A DNA stretch of 64,000 nucleotides from an uncultured Clostridia bacterium (lineage in GTDB: Bacteria > Bacillota > Clostridia > Christensenellales > CAG-917). The stretch is from NCBI GenBank assembly GCA_949286725.1, contig CASECZ010000003.1:1-64000 (forward strand), read 5' to 3'. Position numbers and translations under genes: made by a program. Below, piece after piece: positions 1-64,000 of the stretch (its first letter is position 1; each line of letters opens with the position of its first letter). Below the pieces are notes generated by a model. The model was not told where the DNA came from and ran no database searches. It saw only the letters and a program-made list of their open reading frames with translations.

Positions 1-207
1 GTTGTCACGCCAGTGGCACAGCAGGGTAGCGATGTACGGATTGGATAAACGCTGAAAGCATCTAAGCGTGAAACCAGCCTCAAGATAAGATATCCCTAAG
101 GAGAAATCTGAGTAAGGCCCCTTGTAGACCACAAGGTTGATAGGTCGGGTGTGTAAGCGCAGTAATGCGTTGAGCTGACCGATACTAATAGGCCGAGGGC
201 TTCAATC
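1..207 (+). rRNA. 23S ribosomal RNA, 3' end (partial)
   Basis: The first ~207 bases match the conserved 3' end of bacterial 23S rRNA, including the near-universal stretch GATACTAATAGGCCGAGG at 181-198. The gene begins before the window. The 3' boundary is estimated, because the mature end is set by processing. Confidence 0.95.
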
Positions 208-304
208 TAATACAATTGAACCAACTAACCTGATAATTTTTCAGCAAATCTCGTAGCTATGCAGTTGTGAATGTGCAATCGGGCAACCGATGACCTTCAA
301 CAAT

Positions 305-422
305 TACCGGTGTCTATGGCGATGAGGTCCCACCTGTTCTCATACCGAACACAGAAGTTAAGCTCATCAGCGCAGAGGGTACTTGGCTGGACACGGCCTG
401 GGAGAGTATGTCGATGCCGGTT
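305..422 (+). rRNA. 5S ribosomal RNA
   Basis: The segment opens with a CCGGTG stem strand and closes with the complementary GATGCCGG, the usual 5S helix I. Between them lie the conserved loop sequences CCCACCTG and CCGAACACAGAAGTTAAGC. It follows the 23S gene by about 100 bases with no tRNA between and is followed by a strong terminator, so it is the last gene of an rRNA operon. Ends are estimated to within a few bases. Confidence 0.95.
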
Positions 423-426
423 TCCA

Positions 427-460
427 AAAGCACTCAGTGAAACTGAGTGCTTTTTCTTTT
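427..460 (+). terminator. rRNA operon terminator
   Basis: A perfect stem AGCACTCAGT / ACTGAGTGCT with a 3-base loop is followed directly by a T-rich tract. It ends the rRNA transcript just after 5S. Confidence 0.92.
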
Positions 461-680
461 GCCTCTTTTCTGTCCGACAAATCGACCGCACGCATATTCA
501 AATGCCCAGCCGCCTTTTGTCGGACGGAATGAAACGCACGTCCGACGCCGCCGTGCGAAATGCCGCCCGCACCGTGACAAAAATCGGCGTTTTGGCGCGG
601 GTTAGGGGCTTGTATCGCCGAAAATGCGGCAACTAACCCCGTTTTTTTGCATAAATGACGTCCGATTGCCCGTGCGGTAC
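461..680 (+). other. intergenic region with two hairpins; no gene seen
   Basis: No convincing coding region lies between the rRNA terminator and the next promoter. There is one perfect 8-bp inverted repeat (GTCGGACG at 519-526 with CGTCCGAC at 539-546). There is also a terminator-like structure: GGGTTAG at 599-605 pairs with CTAACCC at 633-639, followed by seven Ts at 642-648. A small structured RNA is possible, but I see no promoter that settles it. Confidence 0.4.
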
Positions 681-709
681 TTGACTATTCATAAGAAAAA
701 ATATATACT
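681..709 (+). promoter_or_regulatory. sigma-A-type promoter of the first small lipoprotein gene
   Basis: TTGACT at 681-686 and TATACT at 704-709 are separated by 17 bp. Transcription should begin near 716, immediately before a small hairpin (GAAAGTG at 714-720 pairing with CACTTTC at 726-732) and the ribosome-binding site. The leader is therefore short and starts with a stem-loop that could protect the 5' end. Confidence 0.8.
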
Positions 710-746
710 GTAAGAAAGTGTTTTTCACTTTCAGGAAGGAGGCATT

Positions 747-1133
747 ATGAGAAAGAGTGTTATCGTTGCGATTGCTGCTTTGCTGCTGGTCAGCCTGTTG
801 GCTGTGTGCCTTACGGCTTGCAATCCCGACGAGAACGAGGCAATAGCCGGCTATCGTGAAAAATTGCAGGCAAAGGGCTACGACAATTTCGAAGTCGTCG
901 ACAAGACGGACAACAAGGCCGACTACATTATGATATGGACCTTGTCCGCCACAAAGAACGGCGAAGGTGAGAACGCAGCCGTTGCGGATTACGTCACGGT
1001 TACGGAATTCAAGAGTGAAGAAGACGCAAAAGCATACGCCGAAAAGAACGTCGTCGAGGGCGTTACGGTGAAATGCGAGGGCGTAATGGTGTTTATGGGC
1101 ACCGAGCAAGGCGTTGCCGACGCGATGGCATAA
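747..1133 (+). CDS. small lipoprotein, family of three tandem paralogs (1)
   Basis: This is a 128-residue protein with a Lys/Arg start, a hydrophobic stretch and the lipobox LTAC (Cys at about residue 26), so it should be a lipid-anchored extracytoplasmic protein. The mature part is about 100 residues, hydrophilic and acidic, with no catalytic motif that I recognise. It shares the C-terminal pattern GTEQGV-x-DAM and a DAK-x-YAE segment with the third copy at 1694 and is more distantly like the second at 1195. A GGAAGGAGG ribosome-binding site precedes the ATG. The function is unknown. Confidence 0.85.
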   Translation: MRKSVIVAIAALLLVSLLAVCLTACNPDENEAIAGYREKLQAKGYDNFEVVDKTDNKADYIMIWTLSATKNGEGENAAVADYVTVTEFKSEEDAKAYAEKNVVEGVTVKCEGVMVFMGTEQGVADAMA

Positions 1134-1194
1134 CGGTCTGCGCCTGCATATAATGACTGATGTGCGGCTGACTGCCGCAAAATGGGAGAGTTAA

Positions 1195-1548
1195 ATGGGT
1201 AGAAGGATAATTGCCGTTGTTGCGGTAATATTGATTATATGCGCGTTTGCAGTTTGCCTTACGGCGTGCAACGCGGTGAATTTCGAAGACAGACTGACAA
1301 ACAAAGGTTTTCAACTGGTGGACACTTTCAGCAACGGCTCGATCGAAGGATACGACCTTACGTGGGCAATGTCCTTTGAACGTGAAAGTGACGGAAGTTA
1401 TGTGACGATTTACAAATGCAAAGACCTGAAAACCGCGAAAGAAATGTATGACGCAGCCATCAGCGATACGGAACCCGGCTACGACGTCAAGCGTTCCGGC
1501 AGATTTGTTGCGGCAGGCTCCGAAAAAGCCGTCGAAATAGCACTGTAA
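1195..1548 (+). CDS. small lipoprotein, family of three tandem paralogs (2)
   Basis: This 117-residue protein has a signal sequence ending in the lipobox LTAC. The mature domain has the same length and general layout as its neighbours (KGF/KGY near the N-terminus, a VT-x-Y/F strand, TAK-x-Y, and a G-S/T-E-x-A/G-V ending) but is the most divergent of the three. It starts 61 bases after the first copy, with GGGAGAG upstream of the ATG. A TATAAT-like element lies in the gap, so it may be co-transcribed or have its own weak promoter. A strong terminator follows. Function unknown. Confidence 0.8.
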   Translation: MGRRIIAVVAVILIICAFAVCLTACNAVNFEDRLTNKGFQLVDTFSNGSIEGYDLTWAMSFERESDGSYVTIYKCKDLKTAKEMYDAAISDTEPGYDVKRSGRFVAAGSEKAVEIAL

Positions 1549-1572
1549 ATTTTGTTGAACGGTTAAAACGGA

Positions 1573-1602
1573 AGGATGCACCGAGAGTGCATCCTTTTTT
1601 TT
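1573..1602 (+). terminator. intrinsic terminator
   Basis: The stem AGGATGCAC / GTGCATCCT with a 5-base loop is followed by at least seven Ts. It separates the first two lipoprotein genes from the third. Confidence 0.9.
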
Positions 1603-1635
1603 GTCACCGTTATAAAATAATGCATACCATAGATA

Positions 1636-1664
1636 TTGACTGAGCGATAAAATTGCATTATAAT
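1636..1664 (+). promoter_or_regulatory. promoter of the third small lipoprotein gene
   Basis: TTGACT at 1636-1641 and a consensus TATAAT at 1659-1664 are separated by 17 bp. The predicted start near 1671 leaves a leader of about 23 bases carrying AGGAGG. Confidence 0.85.
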
Positions 1665-1693
1665 GAATGTATCTTAAACCTAGGAGGGTTGTT

Positions 1694-2059
1694 ATGAACA
1701 AAAAAGTTGTAGTCATAATTGCCGTCATTGCTCTTGTTGCAATCCTGGCAGTTTGCCTGACCGCTTGCAATGCGGACAGCATCAGCAAAAAGCTCGAAAA
1801 AGCCGGTTATGTAGTCACCAGCGTCGACAAAGACGATATGGACGATGAAGTTGCAATCGAATGGGGCGTTGTCGGAGTTAAGGGCGAATTCAGTCTTTCC
1901 AGCGGAATTTCCGGCGATATGGTTACCGTAATCAAGTTCGCAGAACTCGATGATGCCAAGAAATATGCTGAAGAAGCTGAAAAATCCGATATGACCGTCA
2001 AGAGAATCAGCAAGATTGTCTATGTCGGCACCGAACAGGGCGTGAAAGACGCAATGTAA
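1694..2059 (+). CDS. small lipoprotein, family of three tandem paralogs (3)
   Basis: This 121-residue protein starts at the ATG preceded by TAGGAGGG (1681-1688); an upstream in-frame ATG at 1667 lacks a ribosome-binding site. It has a signal peptide with LTAC lipobox, then an acidic mature domain of about 95 residues. Its C-terminal half is close to the first copy (DAKKYAE, GTEQGVKDAM). It has its own consensus promoter and terminator, so it is transcribed separately from the other two. It is an unknown lipoprotein, and duplication of one ancestral gene is the simplest reading. Confidence 0.85.
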   Translation: MNKKVVVIIAVIALVAILAVCLTACNADSISKKLEKAGYVVTSVDKDDMDDEVAIEWGVVGVKGEFSLSSGISGDMVTVIKFAELDDAKKYAEEAEKSDMTVKRISKIVYVGTEQGVKDAM

Positions 2060-2076
2060 TAACAACGGAAAATAAA

Positions 2077-2104
2077 AAGGCACCCGCAAGGGTGTCTTTT
2101 TTTT
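2077..2104 (+). terminator. intrinsic terminator
   Basis: GGCACCC pairs with GGGTGTC (one G-U pair) around the tetraloop GCAA, followed by a run of eight Ts. Confidence 0.88.
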
Positions 2105-2525
2105 GTGCGCGAATCGCTTTTGCACTGTGTACGCCGGTGTTTTGCACGAATGAAGGGCAACCGTTTGCGGATATCCCTGACTCGTTAAATAGTGCCTTGT
2201 GAATTAAAGCGCAATCGTCAGGACTTGAATGACGCGTAAAGCAATGTGGCTGCACGGAGTGTCGAACTTTGGGCGTGCAAGCACCGTCGGGACTGCGGGC
2301 TTTTCAAACGCCGAATTGCTTGCGTCAGGCGCAGAGGACCTTGAACCGTGCATCGGTCTGTATCGTTGTCGGACAAAAGCTCGGCAAGAGAAGAATGTAT
2401 TTCACAGCAGCAACGACGAATTTTAAATAAAACACGATACGTGCATCATAAAACCGTGAAAAACACAAAAGTCATTCGGAGCGGCTCTATAAAACACGTA
2501 TCGTGTTAATTATAATATTTTCTTG
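2105..2525. other. intergenic region without a supported gene; contains palindromic AACACG sites
   Basis: Short open frames here lack ribosome-binding sites and family resemblance. The notable content is AACACGATACGTG at 2431-2443 and the perfect palindrome AACACG-TAT-CGTGTT at 2493-2507, which contains the reverse complement of the first. A TATAAT sits at 2511-2516. A related palindrome (ACACG-TTT-CGTGT, 2654-2666) lies inside the 3' part of dpaB. Confidence 0.4.
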
Positions 2526-3092
2526 TCAGAAGAGCACGGGTTGCAGCTGTTTGCCTTCCAGCGCAAGCTCGCAGGTGGCGCGTATCAATGTCGTGTCGGC
2601 AATCAGAGAATTGCTCTTTTTCGTGGGTGCATCCTGCGCGAATGGTACAAAATACACGTTTCGTGTGTTAAGCAAAATTCCGATGTTTTTCGCGTTTGCC
2701 CCCAGTGCGTCGTTGGAGGAAATCGACAGCACCACGGGTCTGTTGTTTCGCAACTGTGCTTTGACAGCCATAGTTACGGGTGTGTCGGTTATTCCGTGCG
2801 CGATTTTCGACAAGGTGTTGCCCGTGCAAGGGGCGACAAGCATAAGTTCCAGTCCTTTTGCCGTGCCTATCGGCTCGGCGTCCACAATGGTTTTTATGGG
2901 TTCTTTGCCCGTTTTTTGTCGGATTATGTCGCAAAAGTCTGTCGCTTTGAAAAAACGCGTGTCCAATGAGGAAACGTTGAAGCTGAAAACAGGCGTGATG
3001 TCGAAATCGTGTTCGGTCAGGTCGTCGATTGCCGCAATCAAGTTTTTAAACGTGCAGAAAGAGCCCGTTACCGCAAGTCCAATTTTTCTCAT
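2526..3092 (-). CDS. dpaB: dipicolinate synthase subunit B
   Basis: This 188-residue flavoprotein-like subunit (SpoVFB/DpaB family) works with DpaA to oxidise the DapA product (4-hydroxytetrahydrodipicolinate) to dipicolinate in the mother cell. Visible family features are the N-terminal GLAVTGSFCTF strand-loop and the phosphate-binding stretch VAPCTGNTLSKIAHGITDTPV-like near residues 107-127. Length matches the family. The start is chosen as the ATG that overlaps the dpaA stop (ATGA), which implies translational coupling; a longer upstream frame would run into dpaA. It is the last gene of the two-gene operon. Confidence 0.93.
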   Translation of the reverse strand: MRKIGLAVTGSFCTFKNLIAAIDDLTEHDFDITPVFSFNVSSLDTRFFKATDFCDIIRQKTGKEPIKTIVDAEPIGTAKGLELMLVAPCTGNTLSKIAHGITDTPVTMAVKAQLRNNRPVVLSISSNDALGANAKNIGILLNTRNVYFVPFAQDAPTKKSNSLIADTTLIRATCELALEGKQLQPVLF

Positions 3093-3802
3093 TCGGACAC
3101 CTCCAAGACGTAGTCTTTCATAACTTTTGCCGCACTTTGCGGACTGCATTTTGCGGGTAATGCGGGATATATATCCGCGTCCATACCGAGGTTTTTCAGC
3201 GCGTCCAGGTCGAGTGCGGGTTTGCTTGCAAGGTCGATATACACCGTGTGCGCCTGCATAGTGAGCGCGACTTCCTCCGAAATTATCTTTTCGGGCACGG
3301 TGTTTACGACTATGTCGTAAAAAGATAAATCGAGATTGTTTGTCGGCACGGCGTTGCGGGCAAACGCCGCCGCGGGTCTTGCGGACGCAAGCGTCGCAAC
3401 ATCGAAGTTTACGTCCAGTTTCGTGAGCAATTTCGCAAGTGCCGCGCCCGTTCTTCCGAAACCTATGACAAGCACGTGCATATCCGCAAGCGAAAGCATA
3501 CTGTGGTCTATCATAATCGCAAGTGCCCCTTCTGCGGTCAAGGCCGCATTTGCTGCCTGAAAACGTTCGTCGCGCATCATATAACAGACTTTTACGTTGT
3601 TTTCGGCGATATATCTGTCCGCAGACGCATCCGTTCTGCCGCAGACCAGAATTTCGCCGTATCCGACCTGCGTCAATTCCCTTTCGGAAAGCACGAGGTT
3701 CGGCGCGAATATATGAGTGTTGACGGCAGGTCTTTTGCCGGTCAGCAGTCTTTTCAGAAAATAAGTCCGTTCGTCGGTTTCACACACGATGTATTCTCCC
3801 AT
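3089..3802 (-). CDS. dpaA: dipicolinate synthase subunit A
   Basis: This 237-residue protein has a Rossmann NAD(P)-binding motif VIGFGRTGAALAKLL in its middle and the overall pattern of SpoVFA/DpaA, the dehydrogenase-like subunit of dipicolinate synthase. It is shorter than the ~300-residue Bacillus protein, mainly at the N-terminus. The start is placed at the ATG preceded by GGAGGG with 6-base spacing; an in-frame ATG 36 bases upstream lacks such a site. It shares 4 bases with dpaB. The upstream sigma-K-like promoter fits mother-cell expression late in sporulation. It marks the organism as a spore former, or a descendant of one. Confidence 0.92.
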   Translation of the reverse strand: MGEYIVCETDERTYFLKRLLTGKRPAVNTHIFAPNLVLSERELTQVGYGEILVCGRTDASADRYIAENNVKVCYMMRDERFQAANAALTAEGALAIMIDHSMLSLADMHVLVIGFGRTGAALAKLLTKLDVNFDVATLASARPAAAFARNAVPTNNLDLSFYDIVVNTVPEKIISEEVALTMQAHTVYIDLASKPALDLDALKNLGMDADIYPALPAKCSPQSAAKVMKDYVLEVSE

Positions 3803-3818
3803 TTTTCCCTCCACGGTG

Positions 3819-3848
3819 TATCGTATGCAAAGCCGCATTGTCGGTGTG
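3819..3848 (-). promoter_or_regulatory. predicted sigma-K (mother-cell) promoter of dpaAB
   Basis: On the minus strand a -10 element CATACGATA (3819-3827) matches the sigma-E/K consensus CATAnnnTA. A CACA (3845-3848) lies with ACA 17 bp upstream, as in sigma-K promoters. The Bacillus spoVF operon is sigma-K dependent. No sigma-A promoter is visible in this gap. Confidence 0.6.
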
Positions 3849-3920
3849 CCGCAACTTCACAAGTCGCAAACGTAACCCCGATGAGGCAAAAAAACATAGG
3901 ATACAAAGACAGGAGGCGTT

Positions 3921-4943
3921 ATGGAGAGATATTTTCCCGGCAGCAATACCGCAGACGGTTTCAAGGGGTTTTACGACGGAGAACTGGAAAGGCTCGATAA
4001 GGTGATTTTGTTGAAAGGCGGACCCGGCACTGGCAAGAGTTCGCTCATGAAAGCGGTTGCGAAAGAGAGCGCGAAAAAAGGGCTCGACCACGAGATATGG
4101 TATTGCTCCGGCGACCCGTCGAGCGTGGACGGCGTATATGTGAAAGATATAGGCGCGGCGGTGGTCGACGCCACGGCGCCGCACGCCACGGAGGCGCGGT
4201 TGCCCGTGATAAGAGAGAGCGTCACGGACATGGCGCAGTCACTTGCGCGCGACAGACTTTTGCCCGAACGCGGTAAAATCGAAAAGCTGTTTTATCTCAA
4301 AAAACGCAGTTATGAGCGCGCATACGAACACTTAAACCGCGCTTTCGGTTACAGTGAGAAAAAGTGGCGGGAGTATTCACGGCTTGCCGACATAGAGGGA
4401 ATACGACGCGAAGCCGCCGCTTTCGCGCTGTCCGTGTCGGACGGCGCGGGCGTTGCGCAGAGAGGCAAAAGGCGCACCAGAAACATGTTCTCGACCGCGA
4501 TTACGGCAGACGGCGCGGTGAGCTTTTACGACCATCTGGTCGGAAAGCGTGTGTATCGCGTGAACGCATGCGACGAGGGCGTGCATCTGTTCGTCGGCGA
4601 GGTGGCGAGGCTTGTTGCGGGTGACGTGATGCTGCTGCACAATTCCCTGCGTCCCGAGCGGTTGGACGCGGTCGTCACGCGGGAGTTCGCCGTGACGGGG
4701 GATGCAGGCGTGTTCTCAACCGCCGCCGACGTGATAGACATTTCGGCAAAAGAGGGCAACGCCGCTTTCGAAACGGAGTTTTTCCGTTCGCGCGAGAAAG
4801 AGGAAACGGGATATGCCGTTTCCGACCTGGCGTCGGCGCGGGCGTCGCATCTCGAAGCGGAAAAGTTCTTCGTGGCGGCGATGGATTTTTCCGTCGCGGA
4901 CACACTGACTTTCCGAGTGATGAAGGAGATATTCGGCGACTGA
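3921..4943 (+). CDS. two-domain P-loop ATPase of the PRK06851 type, second nucleotide site degenerate
   Basis: This 340-residue protein starts with the family pattern YFPGSNTADGF, then Walker A GGPGTGKSS (residues 33-41), YCSGDPSSVDG and DATAPH. These are hallmarks of a conserved ATPase of unknown role found mostly in spore-forming Bacillota. The family normally repeats this layout in the second half. Here the second half is recognisable (STAITADGAVSFYDHL from about residue 191), but the expected second Walker A (about 214-222) reads NACDEGVHL, so ATP binding there is probably lost. An AGGAGG site precedes the ATG. It is divergent from dpaAB, which suggests a sporulation link (inference). Confidence 0.75.
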   Translation: MERYFPGSNTADGFKGFYDGELERLDKVILLKGGPGTGKSSLMKAVAKESAKKGLDHEIWYCSGDPSSVDGVYVKDIGAAVVDATAPHATEARLPVIRESVTDMAQSLARDRLLPERGKIEKLFYLKKRSYERAYEHLNRAFGYSEKKWREYSRLADIEGIRREAAAFALSVSDGAGVAQRGKRRTRNMFSTAITADGAVSFYDHLVGKRVYRVNACDEGVHLFVGEVARLVAGDVMLLHNSLRPERLDAVVTREFAVTGDAGVFSTAADVIDISAKEGNAAFETEFFRSREKEETGYAVSDLASARASHLEAEKFFVAAMDFSVADTLTFRVMKEIFGD

Positions 4944-4978
4944 GACGCCGTTGCTCCCACTCGGGTGCGGTCGGGACG

Positions 4979-5009
4979 GGGAAGGGCGAAGTCCGCCTTT
5001 CCCTTTTTT
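4979..5009 (+). terminator. intrinsic terminator
   Basis: GGGAAGGGCG pairs with CGCCTTTCCC (one G-U pair) around a 5-base loop and is followed by six Ts. Confidence 0.85.
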
Positions 5010-5031
5010 CTTGCAACGGGCGCTCAATGAG

Positions 5032-5060
5032 ATGACAGAACGTAAAATATATTGTATTAT
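5032..5060 (+). promoter_or_regulatory. promoter predicted to give a leaderless mRNA
   Basis: ATGACA at 5032-5037 and TATTAT at 5055-5060 are separated by exactly 17 bp. Placing the last -10 base at -7 puts +1 at 5067, the A of the start codon of the acyltransferase gene. No Shine-Dalgarno sequence is present upstream of that codon. Confidence 0.65.
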
Positions 5061-5066
5061 GGTCGC

Positions 5067-6347
5067 ATGAGCGAACCGAAAGAAAAATCCGTACGAAGCG
5101 TCGCCGAAAGCAAGGCAAACGAACGCAAAAAGAGAAAAAAAGAACTGAAAAACATGTTTTCTTACCGCTATTACGCGCTGCTGATGTTGGTGTGCGCCGT
5201 TCTGCGGTTGCGTTTCAACGTGCATTCCGTTCTGTCTCCCACCTTCCGCAGACAGAAAAGACAGGGCGCGATGCTGGTGTTGTCCAATCACGTATCGCCT
5301 TTCGATTTTGGTTTTTTTTCCACACCTTTTCTCGGCAGGAAGGTCAACTTCGTCGTCGCCGAGAACATGATGTATTCGCAGCCGATTTTCGCAAAGATGA
5401 TAAAGGGATACCGTGCCATAACCAAAAAACAGTTTTACGCCGATTATACCTGCATCAAGAACATAAAAAAATACCTCGACGCAGGCATTTCCGTCATTCT
5501 CTGTCCCGAGGGCAAGGTCAGCGCGGACGGCAGAACGGGTCCCGTCGCGTATTCTATCGCGAAGCTGGTCAAATGGCTCAAATATCCCGTGGCGGGATGC
5601 CTGGTCAAGGGCGCGGGAATTACGCGTCCCAAGTGGGCGCACACGTCGCGCACGGGCAGAGTGGAATGTCACGTGGACATGATGTTTTCCAAAGAGGAGG
5701 TCGAAACGCTTTCTCCCGAGGAGATAATGAAGCGCATCGACTGCGCGATGCGTCACAACGAGCACGTGTTTCAGATTGAAAACAGACTGAAATTCCGCGG
5801 CAAAGATTACGCGGAAGGGCTGGAAAATCTCCTGTACGTATGTCCCGAGTGTGGAGCTGAATTCGCGCTGACCGCGCAGGGCGACGTCATAAAATGCGGC
5901 AAATGCGGATTTGAGGCGCGCTACGCGCACACGGGCGAAATCGTGCCCGTCGCGAACGCGTCGCAATGTCCCGCGCGAATAGATTTGTGGTATGACAAGG
6001 AGAAGTCCGTCGTCGCGCGTCAGGTGCGCGAAGAAGGGTTTTTGCTCTCCGCACCCGTCGACCTTTATACCGAAAACGAGCAGGGCAACGGGTACAAACT
6101 CGTCGGCGGCGGGACGTTGTCGCTTGACCGCGAAAATCTCGTTTTCCTTGCGGAAGGACCCGTGGACGATGAGTTCGGACGGCTGACTTTCCCCGTGAAG
6201 AACTACGTCACGGTGGCGAATCTGCCCGGAGTCTCGCTGGACATGTACGACGAAAAACACACTTACAGAATGAAATTTTCGGCTGAAAAAGCCTCGACCA
6301 AGTACGCTCTGTGCATAGAAGCACTCAACGCGAGCCGAAACGCCTGA
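5067..6347 (+). CDS. PlsC-type 1-acylglycerol-3-phosphate acyltransferase with C-terminal zinc ribbon
   Basis: This 426-residue protein belongs to the PlsC family, which transfers acyl chains to lysophosphatidate at the membrane. The catalytic NHxxxxD motif is seen as NHVSPFD (residues ~72-78) and the substrate loop as CPEGKVS. After the ~230-residue acyltransferase domain come CPEC and CGKC about 16 residues apart, a zinc-ribbon pattern, and then about 140 residues of unassigned sequence. PlsC proteins usually stop near 240 residues. The Lys/Arg-rich N-terminus precedes a hydrophobic segment. There is no ribosome-binding site; the start is set by the promoter position. An alternative start is the ATG at 5154. 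A terminator follows at 6383. Confidence 0.8.
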   Translation: MSEPKEKSVRSVAESKANERKKRKKELKNMFSYRYYALLMLVCAVLRLRFNVHSVLSPTFRRQKRQGAMLVLSNHVSPFDFGFFSTPFLGRKVNFVVAENMMYSQPIFAKMIKGYRAITKKQFYADYTCIKNIKKYLDAGISVILCPEGKVSADGRTGPVAYSIAKLVKWLKYPVAGCLVKGAGITRPKWAHTSRTGRVECHVDMMFSKEEVETLSPEEIMKRIDCAMRHNEHVFQIENRLKFRGKDYAEGLENLLYVCPECGAEFALTAQGDVIKCGKCGFEARYAHTGEIVPVANASQCPARIDLWYDKEKSVVARQVREEGFLLSAPVDLYTENEQGNGYKLVGGGTLSLDRENLVFLAEGPVDDEFGRLTFPVKNYVTVANLPGVSLDMYDEKHTYRMKFSAEKASTKYALCIEALNASRNA

Positions 6348-6382
6348 CGAAACAAACAGACCGAAAAGACATCTTCACATGC

Positions 6383-6410
6383 AAAAACCGCACGATAAAG
6401 TGCGGTTTTT
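6383..6410 (+). terminator. intrinsic terminator
   Basis: The stem AAAAACCGCAC / GTGCGGTTTTT has a 6-base loop and works in both directions, though no gene comes from the other side. Confidence 0.88.
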
Positions 6411-6585
6411 GCGATTTTGCGGCGAACGCAACATTTTAATTCGCGCGTACTCGCGCGTTAGTTTCCGAAATATTAAAAAGCATTAAATATAGTTGACGCC
6501 AATTTTAAGGCTTGCGCTCGTATGATATATTGATACTGCATAAGTATATTTGCGCGCTCTCGCATGCGCGCGGAGGTAAGGGGCT

Positions 6586-9500
6586 ATGAAAAAATGTGGG
6601 AAAGTTTTTCTGATTGTTTTGCTCGTTGTTTTGTCGATTGCCGTGCTTGCGGCTTGTAATCCGACGGGGCAGAATAATCCCGGTGGCAACGGCGACGGAG
6701 GACAGACGCCTCCCGATACGTCCACCACGACCTACTATCTCAGTTTCCAATTGTCACAGAGCAATTACGTTGTGGGCGAGTTTTCGCTCTCCGACGTGAC
6801 GGCTTACGTCATGGAAAGAAAAGATACCAACGGCAAAATCACCACGACCACGATTGGCGACGGTTTTGCGGTTGCGGACTCCATGGTGTCGGCTGCCGAC
6901 CGCGAGAAACTGAACTCCAAGGGTCGCCACAGAATCACAGTGCAGTACACATACGAAGGTGCGGTGATTTCCGGCACTTTCGAAGTCGAACTCTTGAACC
7001 CTGTGACGGAAAAGTATTACGTGACGCTCAACCTTAACGGCGGCACGCTGAACGGCAGTAAAACCGTGACCAAACTCATTCCCGCGGGCACTTACGACTG
7101 GCAGAGTTTTGCCGACGCAATCAACGCCGTTGCCATTGCCGTGCCGCGCACCGCCGACGGCAGAGTGCAGGCACTCTCCGCCTGGACCTACGGCAACGCA
7201 GTCACTTTCGGACAGGACGACACCCTGGCGGTGACGGAAGACATAACTCTCACCGCGCAGTATTCGGTCGCCGACGTGAAAGTGGTCTTCGACGCCAACC
7301 TTCCCGCGGACGATGAATCCGCGGCGGCTCCTTCCGTTGCGGAGCAGTACGTCGTTTTCAACGGCAAAGTGCTGCAACCTCACGCAAACGATTTCACCGC
7401 CGACATCTATTCCTTCAAGGGCTGGAACTACGACAACGGCACTCCCGACGACCCCTCGGACGACGTGAAGTGGAACTTCAAACTCGCGGTATCCGACCAG
7501 ATTGCGTCCGCCGTCGACGAAGTCAGACTCGTCGGTGTATGGGAACTCAAAACCAACTCCGTGACCATCGACTTCTCCAAAGGGTACCTCATTTCCGACG
7601 CCTCCGTTTATCCCACTGACGTGACGGGCCTCGAAAAGGTCGCGGCGGAAGCCTATTACGACATCAACGGCAACGCCACTTCCGTGACGGTCAGCGGTAT
7701 CAAATACGGTACCTCCCTCGACAAATATTACATTTCCGTCAAACCCACCTCTTCCTCCATAAACGCGGTCAACATCAAAATCGCGGACATCGCCTCTTAC
7801 GTGACAAAGGGCTCCCTTTACGAAGTGGGCGGCATATACTGGAACAAGGATTTCGCCGAAGAGAACAGAGTGGACTTCGCCGCGGCGATAGAAAGCACCA
7901 CGACCCTTTATGTGCAATGGCAGGTCAAAGAGGGCGAAGCGGGCGACGATTACAGCAAAGCGACGTTTAACTTCACTCTCAAAAAAGACGATACTTACTC
8001 CATTTCGCTCAAAGACAGCGAGGCGGGCATAATCAGCGTTCCCGCCACCTACAACGGCAAGGCGATAACCGAAATCGCGGCGGGAGGCTTCTCCAACTGC
8101 AAGACCGCGACTTCGCTCAACCTGCAAAAAGCCGACAATCTTACCACAATCGGCGCAAGCGCTTTTGCGGGTTGCGAAGCGCTGGAATTCGTAACCTTGC
8201 CCGATAAAAACAAAATCAGCTATATCGGTGAAAAGGCGTTCAACAACACTGTCTGGCTCACCGAAGAAAAGGAAAAGGCCGCCGCGGGCGACGGCCTGGT
8301 GCTCTTCGGAAAAGTGCTCATAGGCTATGTCGGCAACACGGCGACGATAGACCTCGGCGACAAGGATTTCGAATACGTGTCTCCGTATGCGTTCGAGAAC
8401 TGTTCCGCGCTCACCGAAATAATTCTTCCCGCAACGCTCAAACGCATCGAAGCCAATGCGTTTGCCAACTGCTCGGCTCTCACCACCGTGAATTGCGCGG
8501 GCAGTGCAATCGAATATATCGATTACGACGCGTTCAAGAATACCAACTACATCAGCGGTTCCGACAACCGCGTCATAGGCAACGTGTTCTACCGTTATCT
8601 CGGCAAGAACGAAACGTCGTTTACCGTTCCCGCGGACATTACTGTGATTGCCGAACAGGCGTTCAAACTGGGCACCGCGCTCGACGGAATCACCTTTGCG
8701 AATGAAGAAGACATAGTTTCCGTCGGCGAAAACGCGTTTGCGAAGACCCCGTGGGCAATAAACGATAAGGACGGTTTCGTAATTGTCAACGGCATACTTT
8801 GCAATTACGTCGGCAGAAACACCACCGCAACCGTTCCCGACGAAGTCACAAAGATAGCCGCCGGTGCGTTCAGCGGTTTCTATGCTTCGTCCGTGAGACA
8901 CATAGCATTCCGCCCCGCGTCCGCGATTGCCGAAATCGAGGACCATGCGTTTATGGGCGCGGTCAACCTCGAAAGCATCAGCTTCTATCAGACCGCGGCT
9001 CCCGCCATCAAGGTCGGGGCACACCTGTTCTGCAACGGCTCCAACAGAAACATAAACGGCACCTTCAAGATTTACTCCTACGGCGACAATGGTGTAACCT
9101 GGGATAAATACATCGGCAAACTGACCGCCTTTACACTCAACGGCGACCACAAAGTCGCAATCAATCCCGCCGTCATCGAAGCGTATTACCTTACGGACGC
9201 CAACGACAAGGTCGATTTCGTCACCGAATGGGAGGCAACGACGGACGGCACGAACTATATAGTTACAAACGGCTTGCTCGTTACCCGCGGCGACGGCGTC
9301 ACAATCAGCGAGGACCTTGTCTGCGCCAAATCCGTAATCGAAGGGCTGGACGCCAACTCCGGCAATGCGGGTCGCGAAAGCTATGTCATAAGCGGCAAAT
9401 TCACTTACGCCGTGTACGGCACTCCCGTAGCCGTCGAGGACTACGAGTACACCGTGATTGCCGCAATCAACGAAAGCACGTTCAGAATCACGGGATACGG

Positions 9501-11547
9501 CACGGGCGACGGCACGACGGAAGCGGGTGCGCTTCAGATGTATACCTCTCAGCGCGAGATGAACCTTGCCGTCGGTACGCTGACGTTCGAGCACACCAAC
9601 GGCGTTGTGGTCGAAGTCCCGCTGACCGACTCGGCAATTACCGTAACCGGTTACAACAATACTGTCGGCACGAGAGAAATCACACTCAGTTACAACCTCT
9701 ACGGCAGGGCACTTTACACCCGCACTTTCTTTTACACGGTGTCCACTCCGTTGCCCGTTGCGCTCGAACAGGTCGCGAACGTGGTTATGCCTATCGGCGC
9801 GACAGCCTCCAACTACTACAATCAAATTCAATTCTACGTCGTCAAGAACGACGGCAACCGCGACATCGTCAATATGTCCACGTCGGGTATCAGCATCGAG
9901 GCGGTCGACGGCAATGCGTCGTACAGGACGCTCGACACCACGACAAGCGGTCTGCACGTGGCAACGATAAGTTACAAATCCGCCGAAACCTCGGCGAACG
10001 TTATCGCAGGCACGTTGCTTTATTCCGTGGAACTGACCGCAGTGCCCGAATATTTCACGTACAGCGGCGGAACGGTGACCGGCGTTACAGCGGGCAATAC
10101 CAACCGTGAAATGTATGTCATTCCCGCAAATTACAACGGCGTACCCATAACCGCAATCGGCGAGGGCGTGTTTAAGAACATGACCAACCTGCGTACGGTG
10201 TACGTGCCTCACACGGTGACGACGATTGCCGCCGGCGCATTCGAAGGCTGCGACAAACTCGAAAATGTGTATTACTTCTCGCCGCAGACCGCTCCCGAGA
10301 GCTCCGTGGCATACAGCGACATCAAGATAACGGAAGAGTACAGAGAAGCAAGCGCTTCCGTCGCCATCCTCAACGTCAAGGAATACGCGCTGACGCTCGA
10401 CGAAATCGTCATTCCCGACACGCTGTCCTACGAGAGCGAGGTGTCCTATCAGGATGACATCAGCACCGCAGAAAAAGCGAGATACTACGAGGATGCCAAC
10501 CTCTACGGCAAGTTCACGCTCAACTTCAACCTCGGCGACGAAAGCAACATCGACACCGTCGTCACCAACATGGGCAACGCGCTTGCAGGTTACAAGGGCG
10601 TAGTGCACATTCCTTCCGACGCGTCGTTCGACAAACTCGAAGCGGGTCTTATCAAAAACGGTGTCAGAATCAGCAGATACCAGACGGGGCAGAAAACCGT
10701 CAATATGAACGAACTCACCTACCTGTTCGAACTCGGCGAATACAGCGCGCTTAACGTCACGATGAAAGAGGGCAAGGCGTATGTCAAAGCCGACGCCTCA
10801 ATCAAAGTGTACGGCGGCGTCGTCTATATTCCCGTACTCGTCAGCGGACAGAACACCGAAGGCACCAACAACTATGCCTACTCTTACGGAATAGTCGGTC
10901 TCGAAAGCGGCGTGTTTAACAATGCGTCCATAGAATACGTATATATCCCGAGCTCCATCGTCTACATCGGCGAGAGCGGAATTGACGGGCTCTTCGGCAC
11001 AAGCGGCAACAAGGACGCGAGCATCGCGGTCTATTCCGACGCAAGCGTGCAACTCGTCAGACCCGAAGAACACTTCCCGACCTCGGTTGCTACAATCGGC
11101 GAGGCGGCGTTCAAAGGTTGCTCCGCACTCAAAGTCGACTTCCGCGAAGCAACGGGATTGACCGCCATCGGCAAAGATGCGTTCAAAGGTTGCAGCGCCA
11201 TCACCGCGGTGGAATTCGCGGGAGGCTCCGCCCTTACCAAAATAGCCGAGTCTGCGTTCGCCGATTGCACGGGTCTGAGAAGAGTAGATCTCTCCGCAAC
11301 CAAAGTCGTGGAAATCGGTGCAAATGCATTCGCATATTGTGAGGGTATGACTCAACTCGTGTTGCCCGAAACGCTCACAACCATCAACAGCCTTGCGTTC
11401 TATCGTTGCAGAGCGCTCTCCGACGTCAGCGGTATGGTGCCCGGAAACATCACCTTCATAGGTTCGATGGCATTCGGTGAATGTGCCGTTGACCCGAGCG
11501 TGTTCGACGGTGCAGAAGGCATTGACGAAAACGCTTTCGCCAGCTGA
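6586..11547 (+). CDS. very large BspA-like leucine-rich-repeat surface lipoprotein
   Basis: This 1653-residue protein has a signal peptide and lipobox LAAC followed by a Gly/Asn/Pro-rich linker, so it should be a lipid-anchored surface protein. The N-terminal third holds several beta-rich segments, including a strand pattern like an InlB B-repeat (TLNLNGGTLNG). From about residue 480 there are blocks of leucine-rich repeats of the BspA/TpLRR type with the core AF-x-x-C-x-x-L-x-x-V/I-x-L-P. These recur at about residues 495-760, 1165-1230 and 1500-1650 and are split by non-repeat domains. BspA-type proteins often act in adhesion or host binding; the ligand here is unknown. GGAGG precedes the start and a terminator follows. 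Confidence 0.88.
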   Translation: MKKCGKVFLIVLLVVLSIAVLAACNPTGQNNPGGNGDGGQTPPDTSTTTYYLSFQLSQSNYVVGEFSLSDVTAYVMERKDTNGKITTTTIGDGFAVADSMVSAADREKLNSKGRHRITVQYTYEGAVISGTFEVELLNPVTEKYYVTLNLNGGTLNGSKTVTKLIPAGTYDWQSFADAINAVAIAVPRTADGRVQALSAWTYGNAVTFGQDDTLAVTEDITLTAQYSVADVKVVFDANLPADDESAAAPSVAEQYVVFNGKVLQPHANDFTADIYSFKGWNYDNGTPDDPSDDVKWNFKLAVSDQIASAVDEVRLVGVWELKTNSVTIDFSKGYLISDASVYPTDVTGLEKVAAEAYYDINGNATSVTVSGIKYGTSLDKYYISVKPTSSSINAVNIKIADIASYVTKGSLYEVGGIYWNKDFAEENRVDFAAAIESTTTLYVQWQVKEGEAGDDYSKATFNFTLKKDDTYSISLKDSEAGIISVPATYNGKAITEIAAGGFSNCKTATSLNLQKADNLTTIGASAFAGCEALEFVTLPDKNKISYIGEKAFNNTVWLTEEKEKAAAGDGLVLFGKVLIGYVGNTATIDLGDKDFEYVSPYAFENCSALTEIILPATLKRIEANAFANCSALTTVNCAGSAIEYIDYDAFKNTNYISGSDNRVIGNVFYRYLGKNETSFTVPADITVIAEQAFKLGTALDGITFANEEDIVSVGENAFAKTPWAINDKDGFVIVNGILCNYVGRNTTATVPDEVTKIAAGAFSGFYASSVRHIAFRPASAIAEIEDHAFMGAVNLESISFYQTAAPAIKVGAHLFCNGSNRNINGTFKIYSYGDNGVTWDKYIGKLTAFTLNGDHKVAINPAVIEAYYLTDANDKVDFVTEWEATTDGTNYIVTNGLLVTRGDGVTISEDLVCAKSVIEGLDANSGNAGRESYVISGKFTYAVYGTPVAVEDYEYTVIAAINESTFRITGYGTGDGTTEAGALQMYTSQREMNLAVGTLTFEHTNGVVVEVPLTDSAITVTGYNNTVGTREITLSYNLYGRALYTRTFFYTVSTPLPVALEQVANVVMPIGATASNYYNQIQFYVVKNDGNRDIVNMSTSGISIEAVDGNASYRTLDTTTSGLHVATISYKSAETSANVIAGTLLYSVELTAVPEYFTYSGGTVTGVTAGNTNREMYVIPANYNGVPITAIGEGVFKNMTNLRTVYVPHTVTTIAAGAFEGCDKLENVYYFSPQTAPESSVAYSDIKITEEYREASASVAILNVKEYALTLDEIVIPDTLSYESEVSYQDDISTAEKARYYEDANLYGKFTLNFNLGDESNIDTVVTNMGNALAGYKGVVHIPSDASFDKLEAGLIKNGVRISRYQTGQKTVNMNELTYLFELGEYSALNVTMKEGKAYVKADASIKVYGGVVYIPVLVSGQNTEGTNNYAYSYGIVGLESGVFNNASIEYVYIPSSIVYIGESGIDGLFGTSGNKDASIAVYSDASVQLVRPEEHFPTSVATIGEAAFKGCSALKVDFREATGLTAIGKDAFKGCSAITAVEFAGGSALTKIAESAFADCTGLRRVDLSATKVVEIGANAFAYCEGMTQLVLPETLTTINSLAFYRCRALSDVSGMVPGNITFIGSMAFGECAVDPSVFDGAEGIDENAFAS

Positions 11548-11571
11548 ACGACAAGTCCTCGATCAACGACG

Positions 11572-11602
11572 AAAAGCCGACTCGATGCGAGTCGGCTTTT
11601 TT
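11572..11602 (+). terminator. intrinsic terminator
   Basis: AAAGCCGACTCG pairs with CGAGTCGGCTTT around a 3-base loop and is followed by Ts. Confidence 0.9.
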
Positions 11603-11713
11603 GTTGCGTTTGTTTTCAAACGGTGCGGCGACAAACGAAATCCCGCCCTGCGGTCTGACGCAACCTTGCGGCGGGACGACGATGTTCGGTTTATTGTCCG
11701 TTGCGGAGTCCGA

Positions 11714-12256
11714 TTACCTGTCGGGGAAAATACCGTTGCCCTCGGAGTCTATTCCCACGATGACGGGGAAATCCTTAACGACCATTCTGTGTATTGCTTC
11801 CGTGCCGAGGTCGGCGTAGGCAATCTTCTCCCAGCTTTCTATGGCTTTTGCGTACAATGCTCCCGCACCGCCTATGGCACAGAGATACACGCCGCCGCAC
11901 TTGCGGATTGCCTCGTACACGTTTTCGCCGCGGTCGCCTTTGCCAATCGTGGCGCGCACGCCGTACGCGTACAGAGCGGGCGCGTATGCGTCCATGCGCA
12001 TGGAAGTGGTGGGACCCGCCCCCACGGGTTTTCCGTCGCAGTCGAAACAGGGGCCTACGTAATACATGGTCTGTCCTCTGAGGTCGACGGGAAGAGTACC
12101 GCCCGCCGAAAGCGTGTCGCACAGACGTTTGTGCGCGGCGTCGCGCCCCGTGTAAAGCGTGCCCGACAACAGCAGATAATCCCCCGCGCGGAGAGCGCGG
12201 ACGTCATCTTCGCCGATGGGCAGAGTTATGTGTTTGAAATCCGTATTTTTATCCAT
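11714..12256 (-). CDS. fumB: class I fumarate hydratase, beta (C-terminal) subunit
   Basis: This 180-residue protein is the small subunit of the two-subunit Fe-S hydro-lyases (class I fumarase / L-tartrate dehydratase family), which converts fumarate to malate with the alpha subunit. Family features include the start region LPIGEDDVRALRAGDYLLLSG, GPTTSMRMD and IGKGDRG. Length is normal for a separate beta subunit. It lies 42 bases downstream of alpha on the same strand, so the two are co-transcribed. Tartrate dehydratase is the main alternative; the divergent malic enzyme favours fumarase. The symbol is generic for the beta chain. Confidence 0.88.
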   Translation of the reverse strand: MDKNTDFKHITLPIGEDDVRALRAGDYLLLSGTLYTGRDAAHKRLCDTLSAGGTLPVDLRGQTMYYVGPCFDCDGKPVGAGPTTSMRMDAYAPALYAYGVRATIGKGDRGENVYEAIRKCGGVYLCAIGGAGALYAKAIESWEKIAYADLGTEAIHRMVVKDFPVIVGIDSEGNGIFPDR

Positions 12257-12298
12257 ATGCGATGTTTAATGTGCATTTTCGACGTTTTAACGTGCCGT

Positions 12299-13135
12299 TC
12301 AGATTTCCGCATGTCCGAGGCGCACGGCGTTGCACTGTACGTTGATGGCGACGGGAAGAGCGGAAATGTGAGTTGGATATTTGCCGATATGAACGGCGAG
12401 TGCGGTGGTGTCTCCGCCGAAGCCCTGCGCGCCTATTCCCAACGCGTTGATGCGGTCAAGGCACTCCTTTTCCATTTGTGCAAGGGCGGGGTCCCGTGAC
12501 GGTGCGCCCACTTCGCGCAGCAGTTGCCGCTTTGCGACTTCCATGGCTTTTTCCGCCGTGCCGCCAATGCCCACGCCCACTACTACGGGAGGGCAGGGAT
12601 TGCTCCCCGCGGTTTTCACGGCGTCGACGATGCATTCCTTCACGCCTTCGAGCCCCGCGGACGGGGTCAGCATATAAATTCGCGACATATTCTCGCTGCC
12701 GAACCCTTTGGGCAGAAAGTCGAGGACTATTCCGTCGCCCGCCACCAACTCCGTGTGTATGACAGCGGGGGTGTTGTCGCCCGTGTTTATGCGGGTTACG
12801 GGGTCGAGTACGCTGGCGCGGTATCCGTTTTCGGAGTAACCCTGCCGCACGCCTTCGTTGATTGCGTCGACAAGCAGCCCGCCCGTGACGTGCGCGTCCT
12901 GTCCCACCTGCACGAAAAACACCGCCATACCCGTGTCCTGACACACGGCAAGGTTTTCCGCCATGGCGGTTTCGTTGTTGTCGAGCAGGGTTTTCAGCGC
13001 GAAGCGTGCCGCCGACCCGCTTTCTTTTTGCAGGGCGGAGCGGAGTTTGTCCGCGCAGGAAGCCGTCAAACTTCCACAGGCTTTCACACAGCTTTTCGCC
13101 GCCCGAACTATACTTTCGTAAGCGATTTCTCTCAT
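12299..13135 (-). CDS. fumA: class I fumarate hydratase, alpha (N-terminal) subunit
   Basis: This 278-residue subunit carries the [4Fe-4S] cluster that dehydrates malate to fumarate. The three cluster cysteines of the family can be placed at CQDTG (near residue 65), SNPCPP and the GIGGTAEKAM region's partner; GFGGDTTAL near the C-terminus is also diagnostic. The start chosen is the ATG at 13135. An open frame continues upstream but has no family similarity and covers the divergent malic enzyme. The ATG lies 2 bases from the predicted +1 of a TTGAAA-17-TATAAT promoter, so the mRNA is probably leaderless; a GGAG one base before the ATG is too close to act as a normal site. Confidence 0.88.
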   Translation of the reverse strand: MREIAYESIVRAAKSCVKACGSLTASCADKLRSALQKESGSAARFALKTLLDNNETAMAENLAVCQDTGMAVFFVQVGQDAHVTGGLLVDAINEGVRQGYSENGYRASVLDPVTRINTGDNTPAVIHTELVAGDGIVLDFLPKGFGSENMSRIYMLTPSAGLEGVKECIVDAVKTAGSNPCPPVVVGVGIGGTAEKAMEVAKRQLLREVGAPSRDPALAQMEKECLDRINALGIGAQGFGGDTTALAVHIGKYPTHISALPVAINVQCNAVRLGHAEI

Positions 13136-13142
13136 ACTCCGA

Positions 13143-13171
13143 ATTATATCCGCTTCGACGGCGATTTTCAA
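13143..13171 (-). promoter_or_regulatory. fumarase promoter, predicted near-leaderless
   Basis: Reading the minus strand, TTGAAA (13166-13171) and the perfect TATAAT (13143-13148) are separated by 17 bp. The predicted +1 is 13136 and the ATG begins at 13135. Confidence 0.7.
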
Positions 13172-13190
13172 GGTTTTGAGTGCAATTGAC

Positions 13191-13219
13191 TTGATTTGCG
13201 CGGGCGTTTGTACTAGTCT
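13191..13219 (+). promoter_or_regulatory. malic enzyme promoter, predicted leaderless
   Basis: TTGATT (13191-13196) and TAGTCT (13214-13219, keeping the conserved TA...T) are 17 bp apart and place +1 at 13220-13226, at or just before the start codon. An overlapping TTGACT at 13186 with TACTAG at 13211 is an alternative. Either way the leader is too short for a ribosome-binding site. Confidence 0.5.
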
Positions 13220-13225
13220 ATTTGT

Positions 13226-14395
13226 ATGGATTATACGAAAACTTCTCTTGAAAAGCATTACGAATGGCGCGGAAAACTGCAAGTCGATTCCCGCGTTGCG
13301 GTGGATTCGCGCGAGGCGCTGTCGCTGGCGTACACGCCGGGCGTCGCCGCCCCCTGTCTCGAAATCGAAAAGAATCCCGCTCTTGCCTACGACCTGACGC
13401 GCAAGTGGAACTCCGTCGCGGTCGTCACGGACGGCAGCGCGGTGCTCGGACTCGGCAATATAGGCGCACTTGCGGGCATGCCCGTCATGGAAGGCAAATG
13501 TGTGCTTTTCAGCGAGTTCGCAGGCATAGACGCCGTGCCCGTGTGCCTTGCGACGCAGGACACGGACGAAATTGTGGCAACGGTCAAAAACATCGCTCCG
13601 ACGTACGGCGGCATCAACCTTGAAGACATAGCGGCTCCGCGTTGTTTCGAAATCGAAAGACGATTGAAGGAACTTTGCGACATACCCGTATTCCACGACG
13701 ACCAGCACGGCACGGCGGTGGTGCTCGCCGCCGCGCTGATCAACGCGCTCAAAGTGGTGGGCAAGTCCGTTTCGGAAGTGCGCGTGGTCATCAACGGAGC
13801 GGGCAGTGCGGGCGTTGCCATATCCGAGTTTCTCATCGCGCTCGGCGTCAACGACCTTGTGGTGTGCGACAGAGCGGGCGTGCTTGCCGACGACGACAGG
13901 TTCAATGCAGCACAGCGTGCGCTTGCCCGCAAGACCAATCCCCGCAAAGTGGCGGGCGTGCTTGCCGACGCGGTGAAAGACGCGGACGTTTTTATCGGCG
14001 TCAGCGCGAAAGACGTGCTCAAAACCGCCGACGTCAGAACTATGGCGACGGATGCCGTCGTCTTTGCGATGGCAAATCCCTCTCCCGAAATAATGCCCGA
14101 CGACGCAAAAGCGGGCGGGGCGCGCATAGTCGCAACGGGCAGAAGCGACTTTGCCAATCAGATAAACAATGTGCTTGCATTCCCCGGGATATTCCGCGGA
14201 GCGTTGGACGCGCGTGCGCGCGACATAAACAACGAAATGCAACTTGCCGCCGTGTATGCGATAGCGGGGTTGGTGTCCGATGACGAACTAGACGAGGAAT
14301 ACATACTTCCGCGCGCTTTCGACAAGCGCATCGTGCCGACCGTTGCCGCCGCAGTCAAAAAGGCGGCGGAGCAGAGCGGCGTTGCCCGCGTCTGA
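13226..14395 (+). CDS. malic enzyme (malate dehydrogenase, oxaloacetate-decarboxylating)
   Basis: This 389-residue enzyme converts malate to pyruvate and CO2 with reduction of NAD(P). It matches the short bacterial malic enzymes: the N-terminal SLAYTPGVAAPC motif, VTDGSAVLGLGNIG, the metal/substrate segment PVFHDDQHGTA, and the nucleotide fold INGAGSAGVA. Length fits the form without a phosphotransacetylase domain. It is divergent from the fumarase genes across 90 bases, so together they could link fumarate, malate and pyruvate. No Shine-Dalgarno sequence is seen before the ATG; see the promoter entry. Cofactor preference cannot be read with confidence. Confidence 0.92.
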   Translation: MDYTKTSLEKHYEWRGKLQVDSRVAVDSREALSLAYTPGVAAPCLEIEKNPALAYDLTRKWNSVAVVTDGSAVLGLGNIGALAGMPVMEGKCVLFSEFAGIDAVPVCLATQDTDEIVATVKNIAPTYGGINLEDIAAPRCFEIERRLKELCDIPVFHDDQHGTAVVLAAALINALKVVGKSVSEVRVVINGAGSAGVAISEFLIALGVNDLVVCDRAGVLADDDRFNAAQRALARKTNPRKVAGVLADAVKDADVFIGVSAKDVLKTADVRTMATDAVVFAMANPSPEIMPDDAKAGGARIVATGRSDFANQINNVLAFPGIFRGALDARARDINNEMQLAAVYAIAGLVSDDELDEEYILPRAFDKRIVPTVAAAVKKAAEQSGVARV

Positions 14396-14423
14396 GAATT
14401 GATATCAACATGACAATGCAAAG

Positions 14424-14451
14424 AAAAACCGCCTTTCGGGGCGGTTTTTTT
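14424..14451 (+). terminator. intrinsic terminator
   Basis: AAAACCGCC and GGCGGTTTT enclose a 6-base loop, followed by T residues. It lies between the convergent malic enzyme and ECF transporter genes and may serve both. Confidence 0.85.
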
Positions 14452-14468
14452 ATTGTGCAATCGGCTCG

Positions 14469-15092
14469 TCAGGAGGGCAATTCTTCCTTTTCATCGTTTT
14501 GTCGCGGTATGCGGATGTATTCCTGCGAATGCAGTTTTTTATCGAAGTCCGTACGGGACAGACCGAAACGCTCTCTCAGGTCGACAAGGCGCATCACGTA
14601 AAGCACCGCGACGGCTATCGCAACGGATATCGCCGCCTGAACCGCGTCGGCGGGAAGGGCGGCAATCCCCGAAGCGGGCGTTCCGTAGAAGTAGGTGTTG
14701 CACACGAAATATCCCGTCATCATGGTTGCCCCCGCAACCGTCATCGAAATCGTGCCCCCCGCAAAATCGAGGAATTTTCCGCGGCGGCAGAGCAATTTCA
14801 TCAGCAGTCCGCATACGAGCCCTTCGATGCCCTTGACGAACAGAGTGAAAAACATCGTCGCGGGATAGACCGCAAGGTCAGCGAAGAAGGAGCCCAGCCC
14901 GCCCGCCAAGGCGGCGGGAAGAGGTCCGAACATTGCCGCGGTTATGAATATAACCGCGTCGCCGCAGTTGAAGAAGAAGTCGCCCGTGCGAAAACCAAGC
15001 GTGACGGTTGCGGTCGTGACAAGGGCGGTCATGAGCGCGGTGAACACGAGGGTGCGCGTGGGGATGCGGAATTTGCTTTTAGGGTGTCTCAT
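14469..15092 (-). CDS. ECF transporter S component, probably for riboflavin
   Basis: This 207-residue integral membrane protein has about five to six hydrophobic segments and the pattern NCGDAVIFITAAMFGP...AGGLGSFFADL, typical of the ECF riboflavin-transporter S-component family (PF07155-like). Such proteins bind the vitamin and work with a shared EcfAAT energising module, which is not in this window. The substrate assignment rests on the FMN riboswitch directly upstream. The start is the ATG preceded by GGAG; the longer open frame runs through the riboswitch terminator. A hydrophilic C-terminal tail of about 35 residues is present. Confidence 0.82.
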   Translation of the reverse strand: MRHPKSKFRIPTRTLVFTALMTALVTTATVTLGFRTGDFFFNCGDAVIFITAAMFGPLPAALAGGLGSFFADLAVYPATMFFTLFVKGIEGLVCGLLMKLLCRRGKFLDFAGGTISMTVAGATMMTGYFVCNTYFYGTPASGIAALPADAVQAAISVAIAVAVLYVMRLVDLRERFGLSRTDFDKKLHSQEYIRIPRQNDEKEELPS

Positions 15093-15133
15093 AGTGTCTC
15101 CGCGGGCAGGAACCTGCAAGAGAAAAAGGGTAC

Positions 15134-15158
15134 AAAAAATCCTTTGCAGAGCAAAGGA
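15134..15158 (-). terminator. riboswitch-controlled intrinsic terminator
   Basis: On the minus strand TCCTTTGC-TCT-GCAAAGGA is followed by six Ts. It lies between the FMN aptamer and the transporter start, the usual expression platform for transcription attenuation when FMN is bound. Confidence 0.85.
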
Positions 15159-15169
15159 AGAAGAACCGA

Positions 15170-15294
15170 AATTCTCTCCCAAACTGACTTTACAGGCGGT
15201 TACGGAATCTCACCGTATCGGCTGATGGGGCTGTTGGACTCGTCCGCATACACGCGGCATTACCACCGGTTGGTTTCCCACCCAAAGAATATTC
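15170..15294 (-). promoter_or_regulatory. FMN riboswitch (RFN element)
   Basis: The minus-strand RNA follows the RFN consensus in order: TTTGGGTGGGAAACCAACCGG and GGTAATG early, a variable stem, then CGGTGAGATTCCGTAACCG and TGTAAAGTC, closing with TTGGGAGAGAA. The usual GCCGACAGT is changed to ACCGCCTGT, but the surrounding joints are intact. The 5' GAATATTCTTTGG and 3' GAGAGAATTTC ends can form the basal P1 helix. FMN binding is expected to favour the downstream terminator and turn off the transporter. Confidence 0.88.
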
Positions 15295-15342
15295 GTTGCA
15301 TATATGTTATATCGCCGAGGCGCCGTTGTCAACCCCCGTGCG

Positions 15343-16209
15343 TCAAACGCTCTCGGTGACTATCTGCGCGAAGTTGCGCGCGGCGGCGGGCACGTGTCTG
15401 TTTTTGAGGAAGACGAGTTCGCAGGACGTGTTGCATTCGTCGTTTTCGAGAGGGGACGAATACAGTTTGCTGCCGTGCGCGGCGTAGTTGGAAAAGGTGG
15501 ACTGCGGTATCATCGTCAGCCCGAGTCCCGCCTCGGTCATGGCGACACAGGTTGCGATTTCTTCGCACTGCACGGGTGCGTCGAGTTCCAGCCCCATTCT
15601 GTTCGCTATGCGTCCGAGCATGGAGGCGTATCGGTGCGTCAGTATCAACGGTCTGGCAAGCAAATCGCCGAAATCCATGCTTGAAGGCAGCGATTCGGAA
15701 GATAAAACGGTCATTTTGTCGTGATACACGGTCTGCACCGAGTACAGAGCGCTGCTCGTGAACGGAGTTCGCACCAACGCCACGTCGCACAGACCGTCCT
15801 CCATACGCGAGAGCAACAACGGGGTCGCCCCTTCGAAAATGCGCACCGTCACATAAGGGTATTTCTCGCGGTAGCGTTTGAGAAAGTCGCGCAGTATGCC
15901 CGTCGCGAGCGACGGAGTGACGGCAAGATTGAGCGTACCCGACAGCCCGTTGTCGGCGGAACGGATTTCGTCGATAGCGCTTTCGGCAAGTTCGACAATC
16001 TTTATCGCGCGCTCGTAAAGCTGTCTGCCCGCGGGCGTCAGTTTGAAGTTGTGATAATCGCGCTCGATGAGCGTTGTGCCGCATTCTTTTTCCAGGGCTT
16101 TCAGCCTGTTGCTGAGCGCGGATTGAGCAATATAGAGTTTGCGTGCCGCCTGCGATATGCTTTCGCTTTCGGCAAGAGTTATGAAACTTCTCAGAATTTC
16201 GGTATCCAT
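15343..16209 (-). CDS. LysR-family transcriptional regulator
   Basis: This 288-residue protein has an N-terminal LysR winged helix-turn-helix (residues ~1-60: FITLAESESISQAARKLYIAQSALSNRLKALE-type helix pair) and a C-terminal substrate-binding domain (about 90-285) with the usual TPSLATGILRDFLKRY start. GGAGAAG lies just upstream of the ATG. It is divergent from the MATE pump gene, with two inverted repeats in the gap, so it likely controls the pump and itself in response to a small molecule. The ligand is unknown. Confidence 0.9.
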   Translation of the reverse strand: MDTEILRSFITLAESESISQAARKLYIAQSALSNRLKALEKECGTTLIERDYHNFKLTPAGRQLYERAIKIVELAESAIDEIRSADNGLSGTLNLAVTPSLATGILRDFLKRYREKYPYVTVRIFEGATPLLLSRMEDGLCDVALVRTPFTSSALYSVQTVYHDKMTVLSSESLPSSMDFGDLLARPLILTHRYASMLGRIANRMGLELDAPVQCEEIATCVAMTEAGLGLTMIPQSTFSNYAAHGSKLYSSPLENDECNTSCELVFLKNRHVPAAARNFAQIVTESV

Positions 16210-16282
16210 GGCTTCTCCGATTTTCTCCTCCGTTCGCGGAGACTTTCAAGCCCCTTTCGACGGGGATTTCACGCGGTTTTTT

Positions 16283-16303
16283 GTTATCTTAAATTCGGAT
16301 AAC
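16283..16303. promoter_or_regulatory. LysR-type operator (inverted repeat with ATC-N9-GAT core)
   Basis: GTTATC and GATAAC flank a 9-base spacer. The core ATC-N9-GAT (a T-N11-A type site) is the classical LysR-family recognition pattern. It lies between the divergent lysR and MATE genes, about 55 bp upstream of the MATE -10. Confidence 0.6.
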
Positions 16304-16338
16304 AAAAACATTTTTTCAATATATATCATATAACATCA

Positions 16339-16357
16339 ATAGCAGTATAATTGCTAT
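16339..16357 (+). promoter_or_regulatory. inverted repeat covering the MATE gene -10 element
   Basis: ATAGCA and TGCTAT flank a 7-base centre that includes TATAAT (16346-16351). A good -35 is absent, which fits activator dependence. A protein bound here would block or remodel the promoter, so this may be a second regulator site. Confidence 0.5.
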
Positions 16358-16382
16358 CTGAAAGAATGTAAAGAGGTTTTTT

Positions 16383-17933
16383 ATGATCAAAGACTTGACG
16401 CAAGGGAAATCATCAAAGGTGTTGTGGCTGTTTTGCATACCTTTGCTTGTCAGTGCGGTTTTCCAACAACTCTACAATATGGCGGACAGCATCATCGCGG
16501 GCAGAGTGCTCGGCGAAAGCGCGCTTGCCGCTGTCGGAGCGTCTTACCCCATAACCATGATTTTCATGGCGATTGCACTCGGGTGCAATCTCGGTTGCTC
16601 CGTCATCATCTCCAAACTGTTCGGCGAAAAGAAAATTCTCGAAGTGAAATCGGGCGTGTCCACGATAATGATTTCCGTGGCGGTCATAGGCGTTGTGCTC
16701 ACCGCCGTCGGTATCGGGCTCGGTCAACCCGTCATGAGCCTGCTCAACACTCCCGCCGACATTATGCAGGATTCGCTGATGTACCTGTACATCTACATAG
16801 GCGGCTTCCTGTTCGTTCTGCTTTACAACGTGTGCACGGGCATCTTCTCCGCGCTCGGCGACAGCCGTACGCCGCTCGTGTTCCTCGTCGCGTCCAGCGT
16901 GGCGAACGTCGCTCTCGACCTCGTGTTCACCATGGTGGTGCCTCTCGGCGTCGCGGGTCTTGCGTGGGCTACCTTCCTTGCGCAGGGCGTCGCGGGATTG
17001 CTTTGCATTCTGACGCTGTTCAGAAGGCTGTCCAAACTCCGTTGCGAAGGCAAGGCAAAGGCGTTTTCCTTCTCCTTGCTCAAACAGATGTGCTACGTCG
17101 CAATCCCCAGCGTGTTGCAACAGAGCTTCGTGTCGGTGGGCAATCTCATCATTCAATGGATAATCAACGGCTACGGTTCGTCCGTGCTTGCGGGCTACAT
17201 CGCCGCAATCAAACTCAACACGTTCGTGCTCACCACCATAACGGCGGTGGCGGGCGGTCTGTCCTCGTTTACGGCGCAGAACCTCGGCGCGGGGCAAGCC
17301 GCGAGAGTGCGCCAGGGAACGCGCGTTTCCGTGCTTATGGCAATCGCCATCGTGGTGCCGTTCTCCATACTGTACTCCGTCATTCCCGAACTGATGTTGC
17401 AACTGTTCCTCGAAGAGAGCAGTGCCGTCGCGGTTTCGGCGGGTGTCAGTTTCCTCACCATAGTGTCGCCCTTCTACGCCGTGATTTCCGTCAAGGTCAC
17501 GCTGGACTCCGTACTGCGCGGTTCGCAGAGTATGGCGTCCTTTATGGTGGCGACCTTTGCCGACCTGCTCATCCGCGTGGTGCTGTGCTTCGCACTCAAT
17601 CCGATACTCGGCATCACGGGCATATGGTGGTCGTGGCCCATCGGTTGGGGCGCCGCAACGGCTCTGTCCGTCGGGCTCTACCTCTCGTTCAGGTGGTACA
17701 AATCCGACCGCGCGAAACGCAAATTCGCCGCGCTTGCTCAGGCTGACGTGCAGTATGTGCACGCGCTCCAACTTCCGCAGAGTGCCGAAACCGCCGACGC
17801 CGCGGCAATCGCCGCACTCGCGCAATCTCCCGCCGTTCAGGACGAACAGGACAAAACCCCCGCGGCGGATACAACGCGTATCAGACCGTCCGGAAAGACC
17901 GAAACGCCCAAACATCGTTTTCTGCACGCTTGA
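16383..17933 (+). CDS. MATE-family multidrug/sodium efflux transporter
   Basis: This 516-residue membrane protein has twelve predicted hydrophobic segments in two halves and the MATE signatures QQLYNMADSIIAGRVLG near the N-terminus and LGDSRTPL in the middle, closest to the MepA/NorM-like DinF group. It should export cationic drugs or metabolites in exchange for Na+ or H+. The transporter core ends near residue 455. The last ~60 residues are hydrophilic and rich in Ala, Pro and charged residues, longer than usual. AAAGAGG lies upstream of the ATG. Probably regulated by the divergent LysR protein. Confidence 0.9.
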   Translation: MIKDLTQGKSSKVLWLFCIPLLVSAVFQQLYNMADSIIAGRVLGESALAAVGASYPITMIFMAIALGCNLGCSVIISKLFGEKKILEVKSGVSTIMISVAVIGVVLTAVGIGLGQPVMSLLNTPADIMQDSLMYLYIYIGGFLFVLLYNVCTGIFSALGDSRTPLVFLVASSVANVALDLVFTMVVPLGVAGLAWATFLAQGVAGLLCILTLFRRLSKLRCEGKAKAFSFSLLKQMCYVAIPSVLQQSFVSVGNLIIQWIINGYGSSVLAGYIAAIKLNTFVLTTITAVAGGLSSFTAQNLGAGQAARVRQGTRVSVLMAIAIVVPFSILYSVIPELMLQLFLEESSAVAVSAGVSFLTIVSPFYAVISVKVTLDSVLRGSQSMASFMVATFADLLIRVVLCFALNPILGITGIWWSWPIGWGAATALSVGLYLSFRWYKSDRAKRKFAALAQADVQYVHALQLPQSAETADAAAIAALAQSPAVQDEQDKTPAADTTRIRPSGKTETPKHRFLHA

Positions 17934-17946
17934 TACGACAATTCGC

Positions 17947-17975
17947 TTGCAAAATGCGAGGTAATATTGTAAAAT
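17947..17975 (+). promoter_or_regulatory. tRNA-Ser promoter
   Basis: TTGCAA (17947-17952) and TAAAAT (17970-17975) are separated by 17 bp, with +1 near 17982, 12 bases before the mature tRNA. Confidence 0.75.
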
Positions 17976-17993
17976 ATCACTCGCTTGAAGCAA

Positions 17994-18084
17994 GGAAGCG
18001 TATCGAAGTGGTCATAACGAGCCGCACTCGAAATGCGGTGACGGGGCAACTCGTCCGCGAGTTCGAATCTCGCCGCTTCCGCCA
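17994..18084 (+). tRNA. tRNA-Ser (anticodon CGA)
   Basis: Acceptor strands GGAAGCG and CGCTTCC pair fully, the T arm reads GCGAG-TTCGAAT-CTCGC, and the anticodon stem CCGCA/TGCGG encloses the loop CTCGAAA, giving anticodon CGA (reads UCG). A long variable arm, as expected for a class II tRNA, is present. The CCA end is encoded (18082-18084). It has its own promoter and terminator. Confidence 0.96.
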
Positions 18085-18087
18085 AAA

Positions 18088-18116
18088 GGCGCAGTCGAAA
18101 ACGACTGCGCCTTTCT
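18088..18116 (+). terminator. tRNA-Ser terminator
   Basis: The perfect stem GGCGCAGTCG / CGACTGCGCC with an AAAA loop is followed by TTTCT. Confidence 0.9.
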
Positions 18117-18600
18117 GCAAGAAAGGCGGGATTCTCTCTGTGTCGTTATGCTACACGCTGTGCAGTTATGAGAGTTTATGATTATTTTGAATACGGATTT
18201 TGCTTGTTGCTATAAACAAGTAATTTTATTTCATACGCGCGCCGGTACACACGAATAACACGCGAATATACAGCAAACGATAAAATATCTCTTTCAGAAG
18301 GAAAAAGTTAGCGCGGGCAACGCGTTGACAGGCGTTGCAGTATGCCTTTACAATGTGGGCAAGAAGGTGAACTTCTTTTTTTTCGAAAAGTTAGTTCGCA
18401 TATGCGAACACGGTTTGGAGAAGTCGTGGGCACACGCGACACAAAAGCCGCAGGGCGGCATTGAACCAAAACCGAAGAGACCGTAAAACCTCATAGATAA
18501 GTTGTAACCCTCAAACCTGTGACGGAGTCGGCGTTTTGCCGCTCCGTTGCGCATTTTGTGCGGCAGTACGGCACGATGTGCGAATATTTTTTTTATGTTG
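18117..18600. other. ~480-base intergenic region with a promoter-terminator pair and a palindrome
   Basis: No supported gene. TTGACA (18325-18330) and TACAAT (18349-18354), 18 bp apart, would start transcription near 18361. At that exact point a short hairpin AAGAAG/CTTCTT (18361-18377) is followed by Ts, so any transcript would end almost at once. Downstream is the perfect 16-bp palindrome GTTCGCATATGCGAAC (18394-18409). The rest shows no recognisable element. Confidence 0.35.
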
Positions 18601-18655
18601 TTGACAAAACAAGTCGGAAGATATATTATGATAATACCCCACCCCCGTGGGGTAT
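18601..18655 (+). promoter_or_regulatory. copper-operon promoter and CsoR operator
   Basis: A full-consensus TTGACA (18601-18606) and TATTAT (18624-18629) are 17 bp apart. The perfect palindrome ATACCCCAC-CCCC-GTGGGGTAT (18634-18655) spans the predicted start site. This is the CsoR recognition pattern (GC tracts flanked by TA ends). Apo-CsoR should repress here, and Cu(I) should release it. Confidence 0.88.
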
Positions 18656-18684
18656 ACTGAAAGTAAAGTGCAAGAGGAGAAAGA

Positions 18685-21324
18685 ATGGCAAGAACGGCAT
18701 TCGGCGTTACGGGTATGACTTGTTCGGCGTGTTCGTCGCACGTCGAAAGAGCGGTGTCCAAACTGGACGGAGTGTCTAAAGTCAGCGTAAACCTGCTTAC
18801 GAATTCGATGACGGTGGAGTACGACGAGGCGAAACTCGGCGTCGACGGCATTATAGAGTGCGTAAAAAAGGCGGGGTACGGTGCTTTCTTGTACGAGACC
18901 GACGCAAAAATCGGGCGCAACGCAAAGCGGTCAACGGGGCAGGACGAAAGAACGCAGGGCGTGCGCGAAATGCGCACAAGGCTCATTGTGTCACTCGTAT
19001 TTATGGTGCTGTTGATGTACGCTGCGATGGGGCATATGTTCGGTGCTCCGTTGCCGTCCTTCCTCACGGGCACGGAAAACGGGGTGTCCTACGCCTTTTT
19101 GCAGCTGTTGTTGTGCGCGCCCATTCTGTACGTCAACCGCTCCTATTTCATCAACGGTTTCAAACGGCTTTTCAGACTGTCGCCGAATATGGATTCCCTG
19201 ATTGCCGTGGGTTCCGCGGCGTCGCTGGTATACGGCGTCATCGCCATATTCCGTATGAGTTACGGGTTGGGCGCGGGCGACATGGCGCTTGTGGAAAGGT
19301 ATCTGCACGACCTCTATTTCGAGTCGTCGGGAATGATACTTGCGCTCGTTACCGTGGGCAAATATCTCGAAACGCTGTCCAAACGCCGCACGGGCGACGC
19401 ACTTGACAGGCTGCGCAACCTTGTGCCGCAGAATGCGGTGTTGTTGCGCGACGGCAAAGAGGTGTCCGTACCTTCCGAAAGTCTGGTGGCGGGTGACGTC
19501 GTCGTCGTAAAGGCGGGTATGGTCGTTCCCGCGGACGGCGTGGTGGACGACGGCAACGCGTTTGTGGACGAGAGCGCAATAAGCGGCGAAAGCGTGCCCG
19601 TCGAAAAGTCGCAGGGCGACAAGGTGGTCGGAGGCACGGTGAACCGCAGCGGGTATGTCACGGTGAAGGTGACGGCGGTGGGCGGCGAAAGCGTGCTGGC
19701 GAAGATAATAGGACTTGTGGAAGAGGCGAGCACCGATAAGGCGCCTATTGCGAAAATCGCAGACAAAATAGCGGGGGTGTTCGTGCCCGTCGTCATGAGC
19801 ATAGCCCTTGTCACGTTCATAGGCTGGCTTGCGGGAGGCGAGAGCGTGGAAACCGCGTTGTCTTGCGCGATATCCGTGCTTGTCATATCCTGCCCCTGTG
19901 CACTTGGGCTTGCAACGCCCGTTGCCATAATGGTCGCCACGGGAAAGGGCGCGGAGAACGGAATTCTGATAAAGAGCGGCGAGGCGCTGGAAACTTTGCA
20001 CGCGGTGAAATACGTCGTGCTCGACAAGACGGGCACCGTGACGGAAGGCAAGCCCGAGGTCAGCGACGTTGCGCTTGCGTCGGAGGAGTTGTTGAGTGTC
20101 GTCGCGGGCATAGAGAACAGAAGCGAACATCCGCTCGGAGAGGCTGTCGTGGAATATGCGCGTGAAAAGGGAGTGCCTTTTGCCGAGGTAACTTCGTTCT
20201 CCACTCTTGCGGGTATGGGCGTTGTGGCGGAAGTGGGCGGTCGCACCTACGCCGTGGGCAACGCGCGGCTTATGCGGGAGCAAGGCGTTCCCGAAAGCGA
20301 GTTCGAGGAAGAACTGACCGAGATTTCGCAACAGGGCAAGACGCCGTTGCTGGTCGCTTGCGAAGGCGAATATCTGGGGTTTGTCGCCACGCTGGACAAA
20401 ATAAAGCCACATTCGCGCGAGGCGGTCGAGCAACTTGAAAAAGCGGGCGTGAAGGTTGTGATGCTTACGGGCGATAACGAGCGCACGGCACGCGCAATCG
20501 CCGTACAGGCAGGCATTGAGGAAGTGTATGCGGAAGTTCTGCCGCAGGACAAAGCCGCCAAAATCGCCGAATTGCAGGCGCGCGGCAAAACGGCTATGGT
20601 GGGCGACGGAATAAACGACGCGCCCGCGCTCATGCGCGCGGACGTGGGTATTGCAATCGGCAGCGGCAGTGACATTGCCGTTGACAGCGCGGACGTCGTG
20701 TTGGTCAAGGACGACCTTATGGACGTCGTCACGGCATTCAGACTGAGCAAACGCACCATAGTCAACATAAAGGAAAATCTGTTCTGGGCGTTCTTCTACA
20801 ACAGCCTCGGAATACCTCTTGCGGCGGGAGTACTGTATCACACCGCGCTCGCGTTGAAACTCAATCCGATGATAGGGGCGGCGGCGATGAGTCTGTCGAG
20901 CCTGTTCGTGGTTTGCAATGCGTTACGCCTCAAATTTTTCAAACCGACCAAAGCGCACGGCGTGTGTGCGGCGGGGGGCTGCCCGATTTCGGCGGACGGG
21001 AAAACCGTCGTCGGAGCGGAAGAGCGGTCGGCGTGCTGTCTTGCGGACGATAAGTGCCAAACCGACGTTACGTCGGACAAAAATAACAATCCCGACAGGA
21101 GAACGAATATGAAAAACTATGTTTTGAACGTAAAAGGAATGATGTGCGGGCATTGCACCGCGCGCGTAACGAAAGCACTCGCCGCCGTTGCGGGGGTGGA
21201 GAGCGTGGACGTGTCGCTCGAAGAGGGCACGGCTCGCGTCAAAGCGGACGGCGTTTCGGCAGAGCAGCTCAAAGCCGCAGTAGAGGCGCAGGATTACGAA
21301 GTGACCGCGGTTGCGGAAGAGTAG
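18685..21324 (+). CDS. copA: Cu(I)-exporting P1B-type ATPase with N-terminal HMA and C-terminal CopZ-like domain
   Basis: This 879-residue copper pump has an N-terminal heavy-metal domain with GMTCSAC (Cys 13 and 16), then eight membrane segments, the TGES-type actuator (SGESVP), the transport motif CPC at residues 403-405, the phosphorylation site DKTGT with Asp447, and GDGINDAP near 640. After the last membrane helices comes an unusual Cys-rich linker (~750-808, with HGVCAAGGC and ACCLADDKC). A second HMA domain (809-879, GMMCGHC) follows that looks like the chaperone CopZ. A ribosome-binding site and ATG at 21109 could also make this domain alone. Regulated by CsoR; csoR follows 9 bases later. 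Confidence 0.95.
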   Translation: MARTAFGVTGMTCSACSSHVERAVSKLDGVSKVSVNLLTNSMTVEYDEAKLGVDGIIECVKKAGYGAFLYETDAKIGRNAKRSTGQDERTQGVREMRTRLIVSLVFMVLLMYAAMGHMFGAPLPSFLTGTENGVSYAFLQLLLCAPILYVNRSYFINGFKRLFRLSPNMDSLIAVGSAASLVYGVIAIFRMSYGLGAGDMALVERYLHDLYFESSGMILALVTVGKYLETLSKRRTGDALDRLRNLVPQNAVLLRDGKEVSVPSESLVAGDVVVVKAGMVVPADGVVDDGNAFVDESAISGESVPVEKSQGDKVVGGTVNRSGYVTVKVTAVGGESVLAKIIGLVEEASTDKAPIAKIADKIAGVFVPVVMSIALVTFIGWLAGGESVETALSCAISVLVISCPCALGLATPVAIMVATGKGAENGILIKSGEALETLHAVKYVVLDKTGTVTEGKPEVSDVALASEELLSVVAGIENRSEHPLGEAVVEYAREKGVPFAEVTSFSTLAGMGVVAEVGGRTYAVGNARLMREQGVPESEFEEELTEISQQGKTPLLVACEGEYLGFVATLDKIKPHSREAVEQLEKAGVKVVMLTGDNERTARAIAVQAGIEEVYAEVLPQDKAAKIAELQARGKTAMVGDGINDAPALMRADVGIAIGSGSDIAVDSADVVLVKDDLMDVVTAFRLSKRTIVNIKENLFWAFFYNSLGIPLAAGVLYHTALALKLNPMIGAAAMSLSSLFVVCNALRLKFFKPTKAHGVCAAGGCPISADGKTVVGAEERSACCLADDKCQTDVTSDKNNNPDRRTNMKNYVLNVKGMMCGHCTARVTKALAAVAGVESVDVSLEEGTARVKADGVSAEQLKAAVEAQDYEVTAVAEE
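21109..21324 (+). CDS. possible separate CopZ-like copper chaperone from an internal start within copA
   Basis: Inside copA, AGGAG (21097-21101) lies 7 bases before an in-frame ATG at 21109. Translation from there gives a 71-residue HMA protein with the GMMCGHC copper motif, the size and fold of CopZ. The simplest history is that separate copA and copZ genes became fused when the copA stop was lost, with the old copZ start retained. E. coli also makes a free CopA metal-binding domain, but by frameshifting, so a dual product has precedent. Whether the internal start is used is inference. Confidence 0.55.
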   Translation: MKNYVLNVKGMMCGHCTARVTKALAAVAGVESVDVSLEEGTARVKADGVSAEQLKAAVEAQDYEVTAVAEE

Positions 21325-21333
21325 GAGGGCAGT

Positions 21334-21597
21334 ATGGTGCGCGACGACAAGAAGTTGGTGTCCCTGCTGAAAACGGCGGGCGGGCAGATTGACGGAATAA
21401 TCAGAATGATTGAGGAAAAGAAGTATTGTATCGACGTCAGCAATCAAATACTGGCGTGTCAGGCGATATTGTCGAAAGTCAACAAAGAGGTGCTCAACGC
21501 GCATTTGCATTCCTGCGTTATCGCCTCGATAGAAAAGGGCGACGCGGACGAGAAGATGAACGAAATCGGCGCAATTCTCGACAAACTTATCAAGTGA
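21334..21597 (+). CDS. csoR: CsoR-family copper-sensing repressor
   Basis: This 87-residue all-helical DUF156 regulator senses Cu(I). The three copper ligands occur at Cys32, His57 and Cys61, with the same spacing (25 and 4) as Cys36/His61/Cys65 of Mycobacterium CsoR, which favours copper over nickel or formaldehyde sensing. It lies 9 bases after copA, with AGGAGG upstream, and is in the operon whose operator it should bind (18634-18655), giving autoregulation. A terminator follows. Confidence 0.92.
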   Translation: MVRDDKKLVSLLKTAGGQIDGIIRMIEEKKYCIDVSNQILACQAILSKVNKEVLNAHLHSCVIASIEKGDADEKMNEIGAILDKLIK

Positions 21598-21631
21598 CAG
21601 CAACGCGCCGCAAACGACCGCGACATAAACG

Positions 21632-21658
21632 AAAACCCTGCCATAAGGCAGGGTTTTG
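21632..21658. terminator. bidirectional intrinsic terminator
   Basis: AAAACCCTGCC-ATAA-GGCAGGGTTTT serves the copper operon on the plus strand and the convergent membrane-protein gene on the minus strand. Confidence 0.9.
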
Positions 21659-21674
21659 CATTCACATGGGGTGC

Positions 21675-22238
21675 TTATTTCTTTGCACAGCCGATGACTG
21701 CCGCCACGCCTGCACCCATCGCGCCGATGGAGGTGAGGTAAGCGCCCAGACCGACCGCCATTTCCGCCTTTGCCACTTCGCCGATGGAGAAGTTGAGCAG
21801 GAATTTGTCGCAGTAGGACGCGGTAACTCCGATGAGAACGGCGCCTGCAACAAGAGCGCAAATGCCAACTATGCCGGTTACGAAACGGAACAGTCCGACG
21901 TTGAGCAGCATTTTGAGCAGGTAGAGCAGGGTGAGCAGGCATACCACCGCGACCGCAATGTAGCCGAACACGACCATCGTGCTTTTCAGCGAGGTATTGT
22001 CGTCGGCGTCGAAGTTCTCCAATATACCGCCGAAGTCGATTTTGCCTTCGCTGTCGGCGACGGAGTCTTTGTAGTCTTCGAAACTGACGGATTCTTTGCC
22101 CGAGCCGAGGAAAGTCTCCGCATTGATGACGGTCCATTCGTCGATGAAGATACCCGCCAGGGTCATCGCGCAAAGACCGAGAATGAGCACGCCCATGAGA
22201 ATTCCCAGCATGCCCGTTTTGGATTTACTGTTGGCCAT
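21675..22238 (-). CDS. four-TM membrane protein, paralog of the divergent gene at 22527
   Basis: This 187-residue protein has four hydrophobic segments. The first is followed by an extracytoplasmic loop of about 60 acidic residues beginning IDEWT. It shares IDEWT, a VSF-x-DY motif, FGYIAV, FRFVTGIVGI-like, TAS-x-C and L-x-x-GAMGAG with the protein encoded divergently at 22527, so they are paralogs. The start is the ATG preceded by AGGAGG; an upstream in-frame start lies in the promoter. I recognise no family. The layout (four helices, first long loop) recalls claudin-like or stress-related membrane proteins, but that is only a shape. Confidence 0.75.
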   Translation of the reverse strand: MANSKSKTGMLGILMGVLILGLCAMTLAGIFIDEWTVINAETFLGSGKESVSFEDYKDSVADSEGKIDFGGILENFDADDNTSLKSTMVVFGYIAVAVVCLLTLLYLLKMLLNVGLFRFVTGIVGICALVAGAVLIGVTASYCDKFLLNFSIGEVAKAEMAVGLGAYLTSIGAMGAGVAAVIGCAKK

Positions 22239-22279
22239 AAAATATTCCTCCTTTCGGATATTATGCGTGTAGGACATAT

Positions 22280-22308
22280 AATTTATCAAATCCGACACAA
22301 GTTGTCAA
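22280..22308 (-). promoter_or_regulatory. promoter of the minus-strand four-TM protein
   Basis: On the minus strand TTGACA (22303-22308) and TAAATT (22280-22285) are 17 bp apart, upstream of the AGGAGG site. Confidence 0.75.
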
Positions 22309-22459
22309 CATCGGCAAGAAGTGCGAAAAAGGAGAAAAACGCGCGGAATATGCCCGAAAGTGCCCGAAAGTTATCCTGTGGAACGTCGAATTTCGGAATT
22401 TCGAGGCAAAAAGCGGGATTTTTCCGCGCAGGAAAAAAAGCGGAGGCAAAATTGCTTTA

Positions 22460-22488
22460 TTGACAGATGTCGCGTATTCTGTTAAAAT
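22460..22488 (+). promoter_or_regulatory. promoter of the plus-strand four-TM protein
   Basis: TTGACA (22460-22465) and TAAAAT (22483-22488) are 17 bp apart; the leader to the ATG at 22527 is about 32 bases. Confidence 0.8.
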
Positions 22489-22526
22489 TTTTTCATCAAC
22501 CGAGTTATCGGGATAAGGAGCTAATT

Positions 22527-23042
22527 ATGGCGAAAAAATCCAAGAAGAGCAAAATCAGCATTGCGTCAATCGCCGTGGCGGCTTTGGCGGTGGTGTGTCT
22601 TGTGCTGGCAATCGTCGGCGTCTGCATCGACGAATGGACCACGACGGAAGAAGTTTTCGGCGCGAAAGCGTCGGTGTCTTTCTCCGATTACAGCGAAACG
22701 GCAAGCAAATTGCAGGATGCGAAGGATACTGCTTCCGACTGGGGATTTGAAATTGAAGACGATTCCAAACTCACTCCCATGGTGGCATTCGGCTACATAG
22801 CGGTAATCGCGGCGGCAGCTGTTGCTGCACTTGCCATTCTCAACCTGCTTCTCAAAGGCAAGATTTTCAGTTTGCTGACCGGTATTGTCGGCATCGCGGC
22901 TCTGGCTGTCGGTGTGATTTCCATCGCGTTGACGGCAAGTTTCTGCGGCGACTATCTCGTTGTCGGCACGGGTGCAATCCTCACCGCAGTCGGCGCAATG
23001 GGCGCAGGCCTTGCTGGTGCAAGCAAGTTTGTCCTGAAATAA
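22527..23042 (+). CDS. four-TM membrane protein, paralog of the divergent gene at 21675
   Basis: This 171-residue protein begins with a Lys/Ser-rich cytoplasmic end, followed by four hydrophobic segments with an acidic loop of about 45 residues after the first. It aligns along its length with the product of the divergent gene (IDEWT, VSFSDY, FGYIAV, TGIVGIAAL, LTASFC, LTAVGAMGAG). AAGGAG precedes the ATG; a longer frame starts inside the promoter. The function is unknown. The divergent arrangement of paralogs, each with its own strong promoter, suggests an old inverted duplication. Confidence 0.75.
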   Translation: MAKKSKKSKISIASIAVAALAVVCLVLAIVGVCIDEWTTTEEVFGAKASVSFSDYSETASKLQDAKDTASDWGFEIEDDSKLTPMVAFGYIAVIAAAAVAALAILNLLLKGKIFSLLTGIVGIAALAVGVISIALTASFCGDYLVVGTGAILTAVGAMGAGLAGASKFVLK

Positions 23043-23060
23043 GCAAGACGGAATGCAATG

Positions 23061-23091
23061 AAAAGCGTCGGCGCGTGCCGACGCTTTTTTT
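23061..23091. terminator. bidirectional intrinsic terminator
   Basis: AAAAGCGTCGGC-GCGT-GCCGACGCTTTT plus a T run lies between the convergent membrane-protein and fhs genes. Confidence 0.9.
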
Positions 23092-23119
23092 GCAAACTTT
23101 TCCGTTTGTGTCGCAGACT

Positions 23120-24775
23120 TCACATCAGTCCGCGGACAACCCCCGTGTCGGGGTCGATAGTGATACGCTCGGTGTTGGGGGATGAGCCGAGCCCCGGCAT
23201 CAGCAACATACTGCCGCCGATGACGACGACAAAACCCGCACCCGCACGGGGTATTACGTCGCGCACCTCGAACAAGAACCCTTCGGGTGCCCCCAGCGCT
23301 TTGGGGTCGCAGGAGAAAGAATACTGCGTCTTTGCAATGCAGACGGGGCAGTGCGCATATTCTGGGTTTGTCTCGATTGCGGCGAGATGTCTTTTTGCGT
23401 CTTTCGAATACGACACACTTGCCGCTCCGTAAATCTCGGTTGCGACTGCCTGTATTTTGTCTCTTACGGAGTCGTTCTCGCGGTAGGCGAAATTTATGTC
23501 GCAGACGGGTTTTTCGCACTCGGCGACGACCTCGCGCGCAAGAGCTTCCGCACCCGCGCCGCCTTTTGCGAAGCCTTCGCACAACACGGCTTTCGCCCCG
23601 CATTCGCGGCACAGCGCGGCAAGTTTTTCAAGCTCGGCGTCGGTGTCGCTGTAAAAGCGGTTTATTGCCACAATAACGCGTTGATTAAAGCGTTTCAGGT
23701 TGTTTAAGTGCCGTTTTACGTTGGCAAAGCCTTTTTCGAGCGCGTCGACGTTTTCCTTTTGGGCGTCCTCTTTGGCGACGCCTCCGTTGAATTTCAGACT
23801 GCGTGCGGTGACGACGAGCACGACACAGGAAGGACGCAGCCCCGTGAATCTGCATTTGATGTCGAGGAACTTTTCGCCGCCCAGTTCGGCACCGAATCCC
23901 GCCTCGGTGACGACGTAGTCGGCACGAGCCATCGCGGCACGCGTGGCGAGCACGCTGTTGCATCCGTGCGCTATGTTGGCAAAGGGTCCGCCGTGTACGA
24001 ATGCGGGCGTGCCTTCCAACGTCTGCACGAGGTTGGGTTTGATGGCGTCTTTCAGCAGAACGGTCATGGACTCTTCGGCGTGCAGGTCGCGGGCGTGGAT
24101 TTCCCTGCCGTTTCCGTCAAAGCCCACGACAATGTTGCCGAGGCGTTTTTTGAGGTCGCCGAGAGAGGTTGCAAGGCAGAGTATTGCCATTATTTCGCTT
24201 GCGGCAGTGATGACGAAACCGTCCGTGCGCGGAACTCCGTTGGCTTTGCCGCCGAGACCAACCTCGACGACGCGCAGGGCGCGGTCGTTCATGTCTTCGC
24301 ATCTGCGCCAGATGACTTCCTTTATGCCGAGGGCGTTGCCGAAATGTATGTGGTTGTCGATGAGTGCGGATAAAAGGTTGTTTGCGGACGTGACGGCGTG
24401 GAAGTCGCCCGTGAAGTGAAGGTTGATGTCCTCCATCGGGATAATCTGGGCGTAACCGCCGCCGCAGGCTCCGCCTTTTATGCCGAACACGGGTCCGAGC
24501 GAAGGTTCGCGCAGGGCGAGAGCGGCGTTTTTGCCTATGCGGTTGAGCCCGTCGGCAAGACTTATGCTCACCGTCGTTTTGCCCTCGCCGAGCGGGGTGG
24601 GGTTCATCGCGGTGACGAGCACGAGAGCGGCGCGCGGCTTTTCGTCGCGTACGGGCACTTTGGCTTTGTATTTGCCGAAGCATTCTATCTCGTCTTCGCT
24701 GTAGCCGAGTCTGGCGGCTACGGCGGTGATTTTTTCGGGTGTGGATGCTGCTGCAATTTCTGCGTCGCTCAACAT
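23120..24775 (-). CDS. fhs: formate-tetrahydrofolate ligase (10-formyl-THF synthetase)
   Basis: This 551-residue enzyme makes 10-formyltetrahydrofolate from formate, THF and ATP in one-carbon metabolism. The P-loop is seen as TPLGEGKTT (near residue 66), with the family stretch EPSLGPVFGIKGGACGGGYAQ cut by nothing unusual and the conserved FAKGGAGAEALA and MPGLGSSPN endings. Length matches the family (~555). The start is the ATG preceded by GAGGAG at normal spacing; upstream in-frame codons have none. It alone does not show acetogenesis, as many fermenters use it for purines and serine-glycine exchange. Confidence 0.96.
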   Translation of the reverse strand: MLSDAEIAAASTPEKITAVAARLGYSEDEIECFGKYKAKVPVRDEKPRAALVLVTAMNPTPLGEGKTTVSISLADGLNRIGKNAALALREPSLGPVFGIKGGACGGGYAQIIPMEDINLHFTGDFHAVTSANNLLSALIDNHIHFGNALGIKEVIWRRCEDMNDRALRVVEVGLGGKANGVPRTDGFVITAASEIMAILCLATSLGDLKKRLGNIVVGFDGNGREIHARDLHAEESMTVLLKDAIKPNLVQTLEGTPAFVHGGPFANIAHGCNSVLATRAAMARADYVVTEAGFGAELGGEKFLDIKCRFTGLRPSCVVLVVTARSLKFNGGVAKEDAQKENVDALEKGFANVKRHLNNLKRFNQRVIVAINRFYSDTDAELEKLAALCRECGAKAVLCEGFAKGGAGAEALAREVVAECEKPVCDINFAYRENDSVRDKIQAVATEIYGAASVSYSKDAKRHLAAIETNPEYAHCPVCIAKTQYSFSCDPKALGAPEGFLFEVRDVIPRAGAGFVVVIGGSMLLMPGLGSSPNTERITIDPDTGVVRGLM

Positions 24776-24826
24776 AAATGTGCTCCTCATCGATGGGACG
24801 GTCAAAGACCGCACTTAGGAATCATT

Positions 24827-24855
24827 ATAATATAACTCCCGATTTTTTTCCACAA
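24827..24855 (-). promoter_or_regulatory. fhs promoter
   Basis: On the minus strand TTGTGG (24850-24855) and TATTAT (24827-24832) are 17 bp apart. Confidence 0.6.
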
Positions 24856-24882
24856 AAACCGCTTGCGAGTGCAAAATATTTA

Positions 24883-24911
24883 TTGCGGGATTTTCGATAT
24901 TATAATATAAT
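24883..24911 (+). promoter_or_regulatory. promoter of the gene at 24957
   Basis: TTGCGG (24883-24888) and TATAAT (24906-24911) are 17 bp apart, divergent from the fhs promoter. Confidence 0.65.
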
Positions 24912-24956
24912 TGTTGCTGTGGAACCGAATACGGGTCCCGAAGATAAGGAGAAATT

Positions 24957-25643
24957 ATGAAAAAACAACTTTCAAAAAAAGAAAAAATCCAGTACGGGTT
25001 GTTGGGGCTCTCCGTCCTCATCATCGTTTTGGGGATTCTCTTCCTCGTCAACGCAATGCAGGAAGACCCTGCCAACGGCTTTTTTCCCGCGTTTTGCGAG
25101 CTCGACAATCTGCTTGCAAAATACATAGTGGTCATTCTCACCATGGCTTGCGGCATTATGCTTTTCTCCAACGTGGGTATCACGTTCGAGGACAAAAAAC
25201 TGCGCAACGGACTCACAATCGGCATCACGACTTTTTCCACCATACTGACCGTGCCCCTTGTGTATGAATTCATCGCCCTGTTGCCTTATGCGGCAAATCC
25301 TCTGCCTTTCGAGCAGCTCAATCCCGTTGACGCGCTTATGCGCACGGACAGAATTTACAACGGTTTCGTGGCGTGGTTCGGCGACGGCGCGTTCCTTTGG
25401 GTGGTGCTCGTGGTCATGCTGCTGTTGTCACTTGTGTTCATCACCTTCCCTCTGCTCACGGGCGTGCTCGCCGTCAGATACGGCAAGACCCTCGGCATCA
25501 AGAAGAAGGGCGGTTTCGGCGTCATAGTTCTTCCCGTGCTCGAAAAGATGAACGCGGCAAAATCCGAAGAGGAAGAGAGCAGCGAATGTGCCGAATGCGC
25601 GTGTGCTTGCGCCACGTGTGCCGTCGAGGAAGAGGAAGAATAA
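24957..25643 (+). CDS. membrane protein of unknown function with a Cys-rich, acidic C-terminal tail
   Basis: This 228-residue protein has a Lys-rich start, then four hydrophobic segments (about residues 12-32, 55-75, 83-110 and 140-170). After a short basic stretch it ends in an acidic tail with five cysteines in eleven residues (CAECACACATC) followed by five Glu. The tail should be cytoplasmic if the N-terminus is, and could bind a metal. AAGGAG precedes the ATG. No family was recognised. It stands alone between fhs and dapB with its own promoter and terminator. Confidence 0.75.
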   Translation: MKKQLSKKEKIQYGLLGLSVLIIVLGILFLVNAMQEDPANGFFPAFCELDNLLAKYIVVILTMACGIMLFSNVGITFEDKKLRNGLTIGITTFSTILTVPLVYEFIALLPYAANPLPFEQLNPVDALMRTDRIYNGFVAWFGDGAFLWVVLVVMLLLSLVFITFPLLTGVLAVRYGKTLGIKKKGGFGVIVLPVLEKMNAAKSEEEESSECAECACACATCAVEEEEE

Positions 25644-25679
25644 TCTCAAAAGAGGAAAGCAATCGTTTGAACAAATATG

Positions 25680-25705
25680 AAAGCCGCGCAATCAGCGCGG
25701 CTTTT
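25680..25705. terminator. bidirectional intrinsic terminator
   Basis: AAAGCCGCGC-AATCA-GCGCGGCTTT lies between convergent genes and has Ts on both sides. Confidence 0.85.
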
Positions 25706-25764
25706 CGTTTGGTTTTGTTTGTTCCGTTTTCGGTGTTTTGCCGACCGCAATCGCACGGACGTCG

Positions 25765-26961
25765 TCAGTTTATGCCGTAATACTTTTTGAGAGCGGCTTC
25801 CGCTGCGGGCAGCGACTTTTCGTCTATGCAGCAGGAAATCTTTGTCTCCGACGTGGTGATGGCGTAAATCTTCGCGCCGAGGTCGCGGAGCATGGACAGC
25901 ACTTCGAGCGCGACGCCGCTCTTGTGCTCCATTCCTGCGCCTTCCGCGGTGATTTTGCCCGCGCCCAGCACGATGTTCTGCGCGAGGTGTGCGGGGATGA
26001 ATTCCTTGATGCGGACAAAGTCCTTCTGCCCCGCGGTGAAAGACACCGCCGCGGTGCCGTCCGCATTGTAGTTCTGACTTATCATGTCGAGGTTGACGTC
26101 CTGCTTCTTGATTTCGGCAAGCAATGCAAGGAAGTCCGCAAACGGTATGGAGGGCAGAGTGAGCAGGGCAACGTCCTTTTCGGCGGAAACGGTCGTGACC
26201 GCGTAAAAGTTGCCGATTATGGACGTCATATCGTAAAAGCCCGTCGCCTTGTCCATGAGGAAGGACGCCGCGCGTAGTGCGCCGCGCGCAAATACCTCTT
26301 TGCTCTCGGCTTCGTGCGAGAGTTTGATGACTTCGCCCGCGCCGAGGAACATAACGTCGTGTTTGCCGACGACCGTACCGCCGCGGATTGCGTGTATGCC
26401 GATTTCGTTCTTTTCTCGTCTGCAATCTGTGCCGTGACGGCCGTATTTGGGCACGAGGGAGTTGTCGCGCACGCTGTTGATTGCCTCGGCAAGCGTGAGC
26501 GCCGTGCCGCTGGGTGCGTCGATTTTGTGGTTGTGGTGTGTTTCGACGATTTCCACGTCGTAGGCTTCGCCGAGGAATTTCGCCGCTTCTTTGGACAGAC
26601 TGGCAAGCAGATTGACGCCCAGCGACATATTGCTGGCTTTGAACACGGCAATCTGTTGCGCCGCCATGCGGATGCGGTTCATCTGTTCTTCGGTGTATCC
26701 CGTGGTTGCGAGCACGACGCGGCACTTGCGACCGAGCGCATAGGCGAGAATGTCGTTGAGCGCGGACGGGGAAGAGAAGTCCACAATCACGTCGGCGTCG
26801 AGAGTGACGTCGGCAAAACTCTTGTAAACGGGATAGGGCAGATCGGACGCACCGAAGGCGTCGACGCCGAACACGATTTCGTATTCGGAGGAGCCGATGA
26901 GCGTCTTATAAATGGTTCTGCCTATACGTCCGGCGGCACCGGAAACGGCGATTTTTATCAT
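25765..26961 (-). CDS. dapB: 4-hydroxytetrahydrodipicolinate reductase fused to aspartokinase-like tandem ACT domains
   Basis: Residues 1-247 are a complete DapB, the NAD(P)H-dependent reductase of lysine/diaminopimelate synthesis. It has the Rossmann motif GAAGRIG (8-14), VDFSSPSA, the catalytic region with His142 and Lys146 (ETHHNHKIDAPSGTA), and RGGTVVGKHDV. DapB normally ends here at ~250 residues. This protein continues to 398 with two ACT-type repeats: one about 258-320, and one about 328-395 with GAGMEHKSGVALEVLS and TSETKISCCID. These closely resemble the regulatory end of aspartokinase. This suggests allosteric feedback by lysine or another amino acid on DapB (inference). Last gene of asd-dapA-dapB; 3 bases follow dapA's stop. 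Confidence 0.93.
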   Translation of the reverse strand: MIKIAVSGAAGRIGRTIYKTLIGSSEYEIVFGVDAFGASDLPYPVYKSFADVTLDADVIVDFSSPSALNDILAYALGRKCRVVLATTGYTEEQMNRIRMAAQQIAVFKASNMSLGVNLLASLSKEAAKFLGEAYDVEIVETHHNHKIDAPSGTALTLAEAINSVRDNSLVPKYGRHGTDCRREKNEIGIHAIRGGTVVGKHDVMFLGAGEVIKLSHEAESKEVFARGALRAASFLMDKATGFYDMTSIIGNFYAVTTVSAEKDVALLTLPSIPFADFLALLAEIKKQDVNLDMISQNYNADGTAAVSFTAGQKDFVRIKEFIPAHLAQNIVLGAGKITAEGAGMEHKSGVALEVLSMLRDLGAKIYAITTSETKISCCIDEKSLPAAEAALKKYYGIN

Positions 26962-26964
26962 AGG

Positions 26965-27834
26965 TCAGTTGAATTCGGGCAACAAACGTGCCAGTTTTTC
27001 AGTGTTTTCCGCCGACATTTCGGTGAGGGGCAGACGGAGAATTCCGTTGCAAAGTCCTTTGAGTTCGGCGGCTTTCTTGACGGGAATGGGGTTGACCTCG
27101 GAGAAAAGCGCTTTGACGAAAGGCAGCATTTTCAGTTGCATTTCGGCGGCTTTTGCGAGGTCGCCCGCGAGCATGGCGGAAGTCATTTCGGATGTGAATT
27201 TCGGTGCCACGTTGCTTACCACGCTGATGACACCTATGCCGCCCATCGCCATGACGGGAACGGTGATGCCGTCGTCGCCGCTGTACACGTCGGCTTTGCC
27301 GCGGGAAAGACGGATTGCCTCTTCGATTTGTTCCATATTACCGCTGGCTTCCTTGATTGCTGCGATATTCTTGTGCTCGGCGATTTCCGCGAAGGTGGCG
27401 GGCAGAAGATTGACGCCCGTACGACCCGGCACGTTGTAGCAGATGATGGGCAGGTTGACCGCGTCCGCGATTGCGGTGTAGTGCGCGACAAGCCCTTTCT
27501 GCGTGGCTTTGTTGTAGTAGGGGGTGACGACGAGCAGAGCGTCCGCGCCCATTTTTTCGGCGAGGACGGACATCTCGATTGCGGCTTTCGTGGAATTGGC
27601 ACCCGTACCGACTATGATAGGGAGTTTGCCTTTCAGCTTTTTGACGGTGAATTCGATTACGGACTTTTTCTCTTCGAGGCTCATCGTGGCAGGCTCGCCC
27701 GTGGTGCCGAGAATGACGAGGGCGTCGACGCCGCCCGCGACTTGTTGATCGAGGAGTTTGTTCAGACTTTCAAAATCCACACCCGACTCCGTAAACGGAG
27801 TTATGAGTGCCGTGGCAGTTCCCTTGAATATCAT
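26965..27834 (-). CDS. dapA: 4-hydroxytetrahydrodipicolinate synthase
   Basis: This 289-residue TIM-barrel aldolase condenses pyruvate with aspartate semialdehyde. The family pattern is clear: FKGTATALITPF at the start, GTTGEPATMSLEEK, YYNKATQKGL, and the Schiff-base lysine in AAIKEASGNMEQI. Length is normal. The start is the ATG preceded by GGAGG, one base after the asd stop, so translation is coupled. Its product feeds both DapB (lysine, peptidoglycan) and DpaAB (dipicolinate for spores). Confidence 0.96.
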   Translation of the reverse strand: MIFKGTATALITPFTESGVDFESLNKLLDQQVAGGVDALVILGTTGEPATMSLEEKKSVIEFTVKKLKGKLPIIVGTGANSTKAAIEMSVLAEKMGADALLVVTPYYNKATQKGLVAHYTAIADAVNLPIICYNVPGRTGVNLLPATFAEIAEHKNIAAIKEASGNMEQIEEAIRLSRGKADVYSGDDGITVPVMAMGGIGVISVVSNVAPKFTSEMTSAMLAGDLAKAAEMQLKMLPFVKALFSEVNPIPVKKAAELKGLCNGILRLPLTEMSAENTEKLARLLPEFN

Positions 27835-27835
27835 A

Positions 27836-28846
27836 TTATGCCTCCAAAGCGTTCTTGATGAGAAGTTGGACAATCTGTACCGCGTTGGTTGCCGCGCCTT
27901 TTCTGATGTTGTCGGCGACGCACCAGATGTTCACGCCGCTGTCCACACTCTCGTCGATGCGGATACGTCCCACGAAGACTTCGTCGTGGTTTTCTGCGAG
28001 TATGGGCATCGGATAGATGTTGTTCTTGACGTCGTCCATAACGACGAGTCCGGGGAATTTTTCCAGACAGGCGAACACCGCTTCTTTGGTGCAGGGTTTC
28101 TTGAACTCAACGTTAATGGATTCGCTGTGACCGTGGAATACGGGCACGCGTACCGTCGTCGCGGTGATGCGCAGGGACTGGTCGTGCAGAATTTTTTTGG
28201 TTTCCTCAATCATCTTCCATTCCTCTTTGGTGTAACCGTTGTCGAGGAAGACGTCGATGTGGGGGAGCATATTGTAGGCGATGGGGTAGGGGAATTTTTT
28301 GGGAGCTTCGCCCTCGATGCCGTATTTGAGGTCGTTGTAGCCCGCTACGCCCGCGCCGCTGACCGCCTGATAGGTGGAATATACGATACGTTTGATGCCG
28401 AAAGTGTCGTAAAGGGGTTTGAGCGCGACGACTGCCTGAATGGTCGAGCAGTTGGGGTTGGCGATGATGCCTTTGTTCCATTTGACGTCCTCGGGGTTGA
28501 CTTCGGGAACGACGAGGGGAACGTCTTTGTCCATACGCCACTGGCTGCTGTTGTCGACGACGACCGCGCCCGCTCTTACGAATACGGGAGCATAATCTCT
28601 CGACGTGCCTGCGCCCGCGGAGAACAGAGCAAAGTCCACTTTGCCGGCGAGAGCCATTACGTTTTCCTCGGTGAGTTCGATAACGGTGTGGGGTTTGCCC
28701 ATGAAATCGATTTGTTTACCCGCGCTGCGCGCAGAAGCGAAAAGATAGTAATTCTCGACGGGAAGCTGTCTTTCCGTGAGCACTTCGAGGAATTTGTTTC
28801 CGACCATACCGGTCGCGCCGACTACGGCGATGTTGAATTTCTTCAT
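27836..28846 (-). CDS. asd: aspartate-semialdehyde dehydrogenase
   Basis: This 336-residue enzyme reduces aspartyl phosphate to aspartate semialdehyde, the branch point to lysine, dipicolinate, threonine and methionine. It shows the N-terminal nucleotide motif VGATGMVGNKFLEVL, the catalytic cysteine in NPNCSTIQ, and the segment TYQAVSGAGVAGYNDL. First gene of the asd-dapA-dapB operon, with AGGAGG and a consensus promoter upstream. No lysine riboswitch is seen in its short leader, so control may lie at the protein level (see dapB). Confidence 0.96.
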   Translation of the reverse strand: MKKFNIAVVGATGMVGNKFLEVLTERQLPVENYYLFASARSAGKQIDFMGKPHTVIELTEENVMALAGKVDFALFSAGAGTSRDYAPVFVRAGAVVVDNSSQWRMDKDVPLVVPEVNPEDVKWNKGIIANPNCSTIQAVVALKPLYDTFGIKRIVYSTYQAVSGAGVAGYNDLKYGIEGEAPKKFPYPIAYNMLPHIDVFLDNGYTKEEWKMIEETKKILHDQSLRITATTVRVPVFHGHSESINVEFKKPCTKEAVFACLEKFPGLVVMDDVKNNIYPMPILAENHDEVFVGRIRIDESVDSGVNIWCVADNIRKGAATNAVQIVQLLIKNALEA

Positions 28847-28876
28847 AAAACCTCCTGATACCCCTTATTGTAGGAA

Positions 28877-28905
28877 AGTATATTGTCATGACCGCAAATT
28901 GTCAA
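28877..28905 (-). promoter_or_regulatory. asd-dapA-dapB promoter
   Basis: On the minus strand a perfect TTGACA (28900-28905) and TATACT (28877-28882) are 17 bp apart; the predicted leader is only about 25 bases. Confidence 0.85.
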
Positions 28906-28976
28906 TAATATTGGCGAAATTTGACGCGCTCCGTAAACAATAATGATATATTTTTCCATAATTTATTTTATTTGAT

Positions 28977-29005
28977 TTGATATTTATTGTGTGTTAGTGT
29001 AAAAT
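28977..29005 (+). promoter_or_regulatory. promoter of the three-gene unknown module
   Basis: TTGATA (28977-28982) and TAAAAT (29000-29005) are 17 bp apart, with +1 near 29012 and AGGAG at 29023-29027. Confidence 0.78.
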
Positions 29006-29032
29006 GTATCCAATCTCGCAATAGGAGCAATT

Positions 29033-30184
29033 ATGGCCAATCAGACAACTTCGGCGAAAAAGCCCCAGAAAGAAGCGAAATTCCTGCTCGGCAACCTGTT
29101 TGTCGACGCCGACGTCACGGTCGAACCCGAGGAACCTGCGAAAGTAGTCGTCGCGGGAATGACCGAAGCACGCATAAAAAAGGAATATCCCGAAGGCTTT
29201 TTCAAAAAAGCAGCGGCGGTTTTACGCGGCGAATTCCAGACACTTTTCAAGTCTTCGCTCTGGTTCCTGCCCGCCGCGCTGGTGTTTATACTCGTTCTTC
29301 TCGTCGCCGCGCCCTTCTTCGAACAGTACGTTATGGGCAGCGGTTACGTGTTCACCGCCGGCCTGGGCGTGGGCTTTCCCTCCTCCGGCGACAGCATAAA
29401 TCTCGTCGTCGCCAACCTCTACTGGGACGTCTATCAGCCCTTCCTCATGATGCTCGCGGGCGCGGCAATCATCGTGTCGCCTTTCATAGCGGGTCTCTTC
29501 TACTGCGCCAAACGCAGCTATTATCAGGACTACTACAAGCGCATAACCCGCACGTTCTTCATGGGTTTCGCAAAGTATTGGTGGAAATATCTCATCACCG
29601 CAACCGTGGGCATTCTCATCGCTCTCGCGATGGGCACCGCGCTACTTTATCAGATGCAGCAGGAGCAACTTGGCACCGCGGGAGCGGGCAGTATTGCCGC
29701 CGTCGTGCTGTCTTTCATATTCGGAGCGCCCCTGCTTACGATACCTATGACCATGATGTCGTTGTTTGCGTCGTACAACCTGCGTTTCGTCGATGCGTTC
29801 AAGGACGCAATAGTAATCATCGTCAACAACCCGATTATCACGGTCGTGGTCGGCGTCATATCCGCCGCGCCTCTGCTTTTGCTTATGGCGGGCACCATTA
29901 TCGCCGTCATCGTCGCAATAGCGATGATTATGGCGGGTTTCGTGTTCTGGGCGCTTTGCTGGACTGCGTTCGCAAACCGCGGTATGACGAAGTGCAAGTA
30001 TCTCAAATCCGAAACCGACAAAAAGACGCTTGCCGCAGTTCGCGCACAGGGCAAAAACAACCGCAACGACTATCGTGCGGTCGTCGGCGACGCTTCGTCC
30101 GAGCAACCCGCGCAATCCGCTCCCAAGAAGAAACAGCCGCCCAAGCCTTATCAGAACCCCAAAAAGAAAAAGAAGAAAAAGTAA
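29033..30184 (+). CDS. polytopic membrane protein of unknown function (module gene 1)
   Basis: This 383-residue protein has a hydrophilic N-terminus of about 75 residues, then roughly six hydrophobic segments between residues 80 and 320, and a basic C-terminal tail that ends in a run of lysines (last seven residues). The membrane part has Tyr-rich loops (YCAKRSYYQDYYKR), as in some DUF624/YesL-like or RDD-like proteins, but I cannot assign a family. It is translationally coupled (TAATG) to the TPR gene downstream, so the three proteins of this operon probably act together. Confidence 0.75.
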   Translation: MANQTTSAKKPQKEAKFLLGNLFVDADVTVEPEEPAKVVVAGMTEARIKKEYPEGFFKKAAAVLRGEFQTLFKSSLWFLPAALVFILVLLVAAPFFEQYVMGSGYVFTAGLGVGFPSSGDSINLVVANLYWDVYQPFLMMLAGAAIIVSPFIAGLFYCAKRSYYQDYYKRITRTFFMGFAKYWWKYLITATVGILIALAMGTALLYQMQQEQLGTAGAGSIAAVVLSFIFGAPLLTIPMTMMSLFASYNLRFVDAFKDAIVIIVNNPIITVVVGVISAAPLLLLMAGTIIAVIVAIAMIMAGFVFWALCWTAFANRGMTKCKYLKSETDKKTLAAVRAQGKNNRNDYRAVVGDASSEQPAQSAPKKKQPPKPYQNPKKKKKKK

Positions 30185-31872
30185 TGGCGAAGCGCATTGA
30201 CTTCAAACTCGACAAGGACGACTATATCGAGCTCGGCAGAAAAGCGTTGGACAAGAACGACGTCGAAACCGCGGTCAACTATTTCAGAACCGCGTGCCGC
30301 ATCTCCGACGACTGCGAGTCTTATACCGAGCTCGGCATAGTTTATTCCAAACTTCACGCGTTGGCATTGTCCGACGCGGTTTTATATACCGCGTTGTCGA
30401 AGTCCAAAAGTGACGAAGAGGAAGACGAGGCGCTCTGGACGCTGTGTTCCAACGCGCTTGAAGCGGGTGATATCGAAGTCGCGTCCTATTATCTGCGCTA
30501 CCTCGGCGAGGACGACGCCCCCGTTTTTCAGGCGGCGGAGTCCGACAATCCCAAATTCAGGGTGGCGGCGAAAAACGAAAACGAGTATTACGACAGACAG
30601 CTTTATTTCGCAAACGAGGCACTTGCCGACAACGATTTCGACGAGGCTCTGCGGTGCGTCGAGGATATGGAAGACGCGCCCGAGCCCTACCGCGAGGCCG
30701 CGCAGAAGATAAAGACGCTCAGTTTCTTTGCCAAAGGCAATTTCGACCGTGTGGTCGCGCTTTCCGAAGAGGCGGTGTCCAAAGACCCTTCCGCCGACAA
30801 CCGCGCCACGCTTGCAACCGCGTACAGCATTCAGGAGCGCAAGCAGGAGGCCGACGCGCTTCTGGACGGCATCATTTCCGAGTTCGCGTCCAAGGGCGAA
30901 ACGCTGCCCGTCGAAATAGCCTTCAAGGTCATGCCTCTGCTAATCGCTCACGAGCGCGACAAAGACGTGCTTTACGCCGCAGAGTCCTTCAAGACCAAAC
31001 CGCAGGTCGCGTACTACGGCGAGATTTATTCGGCGCAGGCGCTTTACAACACGGGCGACGTGCAGCAGGCAAAACGCCTTATGCACAAACTCGACAACAT
31101 CTATTCGCACCCCTTTGTCACGGAATACTATCTCAAACAGTTCGACGCGGGAGTGGAGCGCGTGGAGTATTCGCACGAGTTGCCGCCGCGCGCCAAAGTG
31201 GAGATGATAAACCGCGTCAAGTGGATATTCGCCTCGGACGACCTTGCCAGAATTCAGGACTGCCTGCTCAACGACGAGGAGTTCAACCGCGCGCTCAAAT
31301 GGGCGTTGGAGGAGGGTCCCGACTATTTCGTGTGTCCCGCGCTTGCAAGTCTCAGCAGGCTGTCCAGCACGCAGGTGGTCAAGATTTTCCGCGACAAACT
31401 GATATATCCCGAGCTGTCCTTCGACGCCATGATGATAATCATCGACCGACTGCTGGACTACGGTCTGCACGTCGACATCGACGTCGTCACTCAGAACAGG
31501 TACAAACCCGTCTATTTCCATTTGCCGCTTACATACTACGAGTTGCCCAGACGTTTGCGTCAGGCGGTGTTCCGCGCCGCGTGCGACATCGTTTACACCG
31601 ACGAGGACCCCAACACCTACCTCGACAGGCTCTGCGCGATAGTTGGAGAGTTCGTCGCTCTCGACGGCGACGGCAATCTGGTGTGGCTCAACAAAAACTG
31701 CAAAAAAATTCCCGTCCTGCGCAGCGTCGAAACGATGGTCGGCGTTCTGCTTTCGGAAGTCTATTTCGACGACCCCGACCCCGACGAGGACGCAATGGCG
31801 CGTTACAATCTCAACGAACGCACCTTCCGCAAATACAAGAGGATCTTTTTCGGAGACGACAATGAAGACTAA
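30184..31872 (+). CDS. tetratricopeptide-repeat protein (module gene 2)
   Basis: This is a 562-residue soluble, acidic protein. It starts at the ATG overlapping the stop of the previous gene (TAATG). Earlier in-frame codons lie inside that gene. The N-terminal two thirds hold TPR-like helical pairs, beginning DYIELGRKALDKNDVETAVNYFRTACR, then ADNDFDEALRCVEDMEDAPEPY and a BspA-free helical remainder. The C-terminal part (about 400-562) has the pattern of a SprT-like or zincin-neighbouring fold with YHLPLTYYELPRRLRQAVF, which I do not recognise. TPR proteins usually scaffold complexes. It overlaps the next gene by 11 bases. Confidence 0.78.
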   Translation: MAKRIDFKLDKDDYIELGRKALDKNDVETAVNYFRTACRISDDCESYTELGIVYSKLHALALSDAVLYTALSKSKSDEEEDEALWTLCSNALEAGDIEVASYYLRYLGEDDAPVFQAAESDNPKFRVAAKNENEYYDRQLYFANEALADNDFDEALRCVEDMEDAPEPYREAAQKIKTLSFFAKGNFDRVVALSEEAVSKDPSADNRATLATAYSIQERKQEADALLDGIISEFASKGETLPVEIAFKVMPLLIAHERDKDVLYAAESFKTKPQVAYYGEIYSAQALYNTGDVQQAKRLMHKLDNIYSHPFVTEYYLKQFDAGVERVEYSHELPPRAKVEMINRVKWIFASDDLARIQDCLLNDEEFNRALKWALEEGPDYFVCPALASLSRLSSTQVVKIFRDKLIYPELSFDAMMIIIDRLLDYGLHVDIDVVTQNRYKPVYFHLPLTYYELPRRLRQAVFRAACDIVYTDEDPNTYLDRLCAIVGEFVALDGDGNLVWLNKNCKKIPVLRSVETMVGVLLSEVYFDDPDPDEDAMARYNLNERTFRKYKRIFFGDDNED

Positions 31873-32485
31873 AAAAGAAATGCTCCGTATGCTCGACGTG
31901 CTTGTCGACGAAAGCAAAGATTATTCCACCCGTCTGGAAGCCTACGAATACCTGCTCGAAGACTGCGAGGAGGTCGTGGACGAAATGCTGGAAAAATTCT
32001 ATGCCGCCGACGGAGAAACGGGCAAAATGCTCATCGAAATCCTGGCGGGTTACAAGGGCAACCCCGCAATTTATATGGGATTGGTCAGTTATCTTTACAA
32101 AGGAGAGGACGTCGCCCTTTTCGCGAGGTTGCTCGGCAGTTACGGCGACGAGCGCGCAATAGACCTGCTCAAAGGGTTTGCCGAAGAGTACGAACTCAAC
32201 TATAACGAATATATGGAAGTGCGCAACGCGGTCGAGGAACTCGGCGGGTATTTCGACGACGACAAGGACTATTCCGACGATCCGTTTTACCGCTATCTGA
32301 AAGGACTTGACGAACCCGACGACGAAAGCCGCCGTTCGCCTTTCGAGGCTATGTTTGCCCGCGAGGACGGGGAAGAGGACGAGGAAGACGGGTGCGATTG
32401 CGGCGACGAAGAGGACTGCGACTGCGATGACGGAGAGTGCGGTTGCGGTCACGACCACGACCACAAACACGGAGATTGTCATTGA
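31862..32485 (+). CDS. helical-repeat protein with a Cys/Asp/His-rich C-terminal tail (module gene 3)
   Basis: This 207-residue acidic protein begins inside the end of the TPR gene. Residues 1-130 form HEAT-like helix pairs (RLEAYEYLLEDCEEVVDEMLEKFY, then ALFARLLGSYGDERAIDLLKGFAEE). The last ~30 residues hold seven cysteines and five histidines among Asp/Glu/Gly (CDCGDEEDCDC, CGCGHDHDHKH), similar in composition to the metal-binding tail of SlyD. It could store or deliver nickel, zinc or copper (inference). The last 137 bases overlap the convergent permease gene, so each tail is antisense to the other. The function is unknown. Confidence 0.78.
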   Translation: MKTKKEMLRMLDVLVDESKDYSTRLEAYEYLLEDCEEVVDEMLEKFYAADGETGKMLIEILAGYKGNPAIYMGLVSYLYKGEDVALFARLLGSYGDERAIDLLKGFAEEYELNYNEYMEVRNAVEELGGYFDDDKDYSDDPFYRYLKGLDEPDDESRRSPFEAMFAREDGEEDEEDGCDCGDEEDCDCDDGECGCGHDHDHKHGDCH

Positions 32486-33557
32486 CCGCACCGTATGCGC
32501 AAGCCGCGTTGTCAGACGACGTTTCGGACGAGGAGGCGGCTGGCGCGGTTTTTCCGTTGCGGGCACGCATGGCGAGATTGAACGCCGTCCAGCCCGTAGT
32601 CACTATGCCGCATAGGCTGACGAAAGGGTACAGGGTATCAACGATAAGGTCGAACCCGAAGAAACTTACCGGATACAGCACCGCAAGCGTCGCGAACACC
32701 GCGACGCTTTTGTTTTGCGGCGCGGAAAACTTTTCGGCAAAGCGGAGCATACGTCCGCCGCGTTGTTTGCGAGTCTTTGACGAGGCGTATTCGGCAAGCG
32801 ATTTGCGCGTGTAATCGGCAAGCACGTCGAGCGAGGAAACAAGCGTCGTGAATATGGCGACGGCAATCAGCACGCCTGCCACATATTTCAAGCCTACTTT
32901 TTCGGCAACAGCCAAAACGGGCATTGACGAGTGCAAAACGTCACTTAAAACTATGTTTTGGAGAATAAACAGCACGGCGCCGATAAAGGCCGCGCTGAAA
33001 GCGCAGGTCAAAACAATCTGTTTTTTGTTCAGTTTTTTCCCTTCGCGCGATATGACTATGCCGCCCAGCAACACGTCAAGCCCCGAGTAACGCAAAGGCT
33101 TGACCACCGAGAATTCTCCCTGAAAAACAGGGGAGCCGTTGCGCACGTATATGACAATCAGCAGGGCGATGAGCAGGGGGATGAGAAGGGTGTTTGCGAG
33201 TTTGATTTTTTCTATTCCCGCAACGACGAGGACGCCCGCCGCGACAGCCATTATTATGCCCAGCGACCTGACGCCCGTAAGGGAATACAGGGCGTAATCG
33301 CCGCCCGCAAGCATTGCCGCCACCGAAGAAAACGCGGCGATGAATACGCCCGTGCGCACCGCGGTGTTGTCGGGTACGGCACCCACACGACCCGCCGTCA
33401 AAAACAGGAGTTCCAGCACCGCCATGAACACGGCGGAGCATGCGACGTTGATGGGCGCGGTGTCGCCGAAAAAGAGGGCAATTTCACGCCCCGAGGCAAA
33501 CCCCGCGCCGATTATGGTGCCGATATAGAGAAAGCATACTTTGAGCGCGCGCCACAT
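32349..33557 (-). CDS. YkvI-family membrane transporter with an Arg-rich C-terminal extension
   Basis: This 402-residue protein starts with the YkvI-family pattern YIGTIIGAGFASGREI and has about ten hydrophobic segments, a relative of the amino-acid/spore-germination permease (GerAB/APC) fold. The family core ends near residue 336. The last ~66 residues are hydrophilic and end in an Arg/Pro-rich stretch that is the antisense of the Cys/Asp-rich tail of the gene at 31862 (overlap 32349-32485). The extension may have arisen by loss of a stop codon. There is no ribosome-binding site, and TATAAT lies 5 bases before the ATG, so the mRNA may be leaderless. Substrate unknown. Confidence 0.8.
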   Translation of the reverse strand: MWRALKVCFLYIGTIIGAGFASGREIALFFGDTAPINVACSAVFMAVLELLFLTAGRVGAVPDNTAVRTGVFIAAFSSVAAMLAGGDYALYSLTGVRSLGIIMAVAAGVLVVAGIEKIKLANTLLIPLLIALLIVIYVRNGSPVFQGEFSVVKPLRYSGLDVLLGGIVISREGKKLNKKQIVLTCAFSAAFIGAVLFILQNIVLSDVLHSSMPVLAVAEKVGLKYVAGVLIAVAIFTTLVSSLDVLADYTRKSLAEYASSKTRKQRGGRMLRFAEKFSAPQNKSVAVFATLAVLYPVSFFGFDLIVDTLYPFVSLCGIVTTGWTAFNLAMRARNGKTAPAASSSETSSDNAACAYGAVNDNLRVCGRGRDRNRTLRHRSRSPLRRRNRTRLPRPLPRPRGQT

Positions 33558-33775
33558 ACGAAATTATATTTGCCGTATTGCCCGCGTATGCCTGCGCGCA
33601 CGGGCTCTGTGTGGCGGGACGTACGGTCGGCGGTCGTTCGGCTGTCGGGTGGCAAAACGGGTCGGCGGTCGGTCTGTGAGCGGTTTTGCGCGTTCGGCAT
33701 TTTATCCTTTTTATTCGTCGGATTATTTCACGAAAATGTCATGAAGATTAAAATGCGGTAATTTAGGTTAATGAG
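33558..33775. other. ~220-base intergenic region, no gene seen
   Basis: The segment is rich in short CGG/GTCGG repeats but shows no open frame with a ribosome-binding site and no clear RNA structure. Its left edge holds the TATAAT of the permease gene (33563-33568, minus strand). Confidence 0.3.
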
Positions 33776-33804
33776 TTTACAAAGCTTAACTATGGGTACA
33801 TAAT
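33776..33804 (+). promoter_or_regulatory. promoter predicted to give a leaderless mRNA
   Basis: TTTACA (33776-33781) and CATAAT (33799-33804) are 17 bp apart. With the last -10 base at -7, +1 is 33811, the A of the start codon of the regulator gene. No Shine-Dalgarno sequence is present. Confidence 0.7.
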
Positions 33805-33810
33805 TTTGGT

Positions 33811-34020
33811 ATGAACAATAAATTCGCGGAAAGATTATCGGAATTTTTGAGGGAAGAGAAGATTTCTCAACGGCAATTCGCCAACAGCATCGGCGTGACC
33901 GCCGCGTGCGTGTCCTATTGGCGCAGCGGCAAGAAACAACCAACCGCCGAAAACCTCTATCTCATTGCAAAGACTTACAATCTGTCCATCGACTTCCTGC
34001 TCGGCGTGCGCGATTACTGA
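33811..34020 (+). CDS. Xre/Cro-family helix-turn-helix protein
   Basis: This 69-residue protein is a single HTH_3 domain: the helix-turn-helix is in ISQRQFANSIGVTAACVSYWRSGKKQPTAENL-type order, and it ends YNLSIDFLLGVRDY. It should bind DNA as a dimer. No sensor domain is present. It is a lone gene between a divergent permease and glyS; its target is not evident. The start codon coincides with the predicted +1, so the message is probably leaderless. Confidence 0.88.
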   Translation: MNNKFAERLSEFLREEKISQRQFANSIGVTAACVSYWRSGKKQPTAENLYLIAKTYNLSIDFLLGVRDY

Positions 34021-34057
34021 GCACACCGCGCTATTTGACGCAACTTGCACCGTGCGA

Positions 34058-34086
34058 TTGACACGGTGCTTTCTTTCGTATATTAT
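34058..34086 (+). promoter_or_regulatory. glyS promoter
   Basis: TTGACA (34058-34063) and TATTAT (34081-34086) are 17 bp apart; predicted leader about 24 bases. No T-box leader is present. Confidence 0.85.
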
Positions 34087-34116
34087 TTTATAGAATTCTT
34101 TTCAAGAAGGTATATT

Positions 34117-35502
34117 ATGGCAAAACTCACAATGGACAAGTTGGTAGCACTCTGCAAAAACCGCGGTTTCATTTTCCCCGGCAGCGACATCTACGGCGGA
34201 CTCGCCAACACCTGGGATTACGGTCCTCTCGGCGTTTCGCTCAAAAACAACGTCAAGGCGGCGTGGTGGAAGAAGTTCGTCACCGAAAGCCCCTACAACG
34301 TCGGCGTCGACTGCGCCATACTGATGAACCCTTCCGTGTGGCAGGCGTCGGGACACATCGGCGGATTTTCCGACCCGCTCATGGACTGCAAGTCCTGCAA
34401 GACGCGTCACCGTGCGGACAACCTCATCGAGGATTATATGAAGAAGAAGGGCATCGAGGGCACCGTCGCAGGGTGGAGCAACGAGGAGATGGAGAAGTAC
34501 ATCGCCGACAACAAACTGACTTGCCCCGTGTGCGGCAACTCCGATTTTACGCCCATAAGAAAGTTCAACCTCATGTTCAAGACCTTCCAGGGCGTCACCG
34601 AAGACACCGCCAACACCATATATCTGCGCCCCGAAACCGCGCAGGGCATATTCGTCAATTTCAAGAACGTCCAGCGCACCACGAGAAAGCGCGTGCCTTT
34701 CGGCATAGGACAAATCGGCAAATCGTTCAGAAACGAAATCACGCCCGGCAACTTCATTTTCCGCGTGCGTGAATTCGAGCAGATGGAACTCGAATTTTTC
34801 TGCAAGCCCGGCACCGACCTCGAATGGTTCGCCTACTGGCGCAAATTCTGCCACGACTGGCTGCTCGAACTGGGCATGAACGACGACTGTCTGCGCCTGC
34901 GCGACCACAGCCCCGAAGAACTCTGCTTCTACTCCAAGGCGACCACGGACTTCGAGTTCCTGTTCCCCTTCGGCTGGGGCGAACTGTGGGGTATCGCCGA
35001 CAGAACGGACTACGACCTCAACCAGCACATCAAGACGAGCGGCAAGGATTTGTCCTACACCGACCCCGTCACCAACGAAAAGTACGTGCCTTACGTCATC
35101 GAGCCGTCGCTCGGCGTCGAACGTATGGTGCTTGCGCTGCTTTGCAACGCATACGACGAGGAGACCGTGGGTGAAAACGACACCCGCGTCGTGCTGCACC
35201 TGCATCACGCAATCGCCCCCGTCAAGGTCGCCGTACTTCCCCTGCAAAAACAGCTCAACGAGAAGGCGGAGGCAATCTATTCCGAACTCTGCAAGCGTTT
35301 CACCTGCGAGATGGACGGTTCGGGTTCCATCGGCAAGCGCTATCGCAGACAGGACGAAATCGGCACGCCGTACTGCGTGACGGTCGACTTCGACACTCTC
35401 GAAGACGACACGGTCACCGTGCGCGAACGCGACACGATGGCGCAGGTGCGCGTCCCTGTCGAAGGGCTTGCGGCGTATTTCGAAGAACTGCTTGCCTATT
35501 GA
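34117..35502 (+). CDS. glyS: glycine-tRNA ligase (single-chain, alpha2 type)
   Basis: This 461-residue class II aminoacyl-tRNA synthetase charges tRNA-Gly. The N-terminal [27 protein letters not shown] block, the motif 2 region [14 protein letters not shown] with [11 protein letters not shown], and motif 3 [14 protein letters not shown] are all present, followed by the anticodon-binding domain from about 365. Two CxxC pairs (CKSC near 90 and CPVC near 135) probably bind zinc. This is the eukaryote-like homodimer form, not the alpha/beta tetramer. The start is the ATG at 34117, with AAGAAGG upstream. Confidence 0.96.
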
Positions 35503-35570
35503 TTGCCTGTTGACCGAAACAAAAACTTATCGTGGCGGGAAGTCCGCCGCGGCGGAATAACGGAATAACG

Positions 35571-35598
35571 AAATCCCCTCGGAGCCGAGGGGATTTTT
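35571..35598. terminator. bidirectional intrinsic terminator
   Basis: AAATCCCCTCGG and CCGAGGGGATTT form a long stem between the convergent glyS and Cys-rich miniprotein genes. Confidence 0.85.
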
Positions 35599-35600
35599 CC

Positions 35601-35786
35601 TTACTTGCAGCAGTTGTTGCCGCAAATGTTGCCTCCGCAGCAGCAGCAGAGGATGATGAGCAGGGGCAGAATGTCGCACAGACATCCGAGGCCGTTGCCA
35701 CCGCCGCAGCAGCTGAGCAGAACGAGTATCAAAAGGATACTTTCACAGCCGCAACCGCAGCCGTTACCGTTTGCGAAAAAGTTCAT
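35601..35786 (-). CDS. cysteine-rich hydrophobic miniprotein
   Basis: This 61-residue protein contains 14 cysteines. The order is a GCGCGC cluster, a hydrophobic stretch of eight residues, CC, a second hydrophobic stretch, then CCCC and a Gly/Asn/Cys tail. A strong AGGAGG site at good spacing precedes the ATG and a terminator follows, so it is a genuine gene. Small Cys/Gly/Asn-rich proteins of this type occur in spore-forming Clostridia and may be coat-associated or metal-binding; that is inference from composition and not a family match. Confidence 0.72.
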   Translation of the reverse strand: MNFFANGNGCGCGCESILLILVLLSCCGGGNGLGCLCDILPLLIILCCCCGGNICGNNCCK

Positions 35787-36123
35787 GGTATGTACCTCCT
35801 GTCATTATTAGGAATTACTCCTACCTCACCATACGCAAAGCGCGGAAAATGTGTGAAAAGAGTCGACGTTTTTTCGCGGTACGCCGAATTGCTGCAAAAT
35901 CCGAAAAGGGCAAAACGCAGGCGAAGGCGCGGATGATGGTTTGTCGAACGTGCAAAAAACGGGAAACGGAACAACGCGGAAAAAGCGTGGAGTGCCGACA
36001 TGCATGATATCGACTGCCGCGGGGCACGTGTTACAACGCGCACGCAAGCACCCGACGAGCACGCGGACAAGTCTACTTTCGTACTGCGCGAAATATACTT
36101 TCCCAGTGGATTGGGTAAAGAGA
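35787..36123. other. 337-base intergenic region, no supported gene
   Basis: It contains the upstream region of the Cys-rich miniprotein and a TATACT (36095-36100) that may belong to the gene at 36124. Overlapping open frames on both strands have no ribosome-binding site or recognisable domain. Confidence 0.3.
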
Positions 36124-36570
36124 ATGACGGGGCTCACATTCGCGCTTTTCTGCATACTGCTGGTGGCGGCGGTAGGGCAGTTTTGCCTTGAAATCGATGT
36201 TGAATGGTATCATTCGCTCGTTAAACCTCCGTTTCTGCTCAGTCCGTTCGGATTTACGGTCGTCGTGTCGCTTGTTTACGTGTGTATGTGCGCGGTGATA
36301 ACGAGGCTTGTCGTGGGCAAACATTTCTTTCCGTCGATGATATTTTTGTCTTTGACGGGGGTGCTCGCCGTCGTGTACATATTCGTGATGTTCAGGGTGA
36401 AATCCGTTTACGGTGCGTCGGTCGCGATGTGCGCCGTTTTTGCCGTGTCCTTCGTTCAGCAGGTCAGATTTTTTTTGAAGGACAGGGTGCTCGCGCTCGT
36501 CTATCTGCCCGTGTTCGCGTTCAACGCCTATTGCACGGTCGTCGCGTTTTCGCTCGCCGCCGTCAACTGA
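36124..36570 (+). CDS. TspO/MBR-like membrane protein
   Basis: This 148-residue protein has five hydrophobic segments. The region DVEWYHSLVKPPFLLSPFGFTVVVSLVY resembles the TspO signature W-Y-x-x-L-x-KP-x-x-x-P-x-x-x-F...LY. TspO proteins bind porphyrins and other hydrophobic ligands. The resemblance in the remaining helices is weak, so the assignment is moderate. The start is the ATG at 36124 that opens the first helix; the longer frame upstream adds 61 residues without domain character. The ribosome-binding site is weak (AAAGAG, very close). Confidence 0.6.
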   Translation: MTGLTFALFCILLVAAVGQFCLEIDVEWYHSLVKPPFLLSPFGFTVVVSLVYVCMCAVITRLVVGKHFFPSMIFLSLTGVLAVVYIFVMFRVKSVYGASVAMCAVFAVSFVQQVRFFLKDRVLALVYLPVFAFNAYCTVVAFSLAAVN

Positions 36571-36635
36571 TTGCGCATTTTCGCCGCAATTCGTCACGGT
36601 CGCGGCGCTTTGACGCCTTTTGTGCGGATTATGTC

Positions 36636-36664
36636 TTGATAACGGCGGATATATTTGATATAAT
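36636..36664 (+). promoter_or_regulatory. coaX promoter
   Basis: TTGATA (36636-36641) and the perfect TATAAT (36659-36664) are 17 bp apart; a GGAGG at 36714-36718 precedes the start. Confidence 0.82.
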
Positions 36665-36722
36665 AATCAAAATTGTATATACGCGTGCGAGGTCCGTCAC
36701 GGTCGCGCCGCGCGGAGGTTAT

Positions 36723-37502
36723 ATGCTGCTTGCAATGGATATCGGCAACACCAACGTCAAAATCGGGCTTTTCAAGGGCGACAAACTACTGTCGTCGTGG
36801 CGTGTATCGACGGTGGCTTCCCATACCGCCGACGAATACGGTATGGTCATCTACGATCTCCTGCGTCAGACGGGCAGTAAATTCGACGACATCAAGGGCG
36901 CGGTCATGTCGTCGGTTGCCCCCTCGCTCAACTACACCATCGAACATATGTGCTCCTACTACACGGGCAAAAAGCCGCTCGTCGTCGACGCGCGCATAAA
37001 ACTGGGCATTCACGTCAACTACGACAATCCGTCCGAACTCGGCGCTGACAGAATGGTGGGTGCGGCGGCGGCGTACAAGCTGTACGGCGGACCCGTCATC
37101 GTCGTCGACTTCGGCTCGGCAACGACGTTCAATCTCGTGACGGGCGCGGGCGAGTACATAGGCGGAGCCATCGCTCCAGGCATCAAGACCGCGACGGAGT
37201 CGTTGGTGCATACGGCGGCGAAACTGCCTCGCATCGAGCTGACGCCTCCCGACACCATAGTGGGCACGTCGACGCGCAGCTGTATGCAGTCGGGTATCAT
37301 TTACGGTTATGCGGGGCTCGTCAAGTACCTCGTGGAAAAGTACAAGGCGTTGCCCGAAATGCAGGGTGCGAAGGTCGTTGCGACGGGCGGTCTCAGTGAA
37401 CTCATCGACAAGGTCGAGCCCGACATCATCGACATCACCGACCGTGCGCTTGCGCTCAAAGGCTTGAAATACATCTACGATCTCAACACATCAGGCAAAT
37501 GA
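36723..37502 (+). CDS. coaX: type III pantothenate kinase
   Basis: This 259-residue enzyme carries out the first step of coenzyme A synthesis and belongs to the ASKHA fold. Diagnostic motifs are the N-terminal phosphate loop DIGNTNVKIG (residues 6-15), the pantothenate/metal segment GADRMVGAAAAY, DFGSATTFNLV and GGAIAPGI. Length is typical. GGAGG lies 5 bases before the chosen ATG; the long upstream frame has no family similarity. hom begins 34 bases later and may be in the same transcript. Confidence 0.95.
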   Translation: MLLAMDIGNTNVKIGLFKGDKLLSSWRVSTVASHTADEYGMVIYDLLRQTGSKFDDIKGAVMSSVAPSLNYTIEHMCSYYTGKKPLVVDARIKLGIHVNYDNPSELGADRMVGAAAAYKLYGGPVIVVDFGSATTFNLVTGAGEYIGGAIAPGIKTATESLVHTAAKLPRIELTPPDTIVGTSTRSCMQSGIIYGYAGLVKYLVEKYKALPEMQGAKVVATGGLSELIDKVEPDIIDITDRALALKGLKYIYDLNTSGK

Positions 37503-37535
37503 CGTCTGTATGTTGCAAATACAACAGGAGTTAAA

Positions 37536-38813
37536 ATGAAAAAAATCGGAGTTGCCCTTCTGGGCTTGGGCGTTGTCGGAGGCGGAACGTACAACATTCT
37601 GACTTCCAAACGCGAGTATATCAAACAAAACGACGGTATCGACATCGAAATCAAATGCGTGCTGGAACGCAACCTCGAAAGGTGTAAGGAACTGGGCGTC
37701 GACCCCGCAATAGTATCCACGGATATCGAGCGCGTGGTGTCCGACCCCGAAATCGACATAGTTGCGGAATTCTTCGGCGGTATCGAACCCGCAAAGACTT
37801 TCCTCATCAAAGCTCTGGAAGCGGGCAAGAGCATCGTCACCGCAAACAAGGAGATGTTCTCCAAGAGCTGGCCCGAACTGGAAGCCGCGGCGGCAAAAGG
37901 CGGCGGCGGGCTTTATTTCGAGGCAAGTTGCGCGGGCGGCATTCCCATCATACGCACGCTGACCGACGGTATGCAGGGCAACTGTGTTACCTCTTTAAAA
38001 GGCATTGTCAACGGCACGACCAACTACATTCTTTCGCGTATGAGCGAAGAGGGCGTGGACTACGCGACCTGTCTGCGCGACGCGCAGGCACTCGGTTACG
38101 CCGAGGCAAACCCCTCCGCCGACGTGGACGGTTTTGACGCAATGTACAAAAACAGCATTCTTTCCTCGCTGGCGTACAAGAAGAGAGTGCCCGTGGACAA
38201 GATTTACCGCGAAGGGATTTCGGGTATCGCCGTCGAGGATATCAAATACGGCAAGGAACTGGGTTACACTCTCAAACTGCTCGCGGTGTCCAAGAACCGC
38301 GACGGCAAAATCGAAGCGCGCGTACACCCGGCGTTCTTGCCTGCAAATCATCCGCTCTCGTCAATCAACGGTTCGTTCAATGCGGTGTTCGTGCACGGCG
38401 ACAACGTGGACGACATTATGTTGTACGGCAGAGGCGCGGGCGCGTTTCCGACAGGCAGTGCGATAGTCAGCGACATAGTGTTTGCGGCGGGCAAGGACGT
38501 TCACCGTCGTTTCCCGTGGGAGCTTGATAAAAAAATCGACGACAAGGATTTTGCCGACGATTTCTCGTCGAGATATTATATCCGTCTTACCGTATCGGAC
38601 GAAGAGGGCACGCTGAGCAAGATAACGGGCGTATTCGGCAGAAACGGCATTTCGCTGGCGTCCGTCGTGCAGAAAGAGGCGGCATCCAAGGAAGTCGCGG
38701 TCATATTCGTGACGCACGAAACGAAAGAGAGCGTTATGAAAAAATCGCTCGCAGAGATAGAACAACTTTCCGGCGTGGATAACATTGCCGCGCTGATAAG
38801 GGTGGAGGAATGA
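37536..38813 (+). CDS. hom: homoserine dehydrogenase with C-terminal ACT domain
   Basis: This 425-residue enzyme reduces aspartate semialdehyde to homoserine, leading to threonine and methionine. It shows the N-terminal nucleotide fold GLGVVGGGTYNIL, the substrate region GNCVTSLKGIVNGTTNYILSRM, and ANPSADVDGFDA. A C-terminal ACT domain (about 345-425, starting YYIRLTVSDEEGTLSKI) should give feedback by threonine. AGGAG precedes the ATG. Its last 4 bases overlap malQ. Confidence 0.96.
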   Translation: MKKIGVALLGLGVVGGGTYNILTSKREYIKQNDGIDIEIKCVLERNLERCKELGVDPAIVSTDIERVVSDPEIDIVAEFFGGIEPAKTFLIKALEAGKSIVTANKEMFSKSWPELEAAAAKGGGGLYFEASCAGGIPIIRTLTDGMQGNCVTSLKGIVNGTTNYILSRMSEEGVDYATCLRDAQALGYAEANPSADVDGFDAMYKNSILSSLAYKKRVPVDKIYREGISGIAVEDIKYGKELGYTLKLLAVSKNRDGKIEARVHPAFLPANHPLSSINGSFNAVFVHGDNVDDIMLYGRGAGAFPTGSAIVSDIVFAAGKDVHRRFPWELDKKIDDKDFADDFSSRYYIRLTVSDEEGTLSKITGVFGRNGISLASVVQKEAASKEVAVIFVTHETKESVMKKSLAEIEQLSGVDNIAALIRVEE

Positions 38814-40348
38814 CCGTAATACCCAAATTCAGGAGGGCGGCGGGAGTGCTGATGCCGCTTTCCGCAATGCCGAGCGCGTATGGCATAGGCTGTTTTTCGC
38901 GCGACGTTGACGTATTCGCCGATATGGCGGCGGATATGGGTTTCCATTGGTGGCAGGTGCTGCCCATAACCGTAATCGGCGCGGGAAATTCGCCGTATTC
39001 GGGGTTGTCGAGTTATGCAGGCAACCCGCTTTTCGTCAACCCGCAAGGGCTTTTCGAGGACGGATTGCTGACTGCCGAGGAGGCGGAAAGGGCGAAGTAT
39101 TCGGGTCAACCGTATCTCGTCGACTACGACTTCGCACGCGAGAATTCCGCGCGGTATATCTCGCAGGCTTTCGGCAGAATAAACGACTTTCACGCACTCC
39201 GTCGCGAGATGGACGACTTTGCCCGAGAGGAGCGCGAATGGCTTGACGATTATGCGCTTTACATGTCGCTCGCCGAGACGCGTGGCACGAAGTGGTGGGA
39301 CTGGGAGCCCGAACTCGCGCTGAGGTCTCCCGACGCGCTCGACAAGGCGAGGAAGGAACTGCGCGAAAGAGTGGACTATTACAAGTTCGAGCAGTTCGTG
39401 TTCTACCGTCAGTGGTACGCCCTCAAAAAACGCGTCAACGAAAGGGGCGTGGACATAATCGGCGACCTGCCTTTCTACGTCGCCACCGAAAGCGTGGACG
39501 TCTGGGCGGCTCCGCACGAGTTTCTGCTCGACAAAAAGAACCGTCCCACGGCGGTTGCGGGCGTCCCGCCCGACGCATTCGCGGCGAAAGGTCAGATATG
39601 GGGCAACTGCCTGTACGATTTCGCGGCAATGAAAAAGAACGGGTACAAGTGGTGGCGGAAGCGTATCGCGCATTGTCTGAAACTTTACGACGCGCTCCGT
39701 CTGGACCATTTCCGCGCTTTCTACAACTTTTTTGCGATACCCGCCGAGGACGTCGATACCGCCGTCAACGGCAAATGGCACAAAGGTCCCGGGCAGGAGC
39801 TCATCGACCTCATGCGCAAGGACAACCCCTCCGCGTTGTTCATAGCCGAGGACCTGGGGCAGATAGACGACGATTGCAGAGCGTTCATCGACGCGTCGGG
39901 TATTCCCACCATGCGCGTATTCCAGTTCGGTTTCGACGGCACGCAGAGCGTGCATCTTCCTTACAGATACGACAATCACAACGTGGCTTACACTGGCACG
40001 CACGACAACAACACTCTGCTCGGCTGGCTGTACGAACTCAACCCCGCCGCACGTGATTTCGCCTTGAAATACTGCGGATTCACGGGTGCGGGCTGGGGCA
40101 GCGGCGGACCGTCGTGCGCTTCGACGAAGGCAATTATAAGGACGGTCGTCGCCTCCTCAGCGGTGCTTGCCGTAATTCCCGTGCAGGATATGTTGGGATA
40201 CGGCTCCGACACGCGCACGAACGTGCCCGGCGTTGCGGACGGCAACTGGCGGTTCAGACTGCCTTACGAACTTATGCTTACGGTGGACAGGGATTATTTC
40301 CTCGACATAAACAACACATACGGACGCTTGGGAAGAGGTGCTGAATGA
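38810..40348 (+). CDS. malQ: 4-alpha-glucanotransferase (amylomaltase)
   Basis: This 512-residue GH77 enzyme transfers alpha-1,4-glucan segments in maltodextrin and glycogen metabolism. Family features are the start RAAGVLMPLSAMPSAYGIGCFS, NSPYSGLSSYAGNP, the nucleophile region LRLDHFRAFYNFF, the acid/base Glu in AEDLGQI and the TGTHDNNTLLGW segment. Length is normal. It overlaps hom by ATGA and the next gene also by ATGA, an unexpected partner for amino-acid and lipid genes. No other glycogen gene is present in the window. Confidence 0.95.
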   Translation: MTVIPKFRRAAGVLMPLSAMPSAYGIGCFSRDVDVFADMAADMGFHWWQVLPITVIGAGNSPYSGLSSYAGNPLFVNPQGLFEDGLLTAEEAERAKYSGQPYLVDYDFARENSARYISQAFGRINDFHALRREMDDFAREEREWLDDYALYMSLAETRGTKWWDWEPELALRSPDALDKARKELRERVDYYKFEQFVFYRQWYALKKRVNERGVDIIGDLPFYVATESVDVWAAPHEFLLDKKNRPTAVAGVPPDAFAAKGQIWGNCLYDFAAMKKNGYKWWRKRIAHCLKLYDALRLDHFRAFYNFFAIPAEDVDTAVNGKWHKGPGQELIDLMRKDNPSALFIAEDLGQIDDDCRAFIDASGIPTMRVFQFGFDGTQSVHLPYRYDNHNVAYTGTHDNNTLLGWLYELNPAARDFALKYCGFTGAGWGSGGPSCASTKAIIRTVVASSAVLAVIPVQDMLGYGSDTRTNVPGVADGNWRFRLPYELMLTVDRDYFLDINNTYGRLGRGAE

Positions 40349-40863
40349 TACTGTTTTTCGCAAGGGGCGAATGTGACAGCGACGCTTTCATAAAGTACTG
40401 TTACTCACATTTCGTCGACAAAATGAACGCAAACGGCAACGATTATCCGCACGAGGTTTCGATTGTGCGCGACTACGGCGAAAAACCGCGTTTCGACAAG
40501 GGCGGCGCGCACTTCTCGCTGTCGCACTCGCACGGTGTGCTGATGCTCGGCATCTCGCACAGCGAAATCGGCGTGGACATAGAAAAAATCCGCCCCGTCA
40601 ACTACGAGAAGTTCACGTTTGTGGACGCGTCGGACGAGAAGGAATTTTTCCGCAAATGGACGGAACGCGAAAGTTATCTCAAATACACGGGCGTAGGGCT
40701 CAAGGATTTCAGGTGCGAAATTCCCGAGGACGCGCACTTCGAACACTTCGACGTGTTTGACGGCTACGACGCCTGCGTGTGCGCCGAGGAACAGAACGTG
40801 ACGGCGTACGAAATCGATTTAAGTCAGATAGAAGGCGACAAACCCGACCCTTCGGCAAAATAA
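40345..40863 (+). CDS. 4'-phosphopantetheinyl transferase (Sfp/AcpT-like)
   Basis: This 172-residue protein attaches the CoA phosphopantetheine arm to a carrier protein. The two Mg/CoA-binding motifs are clear: GVDIE (near residue 76) and the W-T-x-x-E-S-x-x-K block as WTERESYLKYTG (near 110). FSLSHSHG matches the preceding histidine motif. At 172 residues it is shorter than Sfp (~225). It overlaps malQ by 4 bases and is followed 31 bases later by an acyl carrier protein, its likely substrate. Confidence 0.88.
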   Translation: MILFFARGECDSDAFIKYCYSHFVDKMNANGNDYPHEVSIVRDYGEKPRFDKGGAHFSLSHSHGVLMLGISHSEIGVDIEKIRPVNYEKFTFVDASDEKEFFRKWTERESYLKYTGVGLKDFRCEIPEDAHFEHFDVFDGYDACVCAEEQNVTAYEIDLSQIEGDKPDPSAK

Positions 40864-40894
40864 CAAACAACGCCTTCGGCGTAAGGAGAAAACA

Positions 40895-41131
40895 ATGAAC
40901 AACAATATTTTCGAGAAACTCAAAGCAATAGTCGTCAATCAGATCGGCATCGACGCCGACAACGTCAAACCCGAAAGCGACATAATTAAAGACCTCGGTT
41001 GCGACAGCCTCGACATCGTCGATATGCTGATGAGCGTCGAGGAGGAATTCGGCGTGACCATCGATGACAGCGACGTCAGCGAAATGAGAACCGTCCTCGA
41101 CGTCGTCAATTTCATCGAACAACACATTTAG
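40895..41131 (+). CDS. acpP: acyl carrier protein
   Basis: This 78-residue acidic protein has the phosphopantetheine attachment motif CDSLD, with Ser near residue 38, and helix pattern of bacterial ACPs. The residue before the motif Asp is Cys rather than the common Ala. AAGGAG precedes the ATG. It is next to a phosphopantetheinyl transferase, which could modify it. No fatty-acid synthesis gene is nearby, so it may be the housekeeping ACP or one dedicated to another pathway. Confidence 0.93.
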   Translation: MNNNIFEKLKAIVVNQIGIDADNVKPESDIIKDLGCDSLDIVDMLMSVEEEFGVTIDDSDVSEMRTVLDVVNFIEQHI

Positions 41132-41159
41132 TATTCGATGCCGAGGGCGCGCAATCGTC

Positions 41160-41187
41160 TTGAACCTTGCCTCCCTCGGCGTATTTT
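41160..41187 (+). promoter_or_regulatory. promoter predicted to give a leaderless mRNA
   Basis: TTGAAC (41160-41165) and TATTTT (41182-41187) are 16 bp apart. The predicted +1 is 41194, the A of the ABC ATPase start codon. No Shine-Dalgarno sequence is present. Confidence 0.6.
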
Positions 41188-41193
41188 CGATTT

Positions 41194-42132
41194 ATGGCCG
41201 AAAATTTCAACGGACCGATAATAACGGTCGAGAACCTCGTCAAAAACTACGGGGACGTTCTCGCCGTAAAAGGAATATCTTTCACCGTCGAACGCGGAGA
41301 ACTGTTTGCCTTTCTGGGGTTGAACGGCGCGGGCAAGAGTTCGACGATAAACGTGCTGTGCACCATTCTGAAAAAGACGTCGGGCAAAGTCACGGTGGAC
41401 GGCTTCGACCTCGACACGCAGGCGGACGGCATAAAGAACAATATCGGCATTGTGTTTCAGGGCTCCGTGCTCGACGACAGACTTACTGTGCGCGACAACC
41501 TTGCGGTGCGCGCATCTTTTTACGGTCTGCGCGGCAAAGCGTGGGCGCAACGTCTCGACGAGCTGACGCGGCTTTTCGAGCTGGACGACATTCTGAAACG
41601 TCCGTACGGGAAATTGTCGGGCGGTCAACGCCGCAGAGTGGACGTTGCACGCGGGCTCATCAACCGTCCGACCGTCCTTTTCCTCGATGAGCCGACGACG
41701 GGGCTCGACCCGCAGACGCGAAAACACGTGTGGGAAGTTTTGCACGACCTGCGCAAGCGCACGGGTATGACCGTGTTTCTTACCACGCACTATATGGAAG
41801 AGGCGGCGGACGCCGATACCGTGGTCATAATGGACGACGGCACCATTGTGGCACAGGGTACTCCCAACGAACTGAAAAACAGATACTCGGGCGACTACAT
41901 CAAACTGTACTGCCCGCAGTCGTTGCGCGTGAGTTCGGCGCTCGATTTCGAGGGCAGGGAGTATTCCTACGAGGGCGAATGTTACCGCATCAAGATGAAA
42001 AACACGTCCGAAGCGCGGGATTTCGTGCTTGCACACCCCGATTTTGCGGACGATTTCGAAGTCGTAAAAGGCGATATGGACGACGTTTTCCTGAAAGCGA
42101 CGGGAAAGAAACTTGAAGGAGGCGGCGTATGA
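41194..42132 (+). CDS. ABC-2-type exporter ATPase (DrrA/CcmA-like)
   Basis: This 312-residue ATPase has Walker A GLNGAGKSS, Q-loop at IGIVFQGSVLDDRLTV, signature LSGGQRRR, Walker B VLFLDEP and the switch His in TTHYMEEA. The pattern is that of the DrrA group (daunorubicin-resistance-type) with a C-terminal ~80-residue extension. The start chosen is the ATG at 41194; an in-frame ATG at 41167 lies within the promoter. It overlaps the permease by ATGA. Likely exports a lipid, peptide or drug. Confidence 0.92.
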   Translation: MAENFNGPIITVENLVKNYGDVLAVKGISFTVERGELFAFLGLNGAGKSSTINVLCTILKKTSGKVTVDGFDLDTQADGIKNNIGIVFQGSVLDDRLTVRDNLAVRASFYGLRGKAWAQRLDELTRLFELDDILKRPYGKLSGGQRRRVDVARGLINRPTVLFLDEPTTGLDPQTRKHVWEVLHDLRKRTGMTVFLTTHYMEEAADADTVVIMDDGTIVAQGTPNELKNRYSGDYIKLYCPQSLRVSSALDFEGREYSYEGECYRIKMKNTSEARDFVLAHPDFADDFEVVKGDMDDVFLKATGKKLEGGGV

Positions 42133-43124
42133 AATCTTTGAAAGAGCGGTTTGAAGACGATATGTTCGCACTCGGCAGCATAGTGAAACGCTGTCTGAAA
42201 ATGTTTCTGAAAGACGGAATGTCCGTGTTCTTTTCCTTGCTCGCTCCGCTCATCGTATTCCTGTTGTACGTTCTGTTCCTTGCGGATATTCAGGTCGACA
42301 CGGTGACTTCGGCGTTTCCCGAAGGGTTCGAGGCGTCCAAGACGCTGGTCAAATCCTTTGTCGACAATTGGATGGTGTCGGGCGTACTGGGTGTCGCCTG
42401 CATAACGGTATCGCTCAGCGCGAACAGCATTATGGTGCAGGACAAACAGCGCGGACAAATCCGCGACTGTCTTGCTTCTCCCGTGAAGCGCGGAGTGATA
42501 ACCGCGGCGTATTTCGTGTTCAACTTCGTCGTGACGGTCACGATATGCACCATTGTTTACGTCGTGTGTATTATATATCTCGCGGCGTCGGGAAGTTTCG
42601 CGATGACCGCTGCGGACGCATTTGCCGTGTTCGGCGTTCTGTTGTTCTCGGTGCTGTCCGCAACGCTCATAACCGTGTTCATCGCTTCGTTTTTCAGGAC
42701 GGAAGCGGCGCTCAGCGGATTTATAGGCGTACTCAGCGCGGCGATAGGCTTTCTCACCGGTGCATTTATGCCGCTCAGCATATTCCCGAAGGGCGTGCAA
42801 TACGTGTCGGAACTGCTCCCCGGCACTCATTCGTCGGGCATATTCCGCCATTTTCTTATGGGCGGTGCGCTGGACAACCTCGTCGCCACCGTGCCCGAAG
42901 CGGCGCAGGCGGGATTACGGTCGGGGCTGGAAGATGCGTTTTCCATGCAACTCGACTTCTTCGGCAAGACGATAGACATAGACGTCATGGCGATATACGT
43001 CGGCTTGCTCATCGTGGTTTTTGCAGTCGTCAACCTGACCGTCGGCACGAAATTGCTCGACCTTTCGGAAAGGAAACGGCTTGTCGCAAAGAAAAACAAA
43101 TCGGCGGGGAAAACTTCCGAATAA
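42129..43124 (+). CDS. ABC-2-type exporter permease
   Basis: This 331-residue membrane protein has six hydrophobic segments, a large extracytoplasmic loop after the first, and the ABC-2 core pattern GVITAAYFVFNFVVTVTICTIVY, ending in a Lys-rich tail. It is coupled to the ATPase gene by a 4-base overlap and should form the exporter with it. The substrate is unknown. A terminator follows at 43167. Confidence 0.9.
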   Translation: MKSLKERFEDDMFALGSIVKRCLKMFLKDGMSVFFSLLAPLIVFLLYVLFLADIQVDTVTSAFPEGFEASKTLVKSFVDNWMVSGVLGVACITVSLSANSIMVQDKQRGQIRDCLASPVKRGVITAAYFVFNFVVTVTICTIVYVVCIIYLAASGSFAMTAADAFAVFGVLLFSVLSATLITVFIASFFRTEAALSGFIGVLSAAIGFLTGAFMPLSIFPKGVQYVSELLPGTHSSGIFRHFLMGGALDNLVATVPEAAQAGLRSGLEDAFSMQLDFFGKTIDIDVMAIYVGLLIVVFAVVNLTVGTKLLDLSERKRLVAKKNKSAGKTSE

Positions 43125-43166
43125 TAATTTCAAACATCCGATAAGACAGGGGGAAAAGAGGGAACA

Positions 43167-43192
43167 AAACAACCGCCGTTCGGCGGTTGTTT
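43167..43192. terminator. bidirectional intrinsic terminator
   Basis: AAACAACCGCC-GTTC-GGCGGTTGTTT lies between the convergent exporter and leuB genes. Confidence 0.88.
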
Positions 43193-43246
43193 CGTTGTTT
43201 TGAATTTCGGGAATCGGTGTTGGTTAATGCGTGTGACGGGCTGAGG

Positions 43247-44299
43247 CTATATGCGCGCCACTATTTCGTCCGTCAATGCGCGCGTGCCGAGCGTGCCGCC
43301 TATATCGCGCGTGCCGAGCCCTGCGTCCAGCGTTCTCGCCACCGCAGTTTCCACGGCGTCAGCTTCGTCCGCAAGGTCGAAGGAAAGGCGTAGCATCATT
43401 GCCGCCGACAGTATCGTGCCGACGGGGTTTGCCACGTCGAGCCCCGCAAGAGAGGGTGCGGACCCGTGAATTGCCTCGTACATTCCCACCGCGGTCGCGC
43501 CGAGCGATGCGGAGGGCATAACGCCGATGCTGCCCACGATTGCGGCGGTGAGGTCGGAGAGTATGTCGCCGAACATATTGGACGTCAGGATGACGTCGAA
43601 CTGCGACGGGTTCAACGCAAGTTGCATCGCCGCATTGTCCACGTACATCATATCCAGCCGCACGGACGGGTAGTCCTCGTTTATGTCCGTGACGACTTTG
43701 CGCCACAGTTTGGAGGAGGTCAGCACGTTTGCCTTGTCGACGAGGCATACGGTATGGCGGCGTTTCTCGGCAAGTTCGAAAGCAATGCGCGCCACGCGTT
43801 CGATTTCGATTTCGGAGTAGCACTCCGTGTCGAAAGCCTCGCGTCCCGTCTTGCCGTTGCGGTAGCCACGTTCGCCGAAATAGATACCGCCCGTAAGTTC
43901 GCGCACGGTGACAAGGTCTATGCCTTTTGCCACGATTTCGTCTTTGAGAGAGGACGCGCCCGCAAGCGACGGAAAGAGTTTTGCGGGGCGGAGATTGGCG
44001 TACAACCCCAGTTCCTTGCGTATCCCGAGCAGAGCGGCTTCGGGACGGACGGGGGCGTTGTCCCACTTGTCGCCGCCTACCGCACCCAAAAGAACCGCGT
44101 CCGCCTTATGCGCCGCGGCAACTGTTTCGGCGGGCAGGGGATTGCCCGTCGCGTCGATGGCGCAGCCTCCGATGAGCGCGTCGGAAAAGACGAATTCGTG
44201 TCCGAATTTTTCCGCCACGCGCGCTAGAACGCGTTTTGCCGACGCCACGATTTCGGGGCCTATTCCGTCGCCCGCAAGAGCAAGAATTTCAGCCTTCAT
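43247..44299 (-). CDS. leuB: 3-isopropylmalate dehydrogenase
   Basis: This 350-residue enzyme oxidises and decarboxylates 3-isopropylmalate in leucine synthesis. Diagnostic stretches are LAGDGIGPEIVASA at the start, the substrate-specificity helix region LLGIRKELGLYANLRPAK, RELTGGIYFGERG, and the late VVYEPVHGSAP-like YEAIHGSAP with N-P-V-G-T. It is the last gene of ilvB-ilvN-leuA-cimA-leuC-leuD-leuB and overlaps leuD by 11 bases. It may also act on citramalate-derived 3-methylmalate for isoleucine. Confidence 0.95.
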   Translation of the reverse strand: MKAEILALAGDGIGPEIVASAKRVLARVAEKFGHEFVFSDALIGGCAIDATGNPLPAETVAAAHKADAVLLGAVGGDKWDNAPVRPEAALLGIRKELGLYANLRPAKLFPSLAGASSLKDEIVAKGIDLVTVRELTGGIYFGERGYRNGKTGREAFDTECYSEIEIERVARIAFELAEKRRHTVCLVDKANVLTSSKLWRKVVTDINEDYPSVRLDMMYVDNAAMQLALNPSQFDVILTSNMFGDILSDLTAAIVGSIGVMPSASLGATAVGMYEAIHGSAPSLAGLDVANPVGTILSAAMMLRLSFDLADEADAVETAVARTLDAGLGTRDIGGTLGTRALTDEIVARI

Positions 44300-44774
44300 T
44301 TTTCTTTACCGCCTCCATGAGTCCGCCGCTTTCGAGAATGTTTTTAACATAGTCGTCGATGGGCGGCAGGTCGTACGATTTGCCCGTCGTGATATCCTTG
44401 ATTTTGCCATTTTCGACACTTAAAACATCGTTTTTGGCTATTTCATCTGCCATTTGCGCACTTTCGACCGTCAACAGTCCTATGTTGACGGCGTTGCGGA
44501 AAAATATTCTCGCAAAGCTTTTTGCGATGACGAGCGACACTCCCGACGCCTTGATCGCAAGCGGTGCGTGCTCGCGGCTGGAACCGCTGCCGAAGTTGAA
44601 CCCGCCCACGATGACGTCGCCCGGTTTTACGTTCTTTGCGAAGTCGGGGTCGATGTCCTCCATCGCGTGGGCTCGCAGATTTTCCGCGCTTGCGTCGTTG
44701 AGATATCTTGCGGGAATGATGACGTCCGTGTTGACGTTGTCGCCGTATTTGAAAACTTTTCCTGTCGTGTTCAT
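44289..44774 (-). CDS. leuD: 3-isopropylmalate dehydratase small subunit
   Basis: This 161-residue swivel-domain subunit partners LeuC in the isomerisation of 2- to 3-isopropylmalate. Motifs are YGDNVNTDVIIPARYL, NFGSGSSREHAP and ARIFFRNAVNIGL. Length is typical of the archaeal/clostridial type. The start is the ATG preceded by GAGGTG; the longer frame reads back into leuC. It lies 7 bases after leuC. Confidence 0.95.
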   Translation of the reverse strand: MNTTGKVFKYGDNVNTDVIIPARYLNDASAENLRAHAMEDIDPDFAKNVKPGDVIVGGFNFGSGSSREHAPLAIKASGVSLVIAKSFARIFFRNAVNIGLLTVESAQMADEIAKNDVLSVENGKIKDITTGKSYDLPPIDDYVKNILESGGLMEAVKKNEG

Positions 44775-44781
44775 ATGCACC

Positions 44782-46047
44782 TCACAGGTCCTGCGGGCAG
44801 GCGAGTTTGCCTGCAATCGCACTTGCCGCCGCAACGTACGGAGAGGCAAGATAAATTTCCGACGTGACGTCGCCCATTCTGCCCACAAAGTTGCGGTTGG
44901 TGGTGGCGACGGCGCGTTCGCCGTGTGCGAGAATTCCCATATACCCGCCGAGGCAGGGACCGCAGGTCGGGGTGGATATCACCGCGCCGCTGTCGAGGAA
45001 TATCCCGAAAAGTCCTTCGTCCATACATTGACGGTAAACTTCCATCGTGGCGGGAATGATTATGCAACGCACGCCGTCGGCAACCTTTTTGCCTTTCAGT
45101 ACTTCCGCCGCCGCACGCATATCCGAAATTCTGCCGTTGGTGCAACTGCCGATGACGACTTGCTGTATTGTCAAGTCGTCGGGGATATCCTTTCCGAAAG
45201 AACGCACATTCGAGGGCAGATGCGGAAACGCAACGGTGGGGGTGATTGAGTCGAGGTCGAGGACGATTTCGCGCTCGTATTCCGCGTCGTCGTCGGGCAG
45301 TATTACGTCGCTCGGCGAAAACTTCACCCCGTGTGCGTTCAGGTATTTCGCCGCCGCTCCGTCGATGGGGAAGAAGGCGTTTTTCGCGCCGCATTCGATT
45401 GCCATATTGGCAATCGTAAGCCTGTCTTCCACGGAAAGTGCGGAAACGTTGCCGAAAAATTCCAGGGATTTATAAGTCGCGCCGTCCACGCCTAACATTC
45501 CAATCAGAGTGAGCACGGCGTCCTTGCCCGTGACGTATTTGCCGAGTTTGCCGCGCAAGGTGACTTTGATTGCCGCGGGCACCTTGAACCACAGTTTGTC
45601 GGTGAGCATTGCCGCCGCCATATCCGTCGAGCCTATGCCCGTCGAGAAACAGCCGAGCGCGCCGTACGTGCAGGTGTGACTGTCCGCGCCTATCATAAGA
45701 GAGGCGGGGCGCACCAGCCCCTGTTCGGGCAACAATGCGTGTTCCACGCCCATCTTGCCGACGTCGTAGAAATGAATTATGCCTTGTTCCGCCGCGAAGT
45801 CGCGCACGGTTTTGCATTGTTCGGCGGATTTTATGTCCTTTGCGGGCACGAAATGGTCGAGCACGAGTACGATTTTGTCGGGGCTTTTGACCCTGTCGCC
45901 CGCCTTTTTCATCTCTTTTACGGCGACGGGCGCGGTGATGTCGTTGCCGAGAATTACGTCGACTTCGGCGGTTATGAGTTCGCCTGCGCGCACAGTTTCG
46001 CGTCCGGCGTGAGCGGCGAGGATTTTCTGTGTTGCCGTCATATTCAT
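44782..46047 (-). CDS. leuC: 3-isopropylmalate dehydratase large subunit
   Basis: This 421-residue aconitase-family subunit carries the [4Fe-4S] cluster. The three ligand cysteines are at VIGSCTNGRI and the late TCGPCLGG. GADSHTCTYGALGCF and DHFVPAKDIKSAEQ are other hallmarks. GGAGG is 7 bases upstream of the ATG. With LeuD it probably also converts citramalate to 3-methylmalate, serving isoleucine through CimA. Confidence 0.96.
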   Translation of the reverse strand: MNMTATQKILAAHAGRETVRAGELITAEVDVILGNDITAPVAVKEMKKAGDRVKSPDKIVLVLDHFVPAKDIKSAEQCKTVRDFAAEQGIIHFYDVGKMGVEHALLPEQGLVRPASLMIGADSHTCTYGALGCFSTGIGSTDMAAAMLTDKLWFKVPAAIKVTLRGKLGKYVTGKDAVLTLIGMLGVDGATYKSLEFFGNVSALSVEDRLTIANMAIECGAKNAFFPIDGAAAKYLNAHGVKFSPSDVILPDDDAEYEREIVLDLDSITPTVAFPHLPSNVRSFGKDIPDDLTIQQVVIGSCTNGRISDMRAAAEVLKGKKVADGVRCIIIPATMEVYRQCMDEGLFGIFLDSGAVISTPTCGPCLGGYMGILAHGERAVATTNRNFVGRMGDVTSEIYLASPYVAAASAIAGKLACPQDL

Positions 46048-46061
46048 AGGCTTGCCTCCGA

Positions 46062-47603
46062 TTAAACGATTTTGCCCTGTCCCGTGAGCTTGTACTCAAA
46101 ACTGTCGGTAAGCGCCGACCAGCTGGCTTCGATTATGTCCGTGGACACGCCGACCGTCGTCCAGGTGTCCTTCTTGTCGGACGACGTGATGAGAACCCTG
46201 ACCATTGCGCCCGTTGCGCTGGAACTGTCGACGACACGGACTTTGTAGTCCACGAGGGCGACTTCGGCAATCTGCGGGTAGTGGCGTATGAGCGCGCCGC
46301 GCAACGCCTTGTCGAGGGCGTTGACGGGACCGTTGCCGTTTTCCGTCACTGTGGTGACGCGCCCCTTGACGCGAATACTGACTTCGGCGGTGTTGGTGCC
46401 GTCGGGTTTGGTGGCTTTTATGCAGTAGTTTTCGAGTTCGAAAGAGGGTTTGAAGGAACCCATCATTCTTTCTGCGAGCAGAACGAAACTGCCGTCCGCA
46501 CCCTCGAACTGATATCCCTTCATCTCCAACAACTTGACCATATCGAGGATTTCTTTGGTCTTGGGATTGGCTTTGTCGAGACTGGGGAAGAGATTTTCCA
46601 GTTTTTTTGCAACCGCGCTTCTGCCCGCCACTTCGCTCAGCAGAATTCTGTCCTTGTTGCCCACGACGGAGGGACAGACATGCTCGAACGTCCGCGGGTC
46701 TTTGAGAACTGCGTCGGAGTGCATTCCCGCTTTGTGAGAAAACGCCGCCGCGCCGACGTAGGGCATCGACGGGTCGAGGTTGAGATTGCTGATTTCCGCA
46801 ATGGCGTGCGCCGTGGACGTGAGTGCGGAGAGGTTCACCGTCTCTTCGACGTAGTCTTTGAGTATCAGGTCGGCGATGATGGTGGAGAGGTTTGCGTTGC
46901 CGCACCTCTCGCCGAAACCGAGAAAAGTTCCTTGAACGTGTCGCGCGCCCGCGTTCACGCCCATCAGTGTGGACGCGACCGCCGTGCCCGTGTCGTTGTG
47001 CAGATGAACGCCGATTGTGGCTTCGGGGAACTTTTCCGCCACGACCTTTGTCACATTGTAGACCTTGAAGGGCGAAGTGCCGCCGTTGGTGTCGCAAAGA
47101 ACGAGGGTATCCGCGCCCGACATATACGCCGCGGACAGTGCGGTGAGCGCGTATTTGGGATCTTCGGCGTATCCGTCGTAGAAGTGTTCTGCGTCGAATA
47201 TTACGCGCTTGCCGTGCGCTTTCAAAAAGCCCACGCTTTCGCTTATCATATTGAGGTTTTCTTCGGGCGTGACGCCGAGCACCTCTTTTACGTGCAGAAC
47301 GCTTGCCTTGCCGAAAATGCAAACGGTGGGAGTGTCCGCTTCCATCAGTTTGAGAAGACCCGCGTCGGCGTAAGCCGCCGTATCGCGGTGACGCGTGGAG
47401 CCGAACGCCACGAGTTTGGGGCTTTTGCACTCGGCAAAGAACTCCGTGTCCTTGGGATTGGACGCGGGGTCGCCGCCTTCGACGAGGTCGATGCCGAAGT
47501 TGTCGAGCAAACCGAAAATCTGCTTTTTGTCGGTGACGGAAAAGCTGATGCCTTCCGCCTGCGCGCCGTCGCGCAGAGTAGTGTCGTAGAATTCGATTTT
47601 CAT
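46062..47603 (-). CDS. cimA: (R)-citramalate synthase
   Basis: This 513-residue HMGL-like enzyme condenses pyruvate with acetyl-CoA to citramalate, a threonine-independent start to isoleucine. It belongs to the DUF/CimA-type 2-isopropylmalate synthase branch: TTLRDGAQAEGISFSVTDK, LVEGGDPASNPKD, EHFYDGYAEDPKYAL, HLHNDTGTAVA, and the C-terminal LeuA dimer/allosteric domain from about 380. The Gln-Ala-Glu after RDGA differs from the RDGEQSPG of the neighbouring LeuA, as expected for CimA. It lies one base from leuA, so both are translated from the same message. Confidence 0.93.
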   Translation of the reverse strand: MKIEFYDTTLRDGAQAEGISFSVTDKKQIFGLLDNFGIDLVEGGDPASNPKDTEFFAECKSPKLVAFGSTRHRDTAAYADAGLLKLMEADTPTVCIFGKASVLHVKEVLGVTPEENLNMISESVGFLKAHGKRVIFDAEHFYDGYAEDPKYALTALSAAYMSGADTLVLCDTNGGTSPFKVYNVTKVVAEKFPEATIGVHLHNDTGTAVASTLMGVNAGARHVQGTFLGFGERCGNANLSTIIADLILKDYVEETVNLSALTSTAHAIAEISNLNLDPSMPYVGAAAFSHKAGMHSDAVLKDPRTFEHVCPSVVGNKDRILLSEVAGRSAVAKKLENLFPSLDKANPKTKEILDMVKLLEMKGYQFEGADGSFVLLAERMMGSFKPSFELENYCIKATKPDGTNTAEVSIRVKGRVTTVTENGNGPVNALDKALRGALIRHYPQIAEVALVDYKVRVVDSSSATGAMVRVLITSSDKKDTWTTVGVSTDIIEASWSALTDSFEYKLTGQGKIV

Positions 47604-47604
47604 A

Positions 47605-49131
47605 TCAGTCTTCCTGCAACAGCTTGTTGGTGGCGTTTACGTACGCGATGAGCGAGGCTTCCAGAACGTCGGTGGAAAGACCTTTGCCCGTCATCATTTT
47701 GCCCGTATCGGCGGAGATGAGTTTGACGGTGGCTTCGCCGAGTGCATCCTTGCCTTCGGAGACCGAGTGCAACTGGTAGTCGACCAGTTTGAAGTTCTGC
47801 CCCGTGAGCGAGTTGATGGCTTTGAACCCCGCGTCGACAGGTCCGTCGCCCGTCATGCGGTCGGTGTGTATCATACCGTCTGCTTCCAGCGAAATGTTGG
47901 CGGAAGCGGAGTTCTTGTAGGCGGTGACCTCGTAGTCTTTGAGGGTATAGAGCCTTTTTATTTTACGTCTGAACGCACCCGCGAGCAGGGCGTCCACGTC
48001 GCTGCGCGTAATCTCCTTTTTGCGGTCGGCAAGTTCCTTGTATTTGGGGAAATAGAAGTCAATCTGTTCCTTCGTGAGTGAATAGCCCATTTCGGCAAGA
48101 AGTTCCCCAAACGCATGTTTACCGCTGTGTTTGCCGAGGAAAAGTGCGTTTTCGGGCACTCCGATATCTTTCGGGCTCATAATTTCGTAGGTGGCTTTGT
48201 TTGCCATCACGCCGTGCTGGTGTATGCCCGATTCGTGTACGAACGCGTTTTTGCCGACTATTGCCTTGTTGGGGGGAAGCTTTATACCGACAATGCCGCT
48301 GACCAGTTTCGAGGTGTTGAAAATGCGTTGCGTGACTATGTCGGTGTACATTCCGAAATGTTCGGCGCGCGTCTTTATCGCCATAACGATTTCTTCCATT
48401 GCGGCGTTGCCCGCGCGCTCGCCGATGCCGTTTATCGTGCACTCTATCTGATTAGCGCCCGCCTCTGCCGCGGCAAGCGAGTTCGCAACCGCCATACCGA
48501 GGTCGTTGTGACAGTGCACGGAAATGTTGACATTGTCAATGCCGCGCACGTTGGCTTTGAGATAACGTATGATTTCGCCCATTTCGGCGGGCGTTGCGTA
48601 ACCCACCGTGTCGGGAATGTTGAGCGTCGTCGCGCCTGCGTCGATTGCAGTTTGTGCCGCGCGCGCAAGAAAATCGTGCGGGGTGCGCGTCGCGTCCTCG
48701 AAGGAAAACTCCACGTCGTCGACGAGAGTGCGTGCGTACTCGGTGTGCGTCTTTATCATATTGATTGCCGTTTCGGGGTCGATGCGCAGCTTGTATTCGA
48801 GGTGCACGGGCGAGGTTGCGATGAACACGTGCAGTCTGGGGTGCACGGCGTTTTTGACCGCCTCGTATCCGCAGTCGATATCCTCTTTGCGGCAACGGCA
48901 AAGCGCGGCGACGGTGCAGCGTTTCATCAATCCCGCGATTTCGCGCACGGCTTTGAGTTCGCCTTCGCTCGCGGCGGGAAAGCCCGCCTCGATGACGTCC
49001 ACGCCCAAAGCTTCGAGGGCTTCGGCGACGTCCAGTTTTTCGTTGAGGTGCATACTGCAACCCGGCGACTGTTCGCCGTCGCGCAGAGTCGTGTCGAATA
49101 TTATGATTTTTCTGTTGTTAGTGTTTTCCAT
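47605..49131 (-). CDS. leuA: 2-isopropylmalate synthase
   Basis: This 508-residue enzyme condenses 2-ketoisovalerate with acetyl-CoA, the first committed step to leucine. It has TTLRDGEQSPGCSMHLNEK, EAGFPAASEGE, SVHCHNDLGMAVANSLAA and GIGERAGNAAMEEIV. The regulatory domain (about 390-505) with YQLHSVSEGKDALGEATVKL should bind leucine. Full length for the family. No T-box or leader peptide is seen upstream within the operon. Confidence 0.96.
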   Translation of the reverse strand: MENTNNRKIIIFDTTLRDGEQSPGCSMHLNEKLDVAEALEALGVDVIEAGFPAASEGELKAVREIAGLMKRCTVAALCRCRKEDIDCGYEAVKNAVHPRLHVFIATSPVHLEYKLRIDPETAINMIKTHTEYARTLVDDVEFSFEDATRTPHDFLARAAQTAIDAGATTLNIPDTVGYATPAEMGEIIRYLKANVRGIDNVNISVHCHNDLGMAVANSLAAAEAGANQIECTINGIGERAGNAAMEEIVMAIKTRAEHFGMYTDIVTQRIFNTSKLVSGIVGIKLPPNKAIVGKNAFVHESGIHQHGVMANKATYEIMSPKDIGVPENALFLGKHSGKHAFGELLAEMGYSLTKEQIDFYFPKYKELADRKKEITRSDVDALLAGAFRRKIKRLYTLKDYEVTAYKNSASANISLEADGMIHTDRMTGDGPVDAGFKAINSLTGQNFKLVDYQLHSVSEGKDALGEATVKLISADTGKMMTGKGLSTDVLEASLIAYVNATNKLLQED

Positions 49132-49195
49132 ATCCTTTGCGTCCGACGGTGTCCGTCGGCTGAAACAGTTTAAGACAAAACGGTGATTCGGGGCG

Positions 49196-49705
49196 TCAGA
49201 TTGTCTTTGCCATAATCGTGCCGCCGCGTTCCAGGGCAGCGCCGCCCGTTCTTGCGATTTCGAGAATTTCGTAAGACGACAGCGTCTTGACGAAGTTGTC
49301 CACCTTGTCCGTCGACCCCGTAAGTTCCAACATCATATTGTCGGGGTTTACGTCGATAGCTTTCGCGCCGAACAGCGCGCACAAATCGACAATCTGACTG
49401 CGAGTCGCGCCGTCAACGGCGATTTTGATGAGCAACAGTTCGCGGAACGCCACTTCCTTGCCGTCAAAGCCCATAACCTTGACGACGTCTTCCTGCTTTT
49501 CGAGTTGGGCGACAATCTGACGAATGGTGTTGGGCGTGGCGGTGACCGTAATCGTCATACGCGAGTAACGCTCGTCTTCCGTCGCGCACACGGTCAGTCC
49601 GTCGATGTTGTAGCCGCGGCGGGAGAACAAGCCCGCAATGCGCGACAGCACGCCGGGCTGGTTGTTGACAAGAATGGAGATGATTTGTCTGTTTACGTTT
49701 TCCAT
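49196..49705 (-). CDS. ilvN: acetolactate synthase small (regulatory) subunit
   Basis: This 169-residue protein has the N-terminal ACT domain of IlvN/IlvH (ISILVNNQPGVLSRIAGLFSRRGYNI...LTV) and the conserved C-terminal domain. It binds valine or other branched amino acids and controls IlvB. The ATG at 49705 is chosen, with AGGTG upstream; a GTG two codons earlier is possible. It follows ilvB by 9 bases. Confidence 0.94.
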   Translation of the reverse strand: MENVNRQIISILVNNQPGVLSRIAGLFSRRGYNIDGLTVCATEDERYSRMTITVTATPNTIRQIVAQLEKQEDVVKVMGFDGKEVAFRELLLIKIAVDGATRSQIVDLCALFGAKAIDVNPDNMMLELTGSTDKVDNFVKTLSSYEILEIARTGGAALERGGTIMAKTI

Positions 49706-49714
49706 ATTCACCTG

Positions 49715-51286
49715 CTATATTCCCGTGTTGATGGGAATTCTGAAATCCATGACCAAAGGCAGAGGACCCGCAAGCGCGTCGTCGATTGCCGTTTCGAGGT
49801 CGTCTGTTTCGCTTACGGTAACTCCGCGCGCGCCCATAGAGCGCGCGAGCGCCGCATAGTCCACGTTGAGATAAAGCGTGCTCACGCCCGATTTGGGCGA
49901 GCGACGTTCGTTTTGCAGTTTGCGTATCATACCAAGCGCGTTGTTGTTGAGCACGGCGACGACCAAGGGTACGTGATTTTTGACGGCGGTCGTAAGTTCG
50001 TTCATATTCATATTGAAGGAGCCGTCACCCGTTATGACCAGACAGGTATCGCCGCTTGCGAAATGCGCGCCGATTGCCGCGCCCATACCGAATCCCATCG
50101 CGCCCAGTCCGCCGCTGGTAAGGAAACGGGCGGGGGAGTATACCTCGCAGTTGTGTGCCGCCCATTCCTGATGAAGTCCGACGTCGGTCGTCACGGTAAC
50201 GTCCTTGCCGAGTTTGCGGCAGAGCGTCTTTATTATGCGTATGCCGCGGTTGTCTTCGGCAAGATCGGGCAGGGTTTCGTACTCCCACTCCACCTTCGGC
50301 TTGTTAGCAACGAGCGGCAGAAGTTCATCAAGCGCAAGCCGCAGGTCGCCGACAACGGCGGCGGTCGTCAGAATGTTTTTGTCGATTTCCGCTCTGTCGG
50401 AGTCTATCTGCACAAGCGGCGTTTTGCGCTTTTTCAGTGTGCCGAACGCAGAATACCTGCTGTTGAACCGCGCCCCAAGGGTTATGAACAAGTCGCACTC
50501 GCGCAGCGCCGACGATGTCTTGAAGTTGGTGTTGGACAAAACTCCGAGATATCCCGCGCCGTCGGGAGGGTAGCAACCTATGCCCATATACGACACGGTT
50601 ACCGCCGCATTGAGTCTGCGCGCCAGTTCGGCAATTTCCCGTTCCGCGCCGCTGTTGCGCGCGCCGCCGCCAACGTAAAGAACGGGGCGTTCGCTCTGTT
50701 CGATGAGCCGCGCCGCCGCGCGGATCTCTTCCGAAACGGGCGTGCGGGGTTCGGGCTTGAAAGCGGGTTGCCGTTCGTAGTCCGCAAATTCGTCGAACAC
50801 GTTGGACGGAATGTCGATGAGCACGGGGCCGCGTCTGTCCGACTCCGCCAGTCTGAACGCCTTGCGGACGGCGGGAGCAATCTCCCTCGCGCTCTTTACA
50901 ATCATACTGTACTTGGTCACGGGCATAGTCATATCGAAAATGTCCACTTCCTGAAAACTGTCGTGGCCGAGTTTGTCGAGAGATACGTTGCCCGTTATCG
51001 CAACAAGCGGTACGCTGTCCATATAAGCGTCGGCAATACCCGTCACGAGGTTGGTCGCGCCGGGACCCGACGTCGCAAGCACAACCCCCGCTTTGCCGCT
51101 GCGCCGCGCGTAACCTTCGGCGGCAAAACACGCGCCTTGTTCGTGCGCGGTCAGCACGTGACAAACCGAGGACGAAGCCAGACAGTCGTACACCGACATA
51201 ATGCTTGCCCCCGGATATCCGAAGATGTTCCGAACGCCCTGTTCTTCAAGGCAGTTCACGAGAATTTGCGCTCCGCTTTGCAACAT
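49715..51286 (-). CDS. ilvB: acetolactate synthase large (catalytic) subunit
   Basis: This 523-residue thiamine-diphosphate enzyme makes acetolactate or acetohydroxybutyrate. It shows FGYPGASIMSVYDCL, the catalytic Glu in AHEQGACFAAEGYARRSGK, ATSGPGATNLVTGIA, and the ThDP-binding GDGSFNMNMNELTTAV. It is slightly shorter than the usual ~560 residues. The ATG at 51286 with AAGG at 6-base spacing is preferred over an upstream GTG. First gene of the branched-chain operon; ilvC and ilvD are not in the window. Confidence 0.95.
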   Translation of the reverse strand: MLQSGAQILVNCLEEQGVRNIFGYPGASIMSVYDCLASSSVCHVLTAHEQGACFAAEGYARRSGKAGVVLATSGPGATNLVTGIADAYMDSVPLVAITGNVSLDKLGHDSFQEVDIFDMTMPVTKYSMIVKSAREIAPAVRKAFRLAESDRRGPVLIDIPSNVFDEFADYERQPAFKPEPRTPVSEEIRAAARLIEQSERPVLYVGGGARNSGAEREIAELARRLNAAVTVSYMGIGCYPPDGAGYLGVLSNTNFKTSSALRECDLFITLGARFNSRYSAFGTLKKRKTPLVQIDSDRAEIDKNILTTAAVVGDLRLALDELLPLVANKPKVEWEYETLPDLAEDNRGIRIIKTLCRKLGKDVTVTTDVGLHQEWAAHNCEVYSPARFLTSGGLGAMGFGMGAAIGAHFASGDTCLVITGDGSFNMNMNELTTAVKNHVPLVVAVLNNNALGMIRKLQNERRSPKSGVSTLYLNVDYAALARSMGARGVTVSETDDLETAIDDALAGPLPLVMDFRIPINTGI

Positions 51287-51348
51287 AATCACCTTGCGCG
51301 GACGTCCTGCGCCCGCATAAGCGTATATCCTTACAAATTATTTACACA

Positions 51349-51377
51349 ATTTTATAACAATGTTCGGTTTCCGTCAA
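51349..51377 (-). promoter_or_regulatory. branched-chain operon promoter
   Basis: On the minus strand TTGACG (51372-51377) and TAAAAT (51349-51354) are 17 bp apart; predicted +1 is near 51342, giving a leader of about 55 bases with no T-box. Confidence 0.72.
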
Positions 51378-51453
51378 GAAATTGCCGGTTTTAAGCGCAA
51401 AAAACCGCCGCGCGGCACTCGTCGGGTAAGGCGTTGTCCCGCGCGTATCGCCA

Positions 51454-51545
51454 TTTTGCATAACTGCATAAAACTTTTGCATAATTGCATAAATATGCCG
51501 ATTTTATGCTATGCAAATGGATATCTTTCAAAAAATTATGCAAAA
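51454..51545. promoter_or_regulatory. cluster of TGCATAA repeats, candidate operator array
   Basis: TGCATAA occurs four times at 51457, 51465, 51478 and 51486: two pairs with 8-base spacing inside each pair and 21 bases (two helical turns) between pairs, each pair preceded by TTT. Inverted copies follow at TTTTATGCTATGCAAAT (51502-51518) and TTATGCAAAA (51536-51545). The array sits between the divergent ilvB and amino-acid importer promoters and probably binds an amino-acid-responsive regulator. The regulator cannot be named from sequence. Confidence 0.6.
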
Positions 51546-51608
51546 TCGGTTGCCTATTATAAATAACAGTGATAGTATAATGCCATACCTAAAACAGTGG
51601 AGGCAGAA

Positions 51609-52457
51609 ATGAAAAAGTTTTTCAAAATAATGGTAGCGGTTCTGTTGCTCGCAACCCTCGTCGGTGCCTGCTTCGCATTCACCGCGTGCAACAATAACGG
51701 TGATGATAACACCCTTATCGTAGCCACGAACTGTGAATTTGAGCCATTCGAATATCTTAACGATGACGGCAAACCCACGGGTATTGATATGGATATAGCC
51801 GCTGCAATCGCCAACGAACTCGGAATGAAACTTGAAATCAAAGATATGGCATTCGACTCCGTCGTGGGTTCCGTTGCCGCGGGTACTTGCGATATAGCAA
51901 TGGCGGGTCTTACCGTTACCGAGGAAAGAAAACAATCTGTTAATTTCACCCAGACATATTTCAGTTCCAGTCAGGTTGTCATTGCCAAGACTGGCGATTC
52001 TATTCTTGACATAGTCGTGGAAGACCCCGAAAACAAGGAAGAACTTTCAGCGGCAATCGCACAGGTTGAAGCAATGCTCAATGGTAAGCGTGTAGGTGTC
52101 CAGAACGGTACTACGGGCTATTCCTACGTTTCCGGCGACTCCGACGATTACGCAGGTGTCGCAGGCGCAACGGCAGTCGGTTTCACCAGCGGTGCACTTG
52201 CGGTTCAGGCAATGCTCGCAGGCAATGTGGATTACGTCATCATCGACAAAGTTCCGGCTGAAAAACTTATTGCGGCAAATCAAGGAACCTCTGTTTCCAA
52301 TGTCGTTCTTACCGGTGAGGATTATGCTTTCGGCATTGCGAAGAACAACACTGAATTGCTCAACAAGGTAAATGCCGCGCTTGAAAAACTCATTGAAAAC
52401 GGCACTATTGAAGAAATCTTCCAAAAGTACGGATACACGAGCGGTTTGGGCGATTAA
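51609..52457 (+). CDS. amino-acid ABC transporter substrate-binding lipoprotein
   Basis: This 282-residue lipoprotein has a signal peptide ending in FTAC and a type 3 solute-binding fold (SBP_bac_3): TLIVATNCEFEPFEYLNDDG, GIDMDIAAAIANELG, ITV-like AGLTVTEERKQSVNFTQTYF, and the ending IEEIFQKYGY. It should bind a polar amino acid for the permease/ATPase encoded next. An insertion of about 20 residues (near 140-160) is slightly longer than usual. GGAGG precedes the ATG; the cluster of TGCATAA repeats lies upstream. The specific ligand is not clear. Confidence 0.93.
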   Translation: MKKFFKIMVAVLLLATLVGACFAFTACNNNGDDNTLIVATNCEFEPFEYLNDDGKPTGIDMDIAAAIANELGMKLEIKDMAFDSVVGSVAAGTCDIAMAGLTVTEERKQSVNFTQTYFSSSQVVIAKTGDSILDIVVEDPENKEELSAAIAQVEAMLNGKRVGVQNGTTGYSYVSGDSDDYAGVAGATAVGFTSGALAVQAMLAGNVDYVIIDKVPAEKLIAANQGTSVSNVVLTGEDYAFGIAKNNTELLNKVNAALEKLIENGTIEEIFQKYGYTSGLGD

Positions 52458-52460
52458 TTT

Positions 52461-53222
52461 ATGTGGGACAATTTCTTTGAAAATTTCGCAAGCGTATTGA
52501 CGAAATACCATATGCAGCTGTTATCAGGGTTGGCAAACACCCTGATAATTGCTGTTTCGGCGTTTGTTATAGGCATTTTTCTCGGTACGCTTATCGGCGT
52601 TATAAAAGTAGTTCCCAAATACAACAACTGGTTTTTGATTGTATTGGACAAAATCTGCGACGTGTACGTTACCATCATCAGAGGCACGCCTATCGTCGTT
52701 CAGTTGTTGTTGATGTACTTCGGATTGCTTGCGCAATCTGCGCTTACGCGGTCGGAAGACGGAACGCTGTTTATAGCGATAATCGTATTCGGTCTAAACA
52801 GCGGTGCTTATCAGTCCGAATACATAAGAGCGGCGTTGATGTCGATTGACAAAGGGCAACTCGAAGCGGGCAGGGCGCTCGGACTTTCGTATCGCACTTC
52901 GATGATACGTATCATCATTCCGCAGGCGGTAAAAAACATCGTTCCCACAATGGGCAACGAATTGATAACGCTTTTGAAAGACACATCGGTTGCGGGCTAC
53001 ATAACGGTTATCGACGTTACGTTTGCGGTGCAAAGAATTGTCGCCCGCAACTATCTGGCGCTTGTCGATTATGTCATTCTTGCGGTAATTTACCTTGTGC
53101 TCGTTTTGCTTGTCACCATCATTTTGAGAATGATAGAAAAGCGTCTGCACAAGAACGACAATCTCAAAGTTATGTCACGCAAACGTTTGTTCGGGTCGAG
53201 AGGTAACGGCAATGGAAATTAA
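52461..53222 (+). CDS. amino-acid ABC transporter permease
   Basis: This 253-residue permease of the His/Glu/Gln/Arg group has five hydrophobic segments and the EAA loop [28 protein letters not shown] cut to type. [13 protein letters not shown] is the usual N-terminal family motif. It begins 3 bases after the binding-protein stop and overlaps the ATPase gene start by 11 bases, so all three are one operon. Confidence 0.94.
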
Positions 53223-54318
53223 ACTCAATCCCGCCGAGGAGCGGAAGGCTATGATCGAGATTGTCAACCTCACAAAGAAATTCGGCGATTTGCTCGTGCT
53301 CGACGAAATCAGCGAGAAGATTTACGAGGGCGAAAAGGTAGTCGTCATCGGTCCGTCGGGCGGCGGCAAATCTACTTTTCTGCGTTGTCTGAACGTGCTC
53401 GAAGACCCGACCAGCGGGCAGATATTCTTCGAGGGCGTGGACCTTGCGGACACTCGCGTGAACATCAATGAGCACCGTCAGAAAATGGGTATGGTATTTC
53501 AGCAGTTCAACCTGTTTCCCAATATGACGGTGAAGAAAAACATCACGCTTGCGCCCATAAAAATCGGCAAGGAAAACCTGCGCAAAGCGACCGTGCACAA
53601 CACCTTCGTGCCCCTTTACAACAAGTGGTTCGCGAAGTTCGGCGACAAGTACAATGCGCTTGTGGACAAAAAGCGCGAAACGCTCAAAAACAAGGTTGAA
53701 ACGCTCAAAACTGAACTTGAACCCATAGTTTCGGATTGGGAGCAGACCAAAGTCGTTGAGGAAATAGCAGGGAAAAGCGTGGTCACTTACGACAAGGAAC
53801 TGACCAAAAAGAAACAGGACGTCACGGCAAAACTGGAACGGGCGGAAAGGAAACTTTCGCACACCGTGCACGCCGAGGAAAAGCAACTTGTCGAGTTGCA
53901 GTTCGAAAACGTCAAAGCAATCAAAGAGGCGGCGAACGCCAACGCCGACAGGCTGTTGAAACGTATAGGGCTCGAAGCAAAAGCCGACGCTTATCCGTCC
54001 ACTCTTTCTGGCGGGCAGAAACAGCGCGTGGCAATCGTCCGTGCACTTGCGATGAACCCCAAAGTTATGTTGTTCGACGAGCCGACGTCGGCACTCGACC
54101 CCGAAATGGTCGGCGAAGTTCTCGACCTCATCAAACAGGTCGCCGACGAGGGAATGACAATGGTCATCGTCACGCACGAAATGGGTTTTGCACGCGAAGT
54201 CGGCACGCGCATACTTTTTATGGCCGAGGGCAAGATCCTGGAGCAGAACTCGCCCGAAGAGTTCTTTACCAATCCGCAGAACCCGCGACTCAAAGAGTTT
54301 CTCGCAAAGGTGCTGTGA
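53212..54318 (+). CDS. amino-acid ABC transporter ATPase with a ~115-residue helical insertion
   Basis: This 368-residue protein is a GlnQ-like ATPase with Walker [10 protein letters not shown] (47-55), Q-loop FQQFNLF (96-102), signature LSGGQKQR (265-272), Walker [13 protein letters not shown] and switch THEMGFARE. GlnQ is normally ~240 residues. Here about 115 charged, Lys/Glu-rich, coiled-coil-like residues (about 121-238) are inserted in the helical subdomain between Q-loop and signature, the region that contacts the permease. The inserted segment is in frame and the flanks align well, so it is not a frameshift artefact. An alternative start is the ATG at 53251. Confidence 0.92.
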
Positions 54319-54332
54319 TTCCGTTCAGAGCG

Positions 54333-54361
54333 CGCCGTCCGATGGGACGGCGTTTTCTTTT
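54333..54361 (+). terminator. intrinsic terminator
   Basis: CGCCGTCC-GATG-GGACGGCG is followed by TTTTCTTTT. Confidence 0.9.
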
Positions 54362-54405
54362 GTCGGAAACGGTCGTATATTTTGAAAATTATCAAAATCT
54401 GTCGC

Positions 54406-54434
54406 TTTACATAATAAAGTGAAAATGCTATTAT
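54406..54434 (+). promoter_or_regulatory. holA promoter
   Basis: TTTACA (54406-54411) and TATTAT (54429-54434) are 17 bp apart; AGGAG (54443-54447) precedes the start. Confidence 0.78.
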
Positions 54435-54453
54435 AAATAAACAGGAGTTTGGA

Positions 54454-55440
54454 ATGAAGTTCACTTCGTTACGGGAACATTTGCAGGCGGCAAAAGCGCA
54501 GTCCGACGGGGCGGCACTTTTCCCTTGCTACGTCGTGTACGGCGACGACGCGTGGTTGAGGCAGACCGCCGTCGGTATGTTCCGCGGACTTCTCGATCCC
54601 GATTACGATTCCTTCAACTTCACGCGCGTTTCCGTTGCCGACGGCGCGGACGTCATTGTCGATACGCTGAATACGTATCCCGTATTCGACGAACTGCGCG
54701 TTGTCGTGGTGCCCGACGTCAGTGACAAACTGTCCGACGCCGACAAAGAGACGTTTGCGGCGTACGTCGCGCACCCCAATCCCGCCGCCGTGTTCGTGGT
54801 GGTATGCGAAGAAGGGGCGGAGAAGTCGTTGGGTTTCAAAGCCGAAAAGGTGGATTGCAACAAACTCGACGAGGATTCCGTGGCGCAAATGGTGAGCACA
54901 ATGCTTGCGCAGACGCCCGCGCGCAGAATGGGCGGCGCGGCGTTGCACGAACTTTATACGCGCACTCGCGGCGATATGTCGCGCGTCGTGTGCGAAATCG
55001 CCAAACTCAAAGCCTATTGCGACGATGAAATTACGCGCGAGGCGGTGTGCGAGATGACCACGCCCGACCTCGACGTCCAGATTTTCGAGTTGTCCGAGGC
55101 GGTTAGCGGAAAGCGTGCGGAAAAATCGCTCACGGTGCTGGACTCCTTTTTCAAAGACGGCGTGCGTCCTATGACCGTGCTTAACCTGCTTTACGGACAC
55201 TACCGCAAAATGTTACACGTCGAGTTGCAGAAGGGCATGCCCGACAACGAACTTGCGGCGTTGCTCGGCGTAAAGACGGGCGCATTATATCATCTGCGCC
55301 GCGTATCGGGCAGTTACAGTCAGGTAAGACTTAAAAAGTGTGTGGACTACATACACGAATTGCAGTTTTCCGTCCTTACGGGAAAACGCAACGAAACGAG
55401 CGCGCTTCACGAGGCCGTGCTCACTCTGCTCAACATATAG
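54454..55440 (+). CDS. holA: DNA polymerase III delta subunit
   Basis: This 328-residue clamp-loader subunit opens the beta clamp during replication. It has the AAA+-like fold pattern of HolA: YVVYGDDAWLRQTAV near the start, LNTYPVFDELRVVVVPDVS, the RGDMSRVVCEIAKLKAYC helix pair and the C-terminal three-helix domain with LLYGHYRKML. Walker motifs are degenerate, as is normal for delta. First gene of a group running on to the DUF1015 gene. Confidence 0.9.
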   Translation: MKFTSLREHLQAAKAQSDGAALFPCYVVYGDDAWLRQTAVGMFRGLLDPDYDSFNFTRVSVADGADVIVDTLNTYPVFDELRVVVVPDVSDKLSDADKETFAAYVAHPNPAAVFVVVCEEGAEKSLGFKAEKVDCNKLDEDSVAQMVSTMLAQTPARRMGGAALHELYTRTRGDMSRVVCEIAKLKAYCDDEITREAVCEMTTPDLDVQIFELSEAVSGKRAEKSLTVLDSFFKDGVRPMTVLNLLYGHYRKMLHVELQKGMPDNELAALLGVKTGALYHLRRVSGSYSQVRLKKCVDYIHELQFSVLTGKRNETSALHEAVLTLLNI

Positions 55441-55443
55441 CCT

Positions 55444-56328
55444 ATGCAGACACAAAACCGTAATTTTCAGATCAGGAAAATAAAACCGCTTATCGCTCCC
55501 AAATGGTACGGAGCGATTTGGGCGTTGCTGGTTTTCGCGTCGTTGTTGCGTCACATAACGTCCATTGTTCTCACATTCTCCCAAACGTCGGAGATGAACG
55601 TGTACGAAATTTTGCTCAACGTGATTGTGGAAATTATGTTCAGCGGAATGATACCCGCCGCGTTGTGTTATCTCTGCGCGCTGATATTCCACGCGATATC
55701 GATGCGGGCGGGGTACGTGTACTGCTTGCGCAACGACTTCATTTATTTGACGATGTTGTTTACTGCGGGTGCGCGTATAATCATCGGCATTGTCGAAAGT
55801 TTCTCCTTCCTGACGCCCGTCGTGCTGGACTACACCTCTTTCTTCATTGAAGAAACGGTTTTGACCGCCGCGCTGTTCGCAATGTATTTCGGCGTGCTAA
55901 GACCCAGGTTTATGAACGCAAGGACGGCATACGCCGTATTCAATATGTATGCGGGAGTATACTTCTTCTTCCAGGGGTTGAATACCGTGGTGCCTTGTGC
56001 GGTCTATCTGCTTATGGGGTCGGGCACTCCCGTCGGCGAACAGTTCCTTTCAGTGTTGCAAACCCTGACCGCCACGCCGATTGAAATCAGCGTCCACGTC
56101 AAAGCGGCTTGCATAGTGGGGTTGTGCATATTCGCAGCGTGGCTTATTGCCACCGTGGTGCTGTCGTTCGTACTGCGCGCCGCCGCGAAGAAAGCCCCGC
56201 AAGAACCCGTTGTTCCCGACGATGGCAACGACAACAATTCCGGCGGCGGTTCGCCGTTCGCGGAGTTTAACGACGCACCCCGACAGGATAAACCTTCGGA
56301 TAAGGTGTTTGACGAATTCGACTTGTAA
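55444..56328 (+). CDS. polytopic membrane protein of unknown function
   Basis: This 294-residue protein has about six to seven hydrophobic segments spread over residues 15-250 and a hydrophilic, acidic C-terminal tail of 40 residues with an Asn/Gly-rich stretch. It starts 3 bases after the holA stop without a clear ribosome-binding site, so it is probably translated by coupling. No family recognised. It precedes cdaA by 20 bases; YbbR (CdaR), which often neighbours cdaA, has a different layout, so this is not it. Confidence 0.72.
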   Translation: MQTQNRNFQIRKIKPLIAPKWYGAIWALLVFASLLRHITSIVLTFSQTSEMNVYEILLNVIVEIMFSGMIPAALCYLCALIFHAISMRAGYVYCLRNDFIYLTMLFTAGARIIIGIVESFSFLTPVVLDYTSFFIEETVLTAALFAMYFGVLRPRFMNARTAYAVFNMYAGVYFFFQGLNTVVPCAVYLLMGSGTPVGEQFLSVLQTLTATPIEISVHVKAACIVGLCIFAAWLIATVVLSFVLRAAAKKAPQEPVVPDDGNDNNSGGGSPFAEFNDAPRQDKPSDKVFDEFDL

Positions 56329-56348
56329 TCCGCAAAAGGAGAGAATAT

Positions 56349-57209
56349 ATGACGTACGATTTTGTTGAGTACATCAAAACAATGGACTTGTACGCGTTAA
56401 TCGACGCTCTCGTTCTCATCGCGGCGGTGGCAATTCTCGCCGTTGTGTTTGCATACAGACGCAACCTGCGCGTAATGGTCATTCTGTTGTCCGTCGCCGT
56501 TCTCGAAATCCTCATTCTCACACTTACGGCGCTCAGTGACCACGAGATACTCACCGTATCGCGCTATATCATACACTACGCGATGATAGGTCTTATCGTC
56601 ATAATCGCAGTGGTGTATCAAAGTGACCTGAAAGCCATTTTCCAGAAGATAACCAATCCACGTGGACGCACCGTGTTCAACGACACTATGAACAGCGACG
56701 ACGAACTGCGCGAAACGACGGCGGAAATTCTCAGCGCGTGTCAGGATATGGCAAAACAGGACGTCGGCGCAATCATCATCATTGACTCCGAAAAGGCAAT
56801 CAACGACACCGTGCTCGACTCCGGCACAATCCTCAACGCCGAACTCAGCGCGGCGTTGCTCGAAAGTATATTCAACACCAAAGCGCCCTTGCACGACGGT
56901 GCGGTAATAGTGCGCGGCAACAAGGTCGTGGCGGCAGGTTGTTTTCTTCCGCTTACGCAGCGCAACATCAATAAGGAGATGGGCACGCGCCACCGCGCCG
57001 CAATCGGCATCACCGAAGATACGGACGTTCTTTCCATCGTCATCAGCGAGGAAACGGGCATAATCTCCGTCGTCAAACGCGGCGAAATCCGCCGTTATAT
57101 GACGATGGACAAACTCAAAGACGAAATCGAGGAAGCCTTCGGCATTTCTCCGAGCGCCATCGCAAGACGGAAAGCCAAAGAAGACAAAAAACATCACGGG
57201 AGATTGTAA
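56349..57209 (+). CDS. cdaA: membrane diadenylate cyclase (c-di-AMP synthase)
   Basis: This 286-residue enzyme makes cyclic di-AMP from two ATP. Three N-terminal membrane helices (about residues 15-100) precede the DAC domain (about 110-270) with its two signature motifs, LHDGAVIV (DGA) and GTRHRAAIG (RHR). Length and order match CdaA rather than DisA. AAAGGAG lies before the ATG. The usual partners ybbR (cdaR) and glmM are absent downstream; a DUF1015 gene follows instead. Confidence 0.95.
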   Translation: MTYDFVEYIKTMDLYALIDALVLIAAVAILAVVFAYRRNLRVMVILLSVAVLEILILTLTALSDHEILTVSRYIIHYAMIGLIVIIAVVYQSDLKAIFQKITNPRGRTVFNDTMNSDDELRETTAEILSACQDMAKQDVGAIIIIDSEKAINDTVLDSGTILNAELSAALLESIFNTKAPLHDGAVIVRGNKVVAAGCFLPLTQRNINKEMGTRHRAAIGITEDTDVLSIVISEETGIISVVKRGEIRRYMTMDKLKDEIEEAFGISPSAIARRKAKEDKKHHGRL

Positions 57210-57216
57210 TATACCT

Positions 57217-58437
57217 ATGAAAACCGTCAAACCGTTCGACATTCTTCTGCCCGACGTGGCGGAACCCGAAAAGTTCGCGGTCGTCAGTTGCGACCAGTTC
57301 ACTTCCCAGCCCGAATACTGGCAGAAATTGTCCGATTTCGTCGGCGACGCTCCCAGTGCGCTCGACCTGATTTTCCCCGAAGTGTACCTCGAAGACGGCG
57401 ACGCCGACAAACGCATTGCCGACATCAACGCCGCAATGAACGATTATCTCGAAAAGGGCGTTTTCAGGACGTTGAAAGACAGTTTCGTGCTTGTGCGCCG
57501 TCAGACGGCTTACGGGTATACGCGTCTCGGACTTGTCGCTCCCGTCGATTTGGAGGACTATTCCTACGTGCATCCCACCGACGCGGTCATCCGCGCGACG
57601 GAAGGCGTCGTCGCCAACAGAATTCCGCCGCGTCTGCGCATAAGAAAGGACGCTCCCATCGAACTGCCGCACATTATGCTCCTTATCGACGACAGAGACA
57701 AGACGGTCATCGAGCCTTTTTACAAGAAGCGCAACGAGCTGGAAAAACTGTACGATTTCGAGCTCAATATGAACGGCGGACATCTTACAGGTTGGCGCGT
57801 CGACGCCGCCGAAGTTATGGCGAAACTCGACGAATACGCCGAAAAGGTGTCGACGATGTACGGCAAGAAGACGGATTTCGTGTTTGCGGTCGGCGATGGC
57901 AACCATTCGCTCGCCACGGCGCAGGCGCACTGGAACGAGGTCAAAAAGACCCTTACTCCCGAACAACGCGAAAATCACCCTGCGCGTTACGCGCTCACAG
58001 AAATCGAGAACCTGCATTGCGACGGAATAGTTTTCGAGCCGATACACCGTTTCGTTTTCGGTGTTGACGACGCCGATTTCGTGCTCTATATGTCGGGCGC
58101 GCTCAAAGGCGAAAGCCGTCTCAATATGTTCACCACGAGTATGAAATACTCGATTGCCGTCAATTCCAACAGCGCGGAAGCAATCGCCGAAATTCAGGAC
58201 GCAATCGACGCATACGTCAACAAACATCCCGAGGCGCACGTCGATTACATTCACGGAATGGAACACCTGCACAGCATAGCCGACACGTCCGACGGCGTGG
58301 CAATCGAAATGCCGTGCATCGCGAAAGAAGACCTGTTCGGTTACGTTGTCGCTCACGGCAACCTCTGTCGCAAAGCCTTTTCTATGGGCGAGGCGGAAGA
58401 GAAACGCTATTATTTCGAAGCAAAACGTATCAAGTGA
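57217..58437 (+). CDS. DUF1015-family protein
   Basis: This 406-residue soluble protein matches the DUF1015 family, often encoded near serine/phosphoglycerate genes, whose function is unsettled. The family motifs VVSCDQFTSQPEYW, YSYVHPTDAVIRATEGVV, IMLLIDDRDKTVI and VGDGNHSLATAQAHW are all present, and the length is as expected. It begins 7 bases after cdaA. A role cannot be inferred from the sequence. Confidence 0.85.
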   Translation: MKTVKPFDILLPDVAEPEKFAVVSCDQFTSQPEYWQKLSDFVGDAPSALDLIFPEVYLEDGDADKRIADINAAMNDYLEKGVFRTLKDSFVLVRRQTAYGYTRLGLVAPVDLEDYSYVHPTDAVIRATEGVVANRIPPRLRIRKDAPIELPHIMLLIDDRDKTVIEPFYKKRNELEKLYDFELNMNGGHLTGWRVDAAEVMAKLDEYAEKVSTMYGKKTDFVFAVGDGNHSLATAQAHWNEVKKTLTPEQRENHPARYALTEIENLHCDGIVFEPIHRFVFGVDDADFVLYMSGALKGESRLNMFTTSMKYSIAVNSNSAEAIAEIQDAIDAYVNKHPEAHVDYIHGMEHLHSIADTSDGVAIEMPCIAKEDLFGYVVAHGNLCRKAFSMGEAEEKRYYFEAKRIK

Positions 58438-58503
58438 CCGACGCAGCGCAGTCCGCTTCACACCCAAAACGGAAAAACAATATTTTACAGTAGAGGATAG
58501 ATT

Positions 58504-59814
58504 ATGAAAGTTTGTAAATTCGGTGGCACCTCTATGGCCAACAGTACGACCATTTCGCAGGTTGCCGAAATCGTGAAGTCCGACAAGAAGAGAAAGTTCG
58601 TCGTTGTATCCGCACCGGGCAAGCGCAACTCCGCCGACGTCAAGGTCACGGACGCGCTTTACGCCTGCTATCGCGAGCAGACCGAGAAAGGCAACTGCGA
58701 CGAAACGTTTGCCGTCATAGAAAAACGCTTTCTCGACATAGAGCAGGAGCTCGGTATCAACGTCGGTATGGCGGCGGAACTCGCCGCAATCAAAGCCCGC
58801 ATAGAGGAAGGGGAGAGTTCGGATTACACCGCTTCCCGCGGCGAATATCTGAGTGCCAAAATTCTCGCGGCAAAACTCGGCGTGGCTTTCGTAGATACGG
58901 CGGAACTCATCAAGTTCAACGACAAAGGCGAACTCCTGCTCGACTTCTCGCTCGACTTGCTCCGTGCGGCGCTTGCCGACCTCGATTACGCCGTGTTGCC
59001 CGGTTTCTACGGCTCCACCAACGACGGCAAAATCAAGACCTTCTCCCGTGGCGGCTCCGACATCACGGGTGCCATCGTCGCGCGTGCGGTGGACGCGGAA
59101 GTGTACGAGAACTGGACGGACGTCGACGGTTTCCTTACCGCAGACCCCAGAATTGTCGACAGCCCCGCGATAATCGACTTTTTGAGTTACAAGGAACTGC
59201 GCGAACTCGCGTACATGGGCGCGGAGGTTCTGCACCCCGAATCCATATTCCCCGTGCGCAGCGCGGGTATTCCCATCAACATCAAAAATACTTTCAACCC
59301 TTCCGCAAAGGGTACGATGATTGTCGCCGACAGCAAACTGCCGCGCACCAAAACCAAAGTCATAACGGGCATTGCGGGCAAGAAAGGCTTTACGATTATC
59401 AACATCGAAAAGGATATGATGAACAGCGAAATCGGTTTCGGCAGAAAGGTTTTGTCCGTACTCGAATACGAGGGGATTTCTTTCGAGCATATGCCGTCCG
59501 GCATCGATACGCTGTCGCTCGTAATCCGTGACGAATATCTCGCGGGCAAGATGCAGAAACTCGTCGCCAAACTGCGCGACGCGCTCGGTGCCGACAACGT
59601 GGAAATTCACAGCGGACTTTCGCTCATCGCGACCGTCGGTCACAATATGGCGTCCCGTCACGGCACCGCGGCAACCATATTCGACGCCCTCGCCGACAAC
59701 CACATCAACATCAGAATGATAGACCAGGGCTCCTCCGAGCTCAACATAATCGTCGGTGTCGACACCTTTGATTACGAAAAGGCCATAAGTGCGATTTATC
59801 ACGCTTTCTGTTGA
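58504..59814 (+). CDS. lysC: aspartate kinase
   Basis: This 436-residue enzyme phosphorylates aspartate, the entry to lysine, threonine, methionine and dipicolinate synthesis. The catalytic part has KFGGTSMAN at the start, GFYGSTNDGKIKTFSRGGSDITG and NWTDVDG. Tandem ACT domains follow from about 285 (KTKVITGIAGKKGFTIINIEK, then SLIATVGHNMASRHGTAATIF) and give feedback control. It is of the shorter aspartokinase III-like type. AGAGGATAG lies upstream. It is distant from asd-dapA-dapB in the window. The stop overlaps an inverted repeat. Confidence 0.94.
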   Translation: MKVCKFGGTSMANSTTISQVAEIVKSDKKRKFVVVSAPGKRNSADVKVTDALYACYREQTEKGNCDETFAVIEKRFLDIEQELGINVGMAAELAAIKARIEEGESSDYTASRGEYLSAKILAAKLGVAFVDTAELIKFNDKGELLLDFSLDLLRAALADLDYAVLPGFYGSTNDGKIKTFSRGGSDITGAIVARAVDAEVYENWTDVDGFLTADPRIVDSPAIIDFLSYKELRELAYMGAEVLHPESIFPVRSAGIPINIKNTFNPSAKGTMIVADSKLPRTKTKVITGIAGKKGFTIINIEKDMMNSEIGFGRKVLSVLEYEGISFEHMPSGIDTLSLVIRDEYLAGKMQKLVAKLRDALGADNVEIHSGLSLIATVGHNMASRHGTAATIFDALADNHINIRMIDQGSSELNIIVGVDTFDYEKAISAIYHAFC

Positions 59815-60046
59815 GCGTGCTATTTCGCGTGATACTGTGTCAGGCGATTTTTCCGACCAAACGCGAAAACAATTCCTGACGGAATTCTTTTCGGTCGGAC
59901 TTCGTTCCTTGCGCTCACCGCGCGTCGTCACAGCGGGCGCACTTGTTCGAGGCGGCTCTTCGCAAGTGCGGGAATAAAGAATATAGAAACGCTCCTGTCT
60001 GCGTCGGGGATGTCTTCCTTGTCTGACGCGAAATATCACGCTCAAC
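59810..60046. repeat. inverted repeat flanking the first repeat copy
   Basis: A 22-base arm at 59810-59831 (starting GTTGAGCGTG and overlapping the lysC stop codon) is repeated in inverted orientation at 60025-60046, with 20 of 22 positions matching. The arms bracket the first 117-bp repeat copy, so the unit of about 237 bp could be a small non-coding mobile element, or the arms could form a long hairpin in the lysC transcript. Confidence 0.6.
59854..59970. repeat. 117-bp repeat, copy 1
   Basis: This sequence recurs at 60061-60177 with about three mismatches in 117. It begins with a strong hairpin (CGAAAA-CAATTCC paired with GGAATT-C-TTTTCG, extended by CCGACC/GGTCGG) and ends with a second hairpin (CGCACTTG paired with CAAGTGCG). 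Read on the minus strand both copies would encode a related peptide, but no start or ribosome-binding site supports a gene. It looks like a dispersed intergenic repeat. Confidence 0.88.
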
Positions 60047-60060
60047 GGACGGCAACGCCG

Positions 60061-60177
60061 CGACCAAACGCGAAAACAATTCCTAGCGGAATTCTTTTCG
60101 GTCGGACTCCGTTCCTTGCGCTCACCGCGCGTCGTCACAGCGGGCGCACTTGTTCGAGGCGGCTCTTCGCAAGTGCG
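60061..60177. repeat. 117-bp repeat, copy 2
   Basis: Same length and hairpins as copy 1, with about 97% identity. Differences are two bases in the first loop (TGAC versus TAGC) and one in the following stretch. Changes sit mostly in loops, which fits selection on RNA or DNA structure or a recent duplication. Confidence 0.88.
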
Positions 60178-60480
60178 CAGCGTTGCTGTTTGTATGATAT
60201 ACTACGCACACTTATTCGTTGTTTTGAGCCGCAAGGCGGCGAGCATATGAGTGCCGAGCACTGGAACGAGTACGCAGTTCGCGCGAACTGCTTTTTCGAA
60301 GTCAAGCCCGCGGAGTGCGCGGACAAGTGGCATAATGAGGGAAATGCCCTTAATATGCGAGTGCCGAAGGTGTCCTCCCGCGAGCGTGGGTGCCCTTTCA
60401 GGGGGTACGGGAGCGGGGGAAACCCGCAGGAAGGGGGCAACTCATTTTACGTTGCACGAGGAATATATCTGTTCTAAAAA
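60178..60480 (+). other. ~300-base region with possible structured RNA
   Basis: After the second repeat there is a TATACT (60198-60203). Then follows a GC-rich stretch with several short hairpins (for example GCAGTTCG/CGAACTGC at 60282-60299 and GGCAT/ATGCC near 60331-60350) and a strong terminator at its end. No open frame has a ribosome-binding site or a recognisable product. It does not match 6S, SRP, tmRNA or RNase P RNA patterns that I know. A non-coding RNA is possible. Confidence 0.35.
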
Positions 60481-60512
60481 ACAAAAAAGCGGCGATTGCC
60501 GCTTTTTTGTTT
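60481..60512. terminator. bidirectional intrinsic terminator
   Basis: ACAAAAAAGCGGC-GATT-GCCGCTTTTTTGT lies at the end of the unexplained region and beyond the stop of the convergent acyl-CoA synthetase gene. Confidence 0.9.
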
Positions 60513-60531
60513 TGTGTCGTTTTGTGCAGTT

Positions 60532-62181
60532 TTATTTGCTGTCCTTCTCGCGGATTTCCACGCGACGGATTTTGCCCGATATGGTTTTGGGCATTTCAGT
60601 TACGAATTCGATAATACGCGGATATTTGTAAGGAGCCGTCGCCTGCTTGACGTGGTTTTGCAGTTCCTTTTTCAATTCCTCGCTGGGCGTATATCCTTTG
60701 GCGAGCACAATCGTCGCCTTGACCACGACGCCGCGGACGGGGTCGGGTGCGCCGGTAATCGCGCATTCCAGCACGGACGGGTGTTCCATAAGCGCGGATT
60801 CGACTTCGAAAGGTCCGATGCGGTAGCCGCTGGACTTTATGATGTCGTCCTTTCTGCCGACGAACCAGTAGTAGCCGTTTTCGTCACGCTTGGCGAGGTC
60901 GCCCGTGTGGTAGTACTTGCCGCCGCGTGCCGCTTGCGTGCGCTCGGGTTCGTCCTTGTAGTTCGCGACAAGCCCGTACTGGTGCGGACGCAGCCTGACT
61001 GCGATTTCGCCTTCGCAACCGTCGGGGACGGGGTTTTCCTCATCGTCCACGAGGTCGATATCGTACACGGGGCAGGGCTTGCCGAGAGATCCGCTGACGG
61101 GCTCCATAAAGCGGAATGTCGCAAGCATGACGCAGGATTCGGTCTGTCCGAAACCTTCGTATATTTTCTGACCCGTCGCATCGTAGAACTGCTTGAAAAT
61201 TTCGGCGTTCAACGCTTCGCCCGCCGTGGTGCAGTGCGTAAGCGACGAGAAGTCGTACTTGCTGAGGTCCTCTTTGACGAGGAAACGGTAAATCGTGGGC
61301 GGCGCGCAGAAGGTCGTGATGTGATATTTTTCGATGAGCGGAAGCAGGTCGGTGGGCGTGAATCTGCCGTGATAGTCGTACACGAACACCGCCGTGCCCG
61401 CTATCCATTGACCGTAGATTTTACCCCAGCTGCATTTCGCCCAGCCCGATTCCGCCGACGTGAAGTGCAGACCGTCGTCGACGACCTGTTGCCAGAAATA
61501 TGCGGTGAAGACGTGTCCCACGGGATACTCGAAGTTGTGCTGCACCATTTTGGGCATTCCCGTCGTGCCCGAGGTGAAGTAGCACAGCATATCGTCGTCC
61601 CAGGCGGGGCGAACGAGTTCGGGCAGCTCGGCAGAGCATTTCGATATGCACTCGTCGAAACAGCGGAAGCCTTCGACGGGCGTGGTGTAGACGCACTCTT
61701 TGAGGGTGGTGCACTTGTCGAGAGCGTGGGTGATATGTTCGATGACGTCTTCTTCCGCGGTTGCGACCAGCAGTTTGACGCCTGCGGAATTGCAGCGGTA
61801 GTAGATGTCTTTCGGAGTGAGCATATGCGTGGCAGGAATGAGCACCGCGCCCAGTTTGCAGCACGCGATGACCATAACCCAGTACTCCCAGCGGCGGTTG
61901 AGCATCGTCATGACGTAGTCGCCTTTTCCGACGCCCGACTGCAAAAGGAAGTTCACCGTGCGGTTGCTGAGTTCGCTTATGTCGCGGAAAGTGAAAATTT
62001 TCTCTTCGCCGACTGAATTGCACCACACGAGAGCGCGCTTTTCGGGAGCGATGCGTGCGTATTCGTCAACGACGTCGAAACCGAAGTTGAAGTTGTCGGG
62101 GACGGTCAAAGTGACGTTTTTGGCGAAATCGTCGTAGTCTTCAAAGTCGGTTCGGTTGAGAAATTTGTGGAGCAGGTTCAT
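60532..62181 (-). CDS. AMP-forming acyl-CoA synthetase (acetyl/medium-chain type)
   Basis: This 549-residue enzyme activates a carboxylic acid to its CoA thioester through an acyl-AMP. The ANL-superfamily motifs are present: P-loop TSGTTGMPKMVQH (near residue 200), EGFGQTESC, YYHTGDLAKRDENGYYWFVGRKDDIIKSSGYRIGPFEVE, and the catalytic Lys region PKTISGKIRR at the C-terminus. It resembles the clostridial acetyl-CoA synthetase/MACS group; the substrate is not certain. The start is the ATG preceded by GGAAGG. A single-gene unit. Confidence 0.92.
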   Translation of the reverse strand: MNLLHKFLNRTDFEDYDDFAKNVTLTVPDNFNFGFDVVDEYARIAPEKRALVWCNSVGEEKIFTFRDISELSNRTVNFLLQSGVGKGDYVMTMLNRRWEYWVMVIACCKLGAVLIPATHMLTPKDIYYRCNSAGVKLLVATAEEDVIEHITHALDKCTTLKECVYTTPVEGFRCFDECISKCSAELPELVRPAWDDDMLCYFTSGTTGMPKMVQHNFEYPVGHVFTAYFWQQVVDDGLHFTSAESGWAKCSWGKIYGQWIAGTAVFVYDYHGRFTPTDLLPLIEKYHITTFCAPPTIYRFLVKEDLSKYDFSSLTHCTTAGEALNAEIFKQFYDATGQKIYEGFGQTESCVMLATFRFMEPVSGSLGKPCPVYDIDLVDDEENPVPDGCEGEIAVRLRPHQYGLVANYKDEPERTQAARGGKYYHTGDLAKRDENGYYWFVGRKDDIIKSSGYRIGPFEVESALMEHPSVLECAITGAPDPVRGVVVKATIVLAKGYTPSEELKKELQNHVKQATAPYKYPRIIEFVTEMPKTISGKIRRVEIREKDSK

Positions 62182-62308
62182 ACTTACCTTCCGTAAAAAA
62201 GATTTTAAGTATGATATCACAATTCCGCGCGTTTGTGTAGTGTTTTGAAAAAATAATTGATTATTAGTATGCGATATGGTAAAATTTATTGATTGTTAGG
62301 AGGTGCTT

Positions 62309-62737
62309 ATGACGGATTTCGAAAAGAGGGCGGTCATGACCGTTCTGAGGGAACTGACGGGCGGAGACGACGTCTACAAGGTCATCGAAGCCGATGAAAT
62401 TCTTCAAAAACTTCCCGACGGAGTGAATATGGACAAACAGTCGCTCGGCGCGGCGATACGTGACCTGCGCGACCGCGACTACATAAAAGTCAAATATTTC
62501 ACGCCCGACGAATACTGCCTGCTGACGCTCAAACGCACCGAGGAACTTGCGCACATCGTGGAGGAAGCCGCGCTTGTCGCCACCAAGGAAAAGGCGCAGT
62601 CCGACGCCCCCGCAAAGAGCAAGAAACTCTCTTTCGGTGCCAACGTCAAACTGTTTTTCGTCGCTTTCGCAGGGGCATTCCTGGGCGGCGGAATAGTGAG
62701 CGCGATATTCGCAATCATACAGAAATTCGCACTTTAA
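62309..62737 (+). CDS. small winged-helix-like protein with a C-terminal membrane anchor (1)
   Basis: This 142-residue protein has an N-terminal domain of about 85 residues with winged-helix character (FEKRAVMTVLRELTGG, then AIRDLRDRDYIKVKYF followed by a beta-hairpin). A charged linker and one hydrophobic segment near the end (115-137) follow. AGGAGG lies before the ATG. The next gene encodes a protein with the same layout, and the two are probably paralogs. It could be a membrane-tethered DNA-binding protein. No known family assigned. Confidence 0.72.
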   Translation: MTDFEKRAVMTVLRELTGGDDVYKVIEADEILQKLPDGVNMDKQSLGAAIRDLRDRDYIKVKYFTPDEYCLLTLKRTEELAHIVEEAALVATKEKAQSDAPAKSKKLSFGANVKLFFVAFAGAFLGGGIVSAIFAIIQKFAL

Positions 62738-62785
62738 GCGCGCAAAACAACCGATAAACTCGGGTTTGCGACAAAAAGGATAGAT

Positions 62786-63184
62786 ATGGCTCTCGAAAAG
62801 CAACATGTGCTGACCAAAAAGGAACGTGCCGTCATGCGTGCGGTGTACCAGGCCGCCGACAAGAAGTCGGGGGAATGCCTGCTGTCGCCCCTCGACCTTT
62901 TCGACACGCTTTCGCTCGACTTCGACTTCGACGAAGAGGAACTTGACGGCACCTTGCGCAATCTCGAAATCGACGACTATTTCGACGTCACCCGCTCCGA
63001 CAGGAAGGGCGAGTTGGTGTACTGCATCAACATGCACCAGAAGGGGCTTGCTTTCGCGCGCGTCGAAAAGGCGTTCAGAACCAACGTGAAATTCAAAATC
63101 ATACTCACTCTCATATGCGGCGTTTGCTCCGGCGTTGCCGCGTGGGGTGTCAAAGAAATCATTCAGCGTCTCGCAGGTCTATGA
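62786..63184 (+). CDS. small winged-helix-like protein with a C-terminal membrane anchor (2)
   Basis: This 132-residue protein matches the layout of its upstream neighbour: [15 protein letters not shown], an acidic central stretch, [25 protein letters not shown], and a hydrophobic segment from about 105 to 122. AAAAGGA lies upstream. Its stop overlaps the start of uvrB (ATGA), so it is translationally coupled to a DNA-repair gene. Function unknown. Confidence 0.72.
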
Positions 63185-64000
63185 AAAAGTTTGAACTCGT
63201 CAGCAAGTATTCGCCCTGCGGCGACCAACCGGCGGCGATTGAAAAACTGGCTGTCGGGTTGGAAAGCGGCTTTTCCACCGAGGTTTTGCTCGGCGTGACG
63301 GGCAGCGGCAAAACCTTTACGATGGCAAACGTCATCGAGCGTTTGCAACGTCCCGCGCTCGTCATCGCCCACAACAAGACGCTTGCCGCACAGCTTTGCA
63401 ACGAGTTCCGCGAATTTTTCCCGCACAACAGGGTGGAGTTCTTCGTCAGCTATTACGACTATTATCAGCCCGAGGCTTACATTCCCCGCTCCGACACCTA
63501 CATCGAAAAGGAACTGGAAATCAACGACGAAATCGACAAACTCCGTCACTCGGCGACGGCGTCGCTTTGCGAGCGCAGGGACGTAATCGTCGTGTCCAGC
63601 GTTTCCTGCATATACGGTCTGGGCGCGCCAGTCGACTACTATTCGCAGGCGGTGTCCATACGCGAAGGCGACGAAATCGAGCAGGACGAACTGATACGCA
63701 AACTGGTCGGCATTCAGTACAAACGCGCCGATTTCGACTTTGTGCGGTCCACCTTCCGCGTGCGCGGCGACACGCTGGACATCTTCCCCGCGGGCAACTC
63801 CGAAATCGCGGTGCGTGTCGAGTTCTTCGGCGATACGGTGGAGAGAATATGCGAAATCGACGCCGTGACCGCACACATAGTCAGCGAACTCAAACACGCG
63901 ATGATTTTTCCCGCCACGCACTACGTGATGAGCGGCGACAGAGAGGAGATATTCCGTCGTATTCTCGCCGACAAACAGGAAAGGGTGGAGTATTTCAAAG
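63181..64000 (+). CDS. uvrB: excinuclease ABC subunit B (partial, runs off the window)
   Basis: The first 273 residues of UvrB, the helicase-like damage-verification subunit of nucleotide excision repair, are present. They begin [20 protein letters not shown] and include Walker [11 protein letters not shown], the [10 protein letters not shown] motif, and the beta-hairpin region [20 protein letters not shown]. The gene continues past 64000. The start overlaps the stop of the preceding small gene by 4 bases. No LexA-type site is visible nearby. Confidence 0.96.

Follow-up and report, generated by a model that had tools for sequence, protein, structure and literature searches.

Tandem ACT modules of aspartokinase type fused to DapB, or encoded directly behind it, in Clostridia: a candidate control point in lysine synthesis

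The window analysed here is a stretch of 64,000 nucleotides from an uncultured Clostridia bacterium of the order Christensenellales. It contains an open reading frame that starts with ATG, has no internal stop and stands third in a tightly packed asd-dapA-dapB group, in which 3 bases separate the stop of dapA from the start of the frame studied. The features of the window used in this work are:

25765..26961, minus strand: dapB-ACT gene, encoding DapB plus an aspartokinase-type tandem ACT module, 398 aa (open reading frame, profile matches, AF2 model)
26626..26961, minus strand: DapB N-terminal nucleotide-binding domain, residues 1-112 (PF01113, E 8.7e-25)
26218..26619, minus strand: DapB C-terminal substrate/tetramerisation domain, residues 115-248 (PF05173, E 3.2e-46)
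25972..26196, minus strand: first ACT domain, about residues 256-330, with the NLDMISQ motif (aspartokinase regulatory-domain alignment and secondary structure of the model)
25783..25953, minus strand: second ACT domain, residues 337-393, with the GAGM..SGVA and TTSETKIS motifs (PF22468 ACT_9 over cut-off, E 7.4e-15)
26965..27834, minus strand: dapA, directly upstream of dapB-ACT (TIGR00674 over cut-off)
27836..28846, minus strand: asd, first gene of the asd-dapA-dapB-ACT group (NF011456 and TIGR01296 over cut-off)
37536-38810: homoserine dehydrogenase with a C-terminal ACT domain (PF01842)
58504..59814, plus strand: aspartokinase, PRK09034 type (profile match, ACT tree)
2529..3149, minus strand: dpaB, dipicolinate synthase subunit B (NF006161 and TIGR02852 over cut-off)
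3092..3838, minus strand: dpaA-like gene, divergent (NF006162, E 5.8e-35, 121 bits against a cut-off of 261)

The dpaAB pair reported in the first-pass annotation is thus present in the window, dpaB being over its cut-off and the dpaA-like gene divergent and below. The latter, at 3092-3838, lies far under the DpaA cut-offs and is apparently N-terminally shortened; the adjoining dpaB is normal.

DapB, a tetrameric NAD(P)H-dependent HTPA reductase, catalyses the second committed step in making lysine. This step is usually treated as unregulated, feedback in the diaminopimelate pathway being usually described for aspartokinase and DapA. The window protein begins with a complete DapB (residues 1-250) that scores 231 bits with TIGR00036 (cut-off 122; residues 1-249). 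Its catalytic stretch ETHHNHKIDAPSGTA is intact, and the motif residues HH, K, D.PSGTA and GxxG are invariant among 40 aligned homologues. The tail of about 145 residues (254-397) aligns with the C-terminal part of aspartate kinase models (NF005155, E 2.6e-18, positions 252-403 of 407) and, searched alone, matches the Synechocystis aspartokinase 3l76 (E 9e-17). Aspartokinase models match the product by their last ~150 positions only, and the amino-acid kinase domain PF00696 gave no match to it in the Pfam/NCBIfam profile search. The AF2 model, built from 40 fused homologues, has a mean pLDDT of 90.3, a pTM of 0.70 and no residue below 50; it is a monomer, which does not fix the packing of the DapB half against the ACT half. 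When this model was compared with the PDB by Foldseek, DapB structures ranked first (5tem, TMt 0.85), followed by aspartokinases, including the C. glutamicum complex with Lys and Thr (3aaw). The frame is a complete DapB followed by an aspartokinase-type tandem ACT module; Pfam, NCBIfam and the 3l76 and 3aaw matches all agree with the first-pass description of it as a DapB carrying an aspartokinase-like feedback domain.

The window protein shares with DapB (TIGR00036) the complete domain, the catalytic HH..K.DAPSGTA motif and the fold. However, known DapBs are about 240-275 aa long and have no regulatory domain, and none of the solved DapB structures matched reaches into the tail. With the regulatory domain of the alpha2beta2 aspartokinases (C. 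glutamicum LysC), the tail has in common the tandem ACT pair, the GAGM and TSE motifs and an alignment over its full length, and both systems include a free-standing ACT version, as a separate beta subunit in the kinase and as the split gene described below for DapB. In contrast to LysC, the module is located on or beside DapB, the kinase domain is absent and the lysine pocket is kept only in part. Homoserine dehydrogenase is also a dehydrogenase of the aspartate pathway whose feedback domain is a C-terminal ACT, but its single ACT is of another type (PF01842) and it belongs to another branch. The E. coli-type lysine-inhibited DapA would share with DapB-ACT, as we propose it, lysine feedback where the lysine branch begins; the DapA site is nevertheless an interface within the DapA tetramer and involves no ACT. 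Among the hits listed for DapB combined with ACT or allostery in 5.39 million open-access papers, and in the family models used, there was neither a DapB-ACT fusion nor a DapB regulatory subunit. Fused and split DapBs extend the known class of ACT-regulated biosynthetic enzymes with regulated-looking members.

A full-length fused DapB-ACT (~400 aa) is encoded by 52 of the 297 sampled genomes of the order, belonging to 17 of its 33 families, and most of the remaining genomes encode a plain DapB of ~255 aa. Thirty fused proteins of the order were inspected and aligned. Fused genes were also detected in at least seven class families beyond the order (391 class genomes; loci L143-L149 and L151). 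The homologues are 36-71% identical to the window protein and, since full-length fused ones come from many independent genomes, chance and an assembly chimera are excluded. The sequencing or assembly join against which the first-pass annotation had cautioned is discarded in the same way: fused frames are present in dozens of genomes assembled independently, some of which (G031, G054, G126, G337 and G332) consist of a single contig, and the probability of a chimeric or misannotated gene is negligible. One fused gene was found in a Spirochaete MAG contig (L035:4950-6212), to be explained by horizontal transfer or else by misbinning of the contig. The N-terminal DapB extensions of f14 and of some f5, f11 and f32 genomes were not retained as fusions; they look like an open frame running into the upstream gene, which is in another frame.

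In other Clostridia, the module is encoded separately. Indeed, a distinct ACT-ACT frame directly follows an ordinary dapB in 20 loci, on nine contigs (L040, L042, L044, L047, L067, L068, L073, L079 and L081) and on eleven others (L133-L142 and L150) that come from nine class families; the pairing of dapB with an ACT-ACT gene also occurs in a family outside the class (L191, L192). These proteins, mostly 153-168 aa long (e.g. genes L040:5767-6219 and L139:3378-3860, minus strand), are homologous to the fused tail, and where inspected their genes have their own ATG and a ribosome-binding-site-like stretch. The split pairs have asd and/or dapA upstream. NCBIfam models recognise the separate proteins only as aspartate kinase C-termini; we consider them probable DapB regulatory subunits. 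Since some lineages carry the module on DapB itself and others in the gene immediately after dapB, we infer that DapB is most likely its target.

A tree of 85 ACT modules places the separate ACTs in a single clade (100/98) and the fused tails, except for the degenerate ones of f31/g88, in what is essentially one group; most true aspartokinases fall outside both. The f31/g88 tails lie on a long branch away from the other fused tails; we took them for degenerate forms and not for a second origin of the fusion. In five of their loci (L123-L127) and in three f17 genomes (L114, L117 and L122), DapB has a C-terminal extension about as long as the ACT module, but the motifs of the second ACT are gone or ACT similarity is undetectable; these extensions are probably decaying regulatory tails. 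In the DapB tree, built by a quick method with SH-aLRT as its only support, plain DapBs are nested among the fused and among the split ones (for example G101 inside genus g18, and G021 beside G089). Repeated loss is the simplest reading of this nesting, and the ACT module has probably been lost several times. Within genus g18, locus L169 of G101 encodes a plain DapB and the other sampled members are fused; the whole tail was apparently lost recently in G101, which would make this genome a natural feedback-free control.

The retained modules are under constraint. Estimates of dN/dS by the Nei-Gojobori method, for which synonymous sites are partly saturated, are 0.05-0.25 for the fused tail against 0.05-0.17 for the DapB part in pairs of related genomes, and 0.02-0.05 for the separate ACT genes. 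Such values indicate that the tail is under purifying selection and hence that it is a working part of the protein.

The window's genome has a single detected aspartokinase, the one at 58504..59814. It is of the PRK09034 type, a class other than the one that the DapB tail resembles, and in the ACT tree it is placed among the distant PRK09034-type sequences. The tail as a copy of the ACT pair of this kinase is consequently ruled out, the kinase being of another class and branching far away. Kinases of the TIGR00656 type are over cut-off in only 1 of the 297 genomes of the order. In family f17, a TIGR00656-type aspartokinase lies directly beside dpaB in four loci, L155 (G017:C16), L156 (G067:C30), L157 (G120:C210) and L154 (G086:C135), as if a dedicated kinase served dipicolinate synthesis, this kinase class being almost absent elsewhere in the order. 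The aspartokinase origin of the module, as judged from its sequence, could suggest that the separate protein, and by extension the fused tail, acts in trans on the resident aspartokinase as an extra beta subunit instead of on DapB. This is very improbable, given that the module is encoded beside or inside dapB and not with lysC, that the resident kinase is of the other class and far from the tail in the tree, and that a partner of the TIGR00656 type is so rare in the order.

Pocket positions were numbered on C. glutamicum aspartokinase by alignment, using the residue list of a published review (PMC10464499). In that enzyme, Q298, I272, N372, I375, E382, T361, S381 and A279 are among the positions that have been mutated and tested for lysine inhibition, and mutation of Q298, S381 or T361 is reported to relieve it (PMC10464499). 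In the fused tails, D294, M354, G359, T380 and S381 hardly vary, and most tails retain Q298 and E382. D274 is not retained or falls in a gap, Phe or Ile takes the place of A279, N372 is often Gly and T361 is Ala. The tail as a conserved regulatory module is supported by these sequence comparisons, an amino-acid effector being the natural reading. The module looks built for amino-acid binding, with a pocket that is no copy of the lysine pocket, and threonine or another ligand is possible because part of that pocket is not kept. On the other hand, the module was located in the lysine branch in the loci inspected. A lysine riboswitch stands directly before fused operons (L034, L144 and G078) and split operons (L040, L047, L067, L073, L079 and L139), which ties these operons to lysine. 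Branch and riboswitches together favour lysine as the effector.

We therefore favour the view that DapB-ACT is an allosteric enzyme inhibited, most likely, by lysine, a reading to which we give a probability of roughly 0.55. The window gene would produce an active DapB with a C-terminal tandem ACT of the alpha2beta2 aspartokinase type; at the interfaces between ACT domains, this module would bind one of the end products of the aspartate family, lysine being the likeliest, and plentiful lysine would lower DapB activity. In related Clostridia, the separate ACT protein encoded behind dapB would be the regulatory subunit in trans. Ligand binding, lysine as the ligand, inhibition and contact between DapB and the separate ACT protein are the parts that we infer. 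They build on an architecture, a conservation, an operon position, a purifying selection, a split version and a nesting of plain forms among fused and split ones that are observed. Lysine feedback on DapB is the most likely mechanism, with moderate confidence. Counting against this view, the module is absent from many close relatives, whose DapB is plain, and degenerate tails occur (f31/g88 and the three f17 genomes).

Two other explanations of the tail have to be weighed. The ACT pair may be a genuine effector site of DapB that responds to something other than lysine (threonine, for balance across pathways as in aspartokinases that sense it; lysine and threonine in concert, as in C. glutamicum; or meso-diaminopimelate), with activation as a possible effect. 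The resemblance of the tail to a class in which threonine and lysine act together and the loss of several residues of the C. glutamicum lysine pocket point in this direction. However, the operon is in the lysine branch only and lies behind a lysine riboswitch in many relatives, and threonine has no obvious reason to act past the branch point, which leaves this explanation possible but clearly second to lysine. Alternatively, the tail would have ceased to bind any effector and would only help DapB to assemble or remain stable, as the degenerate tails of f31/g88 and some f17 genomes and the many relatives whose DapB works without a tail could suggest. This is unlikely, because the loop and TSE motifs are among the best-conserved columns in the window protein and in most homologues, because purifying selection is strong, and because a module encoded by a separate gene would be needless for mere stabilisation. 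Returning to lysine feedback, a wider generalisation can be offered tentatively, as one that we hold to be less probable than the proposal for the window gene: across Clostridia, DapB may be a lysine-controlled enzyme whose dedicated ACT-ACT regulator is either fused or separate (heteromeric, like the alpha/beta aspartokinases) and, in spore formers, also apportions flow between lysine and dipicolinate.

The DapA of the window has Lys56 and Ala84 at the lysine-site positions of the E. coli K-12 enzyme, whose dapA numbering is used here. Lys or Arg at position 56 marks lysine-insensitive DapAs and His or Glu lysine-sensitive ones (PMC5109050). The window DapA thus lacks the sensitivity marker, and feedback at this enzyme is not expected since K56 marks insensitivity. 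In a first comparison of DapAs, His56 was present in none of the 56 fused, 50 of the 73 plain and all 22 split operons. Within the order, His56 is missing from all 104 DapAs inspected, regardless of the state of DapB (fused, degenerate or plain); Glu56 is present in seven from fused operons, and the His56/Glu84 lysine site is missing in plain and fused genomes alike. The idea that the fusion replaced a lost control of DapA was abandoned, because the order's own plain operons (49 in total) are equally devoid of His56. The His56 contrast is therefore taxonomic and provides no evidence for a shift of control from DapA to DapB. For the window's own genome, K56 leaves room for a control point at DapB.

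No lysine riboswitch (RF00168) was found in the window, including upstream of asd, or elsewhere in the window's genome. The first-pass annotation had noted this absence, which stands, and had seen in it a sign of protein-level control, an argument that does not hold in general because 27 of the 52 fused genomes have a lysine riboswitch. Compared with 108 of 161 unfused genomes of the order, the difference is not marked (p = 0.07, uncorrected). Fusion and riboswitch as alternatives to each other were accordingly rejected; we claim no trade-off from these proportions, and both coexist at the three fused operons named above. A DpaB over cut-off is present in 29 of the 52 fused and 32 of the 161 unfused genomes (p ~2e-6, kinship ignored), a test that misses Clostridia making dipicolinate by other enzymes, and this bias is suggestive of a tie between the fusion and dipicolinate synthesis. 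Diversion of flow to dipicolinate, put forward at the first pass, is not the general function of the fusion, as 23 of the 52 fused genomes have no over-cut-off DpaB; the module thus has a use outside dipicolinate synthesis.

As their DapB has an ACT sensor, fused or in a neighbouring gene, these bacteria probably control lysine synthesis at the DapB step. Such a sensor would add a third control point to the diaminopimelate pathway in a large part of the Clostridia and would suggest how bacteria with a K56-type DapA restrain the lysine branch. Small ACT proteins that were modelled only as aspartokinase fragments thereby gain a likely function. Finally, the fused, split and plain DapBs would offer a natural feedback switch, together with switch-less variants, for the engineering of lysine, diaminopimelate and dipicolinate production.
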